Shown piece by piece: positions 1 through 64,000 of a stretch of DNA of 64,000 bases. The notes beneath the pieces are model-generated. The model saw only the letters and a program-made list of their open reading frames with translations, did not search any database and had not been told where the DNA came from. Position 1 is the stretch's first letter. Every line of letters starts with the position of its first letter. Source of the DNA: Caldilineaceae bacterium (GTDB lineage: Bacteria > Chloroflexota > Anaerolineae > Caldilineales > Caldilineaceae); NCBI GenBank assembly GCA_019637645.1, contig JAHBVH010000036.1, forward strand, positions 1 through 64,000, in the 5' to 3' direction. A program made the position numbers and the translations under genes.

Positions 1-383
1 ACGAAGCCAAGCAATTGATTGCCCAGGTTATTAAAACACCAGGAGAAGGACGAACCGTGAAAATTACATTAATTGGTAGACCGCTGAAAATCATCCCCCA
101 AAAAGATTGCGTGGTGGTTTCATTGAAGGGCAGAGAGCCCAAAACCCTCCCCAAAGGACTACCACCAGTACCCGAAGGTAGTGCGATTACTTGGGCAGTC
201 TTTATTGTGACTAAACAGTGGAACCGCGTCAAAGAGAGTATTGAAAAGAACGAGAATGATGCGCTAATTATTGAAGGCTATCCCATTGTTGGCAAAGGCG
301 GGATTGCGGCGGTGATGACCACAAGTTGTAAGAGTGTATTGATGGAACGCGCCCAAAGAGCCCCGGACCGCGATAAAGAGTAA
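1..383 (+). CDS. Hypothetical protein, 5' end outside window
   Basis: The reading frame is open from the window edge to a stop at 383, so the gene is probably truncated at its 5' end; a TTG at 15 could be an internal start but has no clear ribosome binding site. About 125 residues are visible. They are basic, begin with a short beta-rich stretch (KITLIGRPLKI) and hold a segment ALIIEGYPIVGKGGIAA near the C-terminus. The strand-rich pattern would be compatible with a small OB-like or nucleic-acid-binding fold, but this is only an impression. I do not recognise the family. It is convergent with the glycosyltransferase at 452-1654. Confidence 0.55.
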   Translation, partial: EAKQLIAQVIKTPGEGRTVKITLIGRPLKIIPQKDCVVVSLKGREPKTLPKGLPPVPEGSAITWAVFIVTKQWNRVKESIEKNENDALIIEGYPIVGKGGIAAVMTTSCKSVLMERAQRAPDRDKE

Positions 384-451
384 CCATTTTTTCAGCCTTG
401 CTAGGCTAGCTGAATGAGATAACCTTCTTTATGACCCGCGCCGATCAGACG

Positions 452-1654
452 CTAACCAGACGTTTTGGCTAGATTGGTGGACATCTGTTGAACTTGGCGG
501 TAAAGCGCGACAGTTTCGCTTGCACAGCGCTGCCATTGAAACGCTGCCGCACGTAAGCTCCCCAACTGTCGCAACGACACGGCAACATCAGGGTTCGTCA
601 GCAGGTGGATAATCGCGGCCGCGATTGCCTCGTCGTCTAAGGGCGGGACAAGCAGTGCTGCATCACCGGCGGCTTCGGGTAGGCTACTAACATTGCTACA
701 CACCACGGGTGCCCCACACGCCATGGCCTCTAGCACAGGGAAGCCAAAGCCTTCATAGAGCGTTGGCTGTAGCACCGCCACCGCCCCACCATAGAGGGCA
801 GGCAGATCAGCCGCTGGCACATAGCCCGTAAAGTGGACATCGGCGCTCAACCCTAGCGCCATAACTTGGGCTTTAATCGGTTCAAAGAGCCATCCCTCGC
901 CACCCGCAATGACCAAACAATGAGGAAACCCAGCCTGCTTCAGACGCGCGAGCGCCCGCATCGCCGTCAGATGATTCTTGCGCGGTTCCAAAGTCCCTAC
1001 CATGAGTAGATAGGGGCGCAAAGAGCCATCCTGATGACGCAAGGTATAGGTTTCCATCACTCGCTGCACAGCAGTTGGCGACGGCGGAGCAAAGCTCGGA
1101 TCAATCCCTTGGTAAATCACCTGGATCTTTGCGGCGGGCGTCTGGTACAGCTCGATCAGATCGCGCTTCGTCTGTTGGCTCACGGCAATAATGGCATCGG
1201 CGGCCCGCACAAAAAGGCGCATACCGACTTTGAGAAAGAGGCGATTGGGCCAGGTGTGATGATGCGGATAACGTTCAAAAATGAGATCATGCACGGTTAG
1301 AATTGTGGGGCGGCGTAAAAAGGGCAAGAGATGTTCAGGGGCATGATAGAGCTGGCTTGCCGGTAGACGCTCTTCATAAAAGGGGAGACGGCTGCATTGG
1401 CTGGCCAATACACTCAGCCGCCACGCATATTGACTCAGGGGCAGCGTGGCACAAGGCGCACTTTGGAGCGCCGCGGGCAACAGACGATCACTATGCGCAT
1501 TGTAAAAAAGAGTGAGCGCTACCTCTTCTTGATAATGGGCCAGCAAGTGAGCGGCCAACTGCTGGGTGTACCGACTGAGGCCAGCCCGCTGATGAACCGC
1601 AGGACCAACATCCAACGTCACAGTCAGTGGCAGAGACGATTGAATCATAAGCAA
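452..1654 (-). CDS. GT4-family glycosyltransferase
   Basis: This 400-residue protein has the layout of a GT-B fold retaining glycosyltransferase of family GT4. The N-terminal acceptor domain carries the AGLSRYTQQL segment, corresponding to the usual glycine-rich GVGRY loop. The C-terminal nucleotide-sugar domain has LLMVGTLEPRKN and the E-x7-E signature in EGFGFPVLEAMACGAPVV. Such enzymes move a sugar from a nucleotide or lipid-linked donor onto a lipid or glycan at the cytoplasmic face of the membrane; the actual substrate cannot be read from sequence. It follows the ResB-like gene by 38 bases on the same strand and may be its distal operon partner. A second ATG two codons in is an equally possible start. 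Confidence 0.88.
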   Translation of the reverse strand: MLMIQSSLPLTVTLDVGPAVHQRAGLSRYTQQLAAHLLAHYQEEVALTLFYNAHSDRLLPAALQSAPCATLPLSQYAWRLSVLASQCSRLPFYEERLPASQLYHAPEHLLPFLRRPTILTVHDLIFERYPHHHTWPNRLFLKVGMRLFVRAADAIIAVSQQTKRDLIELYQTPAAKIQVIYQGIDPSFAPPSPTAVQRVMETYTLRHQDGSLRPYLLMVGTLEPRKNHLTAMRALARLKQAGFPHCLVIAGGEGWLFEPIKAQVMALGLSADVHFTGYVPAADLPALYGGAVAVLQPTLYEGFGFPVLEAMACGAPVVCSNVSSLPEAAGDAALLVPPLDDEAIAAAIIHLLTNPDVAVSLRQLGSLRAAAFQWQRCASETVALYRQVQQMSTNLAKTSG

Positions 1655-1692
1655 ATCAACGCAGCAGCTTTACCGCCAGCTGCGGGAACTTC

Positions 1693-3213
1693 TCACACCA
1701 ACGCCAGACGGATCTGATTTAACAAGGTAGCCACGTCGCTTTGCACTACCACCACCGCCCGTTCTGTCGGCCAGGGGGCAATCTGGACGAGAAGAAAAGC
1801 GGGCTGATAGGCAAAGCCAATCGCCCCCACGACGATCAAAGCCAAGGCAAGCCACAAGAGCCAAACCCCTGGTTGGTAGCGGACCGCTGCGGCTAGGCTA
1901 GGCACCGGGATCAACCAAATCTCGCGCGCCGTGCCGCTCAAAAGAATCGTTGTGCTCATCGGTTGGCTGACATAGAGCGTTTGGATCGGCTTGGCTGCGT
2001 TTTGGTAGATCTCCACTAAAAAATGTTCCGGTACACCACTAGTGAGGGGCGAAATCACGCCAGCATTGAAGCCCGTGTCGCCAGTTTCCGGTGTTGCTGA
2101 TTGGGGCACACGCACAACCCGAATCCCAATCTGGTTGTCCACAACCACTGAATCTTCACTGCCCAAGCTGGGAAAGACCAATCCTAAATTCGCCGTCCGT
2201 TGAGTTTGCCCAGGCCGCGACAACGTAACCGCGGCATCGGTGCTCCGGATCAAGAGCGCAGGGGGGCCTGGCTTGGCCTCAATCCGAATTTGCCCCCAAC
2301 GCAGCTGACGACTTTCACCCAGGGGAATTTCCTGTGCAGCATCATCGATCGCGGCGGCCAGGCGTGGCGCCGGGGTTGAGCCAGCGGTGTCAACGGTATA
2401 GGCCAACGCCACGCGCTGCGTGGTAGCACGATACTCGTCGCCAGGAGCCAGCCATGCAGGTGTTATTGCCCAGCCCGCCAAGAGAATGATCCAGACGGCA
2501 ACAAGCGCCAGCAACAACCCCACGATCAGAAGCGGACGTAGCCAGATCCAACGCAGATGATGGCGACTGGCAAATAGACGCACTTCTTCAACAGCCGCGG
2601 ACGGCGCGGGGGCGGCTGGCTCAGCCGTGGCAGGGGCGCTTGCATCCAGCGGCGCGACATAGGGTGTGGTTGGCAAGGTGATGGTTCGCCACTCAGTAAA
2701 AGCCGGGATGATCACCTGGCGAAGCTGTGCGGCAACGGTTTGCGGCGAGTGGGCAAGAGCCTGACGCACTCGGTAGAGCGGCTGTGTCGTGGGCAACGGC
2801 AAAGGATTCCCCGCCATGGCCACCGGTTTGGCCCACCCCTGCTGGATCTGCCAAAAACGCCAAAGCGCCGCGACGGTGTTGCCCAAATGGACCAAGAGCA
2901 CGATCAAGAGCGTGGCAAGGAGCAGTTGCAGCACAGGGTTATGCAATACATCAAATAAGCCCAACGTGCGCAAGACATTGCCCAAGAGACCATACTCTTC
3001 ACTAACGGTCAGAAGCCAACGCGTGGCCGCGGCTTGATCAGCGGCCACTTGACCAGGCATTTGGCGAATGAACGCTGCACAGAGGAAGAGTAGAAAAATG
3101 AGCGCGCCGATGATGACCAGAATCGCCCTGCTGCTCAGCCATTGCCAGATGGTCCGTGACAACTCGGTGCGCGGGTCGCGAACGTTGGTCGCTATTGGGC
3201 CGTGGTTAACCAT
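1693..3213 (-). CDS. ResB-like cytochrome c biogenesis membrane protein
   Basis: The 506-residue product has membrane segments near residues 29-49, 92-113, 226-250 and 455-477, with a large extracytoplasmic region between the last two. The N-terminal part (TM1, a short loop, then LGLFDVLHNP followed by TM2) is the pattern of ResB/Ccs1 proteins, which hold apocytochrome c and haem for System II cytochrome c maturation. The central linker (about 180-215) is rich in Ala and Pro. Its start overlaps the end of the DinG-like gene by 22 bases, which suggests co-transcription. No ResC/CcsA partner is in the window, so a haem role is inferred from family likeness only. Confidence 0.7.
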   Translation of the reverse strand: MVNHGPIATNVRDPRTELSRTIWQWLSSRAILVIIGALIFLLFLCAAFIRQMPGQVAADQAAATRWLLTVSEEYGLLGNVLRTLGLFDVLHNPVLQLLLATLLIVLLVHLGNTVAALWRFWQIQQGWAKPVAMAGNPLPLPTTQPLYRVRQALAHSPQTVAAQLRQVIIPAFTEWRTITLPTTPYVAPLDASAPATAEPAAPAPSAAVEEVRLFASRHHLRWIWLRPLLIVGLLLALVAVWIILLAGWAITPAWLAPGDEYRATTQRVALAYTVDTAGSTPAPRLAAAIDDAAQEIPLGESRQLRWGQIRIEAKPGPPALLIRSTDAAVTLSRPGQTQRTANLGLVFPSLGSEDSVVVDNQIGIRVVRVPQSATPETGDTGFNAGVISPLTSGVPEHFLVEIYQNAAKPIQTLYVSQPMSTTILLSGTAREIWLIPVPSLAAAVRYQPGVWLLWLALALIVVGAIGFAYQPAFLLVQIAPWPTERAVVVVQSDVATLLNQIRLALV

Positions 3214-6041
3214 GCAGGAATTTCTTCACTAAGGTTGGCAAGGGGCGCTTTACTAATGGCGCAGGTGGGCAATGATTCGAGAAAAGCACTGCCATATTCC
3301 TTGCGCCAGAGGCGACTGTCGAGCAAAAGCACTACTCCCCGATCCGTCGCACGCCGGATTAATCGTCCAAAACCCTGACGGAAACGCAGGATTGCATCGG
3401 GTAGCATATAATCACTGAAGGAATTTTCCAAATCGCGCGAGCGAGCCGCAACGATTGGATCGCTGGGCACGGCAAAGGGCAAGCGCACGATCACCAAACA
3501 ACGCAACTCATCACCCGGTAGATCGACGCCTTCCCAGAAGCTGCGCGTCCCCAGCAAAACCGCTTTTTCTAAGCGGCGATATTCACGCAAGAGGCGATTG
3601 CGACTGCTAGCGCCATGTTCAAGCACCGTAATGCCCGCGCGGTCCAGCTCGGTCCGAATGGCGTCGGCGGTGGTGCGCAGTTGGGCATAGCTCGTAAAGA
3701 GCACCAAGGTCCGCCCCCCCGTCGCCAGGGCAGCGTCGATGATCGCCCGTTCTACCGCTTGTTGGTAATAAGAGTGATCAGGCAAGGGCAGATCATGGGG
3801 CATCATCAAAAGCGTCGAAGCGGCATAGTCAAAGGGGCTATCGACCGTCAACGCCGTGGCATGCCAGAGCCCCAGCCGATCGCGGATATAGGTGAAGCCC
3901 GACCCCGTCCGCAGCGTTGCCCCCGTGAAGATCACCGTGCGCCGTGGCAAGGTTAAGGTTCTCTCTAAAATCTCATTGACATAAAGCGGGGCAATCAGCA
4001 GGCTGACGCTGGTGCCTTCTTCATTCAGCTCCATCCAAGTAATGACCGTACTCGCATCGGCTTCATCGTCTTGGTAGATCAATTCATCTAACCGGAGCGC
4101 AAGCGTTTGTAGCTGATCATAGACACATTGTAACTCGCCCAACAAGGTGGCTTCAGGTTCACTCTCCCACCAACGTCCCCGCTCAAGCCGCTCGATCACC
4201 TTGGCGAGCTGCTCGCCAAGCGAGCGCAGGCGGCTTGATGCTTGCTCCCAGATCAATTCAATTTGGCTCCACTGGGGTTGGGTTCGCTTACGGTGATCCA
4301 GATGAATCTGCTGCGAATAGCCCGCATCGCGGCGCACGTCACTCTGTTGTTGGGCGAAATAGAGGAGCCGCTCGGCAAAGTCACCCAACTGTTGCGTAAA
4401 TTGGTTGGCCGTGCGCGTCACCCGAATGAGCAGATCCTGCACCTCACTTTGGCCTTGTTGGCGGCTCCGCGCATGGAGTTGGGTCATAAGCGCATCATCT
4501 AAGGTCAATCGGCGCAACAACGCGAGGGCCCAAGACCAATCAATCCGATAGGTCAACTGATCCGTGGCCGCTTCGTCCAGCCGGTGAGCTTCATCGATGA
4601 TCAGATGGTTATACGGCGGTAAGACCCCGCCCTCGGTGTTGAGATCCGCGACCAGAAGGGCATGGTTGACAATCAAGAGATGGGCCTGTTCGGCCTGATG
4701 ACGCGCATGGTAGAAAAAGTCATAGCTTTTGCCATGGCGCTGACTAGGCTGATGGCCGCACCGTTCCGGAGAACAAGTCGCACCATCAGAGCAGATCCGC
4801 TGCCAGAGGGCGCGCTCCGTGGCATTGGCCAAGAATAATTCGCTGACATCACCCGTGGTCGTGGTTGGTAACCAGACGAGCACTTTGGTCAGCAATACCA
4901 ATTCCGCGGTGGAGAGTTGATGGCTGGTCCGCCAAAGGTGCAGACGGCGGGTACAAAGATAGTTGCTCCGCCCTTTCAGCAGTGCGGTATTCGGCGGCGT
5001 TTGCTGTTCGGCCATCAACAAAGCTTGGAGCTGCGGCAAGTCTTTCTCGATCAGCTGCTCTTGTAACGTAATCGTATTGGTTGCAATCACCACACGCCGC
5101 GCATTCGCCACGCTCCACAAGGCAGCCGGAGCCAAGTAGGCCAAGCTCTTACCCGTGCCCGTGCCCGCCTCCAACAACATGTGATCCCCTTCATGGAGGG
5201 CGCGCAAGACCTGCTGTGCCATTTGCACTTGTCCCTCGCGCGTTTCGTACAAGGGGCCAAGGTTGCGCGCCAGTGGTCCTGCTGGGGCAAAAAAGTCGGT
5301 CAGTGTTTCTGCGGGGATATGTTGTTGAATAAGACTTTCATCTGTCAGCAGGGTAGCGGGCACATCTGTATAGATGCTGGCCGCCAACGGCGCGACCGCT
5401 GGCGCAGTCAGCGCGCTTTGCCAAGCTTCTAGCGCGGGGGGAATCCCCCGTTCAAGCGCCTGCTGAAAGAGCATCAACAACGGCCAATCAACCGCTTGCC
5501 CACTATCCACAATCAGTTCCAGCGTTGTGGGTGGGAGCGCGGCCATCAGCGCGGTGAGACGACCAAAAAGTTGCATGGTCGCCAGTGTATCGTTCAAGGC
5601 GCGGTGAGCATCCGCAAAGGGGATCTGTAACAAGCGACAAAGTTCCCCCAAACTATAACTGCCCGCGTTGGGCAAGAGGATGGTCGCCAATTCAAAGGTA
5701 TCAAAGACGGGTCGCTGGAAGTTGATCCCACCGGCGCGCAAAAACCCCATGTCAAAGCCAGCATTGTGGGCCACCACCGCGGTGACATCCGTGCCGACAA
5801 AGGCCAGTAGCTCCGGTACAATCGCGGCCAAGGTTGGCGCTTTGGCAACGTCGCTGTTGCGAATACCGGTCAGCTGTTGGATCCGCAGGGGGATCGCACG
5901 GCCTGGATTGACAAAGGTTATGAATTGTTCAAGGATACGGTTGCCTTGAAAACGTACGGCGCCAATTTCGATGATTTGATCACGTTTGGCGTCAAGGCCC
6001 GTCGTTTCCAAATCGAGCGCGACATATACACGCTCTGTCAT
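3192..6041 (-). CDS. dinG: Exonuclease-DinG family ATP-dependent DNA helicase
   Basis: This 949-residue protein fuses a DEDDh 3'-5' exonuclease domain to an XPD/DinG-type superfamily 2 helicase. The exonuclease motifs are ALDLETTG near residue 9, VVAHNAGFD near 89, and a late H-x4-D in AHRALND. The helicase part has Walker A in LLEAGTGTGKS, the DEAH box in IIDEAHRLDE and a C-terminal QGFGRLIRR motif. Cysteines in SNYLC and in the CSDGATCSPERC cluster fit the four ligands of the XPD-family iron-sulfur domain. The exonuclease-helicase layout is known from Gram-positive DinG. It is the first gene of a minus-strand group with the ResB-like and GT4 genes. Role: DNA repair or replication, not further resolved. 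Confidence 0.92.
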   Translation of the reverse strand: MTERVYVALDLETTGLDAKRDQIIEIGAVRFQGNRILEQFITFVNPGRAIPLRIQQLTGIRNSDVAKAPTLAAIVPELLAFVGTDVTAVVAHNAGFDMGFLRAGGINFQRPVFDTFELATILLPNAGSYSLGELCRLLQIPFADAHRALNDTLATMQLFGRLTALMAALPPTTLELIVDSGQAVDWPLLMLFQQALERGIPPALEAWQSALTAPAVAPLAASIYTDVPATLLTDESLIQQHIPAETLTDFFAPAGPLARNLGPLYETREGQVQMAQQVLRALHEGDHMLLEAGTGTGKSLAYLAPAALWSVANARRVVIATNTITLQEQLIEKDLPQLQALLMAEQQTPPNTALLKGRSNYLCTRRLHLWRTSHQLSTAELVLLTKVLVWLPTTTTGDVSELFLANATERALWQRICSDGATCSPERCGHQPSQRHGKSYDFFYHARHQAEQAHLLIVNHALLVADLNTEGGVLPPYNHLIIDEAHRLDEAATDQLTYRIDWSWALALLRRLTLDDALMTQLHARSRQQGQSEVQDLLIRVTRTANQFTQQLGDFAERLLYFAQQQSDVRRDAGYSQQIHLDHRKRTQPQWSQIELIWEQASSRLRSLGEQLAKVIERLERGRWWESEPEATLLGELQCVYDQLQTLALRLDELIYQDDEADASTVITWMELNEEGTSVSLLIAPLYVNEILERTLTLPRRTVIFTGATLRTGSGFTYIRDRLGLWHATALTVDSPFDYAASTLLMMPHDLPLPDHSYYQQAVERAIIDAALATGGRTLVLFTSYAQLRTTADAIRTELDRAGITVLEHGASSRNRLLREYRRLEKAVLLGTRSFWEGVDLPGDELRCLVIVRLPFAVPSDPIVAARSRDLENSFSDYMLPDAILRFRQGFGRLIRRATDRGVVLLLDSRLWRKEYGSAFLESLPTCAISKAPLANLSEEIPAWLTTAQ

Positions 6042-6682
6042 GAATTCGTCTCTATTCTAGAAGCGGCCTATCAATGAGCAGGATCAAAGACCAGCCGTAC
6101 AGGCGAATAAGGCGGGAAAAGTCTATCCTATTCGGCGGAATCGCACAAATTGTGTAAATCGTGGTTAGACCAGCGTATTAGAGTCCTACACCGGTTGGTG
6201 CAATATTGCCATTATACCGAAAAGCGTTCAGATTTACCATTTTAGGTGTATCTAGTGTGTTCTCTAGCCCACCCACGCCCGCGCCCAAGGGCTGGTTCGC
6301 CCAACATGGCTGTATCATTAGCTAGGAAAAGTGCAATCTTGTCGATTTTGCGGCACAATGAAAGAGAATTTCTTTGAATACGGATGCAGCAGGAAATTCT
6401 TGCTGTCAACCCAATAAGCGTACGTACGCATCTTATGCAACACCCGTTACTTATATACTTTACTGATTACTTTGTTGATTAAGTTTAGAAGTTACGCACT
6501 TGGGCAAGACCTGACCGGTTTGGAAAACCGGTCAGGTCTCTGGTCATACCAACCAACTGCGTAAGTCCTATACTTATAGATAACCCTCCTGAAAGTCGCA
6601 CAAGCGCGCTCGCGGAAAAGCAGCATCAAAGGTGCGACTTTGAAATGGGTTGTCGATTAGCTAGAATAGCACTTTTCACACC
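6042..6682. other. Intergenic gap between divergent dinG and GT2 genes
   Basis: This 641-base region lies between the divergently transcribed dinG and GT2 genes and must hold both promoters. It contains one full MITE-like element at 6486-6570. The rest is AT-richer than the genes and I see no convincing small gene or RNA in it. Confidence 0.6.
6486..6570. repeat. MITE-like element, copy 1 (85 bp)
   Basis: The left end reads TAGAAGTTACGCACTTGG and the right end, reverse-complemented, TAGGACTTACGCAGTTGG. Between them is a hairpin with arms AGACCTGACCGGT and ACCGGTCAGGTCT. Ends and length match copies at 7820-7904, 24660-24744 and 44167-44251. It has no coding capacity. Confidence 0.85.
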
Positions 6683-7777
6683 ATGGGGAACTTTACTGTT
6701 TCAGTCATTACGACTGTCTATAATGAGCGGCCATCGATCGAAGCGCTCTTACACTCATTGGCAACCCAAACACGCCGCCCCGATGAAGTGATCATCTGTG
6801 ACGGTGGCAGCACTGATGGCACCGTGGCCGCGATTGAAGCTTGGCACGCCGCGCATAGGGAGCAGTTGCCAAAGCTGCGGGTGCTGATTGAACCCGGAGC
6901 CAACATCAGCCGGGGGCGGAACTCTGCCATTCACGCCGCCCATGGCCCTATTATCGCCGCCACCGACGCCGGGGTACGCTTAACGCCAACGTGGTTGGCA
7001 GCCCTAGTTGCGCCTTGGGAAGCCAGGGGGCCAGAAAGCCTAACCACGAGTCGTCTCCCGGCGGTCGCGGGCTTTTTCCTCGCGGATACTACACGGCCTA
7101 CCAGCGAAGCAGTGGAGATGCCGTCGCTCTTCTTGTGTGCGATGGCGGCGACCGTGCTACCGCTCCCGGCCGAGATCGATCCGCAGAAATTCTTGCCTAG
7201 CAGCCGTTCCGTGGCCTTTACCAAAGCGGCTTGGGCCGCCGCTGGTGGGTATCCAGAGTGGTTAGATTATTGTGAGGATCTCATCTTCGACTTTGCCATC
7301 AATGCCCAAGTGCCGACGGCACCGACGGGCTTTGCTTGGGCACCAACGGCGACGGTCTACTTTCGCCCGCGGGGCTCGCTCCGCTCCTTCTGGACTCAAT
7401 ATTATCGTTATGCACGGGGCGATGGCAAGGCCGACTTGTGGCGTAAGCGGCACTGGCTTCGCTACATCACCTATTTTGTAGTGTTGCCCGCCTTGGTGGG
7501 CCATGCATTTTGGGGCTTCTTTGCGCGGTGGCTAGGCTGGGCCGGTTTGCTGGCCGGGATTGGGCTCTATTGTTTGCGTCCTTGGCTACGTCTGCGCACG
7601 GTTGGCAAAGAGCTATCACCGACCGCTTGGCTTCTTGCGGCGCTATTGGTCCCCTTGATTCGATTGGTGGGCGATGTTGCCAAGATGACCGGCTATCCGG
7701 TAGGACGCTGGTGGCGCTGGCGTCATCGTCACCGCGCCGAGCTTGATTGGCGACGCCCGCTGGGCAAACCAGAGTGA
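6683..7777 (+). CDS. GT2-family glycosyltransferase, membrane-anchored
   Basis: The 364-residue product starts with the GT-A fold of family GT2: VSVITTVYNE, then VIICDGGSTDGT for nucleotide-sugar binding, and ATDAG as the metal-binding acidic motif. The region CEDLIFDFAI corresponds to the usual ED acid-base motif. After about residue 250 there are hydrophobic stretches (ITYFVVLPALVGHAFWGF, LGWAGLLAGIGLYCL, WLLAALLVPLIRLVGDV) that anchor it in the membrane. It would transfer a sugar onto a lipid carrier or polysaccharide at the cytoplasmic face. The ATG at 6683 is used; no strong ribosome binding site is visible. The gene stands alone on the plus strand. Confidence 0.88.
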   Translation: MGNFTVSVITTVYNERPSIEALLHSLATQTRRPDEVIICDGGSTDGTVAAIEAWHAAHREQLPKLRVLIEPGANISRGRNSAIHAAHGPIIAATDAGVRLTPTWLAALVAPWEARGPESLTTSRLPAVAGFFLADTTRPTSEAVEMPSLFLCAMAATVLPLPAEIDPQKFLPSSRSVAFTKAAWAAAGGYPEWLDYCEDLIFDFAINAQVPTAPTGFAWAPTATVYFRPRGSLRSFWTQYYRYARGDGKADLWRKRHWLRYITYFVVLPALVGHAFWGFFARWLGWAGLLAGIGLYCLRPWLRLRTVGKELSPTAWLLAALLVPLIRLVGDVAKMTGYPVGRWWRWRHRHRAELDWRRPLGKPE

Positions 7778-7819
7778 GCGTTCAAGCACAAGTCGGCATA
7801 CATTACACCGTTATACGTA

Positions 7820-7904
7820 TAGGAGTTACGCACTGGGGCCAGACCTGACAGGTTTGGCAAACCTGTCAGATCTCTAGTCACGCTGTTCAAGTGCGTAACT
7901 TCTA
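7820..7904. repeat. MITE-like element, copy 2 (85 bp)
   Basis: The ends are TAGGAGTTACGCACTGGG on the left and, reverse-complemented, TAGAAGTTACGCACTTGA on the right. The inner hairpin arms are AGACCTGACAGGT and ACCTGTCAGATCT. The length is the same as copy 1. It lies between the GT2 gene and the next plus-strand gene. Confidence 0.85.
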
Positions 7905-7930
7905 ACATAATCGCTAGATGAGAATATAGC

Positions 7931-8470
7931 ATGGAAGCAGGGAAATCAGCCATGAGCACAGGTGAGCAGGAAACGCCGGAAACAACCAAGTTTGTGCGCC
8001 GACAGGTACGAGCCGATTTGATCGAAGCGACGCCCGGCATGGGTGCACTAGGTCATTGGCTTTTGGCCTCGCCCATGCTCCTCTTTTTGGCCTGGGGGTG
8101 GGTGGATCTCGTACATGTCATGAGCCCTTTGGCCCAACGTTGGCTCAATCTGGGGATCGGGATTATCCTCTTTGCCATCTTGATCGTTCTGCCCTTTGGC
8201 TACCTCGCGCATGCTTTTGTGGCGGCTTTGCCCCGTCTCTTTCAACATGCCGGGTGGGAAATTCGGCCCCTCGAGCCGCTGAAACCCGAGGAAGCTTACA
8301 CGGTACGCTATCTCTACCAAGCACGCCATCCCGCGCCCTTCAGTTGGCGCCGCGCTTGGCTGCGCGCCGCCCAAGGCTGGGTCTACCTAGAGATCCTCAC
8401 CATTTTTGTAGGCGCCATCGGGATGATCCCACTCTATTTTAGTGCCCTCGAGTTTGGGTTTGGGCGGTGA
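7931..8470 (+). CDS. Small integral membrane protein, unknown function
   Basis: This 179-residue protein has a short polar N-terminus, then hydrophobic segments near residues 40-60 (LLASPMLLFLAWGWVDLV), 75-97 (LGIGIILFAILIVLPFGYLA) and 150-172 (YLEILTIFVGAIGMIPLYF). A basic, aromatic cytoplasmic stretch lies between the second and third. I do not recognise a family. An ATG at 7952 is an alternative start seven codons later and has a GGGAAA-like site before it. The gene is followed by a terminator-like hairpin shared with the convergent GT4 gene. Confidence 0.7.
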   Translation: MEAGKSAMSTGEQETPETTKFVRRQVRADLIEATPGMGALGHWLLASPMLLFLAWGWVDLVHVMSPLAQRWLNLGIGIILFAILIVLPFGYLAHAFVAALPRLFQHAGWEIRPLEPLKPEEAYTVRYLYQARHPAPFSWRRAWLRAAQGWVYLEILTIFVGAIGMIPLYFSALEFGFGR

Positions 8471-8483
8471 GGGGAGACGGGCG

Positions 8484-8509
8484 ACTAGAGACTGATTGCA
8501 GTCTCTAGT
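8484..8509. terminator. Bidirectional terminator-like hairpin
   Basis: Arms ACTAGAGACTG and CAGTCTCTAGT form a perfect 11-bp stem with a 4-base loop between two convergent genes. There is no clear T-run on either side. The same arms recur at 9915-9949 on the other side of the GT4 gene. Confidence 0.55.
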
Positions 8510-8512
8510 TGC

Positions 8513-9796
8513 CTAACCTACCAGTTTCTTAAAATGGGTGATGTAGCGGTGGGCGAGGGGGGGCCAGCCGAGTTCGGCTTCGATGCGACGGCGGGCAGTT
8601 CGGCCCATGGTCTGCCGAAGGGCAGGAGCGGCGGCTAGGTTAGCCAGGGCTTGGGCCAGGGCAGCAGGATCGCCTTCGGGCGTCAAGTAGCCGGTCTCGC
8701 CATCGCGGATGGCGAGGGGGTTGCCTGCTACGGTAGAGCCAACCACGGGCTTACCACAGCTCATGGCATCCAAGACACAGACATTGAGGCCATCGACTGG
8801 CTTGCGCACGGCAGGGTTGACTAAAACATCGCAGGCATTATAGTAGGGTCCGATTTGATCTTTGGGCACGCTTCCCACCCAGCGGATCTGTGCAGCGACG
8901 CCTAACGTTTGGGCCAAAGCCTGCCACTCCGCTTTTTGATCCCCTTCCCCGATCATTACGGCGATAGCTGGGTAAGCACGCAGCGCCGGTTCAGCCAGGG
9001 CGCGGATCAAGGTATCAAAGCCCTTTTTATAGACCATACGCCCCACACAGAGGATCACAAATGGCTGTTGGCCGGTAGCGGTGTCTGGTGGCGGCGCGCC
9101 AGCCGTGGTCGCCTGCCATTGTGCGCGCAATGCCGCAACACCAGTGGTATCGGGCTTGAGGGCCGCGGGATCCGTGCCATAGATGATCAGGTCAAATTTA
9201 TTCAGCACACTTGGTTCCAGGCCAGCCACCGCATCGCGCAGATCGGCACTGTTGGCCGTCATCAGCTTGGCCTGTCGCATGGCAAAACGAGCCATGCCGC
9301 GGAAGAGTGGGTTGGCGTTGGCAACTTGCGCATCCGAACCGGGCACGGAGATCACCAGGGGAATCCCCAATAGACGGCTGGCGACCGCGCCGATTAAGCC
9401 ATTGGGCAAGAGCCAATGGGCGTGCAAAATATCCGGTCGCAGCCGCCGTGCTTCCTGGGTAACTTTGGCAATGCCCGCCGCCATCATCGCTGGGCCAAGC
9501 CAATAACTAGCGCGCCGCAAGGCCAGATCCGACTGCATGGTCCGCATATAGCCCAACGTATGCGCTTGGGCAGACCAGGCATAGCGATACAAATGTAACA
9601 TAGGCGGGGCTGGTTGCGTTACATTTGCGTTTGTTGGCACGCGTCTTTCATCAAGCTGGTAGGCTGGATCGTAGGGAGCCCAAACCGTAAGCCGCTGCTG
9701 TTGGTGGGCTAATTCCTGACAGAGCGCTTCGATAAAGGTACCGCTGAAATCGCCAGGGAACCGTGGATAGTTGTGGGTTAAAACACCGATATGCAT
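8513..9796 (-). CDS. GT4-family glycosyltransferase
   Basis: The product is a 427-residue GT-B glycosyltransferase starting MHIGVLTHNYPRFPGDF. The nucleotide-sugar domain has VILCVGRMVYKKGFD followed by DVLVNPAVRKPVDGLNVCVLDA and the SCGKPVVGSTVAGNPLAI segment typical of GT4 enzymes. The frame stays open to 9901, but the extra 35 codons are read through a CTTCTGT-type minisatellite and give a Leu/Ser-rich tail with no homology signal, so the ATG at 9796 is preferred. The substrate is unknown. The gene is bracketed by two copies of the same inverted repeat (8484-8509 and 9915-9949). Confidence 0.88.
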   Translation of the reverse strand: MHIGVLTHNYPRFPGDFSGTFIEALCQELAHQQQRLTVWAPYDPAYQLDERRVPTNANVTQPAPPMLHLYRYAWSAQAHTLGYMRTMQSDLALRRASYWLGPAMMAAGIAKVTQEARRLRPDILHAHWLLPNGLIGAVASRLLGIPLVISVPGSDAQVANANPLFRGMARFAMRQAKLMTANSADLRDAVAGLEPSVLNKFDLIIYGTDPAALKPDTTGVAALRAQWQATTAGAPPPDTATGQQPFVILCVGRMVYKKGFDTLIRALAEPALRAYPAIAVMIGEGDQKAEWQALAQTLGVAAQIRWVGSVPKDQIGPYYNACDVLVNPAVRKPVDGLNVCVLDAMSCGKPVVGSTVAGNPLAIRDGETGYLTPEGDPAALAQALANLAAAPALRQTMGRTARRRIEAELGWPPLAHRYITHFKKLVG

Positions 9797-9835
9797 AGCC
9801 GAGGATTGTACTGCATGAGCAGCAAGATGACAAGA

Positions 9836-9977
9836 TGGGGATAAGAGGACAGAAGGCAGAAGGCAGAGGGGAGAGGACAGAAGGCAGAAGTCAGAAGACA
9901 AAAGTCAGAAGACAGACTAGAGACTGCAATCAATCGCCAGTCTCTAGTCTTCTGTCTCCAGTCTTCTGTCTCTAGCC
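9836..9977. repeat. Imperfect AGAAGNCAGAAG minisatellite with inverted repeat
   Basis: This stretch is made of degenerate 7-14 base units such as AGAAGGCAGAAG and AGAAGTCAGAAG, then turns into the complementary CTTCTGTCTC form. At the turning point (9915-9949) the arms GACTAGAGACTG and CAGTCTCTAGTC face each other. The related perfect repeat TCTTCTG lies at 22671-22727. Confidence 0.8.
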
Positions 9978-9982
9978 GCTAC

Positions 9983-11506
9983 TTAGGGGATACAGACTTG
10001 CTGGCCAACGTACACAAATAGGTGCGGTTGGCTATTGACCCACGTGTTGGCACTCAGAATGGCTTTGGAAGAAACGCCATACTTATAGCCAATCCCATAG
10101 AGGGTTTCACCCTTCTTGACGGTATGGACCTTGCTACAGCCGGTAGGCGTAGAAGGAGTAGAGACCGTCTCGCCATGGCCGACTTGCTGATTCACAAACG
10201 AGGGGACTTGAACACAGGCACCCGGTTGTTGCGGGATAGTCACGGTGTAACAAGTTGGGCCACTGGGCACCCAACCATCCACATCATCATAATCTTCGCA
10301 GATTTGGTAGCGCGAGCCTGGGACACGGTAGTCGTTACCCGAGAAGGTGAACTTGTACATTCCAAGCCCATCGGTCACGACATCATCGGGATCTTCATCA
10401 CCTTTGTCCAGCGGCTCCGCGGTGATGGTCCAACCGGGCAAGCCGATCTTGCCATTAGCATCCAGTTTGCGCCCTTCAATACAATATTCAGGGTCAGCCT
10501 GGGCATTGTCAAAGACCACCTGAGCACAGGCGCTCTGGCTGGGCATCAGTTCGACATCGTAGCTGGTGACGGTTGCACTTTCCCAGCCGACGCGCTCTTC
10601 TTCGACAACGGTATAGGGACCATAGGCCAATTTCTCAAACGAGATTGTCCCGAGGGCATCGGTCACGCCGCTAGCCGCCAGGGTGCCATCGGCTTTGAGC
10701 AAGTTGATTTTCCAGCCTTGGAGCGGGAACGGGGTATCCATCGAATCAACCGGCGGCACATCTTGCTTTAAGACATCAATACAGCCATAGATATTCAACC
10801 GATTCTTGAAACGAATGGTATAGGGGCCAGGCGCCTCTACCTCAAGTTCCTGCCGGCCATTGGTCGGCACGACCGGCTCGTAGCTCACATCTTCGGGTGG
10901 ATATTCGGTAAAGATCCAGTTACCTTCGCTCAGGCGGAAGATCGCTTCCCCATTAGCATCAGTCGTGGCTTCTTGGCTGACGGCAAAGACATTATCCGAA
11001 GCCGGCGTCGCCTTGATTTCCCAATCGACGAGACGGTTATGATTCTCGTCGATCTTGATCACAATCACGGTCACGACACGGCGCAGCTTGAAGCGAATCT
11101 GATAGCAGTCGCTTTGGCTATAATCCAGCGTGACTTTGAAGGAAGCAGGGGTGACGGCTTCCCATTCTTCCCCTTCTTTAACGACATCAATGGTGAAGGT
11201 CCAGTTGCCAGGATAGAGCCCGTCTTCAAAGCTAAATTCACCATCTTCATCGACGAGCGCGGCAATCGCCGTCCCATCCGGTGCCGTTGCCGTGACAATC
11301 CGTCCATCGGCTAGCGGCTCTTCTTCGTGATCGATCACCGTGCCATCAACACAGATATCACTATTCGTAGGGGTAACGGTCGAACCATTTGCACTGCCGG
11401 CGGCGTAGACGTTGGCGACTGGGAGTAGGAGCAGGGATGAGAGCAGGAAGGCCAGACCCAAACGTACTTTCGCAGAGTGCAATCTTTCTAAGATCTGCGA
11501 TACCAT
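9983..11506 (-). CDS. Secreted SpaA/SdrD-like repeat protein with C-terminal LysM
   Basis: With the ATG at 11506 the protein has 507 residues; this start has AAGGAGAG at a good distance, while the longer frame to 11548 does not. A signal peptide covers about residues 1-36 (LGLAFLLSSLLLLPVANVYA). Four beta-sandwich modules of the SpaA/SdrD prealbumin type follow; their openings include CVDGTVIDHEEE, VVTVIVIKIDENHN, GCIDVLKQDV and YCIEGRKLDANG. The last 50 residues are a LysM module (HTVKKGETLYGIGYKYGV) that should hold the protein to peptidoglycan or another GlcNAc glycan. It is likely a surface stalk or adhesin. No sortase motif is present. Confidence 0.8.
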   Translation of the reverse strand: MVSQILERLHSAKVRLGLAFLLSSLLLLPVANVYAAGSANGSTVTPTNSDICVDGTVIDHEEEPLADGRIVTATAPDGTAIAALVDEDGEFSFEDGLYPGNWTFTIDVVKEGEEWEAVTPASFKVTLDYSQSDCYQIRFKLRRVVTVIVIKIDENHNRLVDWEIKATPASDNVFAVSQEATTDANGEAIFRLSEGNWIFTEYPPEDVSYEPVVPTNGRQELEVEAPGPYTIRFKNRLNIYGCIDVLKQDVPPVDSMDTPFPLQGWKINLLKADGTLAASGVTDALGTISFEKLAYGPYTVVEEERVGWESATVTSYDVELMPSQSACAQVVFDNAQADPEYCIEGRKLDANGKIGLPGWTITAEPLDKGDEDPDDVVTDGLGMYKFTFSGNDYRVPGSRYQICEDYDDVDGWVPSGPTCYTVTIPQQPGACVQVPSFVNQQVGHGETVSTPSTPTGCSKVHTVKKGETLYGIGYKYGVSSKAILSANTWVNSQPHLFVYVGQQVCIP

Positions 11507-12273
11507 AAAGTAAACTCTCCTTTTTGAAGGGCGGCGCTGGGCCAGCAAGGAGCGATTACACGTTGTAATGGCTTGCTTGCTAACCCACGCCTAGGAAGGC
11601 GCTCCACCCAAGGGCGATCCATCAGCACACGCAAGAAGTTACATTCTTGGCAGACAATGGCCTGGCCCGATTGGGTAGACGACCTTGCGCGGAAACAGCT
11701 CGTCGGAACCACACAGCGGGCTGTCTCCTGGAATACGATAAATGGAAATGAACTCACCACAGAAAAGTCAACTGGGGTAATGCTACTTGATCAGTTAGCC
11801 ATTCCTCAGCCAGACATTCCGTTGTAAGTAATGGCCGCCCATCCGTTGGCAATCTCCAATTCGCCGGCGTCAATGGAGAAGTGTCTAGCGTTAAGCGGGT
11901 TTGTGATTTAGATTGTGACATTAGGATAGGCTGTTTGACAGCAACGATCAGCATTGGCACTGGCGCCACAGGCAGCGACGAGGTATGCTACTTGTCCCCT
12001 CTATCGTCCAACAAGGGATTGCAAATACGGAAAGTCGTGTATAATTTGCATAAGCTAATGTACAATCTTGCTACTCATCTTATATGACGTAGAATTTGTA
12101 AAAAGTTACGCCTAGTTCACAAAGCTGAATTTGCTCGTTAGCTACGCGCTATACCAGCAAAAAGAAATTTATCTGATGGTGCCACAGGTGGTAATCATAC
12201 CAATGTCACCCCAATGCCAACGGCGCGTGCGGCCAACATTGGGCTGTAGCGCCCCGCAACAAGAGGTGTTTCC
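11507..12273. other. Intergenic region between divergent LysM and fni genes
   Basis: This 767-base region separates two divergent genes. On the minus side there is a long leader to the LysM protein; it holds a small dyad ATTACA-CGT-TGTAAT at 11555-11569. The plus side has only AAGAGGTG before the fni start. I compared the leader by eye with common riboswitch cores and found no match. Short open frames here look random. Confidence 0.5.
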
Positions 12274-13317
12274 TTGTCCATCGATCAACGCAAAGCAGAC
12301 CATATTCGCATTAATCTAGAAGAAAATGTCGCTTTCCCCACCCTAACAACCGGTCTCGAGCGCTTCCGCTTTATCCACCAAGCATTGCCCGAATTAGATT
12401 TAACCGAGGTAGAGACCCAAGTTGAGTTGTTCGGCAAACGCTTGACAGCCCCCATTTTGGTCAGCTCGATGACGGGTGGGACCGCGGACGCCGAGCGCAT
12501 CAACCAAAATTTGGCCGAAGCCGCCCAACAACAAGGGGTCGCCATGGGTGTGGGCAGCCAACGGGCCGGACTCGAACACCAAGCGATCAGCCGTACCTTC
12601 CGCGTGCGCGCCGTGGCCCCAACGATTCTGCTCTTTGCCAATATCGGGGCAGTCCAACTAAACTATGGCTACAGCGCGGATGCCTGTCGGCGCGCCGTCG
12701 AGATGATCGAAGCGGATGCGCTGATCCTTCATCTCAATCCACTCCAAGAAGTCGTGCAACCCGAGGGCGATACCAATTGGCGCGGCCTCTTAGCGAAAAT
12801 CGCCGAAGTTTGTCAGCAGGTACAGGTGCCGGTCATTGCCAAGGAAGTAGGCTGGGGCATTAGTGCCGAAACGGCGCGACGCTTGATCGAAGCAGGGGTC
12901 AGTGCCATTGATGTGGCCGGGGCTGGTGGCACCTCTTGGAGCCAAGTTGAAATGTATCGTGCGCCCACCGAGCGCTTGCGTCGCCTGGCCGCCGCCTTTG
13001 GCGATTGGGGCATTCCGACGGCAGAGAGTCTGCAAATAGTAGACAAAGTCCGTGCGGAGATGCAGCGCCCTGATCTAGCAATCTTTGCCAGTGGCGGCAT
13101 TCGCACCGGCCTCGATCTCACGAAATGCGTGGCGCTGGGTGCCGACTTGGTCGGTCTAGCCGCACCCTTTCTCAAACGTGCGATCCTATCGACCGATGCG
13201 GTCTGTGAAGAGATGGATCTCTTAGCGGCAGAGATGCGCATCGCGATGTTTTGTAGCGGCTGTGCCACCTTAGCTGATCTACGGCGGCCTGGTCTCTTGC
13301 GCCGCGTCGGTGCGTAA
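12274..13317 (+). CDS. fni: Type 2 isopentenyl-diphosphate Delta-isomerase
   Basis: The 347-residue protein is a TIM-barrel FMN enzyme that interconverts isopentenyl and dimethylallyl diphosphate. Family signatures are [14 protein letters not shown] at the N-terminus, [12 protein letters not shown] near residue 60, [49 protein letters not shown] and [11 protein letters not shown] in the phosphate/FMN-binding C-terminal part. The start is a TTG at 12274 preceded by AAGAGGTG, and the length is normal for the family. It is followed after 35 bases by a polyprenyl synthase, so the pair forms an isoprenoid-chain unit. Confidence 0.96.
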
Positions 13318-13352
13318 GCCGCCTTGGTTAACGCTATATCAAAAAAGAATGA

Positions 13353-14396
13353 GTGAGCATCATGTCAAACGTCGAACTCAGTGGTTTTCTGGGGCACTGG
13401 CTACCACGGATCGAAATTGAAATGCGCGCGGTGTTGGCCCACGAGGAAGCAGCGGTGGCGTCACACTATGGAATGCTTGAATATCACATGGGGTGGGTCA
13501 ATGAAGCATTCCAACCCCAGCTTTCGCCCAGCGGGAAGCGGATTCGGCCTGTGCTCTGTCTGTTGGCCTGCGCCGAGGTCGGGGGCGACCCCGTGCAAGC
13601 ATTGCCAGCTGCCGCCGCCATCGAACTACTCCACAACTTTTCCCTGATTCATGATGATATTGAAGATGGCGATGAAACACGCCGTCACCGGCCAACTTTG
13701 TGGAAAGTTTGGGGGGTGCCACTGGCGATTAATGCAGGAGATGCCCTCTTTACCCTAGCTTTTGCCGCGATCCAACAGGTGATCCGACGCGGCGTGCCGC
13801 TTCCACAAGCCTTCAGCGCGCTCGATATTTTTACGCAAACCTGTTTAGCGCTCACCGAAGGCCAATACCTCGACATTAGCTTTGAGGCGCGGGAAGATGT
13901 CACCGTAGCCGACTACATGCGTATGATCCAAGGCAAGACGGCAGCTTTGATTGGGGCCAGCACCGCGATTGGGGCGCTCTTAGGTGGAGCAAGTGCGGAA
14001 CAGGTCTATCATCTCAGCGCCTTTGGGCAGGCCATGGGGCTCACCTTCCAGATCCAAGATGATATTCTAGGCATTTGGGGCGATCCAGCCGTAACAGGCA
14101 AGGCGGCGGGCAATGATGTATTGCGTCGCAAGAAGAGCTTGCCTATGTTGCATGCCCTCAATCACAGCCAGGTAGGTGAACAATTTGAGACACTTATGGG
14201 CAGCCCATTGCGTGCCGAAGATCTACCCCATGCGCTACGTCTGCTAGAACAGGCGGATGCCAAGGCCGTGGCCGAAGCAGCCATGCAAGCGGAGCATGCG
14301 AAAAGTATTACGGCCTTGCAAAATGCGCTAGGGGAGCGGGCACAACAGACAACCCTGTGGGCTCTGGCCGAAAGCCTGCTGCATCGCCAAGCATAG
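13353..14396 (+). CDS. Polyprenyl diphosphate synthase (trans-type)
   Basis: This is a 347-residue isoprenyl diphosphate synthase. The first aspartate-rich motif is in [18 protein letters not shown] (DDxxD) and the second in [13 protein letters not shown]. The binding loop [10 protein letters not shown] precedes them. It condenses allylic diphosphate with IPP; chain length cannot be read with certainty. The long N-terminus (about 60 residues before the GKRIRP motif) is somewhat longer than in GGPP synthases. The frame starts with GTG at 13353, but an ATG at 13362 is equally likely. The substrate is supplied by the fni product just upstream. Its stop is close to the end of the convergent DUF58 gene. 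Confidence 0.93.
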
Positions 14397-14424
14397 AGCA
14401 CACGCCTAGGCTGCGCGGGCTTGC

Positions 14425-15750
14425 TCAGATGCGATTGCGCTCCTTTAGATCAAGATAACGATTGACCACAGCCAGGCTTAACTGGTCGGCGGGGACATCC
14501 ACAGTAAGGATCCCATGTTGGGTTAGGCGGTCGATGGTAAGCTGACGCGCCTGGAGCAGCTGTTCGGCGACCGTCCGCTGATAGAGGGTTGTCTCATCGA
14601 CAACCCCTTGGTCGGCCAAGTGCTGCACGGTGGGATCGCGCATGGTGACTAGTAGCGGCAGATGTTGCCGCCGAATGCGCCCCATTTGAGCCAGCAATAG
14701 ATCGGTTGTCAGGCTGCCCGTCAAGTCGGTGAAGAGCAACACAAGGCTGCGCTTATGCTGCTTCGCCGCAAAGTAGCTAAAGGCTTGAGCATAGTCGGGC
14801 TCAATGGCCGCCCCCTCGAGGCGATAGAGCTGTTCAAGCAGCCGCTGGAATTGCTGCTTTCCGCTGCGGGGCGCAACCCAAAGTTGGACAGCATCCGCAA
14901 AGGCAAGGCAGCCCACTTTGTCCCCCTTTTGGGTCGCCACATAGGCCAGGAGCAAAGCCGCGTTGATGGCATAGTCTAGCTTGGCTACATCCCCCACGGG
15001 GCTACGCATCATGCGCCCCACATCCAGCAGCACCATAATATGTTGGCTGCGCTCGGTTTCATACTCCACACTAATCGGCTTGCCACGGCGAGCCGTTGCT
15101 TTCCAATCGATCCGACGATACTCATCATCGGGCAAGTAATCACGCAGCCGTTCAAACTCAGTGCCACTCCCCAAAATACGGGCACTGCGCAACCCTAGCT
15201 CCCACAGACGGTTCTGACGCAAAAGTAAATCATACTTTTTAACATCCACTAGATTGGGATAGACTTTCACCGCCGCCGCGGCGGGCAAGGTTGCCTGTTT
15301 ATACAACAGCCCGAGCACCGAGGCCCACCGCAAATGGAGATTGCCAAAGCCATAATCGCCCCGCCGTGGGGGATAGACCTGATAGGTTAGCGTATGCGGA
15401 ATTCGTGGGGTAAGGTGGGCGGTCAACACTTGTTCGTCCGTCGCCACCTGGAAGGCTGCTGGTATTTCATCACGTACCCAGAGTTGCAGGGGTGTCAGGC
15501 CACGCCGTAGCTCCACGATCAGCTCAATCGGGTTATGGGCGGCCAAAGAAAGGCGCTCGTCATGGCGGCGGCTCACCTGCCAAGCCGTTTGGCTAGGTGT
15601 CAAGCGCCAGTCGGCAAGCAACAAGGCCGCTACGACGATCAACCACCCGAGGGCAATGAGAGCCCAGAAAGTGGCCTGCGCTATCGCGGCTAGTGGTAGC
15701 GCGGTTAGCAATAATAAAACCCAGGCACGTGTCGTTAATTGCATGATCAT
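14425..15750 (-). CDS. DUF58 domain protein
   Basis: The 441-residue protein has two N-terminal membrane helices (about residues 8-45) and a DUF58 core ending in a VWA-like fold. The hallmark YRRIDWKATARRGKPISVEYE is present (positions about 212-232), followed by MVLLDVGRMM, a degenerate MIDAS-like strand. DUF58 proteins are usually encoded beside MoxR ATPases and transglutaminase-like proteins; neither neighbour is here. Its function is unknown, perhaps envelope complex assembly. The alternative start at the third codon (MQLTT) would remove only two residues. It is convergent with the polyprenyl synthase gene. Confidence 0.88.
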   Translation of the reverse strand: MIMQLTTRAWVLLLLTALPLAAIAQATFWALIALGWLIVVAALLLADWRLTPSQTAWQVSRRHDERLSLAAHNPIELIVELRRGLTPLQLWVRDEIPAAFQVATDEQVLTAHLTPRIPHTLTYQVYPPRRGDYGFGNLHLRWASVLGLLYKQATLPAAAAVKVYPNLVDVKKYDLLLRQNRLWELGLRSARILGSGTEFERLRDYLPDDEYRRIDWKATARRGKPISVEYETERSQHIMVLLDVGRMMRSPVGDVAKLDYAINAALLLAYVATQKGDKVGCLAFADAVQLWVAPRSGKQQFQRLLEQLYRLEGAAIEPDYAQAFSYFAAKQHKRSLVLLFTDLTGSLTTDLLLAQMGRIRRQHLPLLVTMRDPTVQHLADQGVVDETTLYQRTVAEQLLQARQLTIDRLTQHGILTVDVPADQLSLAVVNRYLDLKERNRI

Positions 15751-15789
15751 CCTAGTGCTGCAAATAGTTATTTCAGGACTTAGGCAGTG

Positions 15790-15822
15790 AGAGCTGTCCG
15801 ATTTTGCAAACCGGACAGCTCT
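15790..15822. repeat. Core palindrome of the MITE family, covarying copy
   Basis: Arms AGAGCTGTCCG and CGGACAGCTCT flank a TTTTGCAAA-like loop. The base pairs differ from the AGACCTGACAGG version in both arms together. CAGGACTTAGGCAGTGA to the left resembles the element's left end; the right end is lost. The T-run after it would allow termination on the plus strand. Confidence 0.65.
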
Positions 15823-15943
15823 TTTTCTATCAGCACTATGATTATAAATGGAGTTGGCTAAGATGGGGAGTTTTCTGCTAGATTGTATGGCTTCGAGCGC
15901 AGGGAACAGGAAGAGATGCTATCGTTTTCGTTACACTCTTTGC

Positions 15944-15977
15944 AAAAACTCCCTAGCCATTGCGGTGGACTAGGGAG
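15944..15977 (-). terminator. Intrinsic terminator after phoU
   Basis: On the minus strand the arms CTCCCTAG and CTAGGGAG form an 8-bp stem extended by an inner CCA/TGG pairing, and the stem is followed directly by TTTTTGC. It lies 48 bases after the phoU stop and should end the pst operon transcript. Confidence 0.85.
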
Positions 15978-16024
15978 CTTTGATCAATGAACTCGGTGGT
16001 ATGAGCAGGCAGCAAGGTAGCGGA

Positions 16025-16705
16025 TCAATTCAAGCTGGCAAAACCCTCTTCAACATCAATTTCCACTAATTCGCCAGTCACGGTATAGACAATGCGCTCA
16101 CAGATATTGGTTGAACGGTCCGCTGCCCGTTCGAGGTTGTGAGCCGCCCAGGATAGATAGTTGGCGTTGTCAATCGTGGAAGGGTTGGCCGTGATGATCT
16201 GGATCAGCTCGCGATTAATGGTGTTATAGAGCTCATCCACTTCGTCATCGCGCTTGGGGATCTGCCGGGCCGCGGCCAGGTCTTGGTTCATAAAGGCATC
16301 GAGCGAGCTGCGCAACATGTCCACAGCAATCGCGCACATCTGTGGCAAATGCACCAATGGCTTGACTAACGGTTGGTGACCGATATAGAGCGCAATGCGG
16401 GCAATGCCTTTAGCGTAGTCACCGATCCGCTCTAATTCTGACGCAATTTCCAGCACAGCCGCCAGCAGGCGCATATCGCGTGCCATGGGCTGTTGGGTGG
16501 CGATTAAGGTCAGACAATCATCTTCGATCTTAAAACGTTTGCTATTGATCACCCGATCATTGGCAACCAAGCGGCGCGCAGCATCCAAGTCTTGTCGCTT
16601 GAGAATATCCATTGAGTCCAATAGGGCCTTGGAAACGATGCTGCCGAGGACTAATAGCTCATCCTGAAGACCTTGAAGTTCTTTCTCATACCGAGTTCGT
16701 GTCAC
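16025..16705 (-). CDS. phoU: PhoU, phosphate signalling protein
   Basis: The 226-residue product is an all-helical PhoU protein: two related three-helix bundles with the metal-binding E/D-x3-D signatures (ERIGDYAKGI in the first half, LERAADRSTNI in the second). PhoU links the Pst transporter to the sensor kinase and prevents toxic phosphate uptake when phosphate is plentiful. The frame is open to 16750, but the GTG at 16705 has GGAG eight bases before it and gives the usual family start (TRTRYEKEL) and length. It is the last gene of the pst operon and is followed by a clear terminator. Confidence 0.95.
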   Translation of the reverse strand: MTRTRYEKELQGLQDELLVLGSIVSKALLDSMDILKRQDLDAARRLVANDRVINSKRFKIEDDCLTLIATQQPMARDMRLLAAVLEIASELERIGDYAKGIARIALYIGHQPLVKPLVHLPQMCAIAVDMLRSSLDAFMNQDLAAARQIPKRDDEVDELYNTINRELIQIITANPSTIDNANYLSWAAHNLERAADRSTNICERIVYTVTGELVEIDVEEGFASLN

Positions 16706-16887
16706 TGAAAAGCTCCATTCTCCGCTTGTAGCGCCTTGAGGGAAGTGCAATTGAGAAATTTATTAGAACACTTTCGCGACTTTCTCTGTCGATCTTTTCC
16801 CGAGCAGGCACTACAATTTTGTATCGATCATAACACCTAGGGCATAGACTCGTCGCGCCCGAGCCATGAAATTGGCATGCGTAGCCT

Positions 16888-17706
16888 TTAGCCAAAGCGC
16901 CCGGTAATGTAATCTTCGGTGCGCTTCTCTTTGGGATTGGTAAAGATCTGGCGGGTTGGCCCAAACTCGGCCAAGTGCCCCGTGCGACTGTCATCCACCA
17001 TAAAAAAGGCCGTATAGTCCGAGACCCGCGCGGCCTGTTGCATGTTGTGGGTCACGATCATGATCGTATATTTTTCGGTCAGTTCGCGCATGAGATCTTC
17101 GATCTTTAACGTCGCAATCGGATCCAGCGCCGAGCAGGGTTCGTCCATAAGGATAATATCCGGCTTGACCGCAATCGCGCGGGCAATACACAAGCGCTGT
17201 TGCTGGCCACCCGAAAGGCCCAGCGCGCTCTGCTGCAATTTCTCTTTCACTTCATCCCATAACGCCGCGCCGCGCAGGGCATCCTCGACCAGCTCATCCA
17301 TATTGCCCTTAAAGCCATTGATCCGCGCCCCCCAGGCAATATTCTCGTAAATGGATTTGGGGAAGGGATTCGGCTTTTGAAAGACCATGCCAATGCGGCG
17401 GCGCACTTCAACTGGATCAATATTAGCGGCATAGATATTTTGCCCGTTATAGGTGATCTCCCCCGTCGTGCGCGCGCTGGGGATGAGATCATTCATCCGG
17501 TTAAAGCAGCGTAAAACCGTGCTTTTGCCACAGCCAGAAGGGCCAATCATGGCCGTGATTTTGCCCTGCTCAATCTGAAGATCAACATCGCGTACGGCAT
17601 GAAAATCACTATAAAAGATATTTAATTTCTTCGACTCGATGACATATTTACCCGTGGCCGGGGCTGTGCCATTTTGCATCGTTTCCTGGGCAAGTTGAAG
17701 GGTCAT
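16888..17706 (-). CDS. pstB: PstB, phosphate ABC transporter ATPase
   Basis: This 272-residue ATPase energises phosphate import. Walker A is GPSGCGKST, the ABC signature is [14 protein letters not shown], and Walker B is [13 protein letters not shown], all with PstB-specific context such as [12 protein letters not shown] and [15 protein letters not shown]. The start is the ATG at 17706, preceded by GCAGGAG that lies within the end of pstA; the longer frame to 17757 only reads pstA sequence. One base separates the pstA stop from this start, so translation is coupled. It should sit as a dimer under PstC and PstA. Confidence 0.97.
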
Positions 17707-17707
17707 A

Positions 17708-19819
17708 TTACACTCTCCTGCTGCTATAACGATTGCGCAGCAATACAGCCGACGCATTTAAGGTCAGCAATAAAATGAGCAGCACCACGATCGCGGCGGC
17801 GGCTAAATTCCGAAATTCGGCTTGGGGCCGTGATGTCCATTGATAGATTTGAATCGGCAAGGTCGTAAATTTGGCAAAGGGACCATTGGGATCGACCACA
17901 ATAAAGGTCGAAGCGCCTATCACCACCAAAGGGGCCGTTTCCCCAATCGCACGCGAGATGGCTAGAATCGTGCCCGTCAGAATGCCCGACAGAGACGATG
18001 GCAACACATGGTGCCAGATGGTCTGCCATTGGGTCGCGCCTAGGCCAAAGCTCGCTTGGCGGAGCGAACTCGGCACGGCGCGAATGGCCTCACGCGCGTT
18101 GATGATAATCACCGGCAAGATCAATAGCCCTAGCGTGAGACCTGCCGAGAGGACCGTGCGGCCATTGGATGTGGTGGGGTCCGAGAGGCCAAACATGGTT
18201 CCACTGGTAAAGGGCTCGAGGATGCGTACAAAGATCGCCAAGCCCAACATACCGTAGATAATAGAGGGCACCCCCGCCAAGTTGTTGATATTGGTCTCGA
18301 CCAGCCGGTTGAACCAATTCTTGCCCGCGTACTCCTCCAGGTAGATAGCCGCGCCTACGCCCACCGGCAACGAAAAGAGAATCGTGATGAGGATCACCCA
18401 GAGCGAGCCTAACAATGCCGTGCGTACGCCCGCATGGAGCGGATCGGACGATTGGGCCGCGGTCAGGAGGTCGGTCGTTACCCAGTTGCGGAAGATCAAT
18501 TGGCCGTTGGGGATCTCAGTGACCTGCGCTTCAATCTCACTACGCATGAGGAGAGAATCGCGCAAAGACCAAGTACGGACAATCTTGGGCTCGACGACCC
18601 GCTCTTCCACCAAGTTATAGACATCTTCTTGGGAACGCTCGACAAAGGGCATGTCATTTTCCAAGCGGCGCATTAGGCCAGCCGAGACATTGGCCGCCAA
18701 AATATCCATGAGCGTCTCTTTGGGCAGATCGGCTAATTCACGATCAAAGGTCTCTTCCACAAAGAAATCGAGCGTACCACTTGTTACATCAGGGGTGAAG
18801 CGAGCAATTGGGGCATTGGGCCAGCCCGGGCTTACATCCGACCAAGTCGCGGCCGTGGTGAACAGTTGGCGTAGCTGTTCAAAGGTCACCGTGTTGAGAA
18901 AATCATTCGCACGGCTGACCACAATCGCCAAGGCATCGGTGCCGACGCGTAACTCAATCGGCGTTACTTTGGCCTTACCACAAGCATCGATCTCGGCGCG
19001 GTTGATGGCACGGCTGGCGTTGACCAAGTCCACCGTGCTGTTGCGCTGACAAAGCTGGACAAACCCAGCCGAGGTTCCCGTACTTTCTGTCGCAATTTCA
19101 CCAGCAAAGCCCGCATTGGCAAACTGTTCGCTCAAGCGCACCGTTAGGGGATAGACCGTGGAGCTTCCTGTCGTCAGAATGGGGTCAGCATTTGGCTCGC
19201 CCGCCGTGCCAGCGCTCGCGGCCAACTTGGCGAGGCTCGCGGCGAGCACGTCGGCGCTTGCCGGAAAGTAGCCCACATCATCGATTTCGTTATTGACGTT
19301 GGTCAGATAAAAGTGGAGGAATTCGGCCAATTGCGGTTTGGCGGCAAGCGCCTGCACCGTCGTATAGAGATAGAGCGGACGCGCCAACGGATATTCGCCC
19401 GACTCGACTGTAGCCGCCGATGGTGAAACCTCTTCGACGGGCAGCAGCCGCAGTTCATCGGCATGGGCTTGGTAGTAGGCATAGCCGAAGAAACCAATTG
19501 CATGGGGATCAGCCGCAATCCCGCTAGCCAACGCATCGTCGTCGGCGCTGGAGACCAAGTTGGGCGCGGCCAATAACCGTTCTTCTTCCACCTGCATGAC
19601 CAGAGCGCTGGGATCGATCTTATTTTGGAGCGCCACATAGCCGAAAGCACTGTTGAGAATATTATAGAGCAAGGCGAGCAACGCCAATACGCCAACCATG
19701 GTGGCTAGCATAAAGAGATTGCTCCATAAGGTTGCGCGCCCAAGCCGGGTGGCAACCTGTTTCTTGAGCGTTTCGCCTTCCGGAAACGCTGCCGAAGCCG
19801 CTACGGATTGTTTTGCCAT
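17708..19819 (-). CDS. pstA: PstA permease with inserted, circularly permuted PstS-like domain
   Basis: At 703 residues this is more than twice the usual PstA length. TM1 is at about 33-53. Residues about 83-200 match the C-terminal half of the PstS encoded at 21075 ([27 protein letters not shown]). Residues about 211-360 match the N-terminal half ([29 protein letters not shown]). So the binding domain is present in permuted order, joined by an [16 protein letters not shown] linker, and the phosphate-contact GSSTVYP and SGT motifs are kept. Residues about 440-703 are a normal PstA core with the EAA loop ([20 protein letters not shown]) near 576-595. Its ATG overlaps the pstC stop by one base. 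It lacks a lipobox, so the receptor would be tethered by TM1. Confidence 0.93.
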
Positions 19820-20826
19820 TAGTCATACTCCTCGCGGAAGCGCGATACCAAGATCCGGCTGAGGATATTGAGCCCCAAAGTCATTAAAAAGAGCAAGAGG
19901 CCAATCGAAAAGAGACTCGTGTAGTCGAGCGAGCCATAGCTCAAATCGCCGCCGCTAATGCGCACAATGTGCCCTGTCATGGTTTCGCCAGCCTTAAAGG
20001 GGTTAAAAGCCGCACCATTCGCCAGGGCATCCCCCCAACTACTAAAGTTGCGTGGCCCGGCACCGGCGGCAATGGCAACCACCATGGTCTCGCCGACAGC
20101 ACGTGAAACGGCCACAATAAAGGCCGCGGAAATCCCCGACAACGCCGCGGGCAAGACAATCCGCAACGCCGTTTCAAGCTTGGTGGCGCCAATGCCATAG
20201 GCCGCTTGGCGCAATGCTTGGGGTACAGCGGTCAAGGCATCTTCACTCATGGAGGTCACTAGGGGTAAAATTAAAATACCAATGACAATCCCAGCAGAAG
20301 CATTGTTATAAATTTCAACGACATTTTTTCCAAAAATTGATTGTAAGAGGGGCGTCATAAAAGTTAACGCGAAATAGCCATAAACCACGGTGGGCACCCC
20401 AGCCAGCACTTCCAACATGGGCTTGAGCCAGCCGCGGACCCGTGGCGAGGCATATTCACTCAGGTAAATGGCAATCATTAAACCCAACGGCAAGGCAACC
20501 AACATCGCCATCAGGCTTGTCAACAGCGTGGCAATGACCAGTGGCCAGATCCCAAACCGTAAGATGGCAGGCTGCCACATAATGCCCGTCACAAATTCAC
20601 GCACCGTCACTTCGGCATTGCGAAAAAAGAGCCAGGATTCTTCGCCCAGCACAATGATGATGCCAATGGTTGTTAAGATCGAAAGCGCGCCACAGACAAA
20701 CAGAAAGCTCTGGATGACTGTTTCACCCAGACGATAGCGACGCCGTAAATTCAAAGGCTGCGACTTGACGTGGTCCGCTGCGGCGTCAAGCGGTTGAGCG
20801 CGGCTCATGCCTAATTCACCTTGCAT
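19819..20826 (-). CDS. pstC: PstC, phosphate ABC transporter permease
   Basis: This 335-residue permease pairs with PstA to form the membrane channel for phosphate. It has a polar N-terminus, TM1 at about 37-60 and at least five further helices, with the EAA-type coupling loop [20 protein letters not shown] and the PstC-typical [14 protein letters not shown]. The length is normal and, unlike PstA, no extra domain is inserted. The ATG at 20826 is preceded by AAAAGGAG. Its stop shares one base with the pstA start. It follows pstS after a 248-base gap containing an intrinsic terminator. Confidence 0.95.
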
Positions 20827-21006
20827 CCTGTTACTCCTTTTCTTGAGCGCCTGCTGAAAGCATTAAATCCATCATCTTGTTAGAGAACAAAACAATAAGG
20901 CCAACCGAGCAGGCAATAACGGCAGGGGTAGAAAATTTTGACCTACGCGCAAGGCTCGGCTTGCCACACGAGACCGGCCGCGCGTGGTGCAAGTCCTAAT
21001 GATAAC

Positions 21007-21036
21007 AAAAAGAGGGAGGGGAAAGACCCCCTCCCC
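21007..21036 (-). terminator. Intrinsic terminator between pstS and pstC
   Basis: On the minus strand GGGAGGGGG and CCCCTCCC arms are followed by CTCTTTTTG. The site lies about 40 bases after the pstS stop and before pstC. It would let pstS mRNA exceed the permease message. A second hairpin with arms CTAGCC and GGCTAG lies at 21046-21068. Confidence 0.75.
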
Positions 21037-21074
21037 GTGCATCACCTAGCCCCACGCGGGTTGGCTAGTGAGCC

Positions 21075-22157
21075 TTATGGTAGCACAGCCGACAAAGCGC
21101 CTTTGGCCGCGTTGAGGGCCTCTTCGCTAGCTGGGAAGTAGCCCACTTCTTCGATGACTTCGTTGACATGTGTCAGGAAGAAGTTGATAAAGGCCCCAAC
21201 CTGTGGCTTTTCCTGAATGATGGTCGCATCGGAGTAGATGAAGAGCGGGCGAGCTAAGGCATATTCGCCGCCTTCGACACTCTCATAGGTCGGTTCGACA
21301 CCATCAATGTTCAGAATATTCAGGAGGTCCGCATTTTCCTGGTAGTAGGCGTAGCCAAAGAAGCCGATGGCATATTCACTGCCTTCCACACCTTGCACCA
21401 ACACGTTATCATCTTCGCTCAACTGGGTGCTGGGGGCGGCTAACAACGGTTCGGCGTTGTCTTCCAAAACTTCTTCGACAAAGTAATCGAAGGTGCCGCT
21501 GTCGGTGCCGGGGATGAAGCGTTGAATCGGCTCAGCCGGCCAGCTCGGATCAACATCGGACCAGTTGACTGCGGTAAAGATCTGGGCCAGTTGTTCTAGC
21601 GTCACATCGGTTGCCCAGTCATTGGCTGGGTTGACCACAACGGCCAGTGCATCGGTGCCGACGCGGAATTCAATCGGCGTGCGGCCAATGGTGGCGCAGT
21701 TGGCGATTTCTTCTTCGTTGATACCACGGCTGGCATTGGCAATGTCGGTCTCACCAGCCACACAGAAGCGCTCTAAACCAGCACCAGAACCGATGCTGTC
21801 AATGGTGATGTTTCCGGCATAACCTTCATCGGTGAAACGCTCGGCAATGGCTTCAGAAAGCGGATAGACCGTGGAGCTACCAGCCACAATAATGTCGCCA
21901 GTCACTTCCAAGGGATTGACTTCGGGCAATTCTACCGTTTCGCCCGTTGCCGCGGTTTCGACGGTGGCGGTGGTGGTTTCGGTCGTGGTCGTCGTCTCGG
22001 TGCTGGTCACCGCTTCGGTGGCAGCCACTTCTTCGGTAGCAGGCGCTTCGGTGGCCGTTGCTTCAACAACGGCGGCAGGCGCTGGGGCGGCTGGCGCACA
22101 GGCTGCCAACCAGAAAACTAATACGAAAGGCACGAGTACGAATGCTATTCGGCGCAT
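21075..22157 (-). CDS. pstS: PstS, phosphate-binding lipoprotein
   Basis: The 360-residue product is a periplasm-side or cell-surface phosphate receptor. A lipoprotein signal ends in WLAAC with the lipidated Cys at residue 20. A Thr/Glu/Ala-rich linker runs to about residue 93. The PBP-like fold follows, with [11 protein letters not shown] for phosphate contact, [18 protein letters not shown], and TDSGTFDYFVEEVL in the second contact loop. The C-terminal half has [12 protein letters not shown] and EEVGYFPAS. These same blocks recur, in swapped order, within PstA. AGGAG precedes the ATG. TTAACA boxes lie about 275-310 bases upstream. Confidence 0.95.
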   Translation of the reverse strand: MRRIAFVLVPFVLVFWLAACAPAAPAPAAVVEATATEAPATEEVAATEAVTSTETTTTTETTTATVETAATGETVELPEVNPLEVTGDIIVAGSSTVYPLSEAIAERFTDEGYAGNITIDSIGSGAGLERFCVAGETDIANASRGINEEEIANCATIGRTPIEFRVGTDALAVVVNPANDWATDVTLEQLAQIFTAVNWSDVDPSWPAEPIQRFIPGTDSGTFDYFVEEVLEDNAEPLLAAPSTQLSEDDNVLVQGVEGSEYAIGFFGYAYYQENADLLNILNIDGVEPTYESVEGGEYALARPLFIYSDATIIQEKPQVGAFINFFLTHVNEVIEEVGYFPASEEALNAAKGALSAVLP

Positions 22158-22431
22158 TTGAAATATTACTCCTTCAATTCATGAGTCATCGCGATTGTTA
22201 ACAATAATCTTGACAAACTTTAATCTGGACTGTCAATCAAGTCGGTATCATGGACAATGTCTGGGAATCCTTTTTACCTACGTCTTTACCTACGTCAACT
22301 TGTCTTCAGTCGTTAGCTTTTACGACAATCCTACCATTCATTACATGCGTCATACGTGCGATAGAGTTAGCTGTTGTAGAGTTAGCTGAGAAGTCAGTCA
22401 AGCTGCTTCTATAGGTAGAATAACGAATCTT

Positions 22432-22470
22432 TGTTAACAAGCTGAGCGCTCATTGTTAATTGATTGTTAA
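22432..22470 (-). promoter_or_regulatory. Candidate Pho boxes upstream of pstS
   Basis: Read on the minus strand, TTAACA occurs at 22470-22465, 22459-22454 and 22437-22432. The first two start 11 bases apart and the third is exactly 22 bases further, so all share one helix face. A degenerate unit fills the missing slot. This matches the known direct-repeat layout of PhoP boxes in Firmicutes. Confidence 0.7.
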
Positions 22471-22669
22471 TAGCGGGTAAAACGATTTTAACAATAACCA
22501 GAAATGCGCCAATGCAAAGCTAGCGCTGACAGGCTTTGAGAGCCGATCAGCGCTGCGGGAATTGAGCAACGGTTATGGGGAAAGTTCGCTGAAAAAGCAA
22601 GCGCGGGAGCAAACCGGAAGGGTAACGGCGGGAGCGGCAGCGGCCATTCGTAGCCTTATGCAATAGGGA

Positions 22670-24638
<1,969 letters not shown>

Positions 24639-24659
24639 GGATCAACTTGTTAACAAAGC

Positions 24660-24744
24660 GAGGCGTTATGCAGTTGGTTGGTACTACCCAAGCCCAGACA
24701 GACCTTCCAAACCCATCTAGCCTTGTCCAAGTGCGTAGCTCCTA
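24660..24744. repeat. MITE-like element, decayed copy
   Basis: The ends GAGGCGTTATGCAGTTGG and, reverse-complemented, TAGGAGCTACGCACTTGG keep the family pattern and the 85-bp spacing. The inner hairpin is largely lost. It lies just upstream of the sensor kinase gene. Confidence 0.7.
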
Positions 24745-24760
24745 AGTATATACAGCTAAA

Positions 24761-24800
24761 TTAACAATGATCCATGAGAATTTTTAACATTTGGTTAACA
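24761..24800 (+). promoter_or_regulatory. Candidate Pho boxes upstream of the kinase gene
   Basis: TTAACA occurs on the plus strand at 24761, 24784 and 24795. The last two are 11 bases apart and the first is 23 bases before the second. They lie about 120-160 bases upstream of the kinase start. The orientation is opposite to the boxes near pstS. Confidence 0.6.
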
Positions 24801-24812
24801 ATGCACCATAAC

Positions 24813-24840
24813 AAAAAGGCCAGCCTCGGCAAGGCCAGCC
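24813..24840 (-). terminator. Intrinsic terminator after the PhoB-like gene
   Basis: On the minus strand the arms GGCTGGCCT and AGGCTGGCC pair with two G-U pairs around a TGCCG loop and are followed by TTTTTG. The regulator and kinase genes are therefore likely separate transcripts. Confidence 0.75.
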
Positions 24841-24881
24841 TTCGCTTTGTCGATACCCCTAGGCCCCTATGCTATCGCGGC

Positions 24882-25616
24882 CTAGCCATCAAAACGATAG
24901 CCAATCCCCCGTACCGTCACCAAACGGGTGGGGTTGGCCGCATCATCCTCAATCTTTTCGCGCAGCCAACGGACATGCACATCCACCGTGCGGCTGCCGC
25001 CATCATAATCCCACCCCCAAACCCGCTCCAGAATCAAGTCGCGGCTGAGGACAATGCCCTTGTTACGCGCCATAAAAACCAAGAGATCAAACTCTTTGGG
25101 CTTGAGGTGAAATACATTCTCCTGAAAGACGACTTCGCGCCGGCTCAGATCGATGACGAGATCCGTAAAGAGCAACCGTTCCAGGGGAAAATCCGCTTGG
25201 ACCACCTCCTGTTGGCTAGCCGAAACTTCCTCGCGCACGAGGCGCACACGGCGCAGCAACGCTTTGACCCGTGCCACCAATTCGCGCATGCTAAAGGGCT
25301 TGGTCATATAATCATCTGCGCCGACCTCCAAGCCCACGATCTTATCAATCTCATCAGCCTTGGCTGTTAGAAAGAGAATCGGCACACTCATTTCTTGGCG
25401 CAAAATCCGACAAACTTCAAAGCCATCTAATCCGGGCAACATAATATCCAAGACCATTAGATCCGGAGTTTGTTGCCGCGCCAATTCCAGCGCCTTGACA
25501 CCATCTTTGGCCGTACTCACGCTGTAGCCTTGTTTGGTTAGATTATACTCCAACGTATCCAACAAAGCTGGCTCATCTTCTACTACAAGCACCTTTGGAT
25601 TTACCATAGCTGTCAT
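24882..25616 (-). CDS. phoB: PhoB/OmpR-family response regulator
   Basis: The 244-residue protein has a REC domain with the acidic pair VVEDEP, phosphoacceptor Asp57 in [11 protein letters not shown], and Lys in DDYMTKPF. A winged-helix OmpR/PhoB DNA-binding domain fills about residues 150-244 ([40 protein letters not shown]). The linker between the domains is long, with Glu/Gln. Its position upstream of a PhoR-like kinase and pstSCAB-phoU makes it the likely activator that binds the TTAACA boxes. The assignment as PhoB rests on context, since the family is large. Confidence 0.88.
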
Positions 25617-26013
25617 GCGTTCTCAAATCCTTACCTACGCGTCGCCCCTTGCCAGCAAAGCCCCTCCACAGCGGCACTCTGCCCCAGAGCAACGCTATCC
25701 GATTTTCCGTTCAGCTACTCTCTACCTACAGCATGGACTCTATCGTGATCGGTGCAAGGGCATTATAGACGGGGGATCCAGCAGTGCCAAATTTACCAGG
25801 ATCTGTTTACAAATTTACCCATATTTTTTGTAAACGCCGCCAGCATGAGCAAGACTGACACGATCCGAATGAAGCTTATACCCCAACGTGGGTCGCTCGC
25901 CCCTGATCCCCTGCTGGCGAAAGCAAAGCTCGGTTTGCCCACAGTTGGGAGAATGATCAAGGGAGTGATAAGATGGGCAACCAGCAACGCCGTTCATTCC
26001 ACAGGAGTTTATC
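25617..26013. other. Intergenic region between PhoB-like and deaminase genes
   Basis: The 397 bases lie between divergent genes. An inverted repeat with arms GTTTACAAA (25805-25813) and TTTGTAAAC (25827-25835) could be an operator. I see no gene here. Confidence 0.45.
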
Positions 26014-27405
26014 ATGACCATACGCCTGATTCAGCATGCCGAAACCCTCTTGACCATGGATAGCGAACGCCGCGAAATTCGCGATGGCGCAGTGGTGATC
26101 GAAGAGAACCAGATCATTTGGGTTGGCCCCAGCACAGCCATACCAACTCACCTCGCCGAGCAAGCCACCGAGCGGATCAATGCCCAGGGGCGGTTGGTCA
26201 TGCCTGGGCTGGTGAATACGCACCACCATTTCTACCAAACCTTAACACGCGTCATCCCTGCCGCGCAAGATGCGGTTCTTTTTGACTGGCTCAAAACCCT
26301 CTACCCCATTTGGGCCGAGCTAACCCCCGCTGATGTCCGGATCAGCACCCAACTTGCACTGACCGAGTTGTTGCTTAGCGGCTGTACCACCAGCAGCGAC
26401 CATCACTATCTTTGGCCGAATGGCTCTCGGTTGGACGATCAGTTCGAAGCGGCGGCGCTGGTCGGTGTGCGCTTTCATGGGGCACGCGGTAGTATGAGCT
26501 TGGGTGAGAGCCAAGGCGGCCTTCCCCCGGATCGCGTTACAGAGAGCGAAGCCGCCATTCTCCACGACAGTCGGCGCGTCGTAGAAAGCTACCATGATGC
26601 CAGCCGCTTTGCCATGCGCCGCGTCGTGCTGGCCCCCTGTAGCCCCTTTAGCGTCACCGCCGATCTCATGCGGGAGAGTGCGGCCTTGGCGCGCAGTTTT
26701 GGCCCGGCCCAGAATGTTCACCTCCACACGCACTTGGCCGAAACCCAAGATGAAGAAGCCTTTTGTCTTGAACGCTTTGGTTATCGCCCCGGTGATTACG
26801 CCGAAATTTTGGATTGGACGGGCGATGATGTGTGGCATGCCCACTGTGTCCACCTGAACGCCGCCGAGATTCAACAATTTGCCCACACCCACACCGGCGT
26901 GGCCCACTGCCCCACGAGCAATATGCGCCTAGCCAGTGGCATTGCCCCCATTCGAGCCATGCTCGATGCCGGTGTCCCCGTCGGGTTGGGGGTGGACGGC
27001 AGCGCCAGCAATGATAGCAGCCACATGTTGGCCGAAGCGCGCCAAGCCCTGCTCCTGCAACGTGTGTTAGGGAATCCTTTGGCGATGAAGGCGCGCGAAG
27101 CCTTGGCCTTGGCGACGATTGGCGGGGCAGCAGTCTTGGGGCGAGACGACATTGGGGCCATTGCGCCGGGCATGGCTGCCGATATCATCGCGTTTGATCT
27201 TACCACCATCGATTATGCGGGCGGAGCCGTGCATGATCCAGTGGCGGCGCTGGTCTTCTGTGCGCCCCAAAAGGTCGATTTTGTCATGGTCAATGGACGA
27301 ATGTTGGTTAAGGCGGGGCAACTTCTGGGCCGCGAGCTGCCCGGATTAGCCGAAGAACACAATCGGGCGGCTCGTCAGTTGCTACAGAGGGCTGGGGTTG
27401 CGTGA
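26014..27405 (+). CDS. 8-oxoguanine deaminase-like amidohydrolase
   Basis: This 463-residue enzyme belongs to the AtzB/TrzN branch of the amidohydrolase superfamily. The first metal motif is in VNTHHHFYQ (about residue 70). The segments GARGSMSLGESQGGLPPD, VLAPCSPFSV, LHTHLAET, HCVHLNAAEI and GLGVDGSASND resemble those of 8-oxoguanine deaminases, which turn 8-oxoguanine into urate in purine salvage or clean-up. Ligands are the N-terminal HxH, His in LHTHLAE, His in WHAHCVH and Asp in GVDGS. CAGGAG precedes the ATG. It stands alone and is followed by a palindrome shared with a convergent gene. Related triazine or cytosine-type deaminases are the alternative. Confidence 0.82.
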   Translation: MTIRLIQHAETLLTMDSERREIRDGAVVIEENQIIWVGPSTAIPTHLAEQATERINAQGRLVMPGLVNTHHHFYQTLTRVIPAAQDAVLFDWLKTLYPIWAELTPADVRISTQLALTELLLSGCTTSSDHHYLWPNGSRLDDQFEAAALVGVRFHGARGSMSLGESQGGLPPDRVTESEAAILHDSRRVVESYHDASRFAMRRVVLAPCSPFSVTADLMRESAALARSFGPAQNVHLHTHLAETQDEEAFCLERFGYRPGDYAEILDWTGDDVWHAHCVHLNAAEIQQFAHTHTGVAHCPTSNMRLASGIAPIRAMLDAGVPVGLGVDGSASNDSSHMLAEARQALLLQRVLGNPLAMKAREALALATIGGAAVLGRDDIGAIAPGMAADIIAFDLTTIDYAGGAVHDPVAALVFCAPQKVDFVMVNGRMLVKAGQLLGRELPGLAEEHNRAARQLLQRAGVA

Positions 27406-27418
27406 TTGGTGGGATGTG

Positions 27419-27451
27419 AGACCTGACAGGTTTTGCAAACCTGTCAGGTCT
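27419..27451. repeat. Core palindrome of the MITE family (terminator position)
   Basis: The arms AGACCTGACAGGT and ACCTGTCAGGTCT pair perfectly (13 bp) around a TTTGCAA loop, between two convergent genes. The outer ends of the full element are absent. It may serve as a bidirectional terminator. Confidence 0.8.
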
Positions 27452-27479
27452 TGTGTAACGTACGTGTGTTGCCCTAGAA

Positions 27480-29306
27480 CTACGGGATGATCAGTTGCTG
27501 ACCGACGTAGATGAAGTTGACATTGGCAATGTTGTTGGCGGCGGCTAATGTGTTAACATCCACCCCATACAAATTGCAGATATAGCTCAGTGTCTCACCA
27601 GGCGCGACGGTGTGCGTACGGGCCGCTGGCGCAGGGGCGACGGGTTTCACGACGGCCGGTTTATCGGGGTCGATCGGCTGGACAGGTGCCACCGCAGCAC
27701 AGCCTGGAATGTTGAGTTGCTGACCGACGTAGATGAGATTGGCGTTGCTAATACCATTGGCGGCCATAAGATCATAGATACTCACGCCATAACGTTGCGC
27801 AACCCAGCCCAAAATATCTCCTGGCTGCACGATGTAGAGACAGGCGCTACCGCCTGGCCCTGGCTTTGGCCCCGAAGGTTGGGCGGGCTTGTCAGAGATA
27901 CAACCGCGTAGGCTAATGGCATCCAAGTTCAGATCCATTTCCACCTCGCTCACGCCCCACTTCTTCCAGCCCCGAATAAAGAGGGTAATCTCCGAAGTTT
28001 GAGGGGTAAAGCGGACCGTATAGGTACGAATACCACTGGGGCTGGTGCGGCTTTGAATCTCTCCAAAGTCGACTGTCGTCCAGTTGCTGACTTGCCCCCA
28101 ATCCGTATTATGGCCGGGTAGGTAGCCCCACTGGGCTTCAAAGCGGTAGGGGTCATCTTCGTTGCCCACACCGCGTAGGATGCCTTTGATGGTCAGTTCA
28201 TAGGACTGCCCAGGTTGTAGCCAGCCAATCCGCTGGTAGATCCCAGCATAGCGATCGGCATCAGCCGGATAGATCCCCTTACTGTTGATTTCGATCAACT
28301 GGGCATGGCTGCCTTCGGCAATGACGGGTGACCACTGGTCGTCATAGAAACCGTAATTGGCCGCGCCGCCATTGGTGAAATAGCCCCAACTCTTCCCCAC
28401 ATGACCACCGGCAACGGCATTAAAGCCTTGTTCAAAGCCGCCATTGTAGATCAACTCCTGCATGCTGCAACTGCCGCCCGCCGCCGGTGCGGGTTGGGGT
28501 TGTCCTACAGCAGGGGCATCCGGCGCGGGGCCAGGGCCATAGGTAGGCTTACCATCATGCTGCGTATAGGGTGACGGGCCCGTCAGGGTAATCGTGTCAA
28601 AGTTGACATTAAGCTCTTCTTCCCCGATGCCCCATTTTTTCCAGACGCGGACATAGACTGTGAGATATTTATCTTGGGCCGTAATTTTGGTAGCGTACGC
28701 GCTAAAGCCACCAGGGGCTTCACGGGGATAGTAGCTGTCCCACCCTACGTCGGTCCAATTGGTGACTTTGGACCAATCGGCGTAATGACCGTTAGTCCAA
28801 CCGACCTCGACGCGGTAGCGCCAGGGATCGCCGTCTAGAGAGGTAGTCCGAATCATGCCTTTGAGGTTCAGGGTATATTCGGCCCAATCGACAACCGCCA
28901 CGGTTTGAAAAATGCCCGCATAGCGATCATGTTCTGGGGCGCTAATCCCTTTGGTGTTGATTTCAATCAGCTGGCTGTGGCTGCCATCGGCCACGGTTGA
29001 GGTCCATTGGTCGTCGTAGAAACCATAATTGGCCCCGCCGCCATTGGTGAAACATTGCCAACCAGCCCCTACCATGCCACAACCGGGTTGGTTGCCAAAG
29101 CCCCGCTCAAAGTCGCCATTCTCCAAAACATTGACATAGGAAGCGGCTAGGTGTCCAGGCGAAGCCGCTACAACGGCACTCATCACCACCATGACAACCA
29201 GACTGACATTGATCGACCGACGGATGCGCAGCGGACGTGTCGTCCACCATGAAAAAACGCGGCCCCGTTGTAACTGCTGAAGGGCATGCGCAATGGTTTC
29301 CTGCAT
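27480..29306 (-). CDS. Secreted protein: two NGDFERGF domains and two LysM modules
   Basis: With the ATG at 29306, which has AAGGAGAAG before it, the protein has 608 residues; the frame extends 15 codons further without such a site. A signal or anchor helix covers about residues 33-55. Two copies of a domain of about 180 residues follow, each starting NGDFERGF or NGGFEQGF and holding FTNGG.NYGFYDDQW and HSQLIEIN.KG, then ending in YVRVWKKWG or FIRGWKKWG. These resemble carbohydrate-binding beta-sandwiches but I cannot name the family. Two LysM modules close the protein (YIVQPGDILGWVAQRYGV; HTVAPGETLSYICNLYGV). It is likely a cell-wall-bound glycan binder. A single-domain relative is encoded at 53265-54476. 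Confidence 0.8.
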   Translation of the reverse strand: MQETIAHALQQLQRGRVFSWWTTRPLRIRRSINVSLVVMVVMSAVVAASPGHLAASYVNVLENGDFERGFGNQPGCGMVGAGWQCFTNGGGANYGFYDDQWTSTVADGSHSQLIEINTKGISAPEHDRYAGIFQTVAVVDWAEYTLNLKGMIRTTSLDGDPWRYRVEVGWTNGHYADWSKVTNWTDVGWDSYYPREAPGGFSAYATKITAQDKYLTVYVRVWKKWGIGEEELNVNFDTITLTGPSPYTQHDGKPTYGPGPAPDAPAVGQPQPAPAAGGSCSMQELIYNGGFEQGFNAVAGGHVGKSWGYFTNGGAANYGFYDDQWSPVIAEGSHAQLIEINSKGIYPADADRYAGIYQRIGWLQPGQSYELTIKGILRGVGNEDDPYRFEAQWGYLPGHNTDWGQVSNWTTVDFGEIQSRTSPSGIRTYTVRFTPQTSEITLFIRGWKKWGVSEVEMDLNLDAISLRGCISDKPAQPSGPKPGPGGSACLYIVQPGDILGWVAQRYGVSIYDLMAANGISNANLIYVGQQLNIPGCAAVAPVQPIDPDKPAVVKPVAPAPAARTHTVAPGETLSYICNLYGVDVNTLAAANNIANVNFIYVGQQLIIP

Positions 29307-29836
29307 GAAGGCTTCTCCTTGGATGATGGCGGCATAGCCCAAGCTGAACAACCTTTACGCGGCCAACAAGAGCAAAGGGCACTGGTTCAAATGGGCCTAC
29401 TGCCAGATGATTACGCTGGTGCTCATGGATTAAAGTACCAGAGGATGAGAAATATGTACTTTTTACCGAATGAACAAGCTGCGCTGTTGAATGTACTGCT
29501 GAATCAACCTTTGGTTACTACCACAGGTGATATGCCAGCTCGTAATGGCGTACAAAGGTGATGCCCGGCTGGCCAAGATCAGTAAACGATCAGGCTCGTC
29601 CAGAGTACCTGATTTACTATCACAAGTCGCCGTTGTAAAGAAGATGAAACAGTGACAAGGTTCGCTGCCGCGATTATAGCACCCCACTTTTCAATCTGCA
29701 AGAGGCAGCTTTCGCGGTTTGATCTCGAACACGGTTCATCAACGAATCGACAAAGTGGCGAAAAAGGGCAAGCATTGCGTCAATCCTATGCGCAAAAAAG
29801 CGCATACGCAATAAACGCATAGCAGCTACAAATTTA
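29307..29836. other. Intergenic region after lysK
   Basis: This 530-base region separates the lysK stop from the LysM protein start on the same strand. At its lysK end are nested inverted repeats: TATGCGC/GCGCATA at 29787-29806 within CTATGCG/CGCATAG at 29786-29822, a possible operon end without a T-run. The rest is a long leader without a recognisable element. Confidence 0.5.
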
Positions 29837-31045
29837 TCAGGAAATCGCCAAAAGATCCGGCAAATTACGTAGAGCTTGGGCTAGCACCTGGATAGCAGAC
29901 CAATATTCAGTGAGATTGACATGCTCTTGGGGCGTGTGATCGAGCGAACTATCCCCGGGACCATAGGCCAAGATCGGGCACTGCCAAGCGGGGCCGACAA
30001 CATTCATATCGCTCGTGCCGCTTTTGACCACAAAGCTAGGTCGCGTTTCGGGGGCAATTTCCCGGATGGCGCTTAGGAACGAACGCACTAGAAAGTTGTT
30101 ACGGTCGCCGCGCCAAGCTTGTTCATGGGCGTGGAAATAAAGCGAGAGGGTTGTTAGGGGTCCTTGCAATTCCACGCGGGTGGCCAGAGAAGGCGCGATC
30201 GGGGGCAACGGTTGGGGCGTATTGACCCGCTGTTGCGCCCATTGGAGCAGTTCCGTGGCAAAGCCAGCTGCATCAAACGCCAAGGGCAAGCGAATGCCAA
30301 TTTGGCCCGTAATATGATCATGCATAGCGGCATCGGTCGTCGTCTGCAAGGAACGCAAGCTCGGCAAGAGTTGATCAAAGGTCTTTTCACGCGTCTGGTT
30401 AAATTGAGTAGCATAGGCATTGACCCAATTCCACAGATCAACCGCCACGGTCGCCACCCCAGCATCAGGCCCAGCCGTATGCGCCATGGGCTGACTCGCG
30501 GCAATTTCAATCAACATCCGCCCTTTATAGCCCAGGGTGACCCGCTGCCAACTGCTAGGTTCGCCAATAATACAGGCGTGGGGGATGGGCTCAGTTGCCC
30601 CATCAAAACGGTCGCGGATAAAGCGCGCGCCTTTGCTGGTGGCGGCTTCTTCTTCAACCGCCCCGACCACCACCAAGCGGAGATCGTGCGCGGTGGCCCA
30701 AGCATCGCCAACCAGTGCCGCTGCAGCCACAAAGGTCGCCAAGGGGCCTTTGGCGTCCACCGAGCCACGTCCATAGAGCACCGCGCCATCCCCCTCGCCC
30801 ACAATCTGAACAGGAATGTTGCCCGGAACTGTATCAATATGGCCCAGCAACACAATCGTCTGCTTGGCCGTGACAGGGCCGAGTTCCCCCACCGCGTTAC
30901 CCGCGGCATCGACATAGGCCCGTGCATAACCAAGTTGCCGCATCTGTTGCACCAACCATTGGCTCGCTGCGGCTTCTTGATAGGACAATGAGGGAATGGC
31001 AACTAAACCTTGTAACAGATTGATGGCTTGGGTACGTTCAAGCAT
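29837..31045 (-). CDS. lysK: [LysW]-lysine hydrolase (M20 family)
   Basis: This 402-residue M20 zinc hydrolase would release lysine (or ornithine) from the LysW carrier, the last step of the pathway. The metal motifs are [20 protein letters not shown] and the [11 protein letters not shown] segment with the catalytic Glu; [13 protein letters not shown] is the late substrate-side motif. It is closer in these motifs to LysK/ArgE-like enzymes acting on carrier-bound substrates than to DapE. It is the last gene of the lysine operon, 202 bases after lysJ, and that gap holds two inverted repeats. Confidence 0.88.
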
Positions 31046-31097
31046 GATCGCGTCGCTTCTAGGTGAAGAGTCAGGAAAGTAAAAAGGAGCTTCAATT

Positions 31098-31159
31098 TTT
31101 GATCCGCGAAGAAACCGCTCAACACTTTGGGTCTTTTTTGGGTGTCTTCGTGGATCAAA
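31098..31159. repeat. Inverted repeat in the lysJ-lysK gap
   Basis: Arms TTTGATCCGCGAAGA (31098-31112) and TCTTCGTGGATCAAA (31145-31159) pair over 15 bases with one G-U. TCTTCGTGGATCA also occurs at 53160-53172, so this is a dispersed repeat. Confidence 0.7.
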
Positions 31160-31172
31160 TGAGCGTAGAACT

Positions 31173-31242
31173 TATCCTGAAATTGGTTGTGGTTCCCGTC
31201 AAGCCTGCCGTAGCGCGAGGCGGTCACAGAAATTTCAGGATA
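31173..31242. repeat. Second inverted repeat in the lysJ-lysK gap
   Basis: Arms TATCCTGAAATT (31173-31184) and AATTTCAGGATA (31231-31242) are perfect complements, with 46 bases between. With the neighbour at 31098 this fills most of the lysJ-lysK gap. Confidence 0.7.
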
Positions 31243-31247
31243 GATAC

Positions 31248-32429
31248 TCAATGATCGGGTAGCACCGCGGCAATGGCCGCGACCCCGATCTCGGCTTCCG
31301 CTTCCGAGAGGGTTAGCGGGGGTAACAGCCGCAGGACATTGCTGCCTGCGGGAAGGGCCAAAACACCTTGTTCTTCCATCAACTGTTTGAGATAGGGCCC
31401 GACTTTTTCCCGCAACTCGATGGCGATCATGAGCCCTAAGCCGCGCACTTCGCGCACGATCTCGCGGTCGCCAATGGTGGCGCGCAGCCGATTGAGCAGA
31501 TACTCGCCCATGTGGGCGCTGCGTTCGATCAGCCCTTCTTCATGGTAGATTTGCAGCGCGGCCAAGCCAGCCGCACAGGCCAATGGGCCACCGCCAAAGG
31601 TGCTGCCATGCGCGCCAGGCGAAAGGGCGGCGTTGACCTGTGCCGTATAGGCAATTGCCCCCATGGGGAAACCACCGCCGATGCCTTTGGCAAGACAGAG
31701 CAGATCGGGCTGTAAGTCAAAGTGCTGGTGACCAAACCACTTGCCGGTGCGCCCAAAGCCGGTTTGGATCTCATCGAGCACCAGCAGCGCGCCCCGCTCA
31801 TGGCATAGCTGTTGGGCGGCGCGCAAATAGTCGCCATCTCCCATATTGACTCCCCCCTCACCTTGGACGACTTCTAGGATCACCATGGCCGTTTGGTCTG
31901 TGATGGCAGCATCCAGCTTAGCGATGTTATTATAGGGCACATGGCTAACGTCCAGGAGCGGCTCAAAGGGTTTGCGATATTTGGGCTCCCAAGTGAGCGA
32001 AACCGCGCCAATGGTCCGGCCATGAAAGCCACGCATCGTCGCCACTAACCCCGTGCGACCGGTAGTGAGGCGGGCAAATTTAATAGCGCCATCCACCGCT
32101 TCGGCACCGCTATTCGCCAGAAAAACATGGGGCAGATGGGCTGGCAACACCTTAACAAGCTCAGCGCCAAAGCGCGCGCGCGTATCATTATAGAGAAAGT
32201 TGGGCAATGCAATCAATTCGTGCGCTTGGTTGGCTAAGGCCGCGCTCAGCTTGGGATGACAATGACCCAACATTGCAACCCCCTGGGCCGCCGTCAGATC
32301 CAAATAACGGCGGCCCGCAGTATCAACCAACCAAGCGCCTTCCCCCCGCACGATTACCGTCTCGCCGCGGCGTTGCGTCGTCCCACCCAAAATCGCTTCT
32401 TCCCGCTGGGCATAATTTAGCTCAGTCAT
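31248..32429 (-). CDS. lysJ: [LysW]-aminoadipate semialdehyde/ornithine aminotransferase
   Basis: This 393-residue class III PLP aminotransferase would convert LysW-bound aminoadipate semialdehyde to LysW-lysine using glutamate. The segments [50 protein letters not shown] and the PLP lysine in [14 protein letters not shown] are typical of the ArgD/LysJ group. Family members often serve both arginine and lysine synthesis. It lies between lysZ and lysK, which supports the LysJ role. Confidence 0.92.
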
Positions 32430-32527
32430 GTGTACTTTCTTTCTTTGTAGAGATTGGCAACTGGAGATAGAGACTGAAGACTTATGCTGTCCTACTGTCC
32501 ACTGCCCTACAGCCTCGCGCTCCCACC

Positions 32528-33331
32528 TCAGGCAATCTGCGTTCCGCCACCATTGAGCGCTTTGGTCACGGGCGCGTCAACGCGTCCATCGGCAAAAATG
32601 ACCTTTTGGACCCCTTCGGCCAAGGCTTCGACGGCCCCCATGACCTTCTTTTTCATGCGGCCCTCGGCATATTGCATAAAGTCGTCAGCTTTGGCCCGGG
32701 GAATTTCCCGAATAAGCGAGGCTTCATCGGGGAAGTTGCGCAAGAGCCCTGGAACGTTGCTGAGGATCACCAGCGCTTCGGCATTTAACGCGGCGGCCAC
32801 CATAGCCGCGGCTCGATCCCCGTCCACGTTGATCGCTTCGCCCGCGTCAGAAGCACCCGGCGGCGTTAGGATAGGGAAATAGCCATGGCTAGTTAATAAC
32901 CGGAGCAGATCGACGTTGACACGTTCCACCGTACCGGTCCAGTCATCCCGCAGGACAAGCCGTTTACCATTGACACGTACACGCAGCGTATCTTTGCGCT
33001 TTCCTTCAAAAATACGCCCATCCAACCCACTCAAGCCCACGGCATTGACCCCCGCCGTCTGGAACTTTTCAACCCACATCTTGTTGAGTTGACCACAGTA
33101 GACCATCTCGAAAATTTCCAACGTGCGCCGATCGGTGCGCCGACTCACATAGCCACTTTCGCTGGTGACAAACTCGGGCGGGTGGCCCAACGCTTCGGCC
33201 ACCTCGTTGGTAGTTTCCGCACCACCATGGACGAGCAGCAAGTCGCGGCCCGCCGCACGCAACGCGGCAATATCACTCACAATGGCGTCGATATTGAGAT
33301 CTTTACCACCGCCAACTTTGATGACAATCAT
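32528..33331 (-). CDS. lysZ: [LysW]-aminoadipate 6-kinase
   Basis: The 267-residue protein is an amino-acid kinase of the ArgB/LysZ type that phosphorylates the side-chain carboxylate of LysW-bound aminoadipate. It starts with VIKVGGG and has [19 protein letters not shown], substrate-side [33 protein letters not shown] and the C-terminal [13 protein letters not shown]. These features follow LysZ more than standard ArgB. It lies between the methyltransferase gene and lysJ. The gap upstream (33332-33516) holds an expanded palindrome. Confidence 0.93.
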
Positions 33332-33383
33332 CGATCGTTACCCTTTTAGTTTTACTAAGCCTTACACATATAGGGATGACCAG

Positions 33384-33465
33384 AGACCTGACCGCGTCTT
33401 GCATACACGGTTGTGGGGACCACAGAGCCAACGGGATACACGGTTTGGCAAACCTGGTCAGGTCT
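33384..33465. repeat. Expanded copy of the MITE core palindrome
   Basis: The outer arms AGACCTGACC (33384-33393) and GGTCAGGTCT (33456-33465) match the family core, but 62 bases lie between them, including a second copy of the CACGGTT unit. It looks like two cores that recombined. Confidence 0.55.
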
Positions 33466-33516
33466 GATGCAAGTACCTACCTTGTCAATCAGTTGTCTCT
33501 CTTCTATTTTCTATCC

Positions 33517-34137
33517 CTACCGCCGATAGAGTGCCCGAAAACGCAGGCGGGGGGGATCGTCCAGGTTATGCAGCTCTTCCCAAGCGACTGTGCTCAGCCC
33601 ACAAGTGTGGAAGTAGGCTAGCTCTGCGCGTGTAAGCGCCCAGGGCGGTCCAGTCCGTTGGTCGGGCGTATCACTGCCAAGGGCAAAGAGAAAGAGTTCC
33701 CCAGCGGGGGCGACAAAGTTGGCAATGGCGGCCATAGTCGTCTGACGCATGTCAATAGGCAGCGCTTGAATCGTAAAAATTTCCAACACAAAGTCAAACG
33801 CACCTTGCCAAGCCGCTGGCGCCGCCAAGAGATCCGCCACCACATAGGTGACTGCACTTTGGGGAAAGCGCGCTTGACACCAAGCCACGGCAGTCGGTGA
33901 CAGGTCAAAAGCCGTCACCTGAAAGCCGCGGCGGGCCAATTCTTCGGCATCATCGCCAAGACCACAACCAATCACCAACGCGCGCCGTCCCGCGCCTTGG
34001 AGATTGGTGCGCTGTGCCCACTGAAAAAAGGCAGGCCGCGGCTGCAACACGGCCCAAGGAACCGCATTGCTGTCCCCTTGGGCTTGTTGATAGAGTTCTT
34101 CAAACCAATTCGATACGGGCGGTTGTTGTTCGTCCAT
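33517..34137 (-). CDS. Class I SAM-dependent methyltransferase
   Basis: The 206-residue product has the SAM-binding glycine loop in ALVIGCGLGDDAEELARRG, the acidic second strand (VTAFDLSP) and a VVADLLA motif. The N-terminal WFEELYQQAQGD and W-x8-P pattern recalls TPMT-like small-molecule methyltransferases. The ATG at 34137 overlaps the lysY stop (TGATG), so the two are translationally coupled; a longer frame to 34206 only reads into lysY. Its presence inside the lysine operon is unexplained, and the substrate is unknown. Confidence 0.82.
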   Translation of the reverse strand: MDEQQPPVSNWFEELYQQAQGDSNAVPWAVLQPRPAFFQWAQRTNLQGAGRRALVIGCGLGDDAEELARRGFQVTAFDLSPTAVAWCQARFPQSAVTYVVADLLAAPAAWQGAFDFVLEIFTIQALPIDMRQTTMAAIANFVAPAGELFLFALGSDTPDQRTGPPWALTRAELAYFHTCGLSTVAWEELHNLDDPPRLRFRALYRR

Positions 34138-35204
34138 CAGATTGGATGTAAGCCAGGGAACAGTAACCCGGTCGTCTCTTCCCACCCCAACATGAGGTTC
34201 ATACATTGCATTGCGGTGCCAGCGGCCCCTTTCATGAGGTTATCAATGGCACAGATGGCAACCACGCGCCCGGTCGCCTCGTCAAATTCAAAGCCCACAT
34301 CGGCATAGTTACTGCCGGACAGGATCTTAGGCTCGGGATAGCGATAGATGCCGGTCTTTTCCTTCACCAAGCGGACAAAAGGCTCATCCCGATAGACTTG
34401 ACGGTAAGCACGCCAGAGATCTTTTTCACCTACGCCGGGTTTGACAAAGAGGTGCGCGGTCGCCAACACCCCGCGGACATTGTCAATCGCGGTTGCGCTC
34501 AAATGCACCGCGGCAGGCGTGCGTTGGGCATGAGGGGTACGGCCAATGGCTTGTAGAATCTCGGCGGTGTGACGATGGCCGGTAGGGGCAAAGCTACGCA
34601 TGACGCCAGAACGTTCGGGATGATGGGTAGCATCACTAGATTTATTGCCCCCCTCACTACTCCCCACCTTGACTTCACAAATGACACCGCGGCTTTCATC
34701 GATCAGATCATTAGCAAAGAGCGGCCAAATGGCAAAGTTGGTTGCTGTGGCATTACACCCCACCCCACTCGCATAGCGCGCCGTGGCTAATTCAGCGCGG
34801 TGCAATTCCGGCAAGCCATAGACAAATTTTGCCAGCCAGGCGGGGTTGGCATGGGCCTTGCCATACCAACGGACATAGTCGTCGGGATTGCGCAGCCGAA
34901 AGTCGGCACTGAGATCAACGATACGTTCGGCTAGACCAGCAAAAGTATCAATGCGCTCCATCGCCCCACCGTGCGGCAACCCTAAGAAGAGCAGATCACA
35001 GGCTTCCAGATCGCTGGCGCTCACAAACTGTAACTTCGTGCGCCCCCGCAGGTTGGGATGCGTGAAGTGGACAAAGGAACCGGCATTGCGCTCGCTAGTT
35101 ACTTGCTTGACAACAACCTGGGGATGATCGAGCAACAGGCGCAACAATTCGCCACCGACATAGCCGGAGCCGCCGACGATGGAAACATTGATCGGTGCTG
35201 TCAT
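34137..35204 (-). CDS. lysY: [LysW]-aminoadipate 6-phosphate reductase
   Basis: This 355-residue protein is an ArgC/LysY-type NADPH-dependent acyl-phosphate reductase. The nucleotide-binding start is VSIVGGSGYVGGELLRLL, the active-site cysteine lies in SGVGCNATATNFA, and HRHTAEI is the conserved substrate-side motif. In this locus it should reduce LysW-bound aminoadipyl phosphate to the semialdehyde. It lies between lysX and the methyltransferase and shares a base with the latter's start codon. ArgC activity for arginine synthesis may be combined. Confidence 0.92.
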   Translation of the reverse strand: MTAPINVSIVGGSGYVGGELLRLLLDHPQVVVKQVTSERNAGSFVHFTHPNLRGRTKLQFVSASDLEACDLLFLGLPHGGAMERIDTFAGLAERIVDLSADFRLRNPDDYVRWYGKAHANPAWLAKFVYGLPELHRAELATARYASGVGCNATATNFAIWPLFANDLIDESRGVICEVKVGSSEGGNKSSDATHHPERSGVMRSFAPTGHRHTAEILQAIGRTPHAQRTPAAVHLSATAIDNVRGVLATAHLFVKPGVGEKDLWRAYRQVYRDEPFVRLVKEKTGIYRYPEPKILSGSNYADVGFEFDEATGRVVAICAIDNLMKGAAGTAMQCMNLMLGWEETTGLLFPGLHPI

Positions 35205-35279
35205 GTTGGTAAATCCTTATCGATACCTAAAGGCAATGATTCAGTGAAAGACAGTTTGAAAAGGGGATAGGAACAGGCC

Positions 35280-35312
35280 ACCCCTGGCCGGTTTTGAAGA
35301 CCGGTCAGGGGT
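35280..35312. repeat. Core palindrome of the MITE family in the lysX-lysY gap
   Basis: Arms ACCCCTGGCCGGT and ACCGGTCAGGGGT pair around a TTTGAAG loop. Both arms differ together from the AGACCTGACAGGT type, which keeps the stem (one G-U). Confidence 0.75.
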
Positions 35313-35336
35313 AAGGGTGCCGCGCCAAACGATTTC

Positions 35337-36281
35337 TTAGTCGGCAGAAGCACCACTGGTCAGGGAAACCGGCTGGTAGTCACCCGCGCCCCCATTTTTC
35401 CAACCGTTGGCCGCGGCCCAGCCATCTTTGGCCACGCGCAGGGCAAAATCGATCATTCGGCCAGGGATGTCTACACCGGTAGGAGCGATGCTGTTGCGGA
35501 ATTCCATGGTGTAATTCACTTCATTGATCAAAAGACCCCGATCGGGATCTTCGAGTACATCAATCGCCACCACGCCACCACCGACCGCTTTGGCCGCTTG
35601 GACACAGATCTCATTGAGGTCGGGCGTAACTGGGCAATTGCTCGACTTGCCGCCGCGTGCAGTATTCGTAATCCAGTGAGCCGAATCACGATAAATCGCG
35701 CAGATGGTTTCGTTACCCACCACAAAGGCGCGAATATCGCGCTCGGGCTTGGCAATATACTCTTGGATATAGAAAATGCTGTGGTGATAGCTCCCCAAGA
35801 CCTCTTTGTGTTCCAAGATCGCCTCAGCCGCATCCCGGTCATTGATCTTGCTCAACAGCCGCCCCCAAGAACCAACAGCAGGCTTGAGCACAACGGGATA
35901 GCCCATCTCTTCAATGGCACGGAGGGCACTTTCCGCGGTATAGGCGACCAACGTGCGCGGCTGTGGCACGCCCGCCGCCGCCAATGCACTGGTCGTTTGA
36001 AGTTTATTCCCACAAATATCGGCAACCTGCGCCGTGTTGACGGTTGCAATGCCACGGTCATTCAAAATCCGCAAGCTATAGAGGGCGCGGCTATGATTGA
36101 TACAGCGCTCCATGATCACATCATATTGGCTATATTGCTCACCATACCGTTGACCACCGGAGATGTCAAAGATCATCTCTTGGTCGTCCAATAACGCAAA
36201 TTCCAGGCCCCGTTGTTCGAGTGCCGTAAATAATAATTTTTCTTCAGCACGCACGCGGCTAAAAAGCACACCGATTCTCAT
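35337..36281 (-). CDS. lysX: LysW-aminoadipate ligase
   Basis: This 314-residue ATP-grasp ligase joins the C-terminal Glu of LysW to the amino group of alpha-aminoadipate. Signatures are [17 protein letters not shown] at the N-terminus, [31 protein letters not shown] for [21 protein letters not shown], and [11 protein letters not shown] at the metal site. The start is the ATG at 36281, and AGGGAG lies upstream. It follows lysW by 78 bases, with a hairpin in between. Confidence 0.95.
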
Positions 36282-36314
36282 AAATTCTCCCTAGGTTAGG
36301 CTGGCAAGGGAACC

Positions 36315-36355
36315 CTGGTGGATTGCAACGGTTGGCATTAGCCGCAATCCACCAG
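36315..36355. repeat. Hairpin between lysW and lysX
   Basis: Arms CTGGTGGATTGC and GCAATCCACCAG are perfect 12-base complements, directly after the lysW stop. It has no T-run. It could protect the lysW message end or reduce read-through. Confidence 0.7.
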
Positions 36356-36359
36356 CGGA

Positions 36360-36545
36360 TCACTCGCCCCAATCTTCTTCTTCTTCTGGGGCCAAGGCTA
36401 ATTCCAACGGATCAATGCTGACTACTTCCAGATCGGCACCACAATCGGGACATTGGGTGATTTCATTCTGCATGACGTTGGTCAGCTCGATCTCGGCAAA
36501 ACATTCTGGGCATTCAGCAACACCAGTCACGGTCTTCAGAGCCAT
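36360..36545 (-). CDS. lysW: LysW, carrier protein for lysine biosynthesis
   Basis: This 61-residue acidic protein carries the amino-group-protected intermediates from aminoadipate to lysine. Four cysteines (12, 15, 32, 35) in ECPECFAE and QCPDCGAD form a zinc ribbon. The C-terminus ends in EEEEDWGE, the family's conserved EDWGE motif, whose final Glu is attached to aminoadipate by LysX. AGGAG precedes the ATG. It lies directly before lysX. Confidence 0.97.
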
Positions 36546-36593
36546 TTGTTTTCTCCTCTTCTTGCAACTATTTCATCAAACACGTAAATTTTA

Positions 36594-36676
36594 TAGAAAT
36601 TATGCACTTGGGCAGGAGCTGGCCGGTTTTGAAAACCTGTCAGCGCTTGTCGGATCAGGCAACTGTGCAACTTCTA
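36594..36676. repeat. MITE-like element between homoisocitrate dehydrogenase and lysW
   Basis: Left end is a TAGAAATTATGCACTTGG-like sequence; right end, reverse-complemented, TAGAAGTTGCACAGTTGC. The inner palindrome has arms of the GGCCGGTTTT/AAAACCTGTC type. It is followed by another hairpin with arms CGCAGCGAAG and CTTCGCTGCG (36693-36741). Confidence 0.75.
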
Positions 36677-36762
36677 TTGTAAAAAAGTTTTTCGCAGCGA
36701 AGAGCGCGATTTTTACGAAATACCGAGAAAGCTTCGCTGCGTTCAGGCATTCACGGCCAAGC

Positions 36763-37791
36763 TTACAGATAGGCGACCACCGCTTGGGTCACTTGAGCGG
36801 TGGTCGCGTCTCCACCTAAATCGCGGCTCCAGGGACCATGCTGGAGCACTTGTTGCACGGCCTGTTGCAACTGCTGGGCCGCGGTGGGTTGGCCGATGCT
36901 TTCGAGTAGCAATGCGGCAGCCAGGATCGTCGCCAGGGGATTGGCAATGCCTTGCCCGGCAATATCGGGCGCACTCCCATGGACCGGCTCGGCGACCACA
37001 AAGTTGGTCCCTACATTGGCGCTAGGGGCTAACCCCAGCCCCCCCACCAAAGCGGCGGCGGCATCGCTCAAAATATCGCCATAGAGATTGGGGGCGACCA
37101 CCACATCATAACGCTGCGGAGAGCGGATCAGATGGTAGACCATAGAATCGACCAATTGCTCCTCTACTTGCACATCGGGGTAGGCTTGGGCCACCCCCAG
37201 CGCACACTCGCGAAAGAGACCATCGGTCAGGCTCAGTACATTCGCCTTATGGACAATCGTTACCAACGGTGGCCGCTGTGGATGCTGGATATGGCGCTGC
37301 CGCGCTTGTTGGAATGCGGTGTGAGCAATCCGCGTCGAGGCCCGCCGTGAAATGATCCGTTCGGCCAAGGCTGTTTCGCCCTCTTCCACCCAGCGCTCTT
37401 GCTTGACATACAGACATTCGGTATTTTCGCGCACAATCAGCAGATCTACGTCGGGTTGGCTGCCCGCGACGGGGGCCGAGACAACCGGCCGTAGATTGGC
37501 ATAGAGGTCAAACTGTTTGCGCAGCCCGATGATGGGGCTGCTATAGCCCGCCACGCGCTGGCTTGGCGAACTTACCGCGCCAAAGAGCGCACCGGCACAG
37601 TTCCGTAGCGCGTCTATGGTGGCCGTGGGCAAAGCTGTTCCCTGGGCTTGAAAGGTCTCCCACCCGGCATCCAAGCGGACGAAGGTGAGGGGCAGGCCAG
37701 TCGCCACCAAGGCCGCTTGCGCCGCTGGAACGACTTCTTGACCAATCCCATCCCCTGGGATTAACGCGATGCGCAATGTCTCTTCTACCAT
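36763..37791 (-). CDS. hicdh: Homoisocitrate dehydrogenase
   Basis: The 342-residue enzyme belongs to the isocitrate/isopropylmalate dehydrogenase family. [14 protein letters not shown] is the nucleotide-side start, [13 protein letters not shown] is the substrate arginine segment, [13 protein letters not shown] and [21 protein letters not shown] carry the catalytic Tyr/Lys/Asp region, and [18 protein letters not shown] is the NAD-binding loop. The text around the substrate loop resembles Thermus homoisocitrate dehydrogenase more than LeuB, and the gene lies in the lysine locus. It oxidises homoisocitrate to 2-oxoadipate. Its start lies 9 bases after the Nudix stop. Confidence 0.9.
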
Positions 37792-37800
37792 GATGGTCCG

Positions 37801-38265
37801 TTACCACTTTCCGACATAAGGCCCCGGCCCGGCGGCCAACTCTTGCAAGCGGCGGCCACAGCCAGGGGATAGATCAGCCGGCAGCGCCGCCAACGGGAAC
37901 CACTGACAAGCGTCAATTTCCCACTGGTCGGTAGCTTGGCCGATCTGAAAGTTGTTGCAAACAAAAACAGCAATATGGTCGCTTTTGCTTTCGTAAAAAT
38001 TGGTGTACATCCCCAATAGCCTGGGCGTTTCCAGCAAACGCGCGCCAGCTTCTTCAGTGGCTTCCCGCGCGGTCGCGGCGAGCAACGTTTCACGCCGCTT
38101 GACCGCCCCACCCGGGAAATACCAGTGTGCCTGATAGGTATGGCGCACCAAGAGTATCTGGTCATCCTGAATCAGGATCAGCCGAACCCCCACCACAAAC
38201 GGTCGGCTGATCCGCCACCATAGACTGTAAAGAAAATAGGCCAGCCGTAGAACAACCTTCTTCAT
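37801..38265 (-). CDS. Nudix hydrolase
   Basis: The 154-residue protein has a Nudix box GAVKRRETLLAATAREATEE ending in AGA, so all catalytic Glu residues are present. The first 25 residues are hydrophobic and basic (VVLRLAYFLYSLWWRIS), perhaps a membrane contact. A GTG five codons upstream (38280) could also be the start. It lies between lysU and the homoisocitrate dehydrogenase gene and may be part of the operon. The substrate is unknown. Confidence 0.85.
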   Translation of the reverse strand: MKKVVLRLAYFLYSLWWRISRPFVVGVRLILIQDDQILLVRHTYQAHWYFPGGAVKRRETLLAATAREATEEAGARLLETPRLLGMYTNFYESKSDHIAVFVCNNFQIGQATDQWEIDACQWFPLAALPADLSPGCGRRLQELAAGPGPYVGKW

Positions 38266-38313
38266 CCCACAATACCCCACGTGCGCGGTGCCTGCCTAAC
38301 CGATAATGACCAC

Positions 38314-38850
38314 TCAGTTGACAGCCAGGACGCGCTCACCAGCAGACGGCGTCGTAGGAACACCCATTTTCTGCTTGACATACTCCACTAAGCCCCCCGC
38401 CGCCACAATACCCATGACACTGGGGCTAAAGGGCGGGAAAGTAAATTCGCCCGCAGCACAGGTGATCCGATTGGCAACCAGATCGACAGCCACGCGCTCC
38501 CCCGGTTGAATGGCCTGCGCCGCGGCAGGGCAAACAATCGCCAACAGGCCACAGTTAAGCGCGTTGCGATAAAAGATACGGCTAAAGCTTTCGGCGATCA
38601 ACACCTGGACGCCGCTATAGACCAAACAAGTGGCAGCCTGTTCGCGGCTCGATCCACAGCCCCAGTTGCGTCCCGCCACAATCATATCCCCTGGCTGCAC
38701 CGCGCTCGCAAAGTTGGGATCTAAATCTTCGAGGGCATGCCGGGCAATTTCAGTCCGGCCCGTTACCGTATATGTATATTTCCCGGGGAAGATCACATCG
38801 GTATTGACATTATCCCCATATTTCCAAGCCCGCCCACCTAGCACTTGCAT
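38314..38850 (-). CDS. lysU: Homoaconitase small subunit
   Basis: The 178-residue protein is a LeuD-type swivel domain: [14 protein letters not shown] at the N-terminus and [17 protein letters not shown] for the substrate-binding loop. With LysT it would convert homocitrate to homoisocitrate. The ATG at 38850 has GGGGAGGA before it; the frame to 38898 adds 16 residues without a good site. The lysT stop is 57 bases upstream. Confidence 0.92.
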
Positions 38851-38907
38851 CCTATCCTCCCCTTTGCTTCTAGCTAGCCAACTTGTGCGCAGCGACAAGC
38901 CGCAACG

Positions 38908-40290
38908 TTAGACGGTTACCTCACGCGGATCAGCGATCACCCCTTTGATCGCTGAAGCAGCGACGACCGCGGGGCTCGCTAAATAAATTTCGGAATCGCG
39001 CGTCCCCATGCGTCCTTGGAAATTCCGATTTGCGCTCGAGATCGTCACCTCTTTAGGCGCAGGAATCCCCATGTGGTTGCCCATACAAGGGCCACAGCCC
39101 GGGATCCCAATCATCGCCCCGGCTTCAGTTAAGGTCTGAATATAGCCCAAGCGCAGCGATTCTTGCAACACCTGATTAGAGGCCGGAATGACCAGGAGAC
39201 GGGTGCCTGGTGCGACTTGGTGACCTTGCAAAACGGCCGCGGCGGCAGCCAGATCTTCCACGCGGCCATTGGTGCAGGTGCCAATAAAGGCTTGTTGCAC
39301 TCGGGTGCCCGCCACTTGCGACAGCGGCTTGACATGATCCATCGAGTGCGGACAAGCGATATAGGGCTCTAGCTCTTCGGCGCGGTAGCGATAGGTCGCC
39401 ACATAATCAGCGTCGGCATCGGGGTAGAGGGCATTGGCCGCGAGTTCAGCCTGGATGGCCTGCGTTTGGGCGAGGAGCGTCTCTGCCGCGCTACGGTCGG
39501 TCACGGGCCAGGGTTGGCCGGCGGCTCGCCATTCACGTCGCGCCTTGCGTTCCGCCAAATAGCCAAAAACCTTATCATCAGGAGCCATATAAGCAGTTTT
39601 GACCCCAAACTCGGCCATTTGGTTGGGCAAGACCATGCGCGATTCTAAGGAAAGCGCGGCAATGCCGGTTCCACTAAATTCGACCGACATATAGAGGCCA
39701 CCATCAACGCCGAGATCCCCCATGATCCGCAAGGCAAAATCTTTCGTCGTGACGCCAGGGGGTAGCGCGCCCTCGAGGATGATCTGCATCGACTCAGGCA
39801 CGCGCAACCAAAGTTCGCCGGTTGCCCAAAGGACAGCCACTTCGCTGCGCCCAATCCCCGCGCCAAAGGCACCTAGCCAGCCAAAATGGGTGGTGTGGGA
39901 ATCCGAGCCTAGAATTAATTGGCCGGGCGCGACCAGGGCTTCTTCACTGAAAACTTGATGACAAATGCCGCGGCCAGCTTCAAAAAAATGACGAATCCCT
40001 TGTTCCGCCACAAAGGCGCGAATCTCGGCGTGATTTTGGGCGTGTTTGGTCGTGGGGGCCGGGACGGCGTGATCCAGGGTAATGGCCATTCGCTCGGGGA
40101 TCAGCACCCGCGGTTGCTGGAATTCCAACCAGATTTGGCGAATCGCCGCGGTGTTATCGTGGCTCAAGACCACATCAGGGCGGGCATCCACCACTTGACC
40201 AACGGCAACGGTCGGCAAACCAGTCGCACGGGCAAGGGCTTTCTGGGCAAAGCTTTGGCGAGGGAGAGAGAGCGCAGCAGGGCTATTCAT
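38908..40290 (-). CDS. lysT: Homoaconitase large subunit
   Basis: This 460-residue protein is an aconitase-family large subunit carrying a [4Fe-4S] cluster. [30 protein letters not shown] (first Cys) and [14 protein letters not shown] (Cys pair) are the cluster and substrate motifs; the N-terminal DHAVPAP segment also fits. The family includes LeuC; the lysine context and the presence of homocitrate synthase and homoisocitrate dehydrogenase favour homoaconitase. It lies 80 bases after the Nudix gene and is followed by lysU. Confidence 0.92.
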
Positions 40291-40370
40291 AAAAATGTAA
40301 CGCTTTCCTCAGGTACGATAGATAGCTTGCAATCCTTGGTTCTAGACCGAAGTGCGGGGGGATGCGTCGG

Positions 40371-40964
40371 CTAGATTTGTTGATGTAATAATAAATAGGC
40401 AACTGCCGCCACAACTACCCGATCTTTGATCACCCCGGTACGCACGGCCTCTTGCAGCCAGGCGAGCGAAACCCAATGCAATGTCACAAACTCAGCTGGA
40501 TCGCGCCGCGGTTGGGTAGTCGGCTGTAAATTCCAGGCGGCGTAGAGATGGCTGCTCATGGTTCCCAGAGCGGGATTATCCCAAACCACACCAAGATAGC
40601 GTACGGCAGGCGTTGTTGCCCCAGGGGCGGGCAATGGCGTATAGCCCGTTTCTTCCCGTAATTCACGCAAGGCACCGGTATAGGTGTCTTCCCTGTGGTC
40701 CAGTAAGCCACCCGGCAATTGCCAGATCACTTCCTGTACGCCATGCCGATATTCACGCTCCAAGAGGACTTCCCCCGCCGGGTTAAAGCCAATCACAGCA
40801 ACGCCCAGCCCAGCCGGTTCGAGCCGCGTATAGGCATAGTGTTGCCCCGTTGGTAATTGGACCTGATCCACGGCCACCGTGAGCCAGCGATTCCGAAACG
40901 CCTGCTCGGTATGGAGCGTTTGCCAGGGCAGCGGATCAGCGGGCGCAGCGGCAGGTTCACTCAT
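40371..40964 (-). CDS. Nudix hydrolase, ADP-ribose pyrophosphatase-like
   Basis: The 197-residue protein has the Nudix box [20 protein letters not shown] followed by TGY, and the segment [21 protein letters not shown] is typical of ADP-ribose pyrophosphatases (NudF type). Its start overlaps the homocitrate synthase stop by four bases (ATGA), so it is translationally coupled to the lysine operon. Why it is here is unclear. Confidence 0.88.
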
Positions 40965-42169
40965 GCGAAAACCCCAAGTGGCGCGGCGGGATCGGTAGCC
41001 TTGCCATCCTCTGCCGGGTGCAACAATTCTGGCATGACACTCTGGCTGTGATAGTTGCGCAATAAGACATCAACATCGTCTAAATTCAGCCGTTTTTGAT
41101 CGGCCAATGTTTTGATCTGGGCCGTAATGATCTTGATATCATCATCACTTAGCGCTAGCTGCAACTGTTCGGCACGTTGCTTGATCGCATTCCAGCCCGT
41201 CAAGCGGTGAGCAACGTGGATATACCGCGTGAGCCCAAAGTCTGCTGGGTCGAGAATTTCATAGGTGCTGGGGTTATTAAGAATGGCCTTGGCATGAATG
41301 CCAGCCTTATGCGTAAAAGCTGTGTAGCCGGTGATGTAGTTATTAAAGGGGACATCCACACTAACTAAGCCGGCAACATAGTTTTCTACCTCGCGCAAAA
41401 GAGGCAAATTGTAACGGCCACGGATCAGGTCGGCATTGTAGGTATACATGCGTGCAATCAGGCCACCCAAAGGGGTGATGCCATTGCGTTCCCCGATCCC
41501 CAACACGGAGGTATCTACATGGGTTGCGCCAGCTTCGAGTGCGCAATAGGCATTCGCCACGGCACAGCCAGTATCATTATGGCCGTGGAACTCAATATCG
41601 CAGGAGACCACACTGCGCAAGGTCCGCACCAAGTCGTAGACCTGGCGCGGGTTAGCAACGCCGACCGTATCAGCAATGCCAACGCGGTTGACCCCAATCT
41701 GATCGACGGCGCGATAGATAGTCAGGAGATCGACCAAGTCGCTGCGAAAGCTATCTTCGCTGCTAAAACGGACTTCCAACCCTTGGCTTTTGACAAACTC
41801 AATGACCTGAATGGCTGAATCAATAATATAGGGAATGTCTTTGCCATGAGAAAATTCGCGCAGGTAGCTGCTTGTGCCGAAGACGACATCAATGCCATCG
41901 ACACCGGTATCGATCGCCATTTTGGCATCATCCATATGGCAGCGAACGTGGGTCAGGATCTTGGAGTTGAGCCCCAACGACGCGATGCGGGTACAGTCCT
42001 GTTGGCTTTGGGGGCTGGCAGCGGGGGAAGTCAATTCCAAATATTCAACACCCAGCGCATCGAGCAAACGCGCGATCTCGACTTTTTGGTCGCTGGTAAA
42101 AAACGCATTGGCAAACTGCTCACCCTCACGGAGGGTTGACTCAATAATTGCAAAGTTGTCCAAGCTCAT
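40961..42169 (-). CDS. lysS: Homocitrate synthase
   Basis: The 402-residue enzyme condenses acetyl-CoA with 2-oxoglutarate, the first step of the alpha-aminoadipate pathway. It is a DRE-TIM metallolyase: [14 protein letters not shown] holds the catalytic Arg-Glu, [12 protein letters not shown] and [14 protein letters not shown] the metal ligands, and [11 protein letters not shown] the acetyl-CoA loop. The sequence resembles the LYS20/Thermus group rather than NifV. It is the first enzyme gene of the operon and has an attenuator leader (42224-42362). Feedback by lysine is known for relatives but cannot be seen here. Confidence 0.95.
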
Positions 42170-42219
42170 AAAGAACTCCCCAATAAATCGGCGCTGTCAC
42201 TCGACTGAATTATGAACAC

Positions 42220-42252
42220 AAAAAACCGGCCTATCCGTCTGGATGGCCGGTT
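42220..42252 (-). terminator. Attenuator terminator of the lysine operon
   Basis: On the minus strand the arms AACCGGCC and GGCCGGTT, extended by ATCC/GGAT with one bulged A, are followed by a T-run. It lies about 50 bases before the lysS start. The arm from 42238 to 42228 can instead pair with the upstream segment at 42288-42278. Confidence 0.88.
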
Positions 42253-42293
42253 GCGAACAGTTCAAAGCAGAGCAAGCACGGATGGCCAGACAC

Positions 42294-42362
42294 TCAGGTC
42301 AGGTTATCAGGCTTGCTTTTCTTATTGGTGGCCAGAAAGCCAGCACAAAGGGTGTTGTTCAC
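42294..42362 (-). CDS. lysL: Lysine leader peptide of the attenuator
   Basis: A GTG-started frame of 22 codons contains the run ATNKKSKPDN, with Lys codons AAG AAA and AAG at 42323-42318 and 42314-42312. AGGG lies about seven bases before the GTG. It ends at a TGA six bases before the competing stem segment (42288-42278). A ribosome held at the Lys codons would cover 42317-42311, which otherwise pairs with 42277-42271. A ribosome at the stop would cover the competing segment. This is the layout of trp-type attenuators; a leader-peptide attenuator for lysine genes has been described in Thermus. Confidence 0.8.
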   Translation of the reverse strand: MNNTLCAGFLATNKKSKPDNLT

Positions 42363-42487
42363 GTTTACGCCCTATGACTATACGCTGAATACACGCTGAC
42401 TACACGCTATGAATCTGCCTATGAACTGCGTCTTATCGTTCTTTGCGGATAAGCATAGATTTTAGGTAATCAACCTACCGGATGGGA

Positions 42488-42516
42488 ATGATATCAACTT
42501 GCGCATTTGCTGTCAA
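42488..42516 (-). promoter_or_regulatory. Sigma-70-type promoter of the lysine operon
   Basis: On the minus strand, TTGACA (42516-42511) and TATCAT (42493-42488) are separated by 17 bases. The start of transcription would fall near 42480, giving a leader of about 120 bases before the leader peptide. Confidence 0.8.
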
Positions 42517-42540
42517 ATGCCTGTGTAGGCAAATCACAAT

Positions 42541-42610
42541 TGCGCGGTGAGGTATGCGCGGTGAAGTATGCGCGGTGAAGTATGCGCGGTGAAGTATGCG
42601 CGGTGAAGTG
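42541..42610. repeat. Five tandem 14-bp repeats upstream of the lysine promoter
   Basis: The unit TGCGCGGTGAAGTA is repeated five times, with a single-base change in the first and last units. The array starts 25 bases upstream of the -35 box and ends near the kinase stop codon (42638). Confidence 0.95.
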
Positions 42611-42637
42611 ACAGAAGAGTGTGGAGCAATAGATTAC

Positions 42638-44122
42638 TTAGGCGACCGGAAGAATAAAGCTAAATTCACTGCCACTGCCAAGCTTACTCTCGACACAGAC
42701 TTCGCCGCCTAACTTTTCAATGATTCGCCGTACAATGGATAACCCAAGCCCATGACCTTCGATACTAGGCGATTTTAGGCGTGAAAAGGGCTGAAAGAGC
42801 GCTTGTTGCTCTTCCACCGTAATACCATCGCCATTATCGCGTACCCAAAAGCGCGCCGTGCCGTTCGTCATGATGGTTGCGCCGATCTCCAGCCGAGGGG
42901 GCCGCCCCCCATATTTTAGACCGTTGGTAATATAGTTTGTCCACACTTCCTCGATCCACGGCGCATACCCAATCACTTGCGGCCAGCTTTCGGCATCCAT
43001 AATCGTTACGCGTGCATTATATTGGGTGATAAGCCCTTTCAGGCGCAGCTCCACATCGCGCACCAGGCGCGTCATGTTCAGCGGCAAGAGGAGGAGATCT
43101 TCGCGGGCGCGCACCTCAGAGAGCAAGAGTAGATCGTCAATAATTTCGGTCATTTTGCGCCCATAGCTCACAATGGTGCTGATATAGCTGATACAATCCC
43201 CACTCATATTACTTTTATTGAGATCAAGCAAATCGGCGGCGAGAATAATATGAGTCAGGGGCGCTTTTAGATTATGGGCAACCGTATGGGCAAAGGCGTC
43301 CAAATCTTCATTATGGACTTCTAATTCGCGGGCATATTGTTCCATGGCCAAGGCAGCCCGTTTCTGTTCGGAAATATCGCGCAGCAAGAGCAAATGCGCA
43401 TTCTGCCGCCGCCAAAAGATGGGCGAGACGCGCATTTCGACTACATGGGAAAGGCCATCATGACTTTCCAGTGCTAACTCAGTTGTAGCATCGATGGGAA
43501 TAGGATAACCAAAGGGTTGATTGATACATTCTTTCTCAGTGCGCGAGAATAAACGGGCAAAGGCGGCATTGACAAATTGAATCATGCCAATGTCATTGAC
43601 AATAGCAATGCCATCCCCCATCTGCGCGATCAGATCACGCAGGCTCTCTTCATTGGTCTGTAATTCGCTCGCGTATTTCGATTCCAGCGTACTCACGAGA
43701 TCAACGCGTTTCACCGCATGACGCATGGCGCGCGCAAGGAGGCTCACGGTGATCTCGTCTTTAACAAGATAATCTTGTGCGCCGAGTTGGATCGCGGAGA
43801 GCGCGAGATCATCATCATCGGTCACCGTGAGGACCAAGACTGGAAGCCCAGGCACCAACGTTTTGAGCCGAATCAACCCTTCCATTTCTCTGGCATCAGG
43901 CAGCGAGAGATCCAAGAGGGCTAAGTCATAGTGTTCCGCTTGCAACTGCGCTTCAGCGTCGCTCAGGCTACGCACATGAATCATCTGAAGCTGCGGTAAT
44001 TTGGTTGCTTTGGATTGGACACGCTCTAGCCGTAAATGTAACAAGTCAGCATAGTCGCTATCATCCTCAACCAACAGAACCTTAAGCACTGAATTTCTCA
44101 TGGATCGGTGTTCCTGCTGCAT
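42638..44122 (-). CDS. REC-PAS-histidine kinase
   Basis: The 494-residue protein has an N-terminal receiver domain (VLLVEDDSDYADLL; phosphoacceptor Asp in LALLDLSLPDA; Lys in DYLVKDE), a PAS domain (about 155-255; IVNDIGMIQFVNAAFARL), a HisKA domain with FAHTVAHNLKAPL and a HATPase domain (NGLKYGG, VRDNGDGI, GHGLGLSI). The receiver-first layout with a soluble protein suggests it takes phosphate or a signal from another kinase; no membrane helices are visible. The start may be the codon for MRNS, seven residues in. It lies just upstream of the lysine promoter on the same strand; no functional link is evident. Confidence 0.88.
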   Translation of the reverse strand: MQQEHRSMRNSVLKVLLVEDDSDYADLLHLRLERVQSKATKLPQLQMIHVRSLSDAEAQLQAEHYDLALLDLSLPDAREMEGLIRLKTLVPGLPVLVLTVTDDDDLALSAIQLGAQDYLVKDEITVSLLARAMRHAVKRVDLVSTLESKYASELQTNEESLRDLIAQMGDGIAIVNDIGMIQFVNAAFARLFSRTEKECINQPFGYPIPIDATTELALESHDGLSHVVEMRVSPIFWRRQNAHLLLLRDISEQKRAALAMEQYARELEVHNEDLDAFAHTVAHNLKAPLTHIILAADLLDLNKSNMSGDCISYISTIVSYGRKMTEIIDDLLLLSEVRAREDLLLLPLNMTRLVRDVELRLKGLITQYNARVTIMDAESWPQVIGYAPWIEEVWTNYITNGLKYGGRPPRLEIGATIMTNGTARFWVRDNGDGITVEEQQALFQPFSRLKSPSIEGHGLGLSIVRRIIEKLGGEVCVESKLGSGSEFSFILPVA

Positions 44123-44589
44123 CGTGCAACGGCTGTACCTCAGTTCAATTACACACTCATGAAGTATAGGAATTACGCAGTTAGTTGGTACGACCAGAGA
44201 CCTGACAGGTTTTCCAAACCTGTCAAGTCTGGTTCAAGTGCGTAACTTCTAAAGTAAACGGAGTCCCTAGGGAAATTTGTAGATCGATAAAGCTTCCTAG
44301 GAAGGTGGCCCGCTACCAGCAGATTGGAGCTTACACAAAAAAGTTGGTCTATCACCACAGCGTGGACAAGGTTTGCAACCTGTCTCTCTAGCTATGCGTA
44401 AAGCTTCAACCCTATCTTTGCAATTATAACATATAAACTTAACGTTCTACCAACATAGATCAATCGTATAACAAATGATCCATATTGTCTGGACAGAAGG
44501 CATAGATTAGCTTAACGGGTTGCTTACAACACAGCAGACCTTTATGCAGCTGCGGCGCAATCGAGTTCCCCAAAGGAGCGCAGCGCGGC
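44123..44589. other. Intergenic region upstream of the REC-PAS kinase
   Basis: These 467 bases hold a full MITE-like element (44167-44251), a fragment of the same core at 44366-44398, and an AT-rich stretch. I see no gene here. Confidence 0.6.
44167..44251. repeat. MITE-like element, full copy (85 bp)
   Basis: Left end TAGGAATTACGCAGTTAG and right end, reverse-complemented, TAGAAGTTACGCACTTGA. Inner arms are AGACCTGACAGGT and ACCTGTCAAGTCT. It has the same length as copies 1 and 2. Confidence 0.85.
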
Positions 44590-46158
44590 TCATGATTTTG
44601 GCTGATCTGCGTCGCCGTCGCCGCCTAGTGCATCCATCTCTTCTGTTTCATCTTCAGCAATTGAGGAGGGTATATAGCTCTCCGGCGCGGGCTTGATCAC
44701 TTCGATGACTTGCTGAGCCGATGGGGCTAAAGGAGGCTGTAGGCGCGAGGGAAGCTCGGTTCCTTCGGTGCGGACAAGAAGCGGATAATCAAGCTTGGTC
44801 AAGGGCCAGCGACGGGTGATGGTATTGGTAATGGCTAGTTCATCCAGTTGCAAGACAGGCTCTTGTACAGGCAACAATGGCGTTGTAGCCTCATCGCTAG
44901 CCGCGGTCGTGGCCGGTTCGGCAGCACCGGTGCTATTGCTGATGGTCTGAAGACGACTATATAAGCTTGCAATCATCGTACTGAGTTGTTTGAATGGTAG
45001 CGCCTTATGGGCAGGTAGATCCGACATCTCCCAAACTCCCTTTAATGCAGCAAAGTTCCAATTTGCAGATAAGACTCCCTCACTCCGCGGATTCCCCATT
45101 TCAACCAGCACGCCATTGGCGCGTAAAGTCAAAGCAGGAGGGGCAAGAATCGCTGATCTGCCAACAAAAAGATCATTCTCGTGTCGATGAAAGGTAGTAC
45201 GCCCTACTAGAAAGTTGGCCGCGGCGAATAAGTGGTTCTCTTGGACCGACGCCCACAAACCAGCCCGCAATTTGTGATAGAAATTTAGGTCGCGGCAAGC
45301 ACCTTGGGCAACTACCATGTCCGCGCCTTTATAGGCCAACAGCCGCCCCACTTCGGGCAACAGCACATCACTCCCGAGCATGAGCCCTAACGTTCCCACT
45401 GGGGTAGGAATCACCTGCCAATCAACGCCCGGTTGAGCAAACGGTCGATCCTGCTCATGCAACATGACTTTGGCCTGATAGCCTAATAACGCGCCGCTGC
45501 TACCAAAGACGCCAGCAATATTTCGGATGACGCCATCGGTCGGGTCGGGCAAATAGGCGCTAGGGGCCACCAAGACGACCTGAAACTCGCGCGCCAGCCC
45601 ACCAAAGAGATCACAATAGTGCTGCCAACCATCGACCACCCCCAGCCAGCGGGCGATCTCATCAAAGAGATCAAGCTGCAAAAACTGCGTGCCCCATTTA
45701 GCCATCCGCCCCACCGTCCGCTGTGACCAAGATGCACGCCGCCGGGTACTCAGATCCGCGGACTTTAACATAGCAAGGCGATAGCTGCGCAATAGAGGCG
45801 GCGCTAACATAATGCCCGCCAATTCAGGAAACACAACGAGTTGGGCCTGTTTATGCTGGGCAATCCGCAGAAAACGCTGAAGATCGGTGCGATATTCAGC
45901 AAGAGTGGCATAAATCCGCAGCCGCTGCTGAATACAAGCAACGACGACATCGTCATAGGCAGGTCTTAGCCTTTGCCTTTCTGGTTCCAACGGGGTCTCG
46001 CTTAGCGCTACGCCATGCCTAACCCCTTGTTTTTCTGCCCGATGGTTATCTACCCCATTTGGCTCGCCTATGCTCATCTCGTCTATGGTCATCTTGTTGT
46101 GATCCCTTTCTATGGCCTCCTTTGTGTGGTCATCATCGACTACGTTTAGGGTCATCAT
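44590..46158 (-). CDS. Nitrilase-fold protein without catalytic cysteine
   Basis: The 522-residue protein has a carbon-nitrogen hydrolase domain at about residues 70-380. The catalytic Glu (112, in VVFPELAG) and Lys (230, in GYQAKVMLHEQ) are present. The position normally occupied by Cys in the G-x-x-I-C-x-D-x-x-x-P-E motif is Gly262 in LGLMLGSDVLLPEVGRLL, so hydrolysis by the usual mechanism should be impossible. The N-terminal 65 residues and the C-terminal 120 are low-complexity and acidic. The first codons lie within a triplicated 15-base repeat, so the true start is uncertain; later ATGs at residues 23 and 28 are possible. Confidence 0.75.
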   Translation of the reverse strand: MMTLNVVDDDHTKEAIERDHNKMTIDEMSIGEPNGVDNHRAEKQGVRHGVALSETPLEPERQRLRPAYDDVVVACIQQRLRIYATLAEYRTDLQRFLRIAQHKQAQLVVFPELAGIMLAPPLLRSYRLAMLKSADLSTRRRASWSQRTVGRMAKWGTQFLQLDLFDEIARWLGVVDGWQHYCDLFGGLAREFQVVLVAPSAYLPDPTDGVIRNIAGVFGSSGALLGYQAKVMLHEQDRPFAQPGVDWQVIPTPVGTLGLMLGSDVLLPEVGRLLAYKGADMVVAQGACRDLNFYHKLRAGLWASVQENHLFAAANFLVGRTTFHRHENDLFVGRSAILAPPALTLRANGVLVEMGNPRSEGVLSANWNFAALKGVWEMSDLPAHKALPFKQLSTMIASLYSRLQTISNSTGAAEPATTAASDEATTPLLPVQEPVLQLDELAITNTITRRWPLTKLDYPLLVRTEGTELPSRLQPPLAPSAQQVIEVIKPAPESYIPSSIAEDETEEMDALGGDGDADQPKS

Positions 46159-46187
46159 CGACTATTTTTTGCGGTCATCATCGACTA
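46129..46187. repeat. Three GGTCATCATCGACTA repeats
   Basis: The 15-base unit occurs at 46129, 46150 and 46173. The first two copies lie in or across the start region of the nitrilase-fold gene. Confidence 0.85.
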
Positions 46188-46356
46188 CATGAGCCTTTTA
46201 CAGTTGTACAGCATCGCTTGTATAAATCTATCATACAAGCGATCTTCACCAGTTGCAATTTGACGAGTTGTGCGTATTTTGTTATACTTGAAACAAGTTA
46301 GCAATATGGCTCAACAATAGTCCACAAGCCCTTGCTTAGTCATTATGAAAGTATTT

Positions 46357-46362
46357 TATAAT
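46357..46362 (+). promoter_or_regulatory. -10 box of the tRNA-Glu promoter
   Basis: A TATAAT lies 30 bases upstream of the tRNA. A TTGCTT 19 bases before it could be the -35 box. No other promoter is seen. Confidence 0.55.
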
Positions 46363-46391
46363 GACTTACGATGTCAGCATAGTACCGTTAT

Positions 46392-46464
<73 letters not shown>

Positions 46465-46492
46465 CAACAAACACAGTAAAGTGTGTAGTAGT

Positions 46493-46535
46493 AAAAATAA
46501 ATAACTCCGCATTTAGTGCGGAGTTATTTATTTTT
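46493..46535 (+). terminator. Intrinsic terminator after tRNA-Glu
   Basis: The arms AAAAATAAATAACTCCGC and GCGGAGTTATTTATTTTT form an 18-bp perfect stem with a 7-base loop and a T-rich downstream arm. It should end the tRNA transcript, and it could work in both directions. Confidence 0.92.
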
Positions 46536-46603
46536 ACCCTGTTTTGCAGGCAAGCTTTAGCTATCGTGCACCGACGTGGTATCGTGGCTGATTCCAACCC
46601 ATC

Positions 46604-47452
46604 ATGAATCCAAACGAACGTGTATATCGCACACCGGCGGTCGTCCTCAGCCGCCGCGACTATGGTGAAGCCGATCGGATCCTCACAGTCTTTACACCGA
46701 GTCTAGGCAAACAAGAATTTCTAGCCAAAGGGATCCGAAAAACAACCAGCCGAAAAGCTGGGCATCTTGAGTTATTTACACACAGCACCCTCTTAGTCGC
46801 CAAAGCCCGCACATGGGATATTATTACCGAAGCCGCCAGTGTAGAAAGCTTTCGCCATTTACGCACAGACCTAGACGCCATTGGTTATGCCAGCACACTC
46901 TGTGAATTGGTCGATTGCTTTACCGAAAGCGATGACGATAATCAAGCGTTATGGGATCTCTTTTTGTTGGCGCTACGTCTGCTCGACGATTATGGAGAAA
47001 CGCCCCAAGCATTCGATCCACAACTATTGCTCCATTGGTTTCAGCTACAATTGCTCAGCCTGACCGGTTTTCAGCCCCAGTTTTTCTTTTGCTTGGGTTG
47101 CCAGGAAGCAATTACACCGGTTACCAATTATCTCAGCTTGGAAGACGGGGGGGTCTTTTGCCCGCGCTGCGCCGCCGAGCAGGATGCAGCCGAACCGATC
47201 GAGGCCGATGTGCTCAAGGTTCTGCGCCATTTACAACGCAGTGCGTGGGCAGAAATTTATCCGCTCCGGATCCGTCCGCCCCTCCAACAGACCATCGACA
47301 CAATCCTAACTCGGTATCTGTTGACGATCGTTGAACGACAGCTCAAAGCGGTGACTTTTCTGCGCAAGCTGCGCGCCACCGCGCCGGTGCCCGTTCCACC
47401 AATCTCAACTAGCCCACCAATCTCAACTAGCCCACCAATCTCAACTAGCTAA
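46604..47452 (+). CDS. recO: RecO, DNA repair protein
   Basis: This 282-residue protein helps load RecA at gaps. The N-terminal OB domain begins VYRTPAVVLSRRDYGEADRILTVFT; the C-terminal helical part holds a zinc finger (CLGCQ and CPRC). The tail is unusual: three perfect copies of PPISTS encoded by an 18-base direct repeat at 47396-47449. It lies just after the tRNA-Glu terminator and 31 bases before the MazG-like gene. Confidence 0.94.
   Translation: MNPNERVYRTPAVVLSRRDYGEADRILTVFTPSLGKQEFLAKGIRKTTSRKAGHLELFTHSTLLVAKARTWDIITEAASVESFRHLRTDLDAIGYASTLCELVDCFTESDDDNQALWDLFLLALRLLDDYGETPQAFDPQLLLHWFQLQLLSLTGFQPQFFFCLGCQEAITPVTNYLSLEDGGVFCPRCAAEQDAAEPIEADVLKVLRHLQRSAWAEIYPLRIRPPLQQTIDTILTRYLLTIVERQLKAVTFLRKLRATAPVPVPPISTSPPISTSPPISTS
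47396..47449 (+). repeat. 18-bp repeat encoding the RecO tail
   Basis: CCACCAATCTCAACTAGC is repeated three times without change, in frame, immediately before the recO stop codon. Confidence 0.97.
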
Positions 47453-47483
47453 GAGCAGCATCACCAAGAAAGCCGACCAAACC

Positions 47484-47885
47484 ATGCATATTCGAGAATA
47501 CCAAGCATGGCTAGAAGCGTGGGACCAAGCGCGCGAATGGGACAAGATCTTGCCGAGCCACACGCTTATGCATGCCCTAGAAGAATTGGGCGAAGTCAGC
47601 AAACTTGTCCAGATGATTGAGGGCTACCGTGATCCCGGCCAGCGTACACCCGAACAAATACGCGACGAATTAGCCCTTGAACTCAGCGATCTCCAAGTCA
47701 TGCTCTTCAAAATTGCCTATCTCTGTGACATTGACATGGAAGAGGCCATGCGGCGCGGCCAACAGAAAGCCGACGCGCGTTTTCCCGATCCAACGCTCGG
47801 CCCGCAAGGGCGCCGCGAATACTGGCAACGCTTTCGCCAATATGTGGTAGAGCATCAGCTAGAGCTACCATCAACGCCAAAGTAA
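47484..47885 (+). CDS. MazG-like nucleotide pyrophosphohydrolase
   Basis: The 133-residue protein has the all-alpha NTP-PPase layout. The EExxE-type first motif is in HALEELGEVSKLVQMIEG and the E-x3-D second motif in ELALELSDLQVML. It is likely to remove pyrophosphate from non-canonical nucleoside triphosphates. It lies 31 bases after recO and is probably co-transcribed. Confidence 0.88.
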   Translation: MHIREYQAWLEAWDQAREWDKILPSHTLMHALEELGEVSKLVQMIEGYRDPGQRTPEQIRDELALELSDLQVMLFKIAYLCDIDMEEAMRRGQQKADARFPDPTLGPQGRREYWQRFRQYVVEHQLELPSTPK

Positions 47886-48218
47886 ACAAACACCTATCGT
47901 TCTGTTCTTCACCGCGAATCTAGTTCCTCTCAGCAAAAACTTACAACGATGCAAGGCAACACCAAACTGGTGCTTTGTCTGTCGCGATCCGCGCGCATTC
48001 CCGCCGAGAGCCAATCGTCCCCAATCCAAGAGTTTTTCTCTGGTAAACACCGTGCCAAGCTTCTAATTTCGCTTATCACCAAAACAGAACAAACGTGCTT
48101 TTCCCCTATTGACATCGCACACATGTTCGTGTATACTTGGGATAATTGGGAAACAAACGTTCTGATTTGGGATATTTGGATTAATTTGGAATATCCCGCG
48201 TTTAGATAGGGTAAAACC
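47886..48218. other. lexA upstream region
   Basis: This 333-base gap contains the lexA promoter and three near matches to the GAAC-N4-GTTC SOS box. No gene is seen in it. Confidence 0.7.
48087..48162 (+). promoter_or_regulatory. lexA promoter with three SOS-box-like operators
   Basis: TTGACA (48109-48114) and TATACT (48132-48137) are 17 bases apart. Near matches (7 of 8) to GAAC-N4-GTTC are GAAC-AAAC-GTGC at 48087-48098, GCAC-ACAT-GTTC at 48117-48128 within the spacer, and AAAC-AAAC-GTTC at 48151-48162 just downstream of the start site. This is a layout for autorepression. Confidence 0.7.
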
Positions 48219-48923
48219 ATGACAACACTCTCGGCACGGCAGAAAAACATTCTTGAATTTATTGTCGCCTTTATTCAAGAAAAAGAGTATCCTCCCACCA
48301 TCCGCGAGATCGGGGAGAAGGTCGGCATCTCGAGCACTTCGGTGGTCAATTACAATCTCGCCAAATTAGAAAATGAGGCGTTGATCTCGCGCGAACGCGA
48401 TGTCAGCCGCGGGCTCAGTGTCAACTGGCCCAAACTCCTTGAATTAGGCTTTACGCAAGAGACAAAGCAGGAGCTAGCACCACCGGCCCCGCCGGCCAAC
48501 CACTTCCCCTTGCATACCATGCTACGGATTCCCGTCTTGGGCCGCATTGCAGCCGGGGAACCGATCCAAGTAGAAGCGCTCGACCCAACCCACGCGGAAG
48601 AATTTGTGGAGTTGGCGCAAGGCATGCTAGGCGCACCGGATCGCTTATTTGCGCTCAAAGTGCGGGGCGATTCTATGATCGATGCCAGCGTATTAGATGG
48701 CGATATTGTGATTCTGCGTCATCAAGAAACGGCGAAAGATGGCGACATGGTGGCCGCGTGGGTGGAAGGGGATGAAGAAACAACCCTGAAATATCTTTAT
48801 CGTGAGGGGCGTCAAATTCGGCTACAACCAGCCAACCCAACCTACAAACCCATTGTACGGCCCGCGGAAAAAGTGCGGATTAATGGCTGTGTTGTCTCAG
48901 TAATTCGCATGCTCAAGCACTAG
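48219..48923 (+). CDS. lexA: LexA, SOS repressor
   Basis: The 234-residue protein has an N-terminal winged helix (RQKNILEFIVAFIQEKEYPPTIREIG and ISSTSVVNYNL) and an S24 autoprotease domain. The cleavage site is Ala112-Gly113 in GRIAAGEPI; catalytic Ser152 (RGDSMIDA) and Lys191 (TTLKYLYRE) are present. The linker is long (about residues 72-102, Pro-rich). The HTH is the Gram-positive type, which fits the GAAC-N4-GTTC-like operators upstream. Confidence 0.97.
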   Translation: MTTLSARQKNILEFIVAFIQEKEYPPTIREIGEKVGISSTSVVNYNLAKLENEALISRERDVSRGLSVNWPKLLELGFTQETKQELAPPAPPANHFPLHTMLRIPVLGRIAAGEPIQVEALDPTHAEEFVELAQGMLGAPDRLFALKVRGDSMIDASVLDGDIVILRHQETAKDGDMVAAWVEGDEETTLKYLYREGRQIRLQPANPTYKPIVRPAEKVRINGCVVSVIRMLKH

Positions 48924-49010
48924 GAGTGCGCAAGAGAGCGCAAAGTTTGAGGAGCGCGCTAGAAAATAGCTACCACGGTAGCCCATAGCCAGCTGTGACG
49001 AGATGGATAG

Positions 49011-49041
49011 CAAGAGAGGAGTGCGATGCACTCCTCTCTTG
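49011..49041. terminator. Bidirectional terminator between lexA and acpP
   Basis: Arms CAAGAGAGGAGTGC and GCACTCCTCTCTTG pair perfectly (14 bp) around a 3-base loop in the gap between convergent genes. There is no long T-run. Confidence 0.7.
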
Positions 49042-49055
49042 TTGCATAGCACAAA

Positions 49056-49283
49056 CTAGCTCTCTAAGAATTTAACGGCATCACCAACGGTGACGATCTT
49101 CTGGGCCTGTTCGTCGCTAATTTCTCCACCAAATTCCTCTTCAAATTGCATAATGAGTTCGACCAAGTCCAAGCTGTCAGCCTCGAGGTCATCGCGGAAA
49201 TTCGCCGCTAACGTTACTTCTTCGGGCTCTACGCCAAGTTGATCGACAATGATGTCGCGGACGCGCTCAAAAGTAGTGGCCAT
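49056..49283 (-). CDS. acpP: Acyl carrier protein
   Basis: The 75-residue acidic protein carries growing fatty acyl chains on 4'-phosphopantetheine attached to Ser in the [18 protein letters not shown] motif. The length and charge are typical. AGGAG precedes the ATG. No other fatty acid synthesis gene is adjacent. Confidence 0.96.
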
Positions 49284-49653
49284 TACGATACTTCTCCTCT
49301 AGTAGTTTCAAAAGTAATGAAAAGTCAAGCAAAACATCAAACTGTAACAATCGTTACCCGTGTTGATCAATTTGGGCAGTTACATGTTGGCGACCCCAAC
49401 AGTTGTCGCCATTCGATGGCATTCGGCAATTTTAGTCAGTGTCCCCTAACCTGTCAAACAATCAAAGGGCAAAGTAGCTTCAATTTATTGTTTATCCTAT
49501 GATATAGATGGGGAGTGGCCAGCAGAAAGCCATCTTTTACCGTTTGGGGCCATTGCAACCCGGCCATAATCGCCTTCCCCCTCCTCATTTTCTAGGGCTG
49601 TGATCCATACTGCAAACTCAAAACACTAGAGAGAGAGATTAGTTGCGCCCCAT

Positions 49654-49700
49654 TTGGGTCAATTGCATCTTTGGGCAATTGCATCTTTGGACAATTGCAT
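49654..49700. repeat. Three TTGGGCAATTGCATC direct repeats
   Basis: Units start at 49654, 49671 and 49687, each about 15-16 bases with small changes. Confidence 0.8.
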
Positions 49701-49843
49701 AGCCTAATTACCTACCGGTAGCGGTGTACAATGGGATACCCCTATCCGATTTTGCACACCAGACAGGGTTCTGATCAGGCCAACCAACGGCATAACGCTA
49801 CTTTGTGTAACTCGAATGTAACTACACCCCGTATGATGGACCA

Positions 49844-49957
<114 letters not shown>

Positions 49958-50037
49958 ATAGGCATTTTTGCATGAGATTTGTTGTAGTCTTTCCGACTTC
50001 TATTTTAGCCATTGCCGTAGTTTGGGTATTATAAACC

Positions 50038-50235
50038 ATGTTCACCACTACAGCATTTGCCCGATATCTAATACCATTGCTCACATGGCAAAATGCACTA
50101 TCCGCCCGATGCCATCTCAGTACCGCTGTGATATCCTTGTGCTTGGGTAGAATGGTGCATCTACCCGTTTCCTTTTGGGTTTCCTTTCTCCTTGCAGGAC
50201 CGCTGGCCTTCGGGTTAGCGGTTCTGCGCTTTTAT
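50038..50235 (+). ncRNA. Candidate small RNA 2, similar to RNA 1
   Basis: It ends in a 13-bp terminator with a TTCG tetraloop (arms AGGACCGCTGGCC and GGTTAGCGGTTCT, 50196-50225, then GCGCTTTTATA). Before the stem is TTCCTTTTGGGTTTCC followed by TTTCTCCTTG, resembling the pyrimidine stretch of candidate 1. A TATTAT at 50026-50031 may be its -10 box. An open frame of 83 codons overlaps but has no family signal. Confidence 0.35.
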
Positions 50236-50324
50236 ACACCTTTGGCACTCCTTTGTTATTTTATCGCCAGCCTCTTCTGCTATACTTAGGCCATATCAAG
50301 GTAAAGTCGAATTTGCGCAAAACT

Positions 50325-50378
50325 AGCGCCAACCAATGACCAGGTTTGCAAAACCTGTCAGCGCTAGCCAGAAAGTAG
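50325..50378. repeat. Core palindrome variant of the MITE family
   Basis: CTAGCGC and GCGCTAG form the outer arms; an inner TGACCAGGTTTTGC-type palindrome lies between. It sits just upstream of the acyltransferase start. Confidence 0.55.
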
Positions 50379-50385
50379 TGCTGAA

Positions 50386-51147
50386 ATGTTCCTTATTCTG
50401 CGTCGCAGTGTACGCGCCACCATCATCGGTATTGGCCGTCTGCTGACAAAGCTTTTGTTTCGGGTTACGATCGAAGGAGTTGCCCACGCGCCACGGCATC
50501 CCCACAACCTCTTGGTCATTTCGAATCATTTCAGTTGGTTTGATGCCGCGATTTTGTCCTTTCTTCTCCCTTTCCCCCCAGCCTACCTCATTGCCACTGA
50601 GGCCCAAGCTCAACCGTGGCTGCGTCTTTTTCTGCCGGTCTTTGAAAGCATTCCTATTTGGCGCGGTCAAGTGGATCGCAAAGCCTTAACGACCGCCATC
50701 CACCGTTTACAAGCAGGTGGCGTAGTTGGGATCTTCCCCGAAGGTGGCATCAATCCCGAATTAGCCGATCTAGTCGCGCGTGGACAACAAATAACCCAAG
50801 TGAACGGAAATGTGGCGCGCCATCCAGCCATACTAATTCGGGCCAAACCAGGCGTTGCGCTCTTGGCCACGCATAGCGGTGCTCAGATTATGCCCGTAGC
50901 GCTTATTGGCAGCCATCTCCTCATGGATAATCTCCGCCGTTGGCGACGCACCCCGCTGACCATGCGCATTGGCCCTCTCTTTGGGCCGCTTACGCTCGAT
51001 CCGGCCTACAAAGGGCAGGAACGCCGTCAAGCGCTGGACGCGCGGGCCGATGAGATGATGGCGCAGTTAGCGGCCCTATTCCCACCAGCGTACCGCGGCT
51101 ACTATGCGCTTCAGGATACCGCCACGCAAGATAATACGAACACCTAA
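50386..51147 (+). CDS. PlsC-like 1-acylglycerol-3-phosphate acyltransferase
   Basis: The 253-residue product has the acyltransferase motifs in order: SNHFSWFDAAIL (the NHx4D box, about residue 46), IPIWRGQVDR (motif II) and GIFPEGGINPE (motif III). It would acylate lysophosphatidic acid in phospholipid synthesis, or a related acceptor. The start has no strong site. It is followed by a carbonic anhydrase gene after 123 bases. Confidence 0.88.
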   Translation: MFLILRRSVRATIIGIGRLLTKLLFRVTIEGVAHAPRHPHNLLVISNHFSWFDAAILSFLLPFPPAYLIATEAQAQPWLRLFLPVFESIPIWRGQVDRKALTTAIHRLQAGGVVGIFPEGGINPELADLVARGQQITQVNGNVARHPAILIRAKPGVALLATHSGAQIMPVALIGSHLLMDNLRRWRRTPLTMRIGPLFGPLTLDPAYKGQERRQALDARADEMMAQLAALFPPAYRGYYALQDTATQDNTNT

Positions 51148-51270
51148 CTTTCTGCATAAACCTTTATCTGATTTGACAGCAAAGCGCTTGCTGCCTACGA
51201 TGTACAAGCCACCATCCCCCAAAGACCAATCAAGCCGTTGCTAATGCAAAGTTCCCAAAGGAGATAGTCT

Positions 51271-51852
51271 ATGAGCGCAATTTTGAATGAAGTATTGGCC
51301 GCCAATACCCAATATGCCGCCACTTTTGGTGACAAAGCAAAGTTACCGATGCCCCCAGGCCGGCACTTTGCAATCCTCACCTGCATGGATGCCCGCCTTG
51401 ATCCCGCCAAGTATGCTGGGCTGGCCGAAGGCGACGCCCATGTGATCCGTAATGCCGGTGGACGTGCCAGCGATGACGCCATTCGGTCGCTGGTCATTTC
51501 GTACAAATTGCTCGGCACGCGTGAATGGTTTGTGATCCACCACACCGACTGTGGTATGGAGACCTTTACCGATGAGATCATGCGGAATCTACTGGCAAGT
51601 AGCCTGAAAACGGCTACAGTAGATGCCAGTGGCTGGCACGACAGTGGCGAAGGGCCTGGCTCTACCGAAGGACAATTTATTGATTGGCTGACGATCAAAG
51701 AGCAGGCGGCCAGCGTCACCGCCGATGTCAGTCGGATTCGTAACCACCCCCTCGTGCCCTCATCGATTCCGATCTACGGTTATATCTATGATGTCAAGAG
51801 TGGCAAGCTAGTGGAAGTCCCCCAGGCCACCACCATCGGCCAAGCCCAGTAA
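51271..51852 (+). CDS. Beta-class carbonic anhydrase
   Basis: The 193-residue enzyme interconverts CO2 and bicarbonate. Zinc ligands are Cys38, His91 and Cys94 (TCMDARLDP and [10 protein letters not shown]), with the Asp40-Arg42 pair. It resembles the small clade with the C-M-D-A-R motif found in many Actinobacteria. AAAGGAG precedes the ATG. A hairpin follows the stop. Confidence 0.93.
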
Positions 51853-51860
51853 AATGAACT

Positions 51861-51893
51861 AAGCCTGGCCGGTTTTGCAAACTGGCCAGGTCT
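51861..51893. repeat. Core palindrome of the MITE family after the carbonic anhydrase gene
   Basis: Arms AAGCCTGGCCGGT and ACTGGCCAGGTCT flank a TTTGCAA loop. The outer ends of the element are absent. Confidence 0.75.
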
Positions 51894-51971
51894 CCGATTT
51901 TGACCTTCGGCTATATAACGCCTATTCCTTCATTTCCCCTATCACAACACAAAATGGCTCAAGGAGGAACG

Positions 51972-53159
51972 ATGAAAATTACCCATGTCCGTCTCTTCAA
52001 GGTGAATGGCACGATTGAACATCAGGGCCCTTTTTGGGAGGAGCGTCTCGTTCGCCCCGTCGATATCTACCCCGAGCATAGAGCCGAGGGGCCAGGGTGG
52101 ATGGCACAGACCGGGGCCGGGCAATACCGCCATACGGCCTATTTTATTCAAATCGAAAGCGACAGCGGCGTCTACGGCATTGGCGGCCCCATTTCTGAGG
52201 ATCAGGTCTACTTTGTCGGCAAACAACTGGCACCCTTGTTGATCGGCCACGATCCCCTTGCCATTGAACGGCTGTGGGATCGCATGTATCGGACCATGAT
52301 CCATGGCCGCAAAGGGGTCGTCATGCAGGCGATGAGTGCCATCGACTGTGCCCTGTGGGACCTAAAGGGCAAGCACTTCAATGCCCCAGTCTATGTCTTG
52401 CTCGGCGGCCCAACCCGTACAGAGATCCCGGCCTATGCCAGTATGCTCGGCTATTCGCTCGACCCCGAATTAGTCCAAGAGCGGGTCCAGGCCGTGACGG
52501 CAGCAGGCTATCAGGCGAGCAAATGGTTCTTCCGTGATGGCCCCACCGATGGCGCAGCCGGTATCCAGCGCAATCTCCGGCTCGTGCGTACCCTGCGGGA
52601 GGCCGTCGGGCCGGATGTTGACCTTATGCTCGATGCTTGGTCTAGCTGGGATGTGCCCTATACGGTTCAGATGGCGGCACGGCTGGAAGAGTATGCCCCA
52701 CGCTGGATCGAAGAGCCGGTGTTAGCCGACAAGATCGAGCAATATGCTGAGATTCGCCGACGCGTGCGCGTGCCCATCTCCGGCGGCGAACATGAGTATA
52801 CCCGCTGGGGAGCCAAAGCCTTGCTCGATGCAGGAGCGTGCGATGTCTATCAACAAGATATCTATTGGGCTGGCGGCATCTCCGAAACCATGAAGATCAT
52901 TACCTTGGCCTCGGCCTATGATATGCCTGTCATCCCCCATGGCCACTCCACCCCAGCCTCGGCCCATGTCATCGCGGCTTGGCCAGTTACCACTTGTCCA
53001 CTGCTGGAATATTTGATCAAATGGAATGAGATCCACCAACATTTCCTCAAGACGCCACTCAAACCCGTCAACGGCGTCGTCACCCTACCAACCGCCCCCG
53101 GTCTCGGCATGGAACTCGACGAGGACAAGATGGAAACCAAAGAAGAGGTGACTTTTTAA
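51972..53159 (+). CDS. Enolase-superfamily dehydratase, rhamnonate dehydratase-like
   Basis: The 395-residue product starts at the ATG at 51972, preceded by AAGGAGGAAC; the open frame upstream reads leader sequence. It has the mandelate-racemase-type N-terminal lid and a TIM barrel with metal ligands Asp (LMLDAWSSWD), Glu (RWIEEPV) and Glu (ISGGEHEYTRWG). Catalytic His is in VIPHGHSTPASAH, and DIYWAGGIS follows the pattern of the L-rhamnonate dehydratase group. It should dehydrate an acid sugar. The neighbouring hydrolases suggest degradation of a plant- or algal-type polymer. Confidence 0.85.
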   Translation: MKITHVRLFKVNGTIEHQGPFWEERLVRPVDIYPEHRAEGPGWMAQTGAGQYRHTAYFIQIESDSGVYGIGGPISEDQVYFVGKQLAPLLIGHDPLAIERLWDRMYRTMIHGRKGVVMQAMSAIDCALWDLKGKHFNAPVYVLLGGPTRTEIPAYASMLGYSLDPELVQERVQAVTAAGYQASKWFFRDGPTDGAAGIQRNLRLVRTLREAVGPDVDLMLDAWSSWDVPYTVQMAARLEEYAPRWIEEPVLADKIEQYAEIRRRVRVPISGGEHEYTRWGAKALLDAGACDVYQQDIYWAGGISETMKIITLASAYDMPVIPHGHSTPASAHVIAAWPVTTCPLLEYLIKWNEIHQHFLKTPLKPVNGVVTLPTAPGLGMELDEDKMETKEEVTF

Positions 53160-53264
53160 TCTTCGTGGATCAGTAAGCATCCCAGCTACTTGAGCCAAAC
53201 GCCGTTGTTGTGTATGATTACGGCGGCGTTGGATACGTAGGGGACCCAGGCGTAGAGGGCTTGT

Positions 53265-54476
53265 ATGATTCAAGATGGATGGCGCGCTGTCCTGTTAAGT
53301 GGCTTGGCGCTTATAACAATTTTCTTGGCACTCGCGGAAAGCATTCAGCCGAGTAAAGCGGATGCCAATCTGCTGGTCAATGGCGATTTTGAGCGCGGCT
53401 TCACCTACCGCGACGGCTGTGGCCATGTGGGGACCGGCTGGGGTTGCTTTACCAATGGCGGACAAGCTGTCTATGGGTTCTATGATGATCAGTGGGCCCC
53501 CGTGGTGGCCGACGGCGCGCATAGCCAGTTGATCGAGATCAACACCAAAGGCTTAGGGGCTGGCACGGATGATCGCTATGCGGGGATCTTTCAAACAGTA
53601 CGGCTGACACCCAATACCACCTACCAAATCGCGGCACGCGGCATGATCCGCACCACAACCCCAGCAGACGAAAAGCTCGATCCGTGGCGCTATCGAGTGC
53701 AATTTGGCTGGACGATTGGTCGGCGCGCCGACTGGCGCGCCGTGGACAATTGGGTCGATGTTGGTTGGGATGCCTATGACAACCGCCTCGCACCGAGCAA
53801 CTTTGGGGATTTTCGGGCCAAGTTTATCGCACAGGAGCCCTATGTCACCGTCTATCTCCGCGTATGGAAAAAGTGGGGCACCGTTGGCGAAGAAATCGAC
53901 ATTAACCTAGACTCTATCAGTCTAGTGACGGCCACTCGCGATAGCACGGTTCTGCCCATTTTTACGCTCACCCCAACGGTGATTGTCTCGCCCTTGCAGT
54001 TGCCCCAAGGGACACTCGTAACAGCCCTACCGACCCCTCAACCTGCCGCGCCCGATTCGCCACTCCCCCCTGATCCAGCCGAAATTCGTGATTGGCCCCG
54101 CATTTCCGGCAACCATGTCGCCTTCTCCTACCCGAGCGCATGGCTGCCAACCGCGAATGAGTTGGGCAGCAACACGATTTTCGATGAATACCGGTTGGGC
54201 ATCCCCAATGTCGGTGGCGAGCAGTTGTTGGGTTTCTATAACACCCCCTTTGGCTCCCTCCAGCCCGATAGTGTCCTCTCCGTCAGTCGCATTACCATCG
54301 GCGGCAAACTGGGGGCCAAATGGGTGCGCCAGGGGCCAACCTTTGTTGGCTATCAATATTGTTCAGAAGGACTTGACCCCCAGAGCACTTTCTGCGTCCG
54401 TGTCGCCTTACCCCTCGGCAATCCCATGATCGAACTCCAGCTCGATTACCTGGTACAATCCATCACTTTTTATTAA
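53265..54476 (+). CDS. Secreted protein with one NGDFERGF domain
   Basis: The 403-residue protein has a signal peptide (residues 1-33; VLLSGLALITIFLALAESIQ). The NGDFERGF domain (about 37-225) is clearly similar to those in the LysM protein at 27480-29306, with GFYDDQWAPVV and HSQLIEINTKG. A Thr/Pro linker leads to a C-terminal domain of about 130 residues (FSYPSAWLPTANELG) of unknown type. No LysM is present. It may bind a surface glycan. Confidence 0.75.
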   Translation: MIQDGWRAVLLSGLALITIFLALAESIQPSKADANLLVNGDFERGFTYRDGCGHVGTGWGCFTNGGQAVYGFYDDQWAPVVADGAHSQLIEINTKGLGAGTDDRYAGIFQTVRLTPNTTYQIAARGMIRTTTPADEKLDPWRYRVQFGWTIGRRADWRAVDNWVDVGWDAYDNRLAPSNFGDFRAKFIAQEPYVTVYLRVWKKWGTVGEEIDINLDSISLVTATRDSTVLPIFTLTPTVIVSPLQLPQGTLVTALPTPQPAAPDSPLPPDPAEIRDWPRISGNHVAFSYPSAWLPTANELGSNTIFDEYRLGIPNVGGEQLLGFYNTPFGSLQPDSVLSVSRITIGGKLGAKWVRQGPTFVGYQYCSEGLDPQSTFCVRVALPLGNPMIELQLDYLVQSITFY

Positions 54477-54572
54477 GCCTAGCTTGTCCGTAGCTGGCAT
54501 AGTATGCCCTTGCCAGCTACCAGCCCATACCCAACCACCACCCAGCCAAGATCATCTTGAGGAGATTACAGC

Positions 54573-56012
54573 ATGAGCATTACTATTGAACCGACCCCGA
54601 CTTCGCGGCTGCGTTTCGGGATTGCCCGGATCGATGTCACGCCCCCTGTGGGTATGTATCATCCCATGTGGGGTGCCGCCCGGCATCATCGTGCGACCGG
54701 TGTTCATCGCCCCCTCTTCGCTGAAGCGATGATCTTTGCCCCATTGGACGGCTCAGTTGCCCCCATCCTTCGGCTCGAAATCGACCATGTCGGCATGACC
54801 GCAGAGCACCAAGCCAGCGTGATCGACCAACTCAGCCAAGCCACCGGTCTCCCAGCCACCAACATTATCACCACCTTCTCCCATACCCACTCCTCGGGCA
54901 ACTTTTCGGCGGATCGCGTCCATCTGCCGGGGGGCGAATTGATCGCAGGGTATGTGCAGGAACTCAATGAAAAGTTGGTGACCGTAGCAACCGCAGCGCT
55001 TGGCACCGTACAAGAAGCTGTGATCACCTATAGCCAGGGTCACTGTACTATGGCTACCAATCGCGACTATTGGGACGACGATAGCAACTTCTACGCCTGT
55101 GGCTACAATCCCGGCGTCCCGGCTGATGATACACTGCTGGTGGCCCGGATTACCGACAACGCGGGCAAGGTCTTAGCCACGGTGGTGAACTATGCCTGCC
55201 ACCCCACCACTCTCGCCTGGGAAAACACCTTGATCAGCCCCGACTACATTGGAACCCTCCGCGAAGTTGTGGAAGAGGTGACCGGTGCACCTTGTGTCTT
55301 TGCCCTCGGCGCTTGTGGAGAACTCGGACCGCGCCACAGCCACCAAGGCAGCACTGCCGTTGCCGACAACAATGGGCGCAATGTGGGGTATGCCGCCTTA
55401 GCCACCTTAGCCACCATGGATCCTCCTGCAACAGACTTCGCCTATCAAGGGCCGGTCATTTCCGGCGCAACCCTGGGCACTTGGGCGCATCAACCATTCA
55501 ACACCGAACGGCTACAACAAACCACCCTCTTCACCGGCGGCAGCTATGTCGTCGAACTGCCCCAAAAACCCCTGCCCGATCCAGTTGACTTGGAAGCCGA
55601 GATGGAGGAATGGGGTACGCGCCAGCAGGAGGCCGATGCGCGCGGCGAGACTGTTGCCGCCCGTGACTATGGGGCGCGGCTAGAACGAGCACGGCGGTGG
55701 ATCATGCGGGTCCGCCACCTCATTGACCGCCCCACTTGTCCCTATCATTTCACGGTGCATCGCTTAGGCGATGCCTTTTGGATCACTGTTGGCGGTGAAC
55801 CCTATAGCGTGATCCAAACCGAGTTGCGCCAGCGCTTTCCGCAAAATCCGATCCTCTTTTCGCCGCTAGCCGGTGACTTTCAGGTAGCCTACCTTTTGCC
55901 CGCGGATCGCTATGGCAAAGGACTCTACCAAGAAGAGCCCTCCATTCTGGCGCCGGGTTGTTTGGAAATTTTGATCGAAGCCGTCGCCGAAAAAGTACAA
56001 GCCCTGCTGTAG
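54573..56012 (+). CDS. Neutral/alkaline ceramidase-like hydrolase
   Basis: The 479-residue protein resembles the N-terminal domain of neutral ceramidases: FGIARIDVTPPVGMYHPMWG at the start, IITTFSHTHSSG with metal-binding His, NYACHPTTL, and FALGACGELGPRHS. It may hydrolyse an amide in a lipid, or another ester or amide. No signal peptide is seen, so it should act in the cytoplasm. AGGAG precedes the ATG. It is followed by a 50-bp palindrome and the metallophosphoesterase. Confidence 0.82.
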   Translation: MSITIEPTPTSRLRFGIARIDVTPPVGMYHPMWGAARHHRATGVHRPLFAEAMIFAPLDGSVAPILRLEIDHVGMTAEHQASVIDQLSQATGLPATNIITTFSHTHSSGNFSADRVHLPGGELIAGYVQELNEKLVTVATAALGTVQEAVITYSQGHCTMATNRDYWDDDSNFYACGYNPGVPADDTLLVARITDNAGKVLATVVNYACHPTTLAWENTLISPDYIGTLREVVEEVTGAPCVFALGACGELGPRHSHQGSTAVADNNGRNVGYAALATLATMDPPATDFAYQGPVISGATLGTWAHQPFNTERLQQTTLFTGGSYVVELPQKPLPDPVDLEAEMEEWGTRQQEADARGETVAARDYGARLERARRWIMRVRHLIDRPTCPYHFTVHRLGDAFWITVGGEPYSVIQTELRQRFPQNPILFSPLAGDFQVAYLLPADRYGKGLYQEEPSILAPGCLEILIEAVAEKVQALL

Positions 56013-56016
56013 TAGC

Positions 56017-56066
56017 GGTGTTCATTGGGTAGCCCCCACCGCGGTGGGGGCTACCCAATGAACACC
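56017..56066. repeat. Perfect 50-bp palindrome
   Basis: Both halves of 25 bases are exact complements, with the centre at 56041/56042 and no loop (GGTAGCCCCCACCGC-type sequence). It lies between two same-strand genes. Confidence 0.95.
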
Positions 56067-56083
56067 TGGAGAGCGATAATGTT

Positions 56084-56902
56084 ATGCGTATTGCCCTGCT
56101 CGCCGATATTCACGGCAATTTACCCGCCTTTGAAGCAGTTCTCCAAGCGCTCCGGCAACAGGCACCGGATCTGATCATCCTGGCTGGCGACATGGTGGTT
56201 GGTGCGCCCGATTCGATGGCTTGCTGGCAATTGGCGCGCAGCCTCCAATGCCCCATGGTGCGCGGCAACCATGAACGCTATGTCGGCTGCTTTGGTACGG
56301 CGCAGGGCGAGGCGATTTGGCAGACTGAACAATTTGCCCCGGTTCAATGGGCCGTGGCGCAATGTAGCGCCGCCGAACGGGCCGCCATTGCCGATTTACC
56401 CTTAGCGTTAACCTTGCCTGAGGCCCCCAATCTCTTGGTCGTCCATGCCGCGGTGCGTTCTGATCGGGAAAATCTACCACCCCATAAAGCGGATGCGGCG
56501 ATCGCGGCAATGTTTCCCAATGTGCAGGAGCAGTGGATTGTGCGCGGGCATGATCATCTGGCCCGCACCCACCCTTGGCGCGACAAAACCATTGTCACCA
56601 CCGGCTCAGTTGGGCTGCCCATGGATGGCAATGCGGCGGCTCAATATACTTTGTTGGATCAGACAAGCCAAGGCTGGCATGTTCAGCACCAGATCGTTGA
56701 TTATGATCTACAGGCAACCTTGCGCCGCTTTGCCGACACGCGCTATGTTGAGCAGACAGGGGTTATGGGACGATTATTTCTACGCGAAACCGCTACAGCA
56801 ACGCCCCACTTCGTGCCCTTCTTGCGCTACTATCACCAATGGTCCCAAGTAGAGCCGCTCTCGCTCCAGGCCGCACTGGAGCGCTATCTGACGCACTATT
56901 AG
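56084..56902 (+). CDS. Calcineurin-like metallophosphoesterase
   Basis: The 272-residue product has the metal motifs DIHGN (near residue 8), GDMVVGAPDS, GNHE (near 62) and the late GHDH and TTGSVG motifs. It is related to YfcE/MJ0936-type phosphodiesterases. The substrate is not known. It lies 17 bases after the palindrome and may be co-transcribed with the ceramidase-like gene. Confidence 0.88.
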   Translation: MRIALLADIHGNLPAFEAVLQALRQQAPDLIILAGDMVVGAPDSMACWQLARSLQCPMVRGNHERYVGCFGTAQGEAIWQTEQFAPVQWAVAQCSAAERAAIADLPLALTLPEAPNLLVVHAAVRSDRENLPPHKADAAIAAMFPNVQEQWIVRGHDHLARTHPWRDKTIVTTGSVGLPMDGNAAAQYTLLDQTSQGWHVQHQIVDYDLQATLRRFADTRYVEQTGVMGRLFLRETATATPHFVPFLRYYHQWSQVEPLSLQAALERYLTHY

Positions 56903-56924
56903 CTGATAGCGTTGGCTTTGCGAC

Positions 56925-56961
56925 GCAGTGCGGTAGGGTTTCAGAAATCCTACCGCACTGC
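56925..56961. terminator. Terminator-like palindrome between convergent genes
   Basis: An 18-bp stem (GCAGTGCGGTAGG and CCTACCGCACTGC as outer arms) with a 1-base loop lies between the convergent metallophosphoesterase and sulfatase genes. One G-U pair interrupts the stem. Confidence 0.75.
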
Positions 56962-56981
56962 ATCGCGTCTTTGGCGGGTAC

Positions 56982-58688
56982 TTAGCTCTTCTGTATCACC
57001 GGTAAATAGTAGTGACTCAGCGGCTGCAAGCGTTCTGCCTCTAGCAAAGCCAGCCGTTGGGCTAATTCGGCGCGCTTATCGCCATAAAAGGTTGACAGCG
57101 ACCTTGCCCGCGTCGCATGGGCAAGGTTCGTCTCTTCATTGGGATCAACGGGTTGCCCCTCCCCATCATACAGATGATACATCTCATACTGCTCTGGTTC
57201 AACGCCGGTAGGATCAAAGTAGCGGGCGTATTTCCATTCGCCATCGGGGTCGTGGGCAATGATGCAACGAATATAATAGGGGTATGCGACCAAAGGGTCG
57301 CCCTGAGGGGTGTTGGGGATGCCATTGATCTGCCCAATCTGATCGTCGTCAAAGGTGAAGAGAATCTCGCTTTGCACAGTGGTGGTTGGCTCTTCCACGA
57401 TCGGCGTCAAGTCACGACCATGAAAGAACCAACCGCGCTGATCCGTGATCGAAGCAAAGGAGGCCAACGTCGGCATGAGATCGATCAGCGAACCATAGGC
57501 ATCGGTCGTTTGCGGGGCGGGGAAGAGCTTGGGGTTGTGGATGATGAGCGGAATATTAACCGTTTCTTCGTAGATGTTAAACATCTTCTGGCGCAAGCCC
57601 CCATGTGACATCCCCATTTCGCCATGATCAGAGGTATAAATAACAATGGTATCGTCACGCAATTCAGCAGGAATCGCATCTAAAATGCGTTCTACCTGCA
57701 CATCCACTTCCTTGATGAGGCCAGCATAAAAGTTCACATAATCGAGCTTTTGTTGAGGCGTTGGCACAGGCCCCAAACCAGCCGCATAGACCAAGAGCGA
57801 TTGCGCTTGCGAAGTTGGCTTGGTACTCAGATCTTCGTGAACTGTCGGTGGCAATTCAATGCCCAGATCGAAGTCAAAGCCCGTATAGTTATCACATCCC
57901 GTCTCTTCGTCTATCGCATCCCAGGTCTTTGGATACGCCAACACATCGTGCGGATTACCTAGCCCCACAATCAGAGCAAAGGGCTGCTGGGCTGTCGTTT
58001 CCTCACTTTGAGTGCCGAGAAAGGTGATCGCTTGATCCGTGGTGATCCGATCCCAATCGGCACAACCACCAGCAAAATTCTCCACCGCCGCGTCATTGGC
58101 CATGGTCGTGGCTTCCCAACCGAGAAAGCCCAAGGCGGCGGCATCTTCGGTCGTCGGTTCGGTCCCATCGGCATGTTTGGTCAGGTGGAACTTACCCCGA
58201 TAGGCCACATGATAACCCGCCGATGCCAGGAGATGACCCATGGTTTGGAAATCCAGCGGCAAAGGCGGTTCCTCTGGGGATTCAGTGCCCCCCACCGTCA
58301 GGGTACGCGTGACGCCATGCTGGGCCGGATGTAGCCCTGTAAACAGGGTCGCGCGACTTGGCGAACACATGGCGGCATTGCAGAAGAAACGGCGAAAGGT
58401 GAGGCCATTCGCCATAAGTCGATTGTGAGCTGGCAAATTCTCCGCGGCCCAGGTGGCCGGCCAATGCCGTGGATAACGCTCCTGGTCCGTAATCAGCAAA
58501 ATGATATTGGGCTGCTTGCCAGGCGTCGGAATGGTGCCGCCACGTGCCACTTGTGCTTGTCCACTGGAGGGATTGGCAAAGGCCAGCGAAGCACCCACTA
58601 GCGCCACCCCAGCCGCGCCCATAAAGTCGCGGCGAGTCAGTGTAGCAGACGAAGAGGATTCGTTTGCGGGAATCGTCATCGGTATCAA
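56982..58688 (-). CDS. Tat-exported arylsulfatase-family enzyme
   Basis: The 568-residue protein starts with a Tat signal (TLTRRDFMGAAGVALVGASL, Arg19-Arg20). The sulfatase core has IILLITDQE (metal), CSPSRATLFTG with Cys108, which is converted to formylglycine, and YTSDHGEMG for the second metal set. The length and layout are those of formylglycine sulfatases that release sulfate from glycans or small molecules. No maturation enzyme gene is in the window. The C-terminus ends in YYLPVIQKS. Confidence 0.9.
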   Translation of the reverse strand: MIPMTIPANESSSSATLTRRDFMGAAGVALVGASLAFANPSSGQAQVARGGTIPTPGKQPNIILLITDQERYPRHWPATWAAENLPAHNRLMANGLTFRRFFCNAAMCSPSRATLFTGLHPAQHGVTRTLTVGGTESPEEPPLPLDFQTMGHLLASAGYHVAYRGKFHLTKHADGTEPTTEDAAALGFLGWEATTMANDAAVENFAGGCADWDRITTDQAITFLGTQSEETTAQQPFALIVGLGNPHDVLAYPKTWDAIDEETGCDNYTGFDFDLGIELPPTVHEDLSTKPTSQAQSLLVYAAGLGPVPTPQQKLDYVNFYAGLIKEVDVQVERILDAIPAELRDDTIVIYTSDHGEMGMSHGGLRQKMFNIYEETVNIPLIIHNPKLFPAPQTTDAYGSLIDLMPTLASFASITDQRGWFFHGRDLTPIVEEPTTTVQSEILFTFDDDQIGQINGIPNTPQGDPLVAYPYYIRCIIAHDPDGEWKYARYFDPTGVEPEQYEMYHLYDGEGQPVDPNEETNLAHATRARSLSTFYGDKRAELAQRLALLEAERLQPLSHYYLPVIQKS

Positions 58689-58705
58689 TCCTTTGGTTGC
58701 TCTAC

Positions 58706-58791
58706 CCAGACTTACGTAATCCTAACGCGAAAAAAGTTTTCCAACCCTGTCACCAGAGAAGTGATAGAGTTATCGTTGTACGTAAGCCCTA
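58706..58791. repeat. Diverged MITE-like element
   Basis: Left end CCAGACTTACGTAATC and, reverse-complemented, right end TAGGGCTTACGTACAACG. The spacing is 86 bases and the core is mostly lost. It lies upstream of the sulfatase gene. Confidence 0.5.
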
Positions 58792-58957
58792 CGGCAGGAA
58801 AGGCAAGAAGTAATTCTACTGTAAGGCTCCTTCCATCTTACCACAACAGCACTATTTTCCAAATTACCTTGTTCGGGTGTTCCAGGGCAAGCACTAGCTT
58901 CGTCATCGCATCGGCACCCTGAGAGTCCCCGACCAAGCTAGCGCACCTGCGGGCACT

Positions 58958-61714
58958 CTATAACAGGCCAGCGGTGCGCGCGCGGGTGAGTGCTTGGGTA
59001 CGGCTGTTCACGCCGAGTTTGCCATAGATATTGATCAGGTGCTTTTTGACCGTACTCAGGGCAACGATCAGTTCATCGGCAATGGCCTGGTTCGAGAGAC
59101 CACGTTCCAAGAGGCGCAACACTTCTACTTCGCGCGTGCTCAGGGTTTCAACCAGTAGTGTTGCGGGGACAGATGGTTTGGCAACCGAGGTCGTCAGGTG
59201 GGACGTTGGTGGAAAGGTCTGTGAAGGCAATTGATCCACAGCAAAGGCAGTCAGGAGTTGCTCGACGTAGGTGGTTACGCTGTCCTGGGTTGTGCGCTGG
59301 GCCAAGTAGTCCGTTAGGCATTGCTGCAGGGAGGAACCTTCATCCAGAAAGCTGCGGATATAACCCACGGGAGCCGCCAAGTGGACGGCTTGGTCGAGCA
59401 TGGTCAACGCGCACGCCCTTTTACCTTGCGCGGCATAGGCGCGACAGCGGAGAATCAACGCCCAAAGAGCGTAATAGTGATAATGGCTGGCAGCGGCAGC
59501 CCGGTGAAGATCGGCCAACAAAGCGTCGGCTTCGGCAAAACGGCCTTGGGCCAGCCAGATGCGTGCCAGAGAAAAATAGGGCGTGGCAAAGGCCGTCATG
59601 GGTTGTGGACGGGAAGGCAGGGTCGCGGCAAAGTGTTCGGCCCAAGCGCCAGCCAGGCTAAGCTCCCCGCGCTTCCACCACAGAAAGAGACGCTGACCTT
59701 CAATAATGGCATTGCTCGGCACGCCAATCGGCTGGAGCAAGCGATACGCTTCATCGATCAACGCTTGGGCCGCCAAATCGTCGCCTTTGGCTTGGGTAAT
59801 CAAAGAGAGGGTCGCCAAGGTGTGCGCTTGGATCATAATATTACCCGTCGCCAAGCTCAGGTCGCGGGCAATCTGGATATAGTGTTCTGCCGCGGCCAAG
59901 TCATTGAATTCATAGAGACGCAACCCCAAGGCATGCAGCGCAACTTCGACGCCTGCCGCGGGCAGATAGCGCTCCTCGACCTGCGCCAAAGCGAGCGCCT
60001 GCCGAAACAGGTCAACGGCTTCTGGCAACCGTCCGCCCACTTCCACGGTCATACCTAACATACTCAGCAAGGTGACAGTGAGCACCGTATAGGTCGTCGT
60101 TGTTGTACCCGTGCTCGCCGCGAGCGCGGTGCGGAGGGTCTCTTCCGCGGCCAGCAGATCCCCCGCACAATAATAGCCATAGCCTAAGCCCGAAAGGACA
60201 GCAAGCCGCAACTGTAACGCTTGAAGCGGCAAGCTCGCTAATGCCTGTTGGGCATAGGCAATGGTGGCGCGCTCGTTCTGTTGAAAGCTGGCAACCAGCG
60301 CATGGGCCGCGGCCACCTCGCCCACTTGCGCCGGTTCAAGCGGCAGCGGGGCGTTAGCGACCAGCCGATCCACCGCTTGCAAAGCAAGCGCCATGGCGCG
60401 CACATCCCCGCGGCCCAACATCAACCAAACTTCACTCAGCGCCAGCCCCAACCGTTGTTGACGCCATTCCCTGGGCAGCGCATCGAGCCAACGTTGCACC
60501 ACCGCCATTTGGTGGCGTAGGGAAAAAGCGAGGCTGTGCAATTCGATCAGATCGGCGGCCTGCACCAACTGTTGTGCGGCTAGGGTATGTTCAATCGCTT
60601 CTTCCACAAAACCATTGGCTCCATACCAGGCCGCGGCGCGCTGGTGCAGTTCGGGTGCGGGGCCTAGACGATGGCGCAAAAACTCGGCGAACAGGGCATG
60701 GTAGCGAAACCATTCACGTCTGCTATCCAGCGGGATGAGGAAGAGATTGCTCCGCTCTAGCTGTTCCAACAGCAGTTGCGCCTGTTGGATCGCTACCGAT
60801 TGGGTTGTTTCGCTCAGCACGGCGGCACAAAGGGGGGCACAAAATTGTTCGAGGATGGCGGTTTGTAACAAGAAGTGTTGAATAGCTGGCGGCTGGCGGC
60901 TCAGCACTTCATCGACCAAGTAGTCTACGATGTGCCGTTGTCCACCACTAAAGCTCTGCAAAAAACGGGACAGATCGGCCTGGCCTTGCAACGAGAGCGC
61001 GGCTAATTGGAGAGCCGCGATCCAACCTTCAGTACGTGTTGCGAGCGTCGCCAGATCGGCATCCGTCAGTTGCACACCCACACTATGCTGAAAAAAGATC
61101 TGGACTTCCGCGCGGGTGAAGCGTAAATCCGCCGCGCGCACTTCACTCAACTGACCCCGCACCCGCCACCGCGCCAAAGGGAAAGGCGGGTCGGTACGGC
61201 TGATGATCAACAGATGCACCATGGGCGGCAGATGATCGACCAGGCGCGTCAACGCCTCATGAATGGCAGGGGTTGTGATCAGGTGATAATCGTCCAAGAC
61301 CACCACGAAGGGTGCCGTGAGGGCGGCCATCTCATTGAGCAAGAGGGTCAGGAGCGTTTCTGTGGCGGTTGGCTGAGGGGCATAGAGCAACGCTTGGGTC
61401 TGACGACCACAGGTGGGCGCAATGGTTTGTAGGGCGGCTATGCAATAGAGAAAGAAGCGACTCAGGTCATTATCGCCTGCCTCCAACGAAAGCCAAGCCA
61501 CTTGGCCCGGCTGGCCGCCAGCAGTGACAGCCGCCTGCGGCTCGGCGCACCAAGCCGCCACCAGCGTGGTTTTGCCAAAGCCCGCCGGGGCCGCCACCAA
61601 GGTTAGCCGATTACGCCACACCGCTTCAAGCCGCTGGAGAAGGCGCGGGCGCGCCACCAAAGTGGCGGAAGCCGGTGGGATATAAAGCTTGGTTTGCAAA
61701 AGTAGCTCGGTCAC
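58958..61714 (-). CDS. MalT-like LuxR-family ATPase regulator
   Basis: The 918-residue protein begins [13 protein letters not shown], typical of large ATP-binding LuxR regulators. A STAND-type ATPase domain has Walker A in [11 protein letters not shown] and Walker B in [12 protein letters not shown] long helical TPR-like region follows, and the C-terminus is a LuxR-type HTH ([19 protein letters not shown] to [15 protein letters not shown]). It activates promoters on binding an unknown effector. The start is a GTG at 61714, six bases after a TATAAT, so the transcript is probably leaderless. Confidence 0.93.
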
Positions 61715-61720
61715 CGCTCT

Positions 61721-61749
61721 ATTATAGCCGGTTCAGGGTCGGCTCCCAA
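61721..61749 (-). promoter_or_regulatory. Promoter for a leaderless transcript
   Basis: On the minus strand, TTGGGA (61749-61744) and TATAAT (61726-61721) are 17 bases apart. The GTG start codon at 61714 lies six bases past the TATAAT, leaving no room for a ribosome binding site. A weak hairpin with arms GGCTCCC and GGGAGCT (61741-61765) overlaps the -35 box and the upstream stop codon. Confidence 0.7.
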
Positions 61750-61763
61750 GTTCGTTGAGGGAG

Positions 61764-62825
61764 CTACAGCGTTGGGCGCGGGGTGCGTAAGAAGCGTTGT
61801 AAGCGCTTGCCGAGCCAGCCCAAACCCCAGAGGAAGATAAGCACAAAAGCAACAGCAAACGCCTGCTGTTTTAGCCACTCGACGGGGTTTTTCCAATGAT
61901 GGGTGCGGGTGCCTTGCAGCAGCCGAACTTGGCGCGGATCAGCGCTGGCGTAGGCAATCGGCACCGTCATCGTCGGTGTCACCACTTGGCTACCCACATC
62001 AATCGCATCGACCCCTAGCACCGGGTCTGCATAGCCTGCGGGAGTATAGCGCACCACGACAATGTCATAGGGCTGCGCCGTTTCGATGGCAGTCTCCCAT
62101 TCATCACTACTGCCGCTATCGCCGGGCAAGGGATCAACTTCGGTCACTCGCTCAACTTGGGTAATCGTGCCAGTTGCCCGCAGCGGGGTCAAGCTAAGAT
62201 TGGTGCTGCTCTGCCAATCAATGAACTTAAAAACAAAGGGCGTCACAAAGAGCACCAACGCAAGCACAGCGAGGAGGAAATAACCCACTTTGTTGTTGAG
62301 AAATTGCCAACTGAGCCAGCCCAAGAGAACAACAGCCACACCAATCCCGAGCCAACGCCAGGGCAACCAAGTCCAGGTCGATTCCTGCGCCAGCCGCGCA
62401 AGATTAAACCAGCCATTAATCGAGATTGTGCGCACTTTGGCCGCGCCGCCTTCGTGCAAGGCATCATAGACCGGTGCCGTGGTTGTAAAGCTGGCCGCTG
62501 GCGTTGTACCATCGGGGGCGATGTAGGTTACCTGTACACGGTACGCGTGCCGCCAATCTCCCTCCTCCCGAAAACGCACTGTTTCGGTCTTCTTGATAAC
62601 TTGCGCAGCAGCAACCACCCCAGCCTGATCAAGATAGAGGGAGGTTCCCACAATGGCAGCGACCAGCGGGAAGATGATCATCAAGAAGCGCCCAAGCCCC
62701 GACTGAATGCCCAGTAGCCATTGAAGCAACCGCCCAATGCCCAAAAGCACAAAACAGAGCGGCAGCAAAGCCAATAAAAAGATCACATCGTACATGATGG
62801 TATCGGGTGTTGACCCAAGGCTCAT
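61764..62825 (-). CDS. DUF3592-like membrane protein
   Basis: The 353-residue protein has hydrophobic segments near residues 12-35, 45-65, 155-175, 180-202 and 322-340. Two extracytoplasmic stretches, each with a repeated YxVxYxPxG pattern (YRVQVTYIAPDG and IVVVRYTPAG), resemble DUF3592 domains. The function is unknown. It lies 79 bases downstream of the Ig-like surface protein and upstream of the LuxR gene. Confidence 0.65.
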   Translation of the reverse strand: MSLGSTPDTIMYDVIFLLALLPLCFVLLGIGRLLQWLLGIQSGLGRFLMIIFPLVAAIVGTSLYLDQAGVVAAAQVIKKTETVRFREEGDWRHAYRVQVTYIAPDGTTPAASFTTTAPVYDALHEGGAAKVRTISINGWFNLARLAQESTWTWLPWRWLGIGVAVVLLGWLSWQFLNNKVGYFLLAVLALVLFVTPFVFKFIDWQSSTNLSLTPLRATGTITQVERVTEVDPLPGDSGSSDEWETAIETAQPYDIVVVRYTPAGYADPVLGVDAIDVGSQVVTPTMTVPIAYASADPRQVRLLQGTRTHHWKNPVEWLKQQAFAVAFVLIFLWGLGWLGKRLQRFLRTPRPTL

Positions 62826-62864
62826 CCAGCCTCCTAGGTTGGTTAGGTTCCGATCGACATTGCG

Positions 62865-62901
62865 GTAATTCCCTTGCGCGATGGGTGCGCAAGGGAACTA
62901 C
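62865..62901. terminator. Hairpin after the Ig-like surface protein
   Basis: Arms GTAATTCCCTTGCGC and GCGCAAGGGAACTAC pair over 15 bases with one mismatch. It begins 4 bases after the stop codon at 62905. There is no T-run. Confidence 0.6.
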
Positions 62902-62904
62902 CTG

Positions 62905-64000
62905 CTATTGACCAACTAATTGTAGATCATCAATGAAATAGGTCGCCTGCGCGGCACCTCCGTTTTCCTGCAAGGTCACGCGCTTGATCACAGACGGGTT
63001 GCCCAGCGCGCTCAACGGCACGGTGATCTGGGTCCAGACGCCAGGGGGTGCGGTAAAGGCGTACTGCTGCGGGCTCACGGGCCCCTCGTCGCTAGCTTCG
63101 GTATAGAGCAGAAGCGCATTGCCATTTGCCGCGCCATAGATCCAGAAGCGGATCGCCCGGTAGAGCGTCGCGTCCGTGGGCGTCGGGGAACGCAACGAGA
63201 AACCGGCATGGCTGGCGTTATGGGTAATGGCGATGGCCTGACTCCCCGCCTGCGCCAGCGCGGTACTGGCTAGGTTGACCGTGGAATCCCAAGACCAATC
63301 TTCCCACGCCGTGGCGTCGGTATAAATAGCCAAGGAAGGCGGCGCGGCAGCCACGCCCCCCGTCGTCACCAGGGGGAGATAGAGCGTAGCGGGCTGCTCA
63401 GGATTGCCACTGCCACTCAAACGCAAGCTGACTTGGGCAACTTTGGCAACATGGGTTGCGCCATTTTCTTCGACTAACAATTCGGCCCGTACATCGCCAG
63501 TGCCAACCGCGGCGGCCCCCTTGGTAAATTGGGTCGTCACTTGACCATTGCCATCCGTCGTCAGGGTCACCACCTCGGTTTCGCCCGGCAGCGTACCCAG
63601 TTGCCCATCCCCACTGACCCCAATCCGCACCAGTTGATTCGCCAATGGGTTGCCCCACCGGTCAAGTAGAGTAGCGACCAAGGTAGCACTCGTGGCGTCG
63701 CCCGCAAGATCGGTCGGTGTAGCTACCAAATCTAGCCGATCCGGCAGGGGATTCCGAATAGATAGGGCGGTTTGCGCGCTTGCACCGCCCACCGCAGCCA
63801 TAATGGTGGCATCCCCTTCCTGCGTGCCAGCCGTGAAGGTGAGTTGAACCAAGCCATTCTGTGTTGTCCCGACGGTGGGGTTGACTGTCCCCAGCGTGGT
63901 GTTGATCAGCACAGGTGTACCGTCCGCCACAAAGAAGCCCTGTTCATCAAAGACCGCCACTTGGAGCGCTGCGGTGTCGGTACCATTGGGTCGCAAAGAG
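62905..64000 (-). CDS. Ig-like (Big_1) surface protein, 5' part outside window
   Basis: The reading frame is open through the window edge at 64000, so the N-terminus is missing; the TTG at 63996 is not a real start. About 365 residues are visible. Two invasin-type Ig-like domains come first (LQVAVFDEQGFFVADGTPV and TLLDRWGNPLANQLVRIG are the openings), followed by a linker (YLPLVTTGG) and a C-terminal beta-sandwich of about 150 residues resembling carbohydrate-binding modules (RAIRFWIYGAANGN; YFIDDLQLVGQ). It is probably a secreted or surface adhesin. Confidence 0.8.
   Translation of the reverse strand, partial: SLRPNGTDTAALQVAVFDEQGFFVADGTPVLINTTLGTVNPTVGTTQNGLVQLTFTAGTQEGDATIMAAVGGASAQTALSIRNPLPDRLDLVATPTDLAGDATSATLVATLLDRWGNPLANQLVRIGVSGDGQLGTLPGETEVVTLTTDGNGQVTTQFTKGAAAVGTGDVRAELLVEENGATHVAKVAQVSLRLSGSGNPEQPATLYLPLVTTGGVAAAPPSLAIYTDATAWEDWSWDSTVNLASTALAQAGSQAIAITHNASHAGFSLRSPTPTDATLYRAIRFWIYGAANGNALLLYTEASDEGPVSPQQYAFTAPPGVWTQITVPLSALGNPSVIKRVTLQENGGAAQATYFIDDLQLVGQ

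Follow-up and report, generated by a model that had tools for sequence, protein, structure and literature searches.

The pstA gene of the window (the whole stretch of 64,000 nucleotides analysed, from a Caldilineaceae bacterium) encodes a 703-residue PstA permease in which the loop between the first two transmembrane helices (TM1-TM2) holds a complete PstS-like domain with its halves swapped (Table 1). Functionally, we posit that this insert serves as a tethered receptor: it would bind phosphate, close, and then dock on the importer to which it belongs, with the free PstS alongside, a reading to which we give a probability of roughly 0.72; the phosphate binding, the placement of lobes on permeases, transport in cis, and cooperation or competition with the free PstS are what we infer within it. 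A second family, in which PstC carries a permuted PstS, suggests that a fusion of this sort also arose independently of the PstA fusion, with the receptor cut at a different point.

The PstS-like domain and the permease lie in a single open frame and are thus covalently joined, and the product scores 247 bits against NCBIfam TIGR00974 (PstA; cut-off 193.45), with Pfam BPD_transp_1 matched in its core. BLASTP against the PstS of the same locus returned two matches, in swapped rather than native order: insert residues 214-359 to PstS 89-232 (77 of 146 identical, 53%, E 7e-46), and residues 74-201 to PstS 230-357 (61 of 128, 48%, E 4e-36), the three PstS residues common to both (230-232) marking the cut point. 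When aligned to PstS doubled onto itself, the whole insert forms one path with a score of 683, versus 381 in native order and at most 71 among 500 shuffled controls, which rules out chance similarity. TIGR02136 (PstS) reaches 188 bits on the 703-residue protein, in two stretches and below its cut-off of 206.6, a loss of score that is expected for a permuted domain against a linear profile; Pfam PBP_like_2 is also split into two stretches on the insert. Structurally, the AlphaFold2 model gives the insert the two-lobed fold of PstS (ten-residue blocks at pLDDT 79-96), and among solved structures the model is best matched by a PstS, over 222 of 257 residues. The N-terminal half carries [12 protein letters not shown] and SGT by the motif counts, and the presumed phosphate-site residues of the motifs, which we take to be phosphate contacts by E. 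coli PstS, are nearly invariant across 78 aligned full-length rows, while the insert as a whole is less conserved than the permease core (the majority share averages 0.64 and 0.66 in the two halves versus 0.86 in the core). Together these results confirm a proposal in an earlier note on this DNA, which had read the gene as a PstA core with an inserted, circularly permuted PstS, in the loop and not as a terminal fusion, on the strength of blocks shared with the free PstS ([23 protein letters not shown]), which are indeed present, and of the retention of both phosphate-contact motifs.

In the permuted chain lobe I is one uninterrupted piece, and the same TM1 and the same post-insert loop are matched in the uninserted PstA of relatives (L014, L103, L104); the lobe limits within residues 74-203 are approximate. 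On the minus strand, which the earlier note left unstated for pstA, the surrounding genes run in the order pstS-pstC-pstA-pstB-phoU as a pst operon, preceded by genes for a sensor kinase and a response regulator, and the free PstS begins with LAAC, presumably a lipoprotein motif.

Table 1. Positions of the fused pstA, its segments, the neighbouring genes and the module-bearing PstC genes of relatives (window positions, or locus and position within it).
Feature	Position	Strand	Basis or remark
pstA with permuted PstS domain inserted, 703 aa	17708..19819	-	NCBIfam TIGR00974
First PstA helix including TM1, residues 16-58	19646..19774	-	helix 16-58 in AlphaFold2 model
PstS-like domain, C-terminal half, residues 74-203: lobe II first part, then lobe I last part	19211..19600	-	74-201 = 48% to PstS 230-357
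Linker, former PstS C and N ends joined, about residues 204-213	19181..19210	-	gap between the two PstS matches
PstS-like domain, N-terminal half, residues 214-359: lobe I first part, then lobe II part	18743..19180	-	53% to PstS 89-232
Lobe I equivalent, about residues 146-292, limits approximate	18944..19384	-	absent from lobe-II-only relatives
Post-insert loop, residues 360-455	18455..18742	-	common to uninserted PstA of relatives (L014, L103, L104)
PstA permease core, residues 456-703	17711..18454	-	
pstC, ordinary, 335 aa, without insert	19819..20826	-	TIGR02138 243.5 bits, cut-off 196.45
Free pstS, 360 aa, lipoprotein-like start	21075..22157	-	TIGR02136 240.9 bits, cut-off 206.6
pstB ATPase	16888..17757	-	Pfam ABC_tran; start codon uncertain; overlaps pstA as listed
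phoU	16025..16750	-	Pfam PhoU
Sensor histidine kinase (HAMP, PAS, HisKA, HATPase), PhoR-like by position	22728..24638	-	Pfam
Response regulator, DNA-binding domain, PhoB-like by position	24882..25616	-	Pfam
PstC with small beta module in TM1-TM2 loop	L151:1899-3128	-	
PstC with small beta module in TM1-TM2 loop	L037:5440-6690		
PstC with small beta module in TM1-TM2 loop	L044:4152-5696		module doubled, by eye

The fusion forms a conserved family among relatives. A protein search with the 703-residue PstA returned 1297 matches, and among the best 120 of these (query included) all 119 other homologs, of 671-721 residues and 60-79% identity, have the swapped order: C-terminal half of lobe II, C-terminal half of lobe I, N-terminal half of lobe I, N-terminal half of lobe II, permease core. 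The organisms named, for a minority of these rows, are Caldilineaceae, Anaerolineae and other Chloroflexota. When residues 20-145 were used as a probe on 396 sampled genomes of the class to which the genome of L001 (a Caldilineaceae record) belongs, at least 34 gave a match spanning TM1 into the C-terminal half, that is, the fusion or a shrunken form of it; weaker matches, and cases truncated by a contig end such as G259 and G265, fall outside this count. Fetched loci from 29 of the 34 show the four receptor parts and the core in the same order, G376 is cut by its contig, and in G084, G147, G165 and G204 the match is confined to the lobe II pieces. A free PstS, or part of one, is found in 35 of 45 fused-PstA loci, a set that includes several repeat fetches of the same locus; the other ten stretches stop inside pstA, shortly before it, or no more than about 400 bases ahead of pstC. 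The free receptor, whose retention the earlier note had recorded for the window, is kept wherever the stretch reaches far enough. Receptor-like genes (several with permease-like ones) also stand in opposite orientation beside the fused operon, on the minus strand in L002, L009, L010 and L119 and on the plus strand in L117, L118 and L122, and are perhaps a second pst set.

The second family is represented by the PstC proteins of L152 and L153, which have a PstS-like domain inside the TM1-TM2 loop, as does the 695-residue fused PstC of Phototrophicus methaneseepsis (P0125), much as in the fused PstA. It differs from the latter in its cut point, which follows the first helix of lobe I, in its site within a hairpin of a small beta module, a module also found in the TM1-TM2 loop of relatives' uninserted PstC, and in its separate receptor group. 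The L153 insert begins at the second PstS strand, and the first strand and helix close it; permutation thus affects a short piece of about 35 residues, and doubling PstS raises the score modestly (744, versus 690 in native order, with at most 72 in 300 shuffles). A search for this family gave 1285 matches, and the 120 listed among them comprise 118 fused PstC and two free PstS (P0132, P0228). Among these 118, the relocated piece near the insert end was seen by BLAST in 62, and GSST occurs only at the insert end in 114, the motif as written not being found in the remaining four. The model of a fused PstC (mean pLDDT 77, pTM 0.60) matches PstS 4jwo with E 3e-20 over 247 columns. Thirteen of the 396 genomes match across the PstC fusion (ten read as loci, three by match range), a fourteenth, G353, is matched in the PstC permease part only, and 11 of 12 fused-PstC loci, which come from ten genomes, show a free PstS or part of one. 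Both fusions together occur in no genome of the two samples, where chance alone would give only about one (34 x 13 / 396). The arginine five places before the glycine region of SGT is a leucine in 35 of 52 PstC inserts (residue 221 of P0123; alignment A2), and phosphate affinity may differ as a result.

Permutation had been described in the earlier note as what is needed to place a two-lobed receptor in a loop, a claim that is not supported: since native PstS has both of its chain ends on lobe I to begin with, insertion without permutation could likewise place the two ends at the membrane. Permutation instead alters the site of attachment, which is on lobe II in PstA and at another point of lobe I in the PstC fusions. 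In chain order, the PstA model has strand 214-218, helix 223-235, strand 242-246 and helix 249-256 in lobe I, and strand 339-343 and helix 348-357 in lobe II, followed at the other end of the insert by strand 88-91 and helix 94-103. The PstA insert is thus cut after the SGT helix of lobe II, before the next strand; in the PstC insert the cut falls just past the GSST helix of lobe I, again before the next strand. These look like equivalent places by the order of secondary structure, and the equivalence is one of element order only, since hhalign, with shallow profiles from 56 of 67 free PstS, found no sequence similarity between the lobe I and lobe II segments.

PstA and PstC are related subunits that form a pseudo-symmetric pair, and we infer that PstA is the docking partner of lobe II, and PstC that of lobe I. 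PotB and PotC are likewise related subunits of such a pair in the available part of PMC11414716, where, in PotD-PotABC, the N-lobe forms hydrogen bonds with PotB and the C-lobe contacts both PotB and PotC, which is compatible with this lobe pairing only if PstC corresponds to PotB. Among the matches listed, the open literature gave no paper on a solved E. coli Pst complex from which lobe contacts could be taken. We give about an even chance to a wider proposal that combines these points: that lobe II with PstA and lobe I with PstC are fixed partners, that the receptor was tethered twice, once per permease and each time at pseudo-symmetric points, through a cut that parts the phosphate-contact helix of the overlying lobe from the strand after it, that the resulting importers with their own receptor can work with or without free PstS, and that one line was cut back to the docking lobe.

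Evolutionarily, a receptor tree of 111 rows, from a quick search with a midpoint root and SH-aLRT as its only support measure, places the 26 PstA inserts in one group (support 99) and the 18 PstC inserts in another (99), both falling among free PstS that come mainly from Chloroflexota loci (97); with one group per insert type, each fusion looks like one old event. In a PstA core tree of 126 rows, which has few strong branches, the trait is scattered, with 10 changes, and losses, exchange or poor resolution must be assumed; its resolution was too weak for counting gains, which we dropped. A free PstS of the Chloroflexota kind would be the source of the insert, circularly permuted probably through tandem duplication and loss of the outer halves. 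Two near-identical PstS copies do stand in tandem in one frame (L002:2616-4592, L009:2685-4658, L013:2449-4506, L036:3561-5411, L039:2368-4386, L152:299-2242), and the free PstS P0132 and P0228 have three such copies, so the duplication needed for permutation happens in these genomes; the copies, being near-identical, are recent and not the ancestor itself. A further tandem PstS gene, L012:2441-4264, contains a masked stretch (X).

Reduced inserts are also found. PstA proteins of 539-571 residues, read stop to stop in four genomes (L017/L102, L100, L101, L105), match the flanking lobe II pieces and leave the lobe I segment (about residues 146-292) unmatched, and they nest with full ones in the PstA core tree (99). 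L099, cut by its contig, has lost GSST and has an altered SGT, and may represent a step towards loss of the receptor. A stretch of about 120 residues replaces the insert in the PstA of L132-L135, with a BLAST match to an insert part in L132 only. Taken with the lobe-II-only genomes, these shorter forms indicate that some lineages can do without the receptor role, which, like the lower conservation of the insert, counts against the reading that we prefer. Other long PstA loops (L034, L036, L037, L041, L042, L128) gave no diverged PstS by BLAST with the insert parts at 1e-3 or 1e-4; by eye, those of L041:2471-4780, L042:5661-7907 and L128:4572-7289 are lengthened by internal repeats unrelated to PstS, and these three proteins have extra N-terminal hydrophobic stretches.

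From a mechanistic perspective, the new chain ends, in lobe II just after the SGT helix, would let the receptor hang from PstA by lobe II, leaving lobe I, as a continuous segment, free to swing. Lobe II would stay above PstA, and lobe I, having closed on phosphate, would dock on PstC, after which the pore would open as in other type I importers, and the lipid-anchored free PstS would work beside the built-in receptor. The two receptors could possibly have different affinity, as the earlier note had suggested.

The insert might instead bind phosphate as a sensor or gate that either informs PhoU and the sensor kinase of outside phosphate or blocks the docking site, without feeding the pore. E. 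coli Pst complexes do take part in phosphate signalling, phoU, the kinase and the response regulator adjoin the locus, and a free PstS persists throughout the stretches that extend far enough; such neighbours, however, also accompany ordinary Pst systems, and two independent whole-receptor fusions, one in each of PstA and PstC, are no less consistent with delivery to the pore, so that we hold this role to be unlikely. Slightly less probable still is a scaffold or decaying remnant that binds no phosphate, its lobe II stabilising PstA or the docking of free PstS, as might be read from the lobe-II-only proteins and their nesting with full ones, the degraded motifs of L099 and the shorter stretches of L132-L135; in the full-length rows, unlike these reduced forms, the motif residues are nearly invariant.

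Swapped domains occur in other proteins, and with only a short linker joining the halves, half-receptors could in principle complete each other between neighbouring complexes, or with halves of free PstS, rather than within one chain. The single-chain model is nevertheless confident over the insert and covers most of a solved PstS, which makes such an exchange very improbable. An assembly error fusing pstA with pstS, which lies two genes upstream, has a negligible chance and is refuted by the 119 homologs with the same order. The checks that the earlier note had proposed, an alignment in swapped order, a structure prediction and a search for other long PstA proteins, favour a true permuted fusion, and a receptor tethered to its own importer remains the reading that we prefer. 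If it is confirmed, these proteins would be natural constructs with a fixed receptor-transporter geometry, offering a test of lobe-permease pairing and a way to ask whether the receptor must ever leave the transporter. They also display apparent steps of circular permutation, from tandem receptors through permuted inserts to inserts cut back to one lobe.

In E. coli PstSCAB, PstS is free and PstA has 296 residues, versus 703 in the fused PstA. The receptor domain of OpuA stands at a chain end, and the domains of GlnPQ and OpuA are in native order. Among the matches listed, the open literature gave nothing on point on a permease-inserted PstS or a permuted receptor besides PMC4990184 and papers on GlnPQ and OpuA. 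In both of the latter the receptor domain is covalently joined to the permease, as in the fused PstA, and the available part of PMC8025302 places those of GlnPQ at the N-terminus; the PstA insert differs in being internal to the TM1-TM2 loop and circularly permuted, with a free receptor kept. A naturally permuted binding protein is described in the available part of PMC4990184, the Treponema pallidum glucose-binding lipoprotein TpMglB-2 (Tp0684), which, unlike the PstA insert, is a separate sugar-binding lipoprotein of another fold class, cut elsewhere and joined to no permease. Tethered importer receptors are thus known at chain ends; in the Pst fusions a receptor was instead recut and inserted in a loop, twice separately and with each cut on a different lobe.
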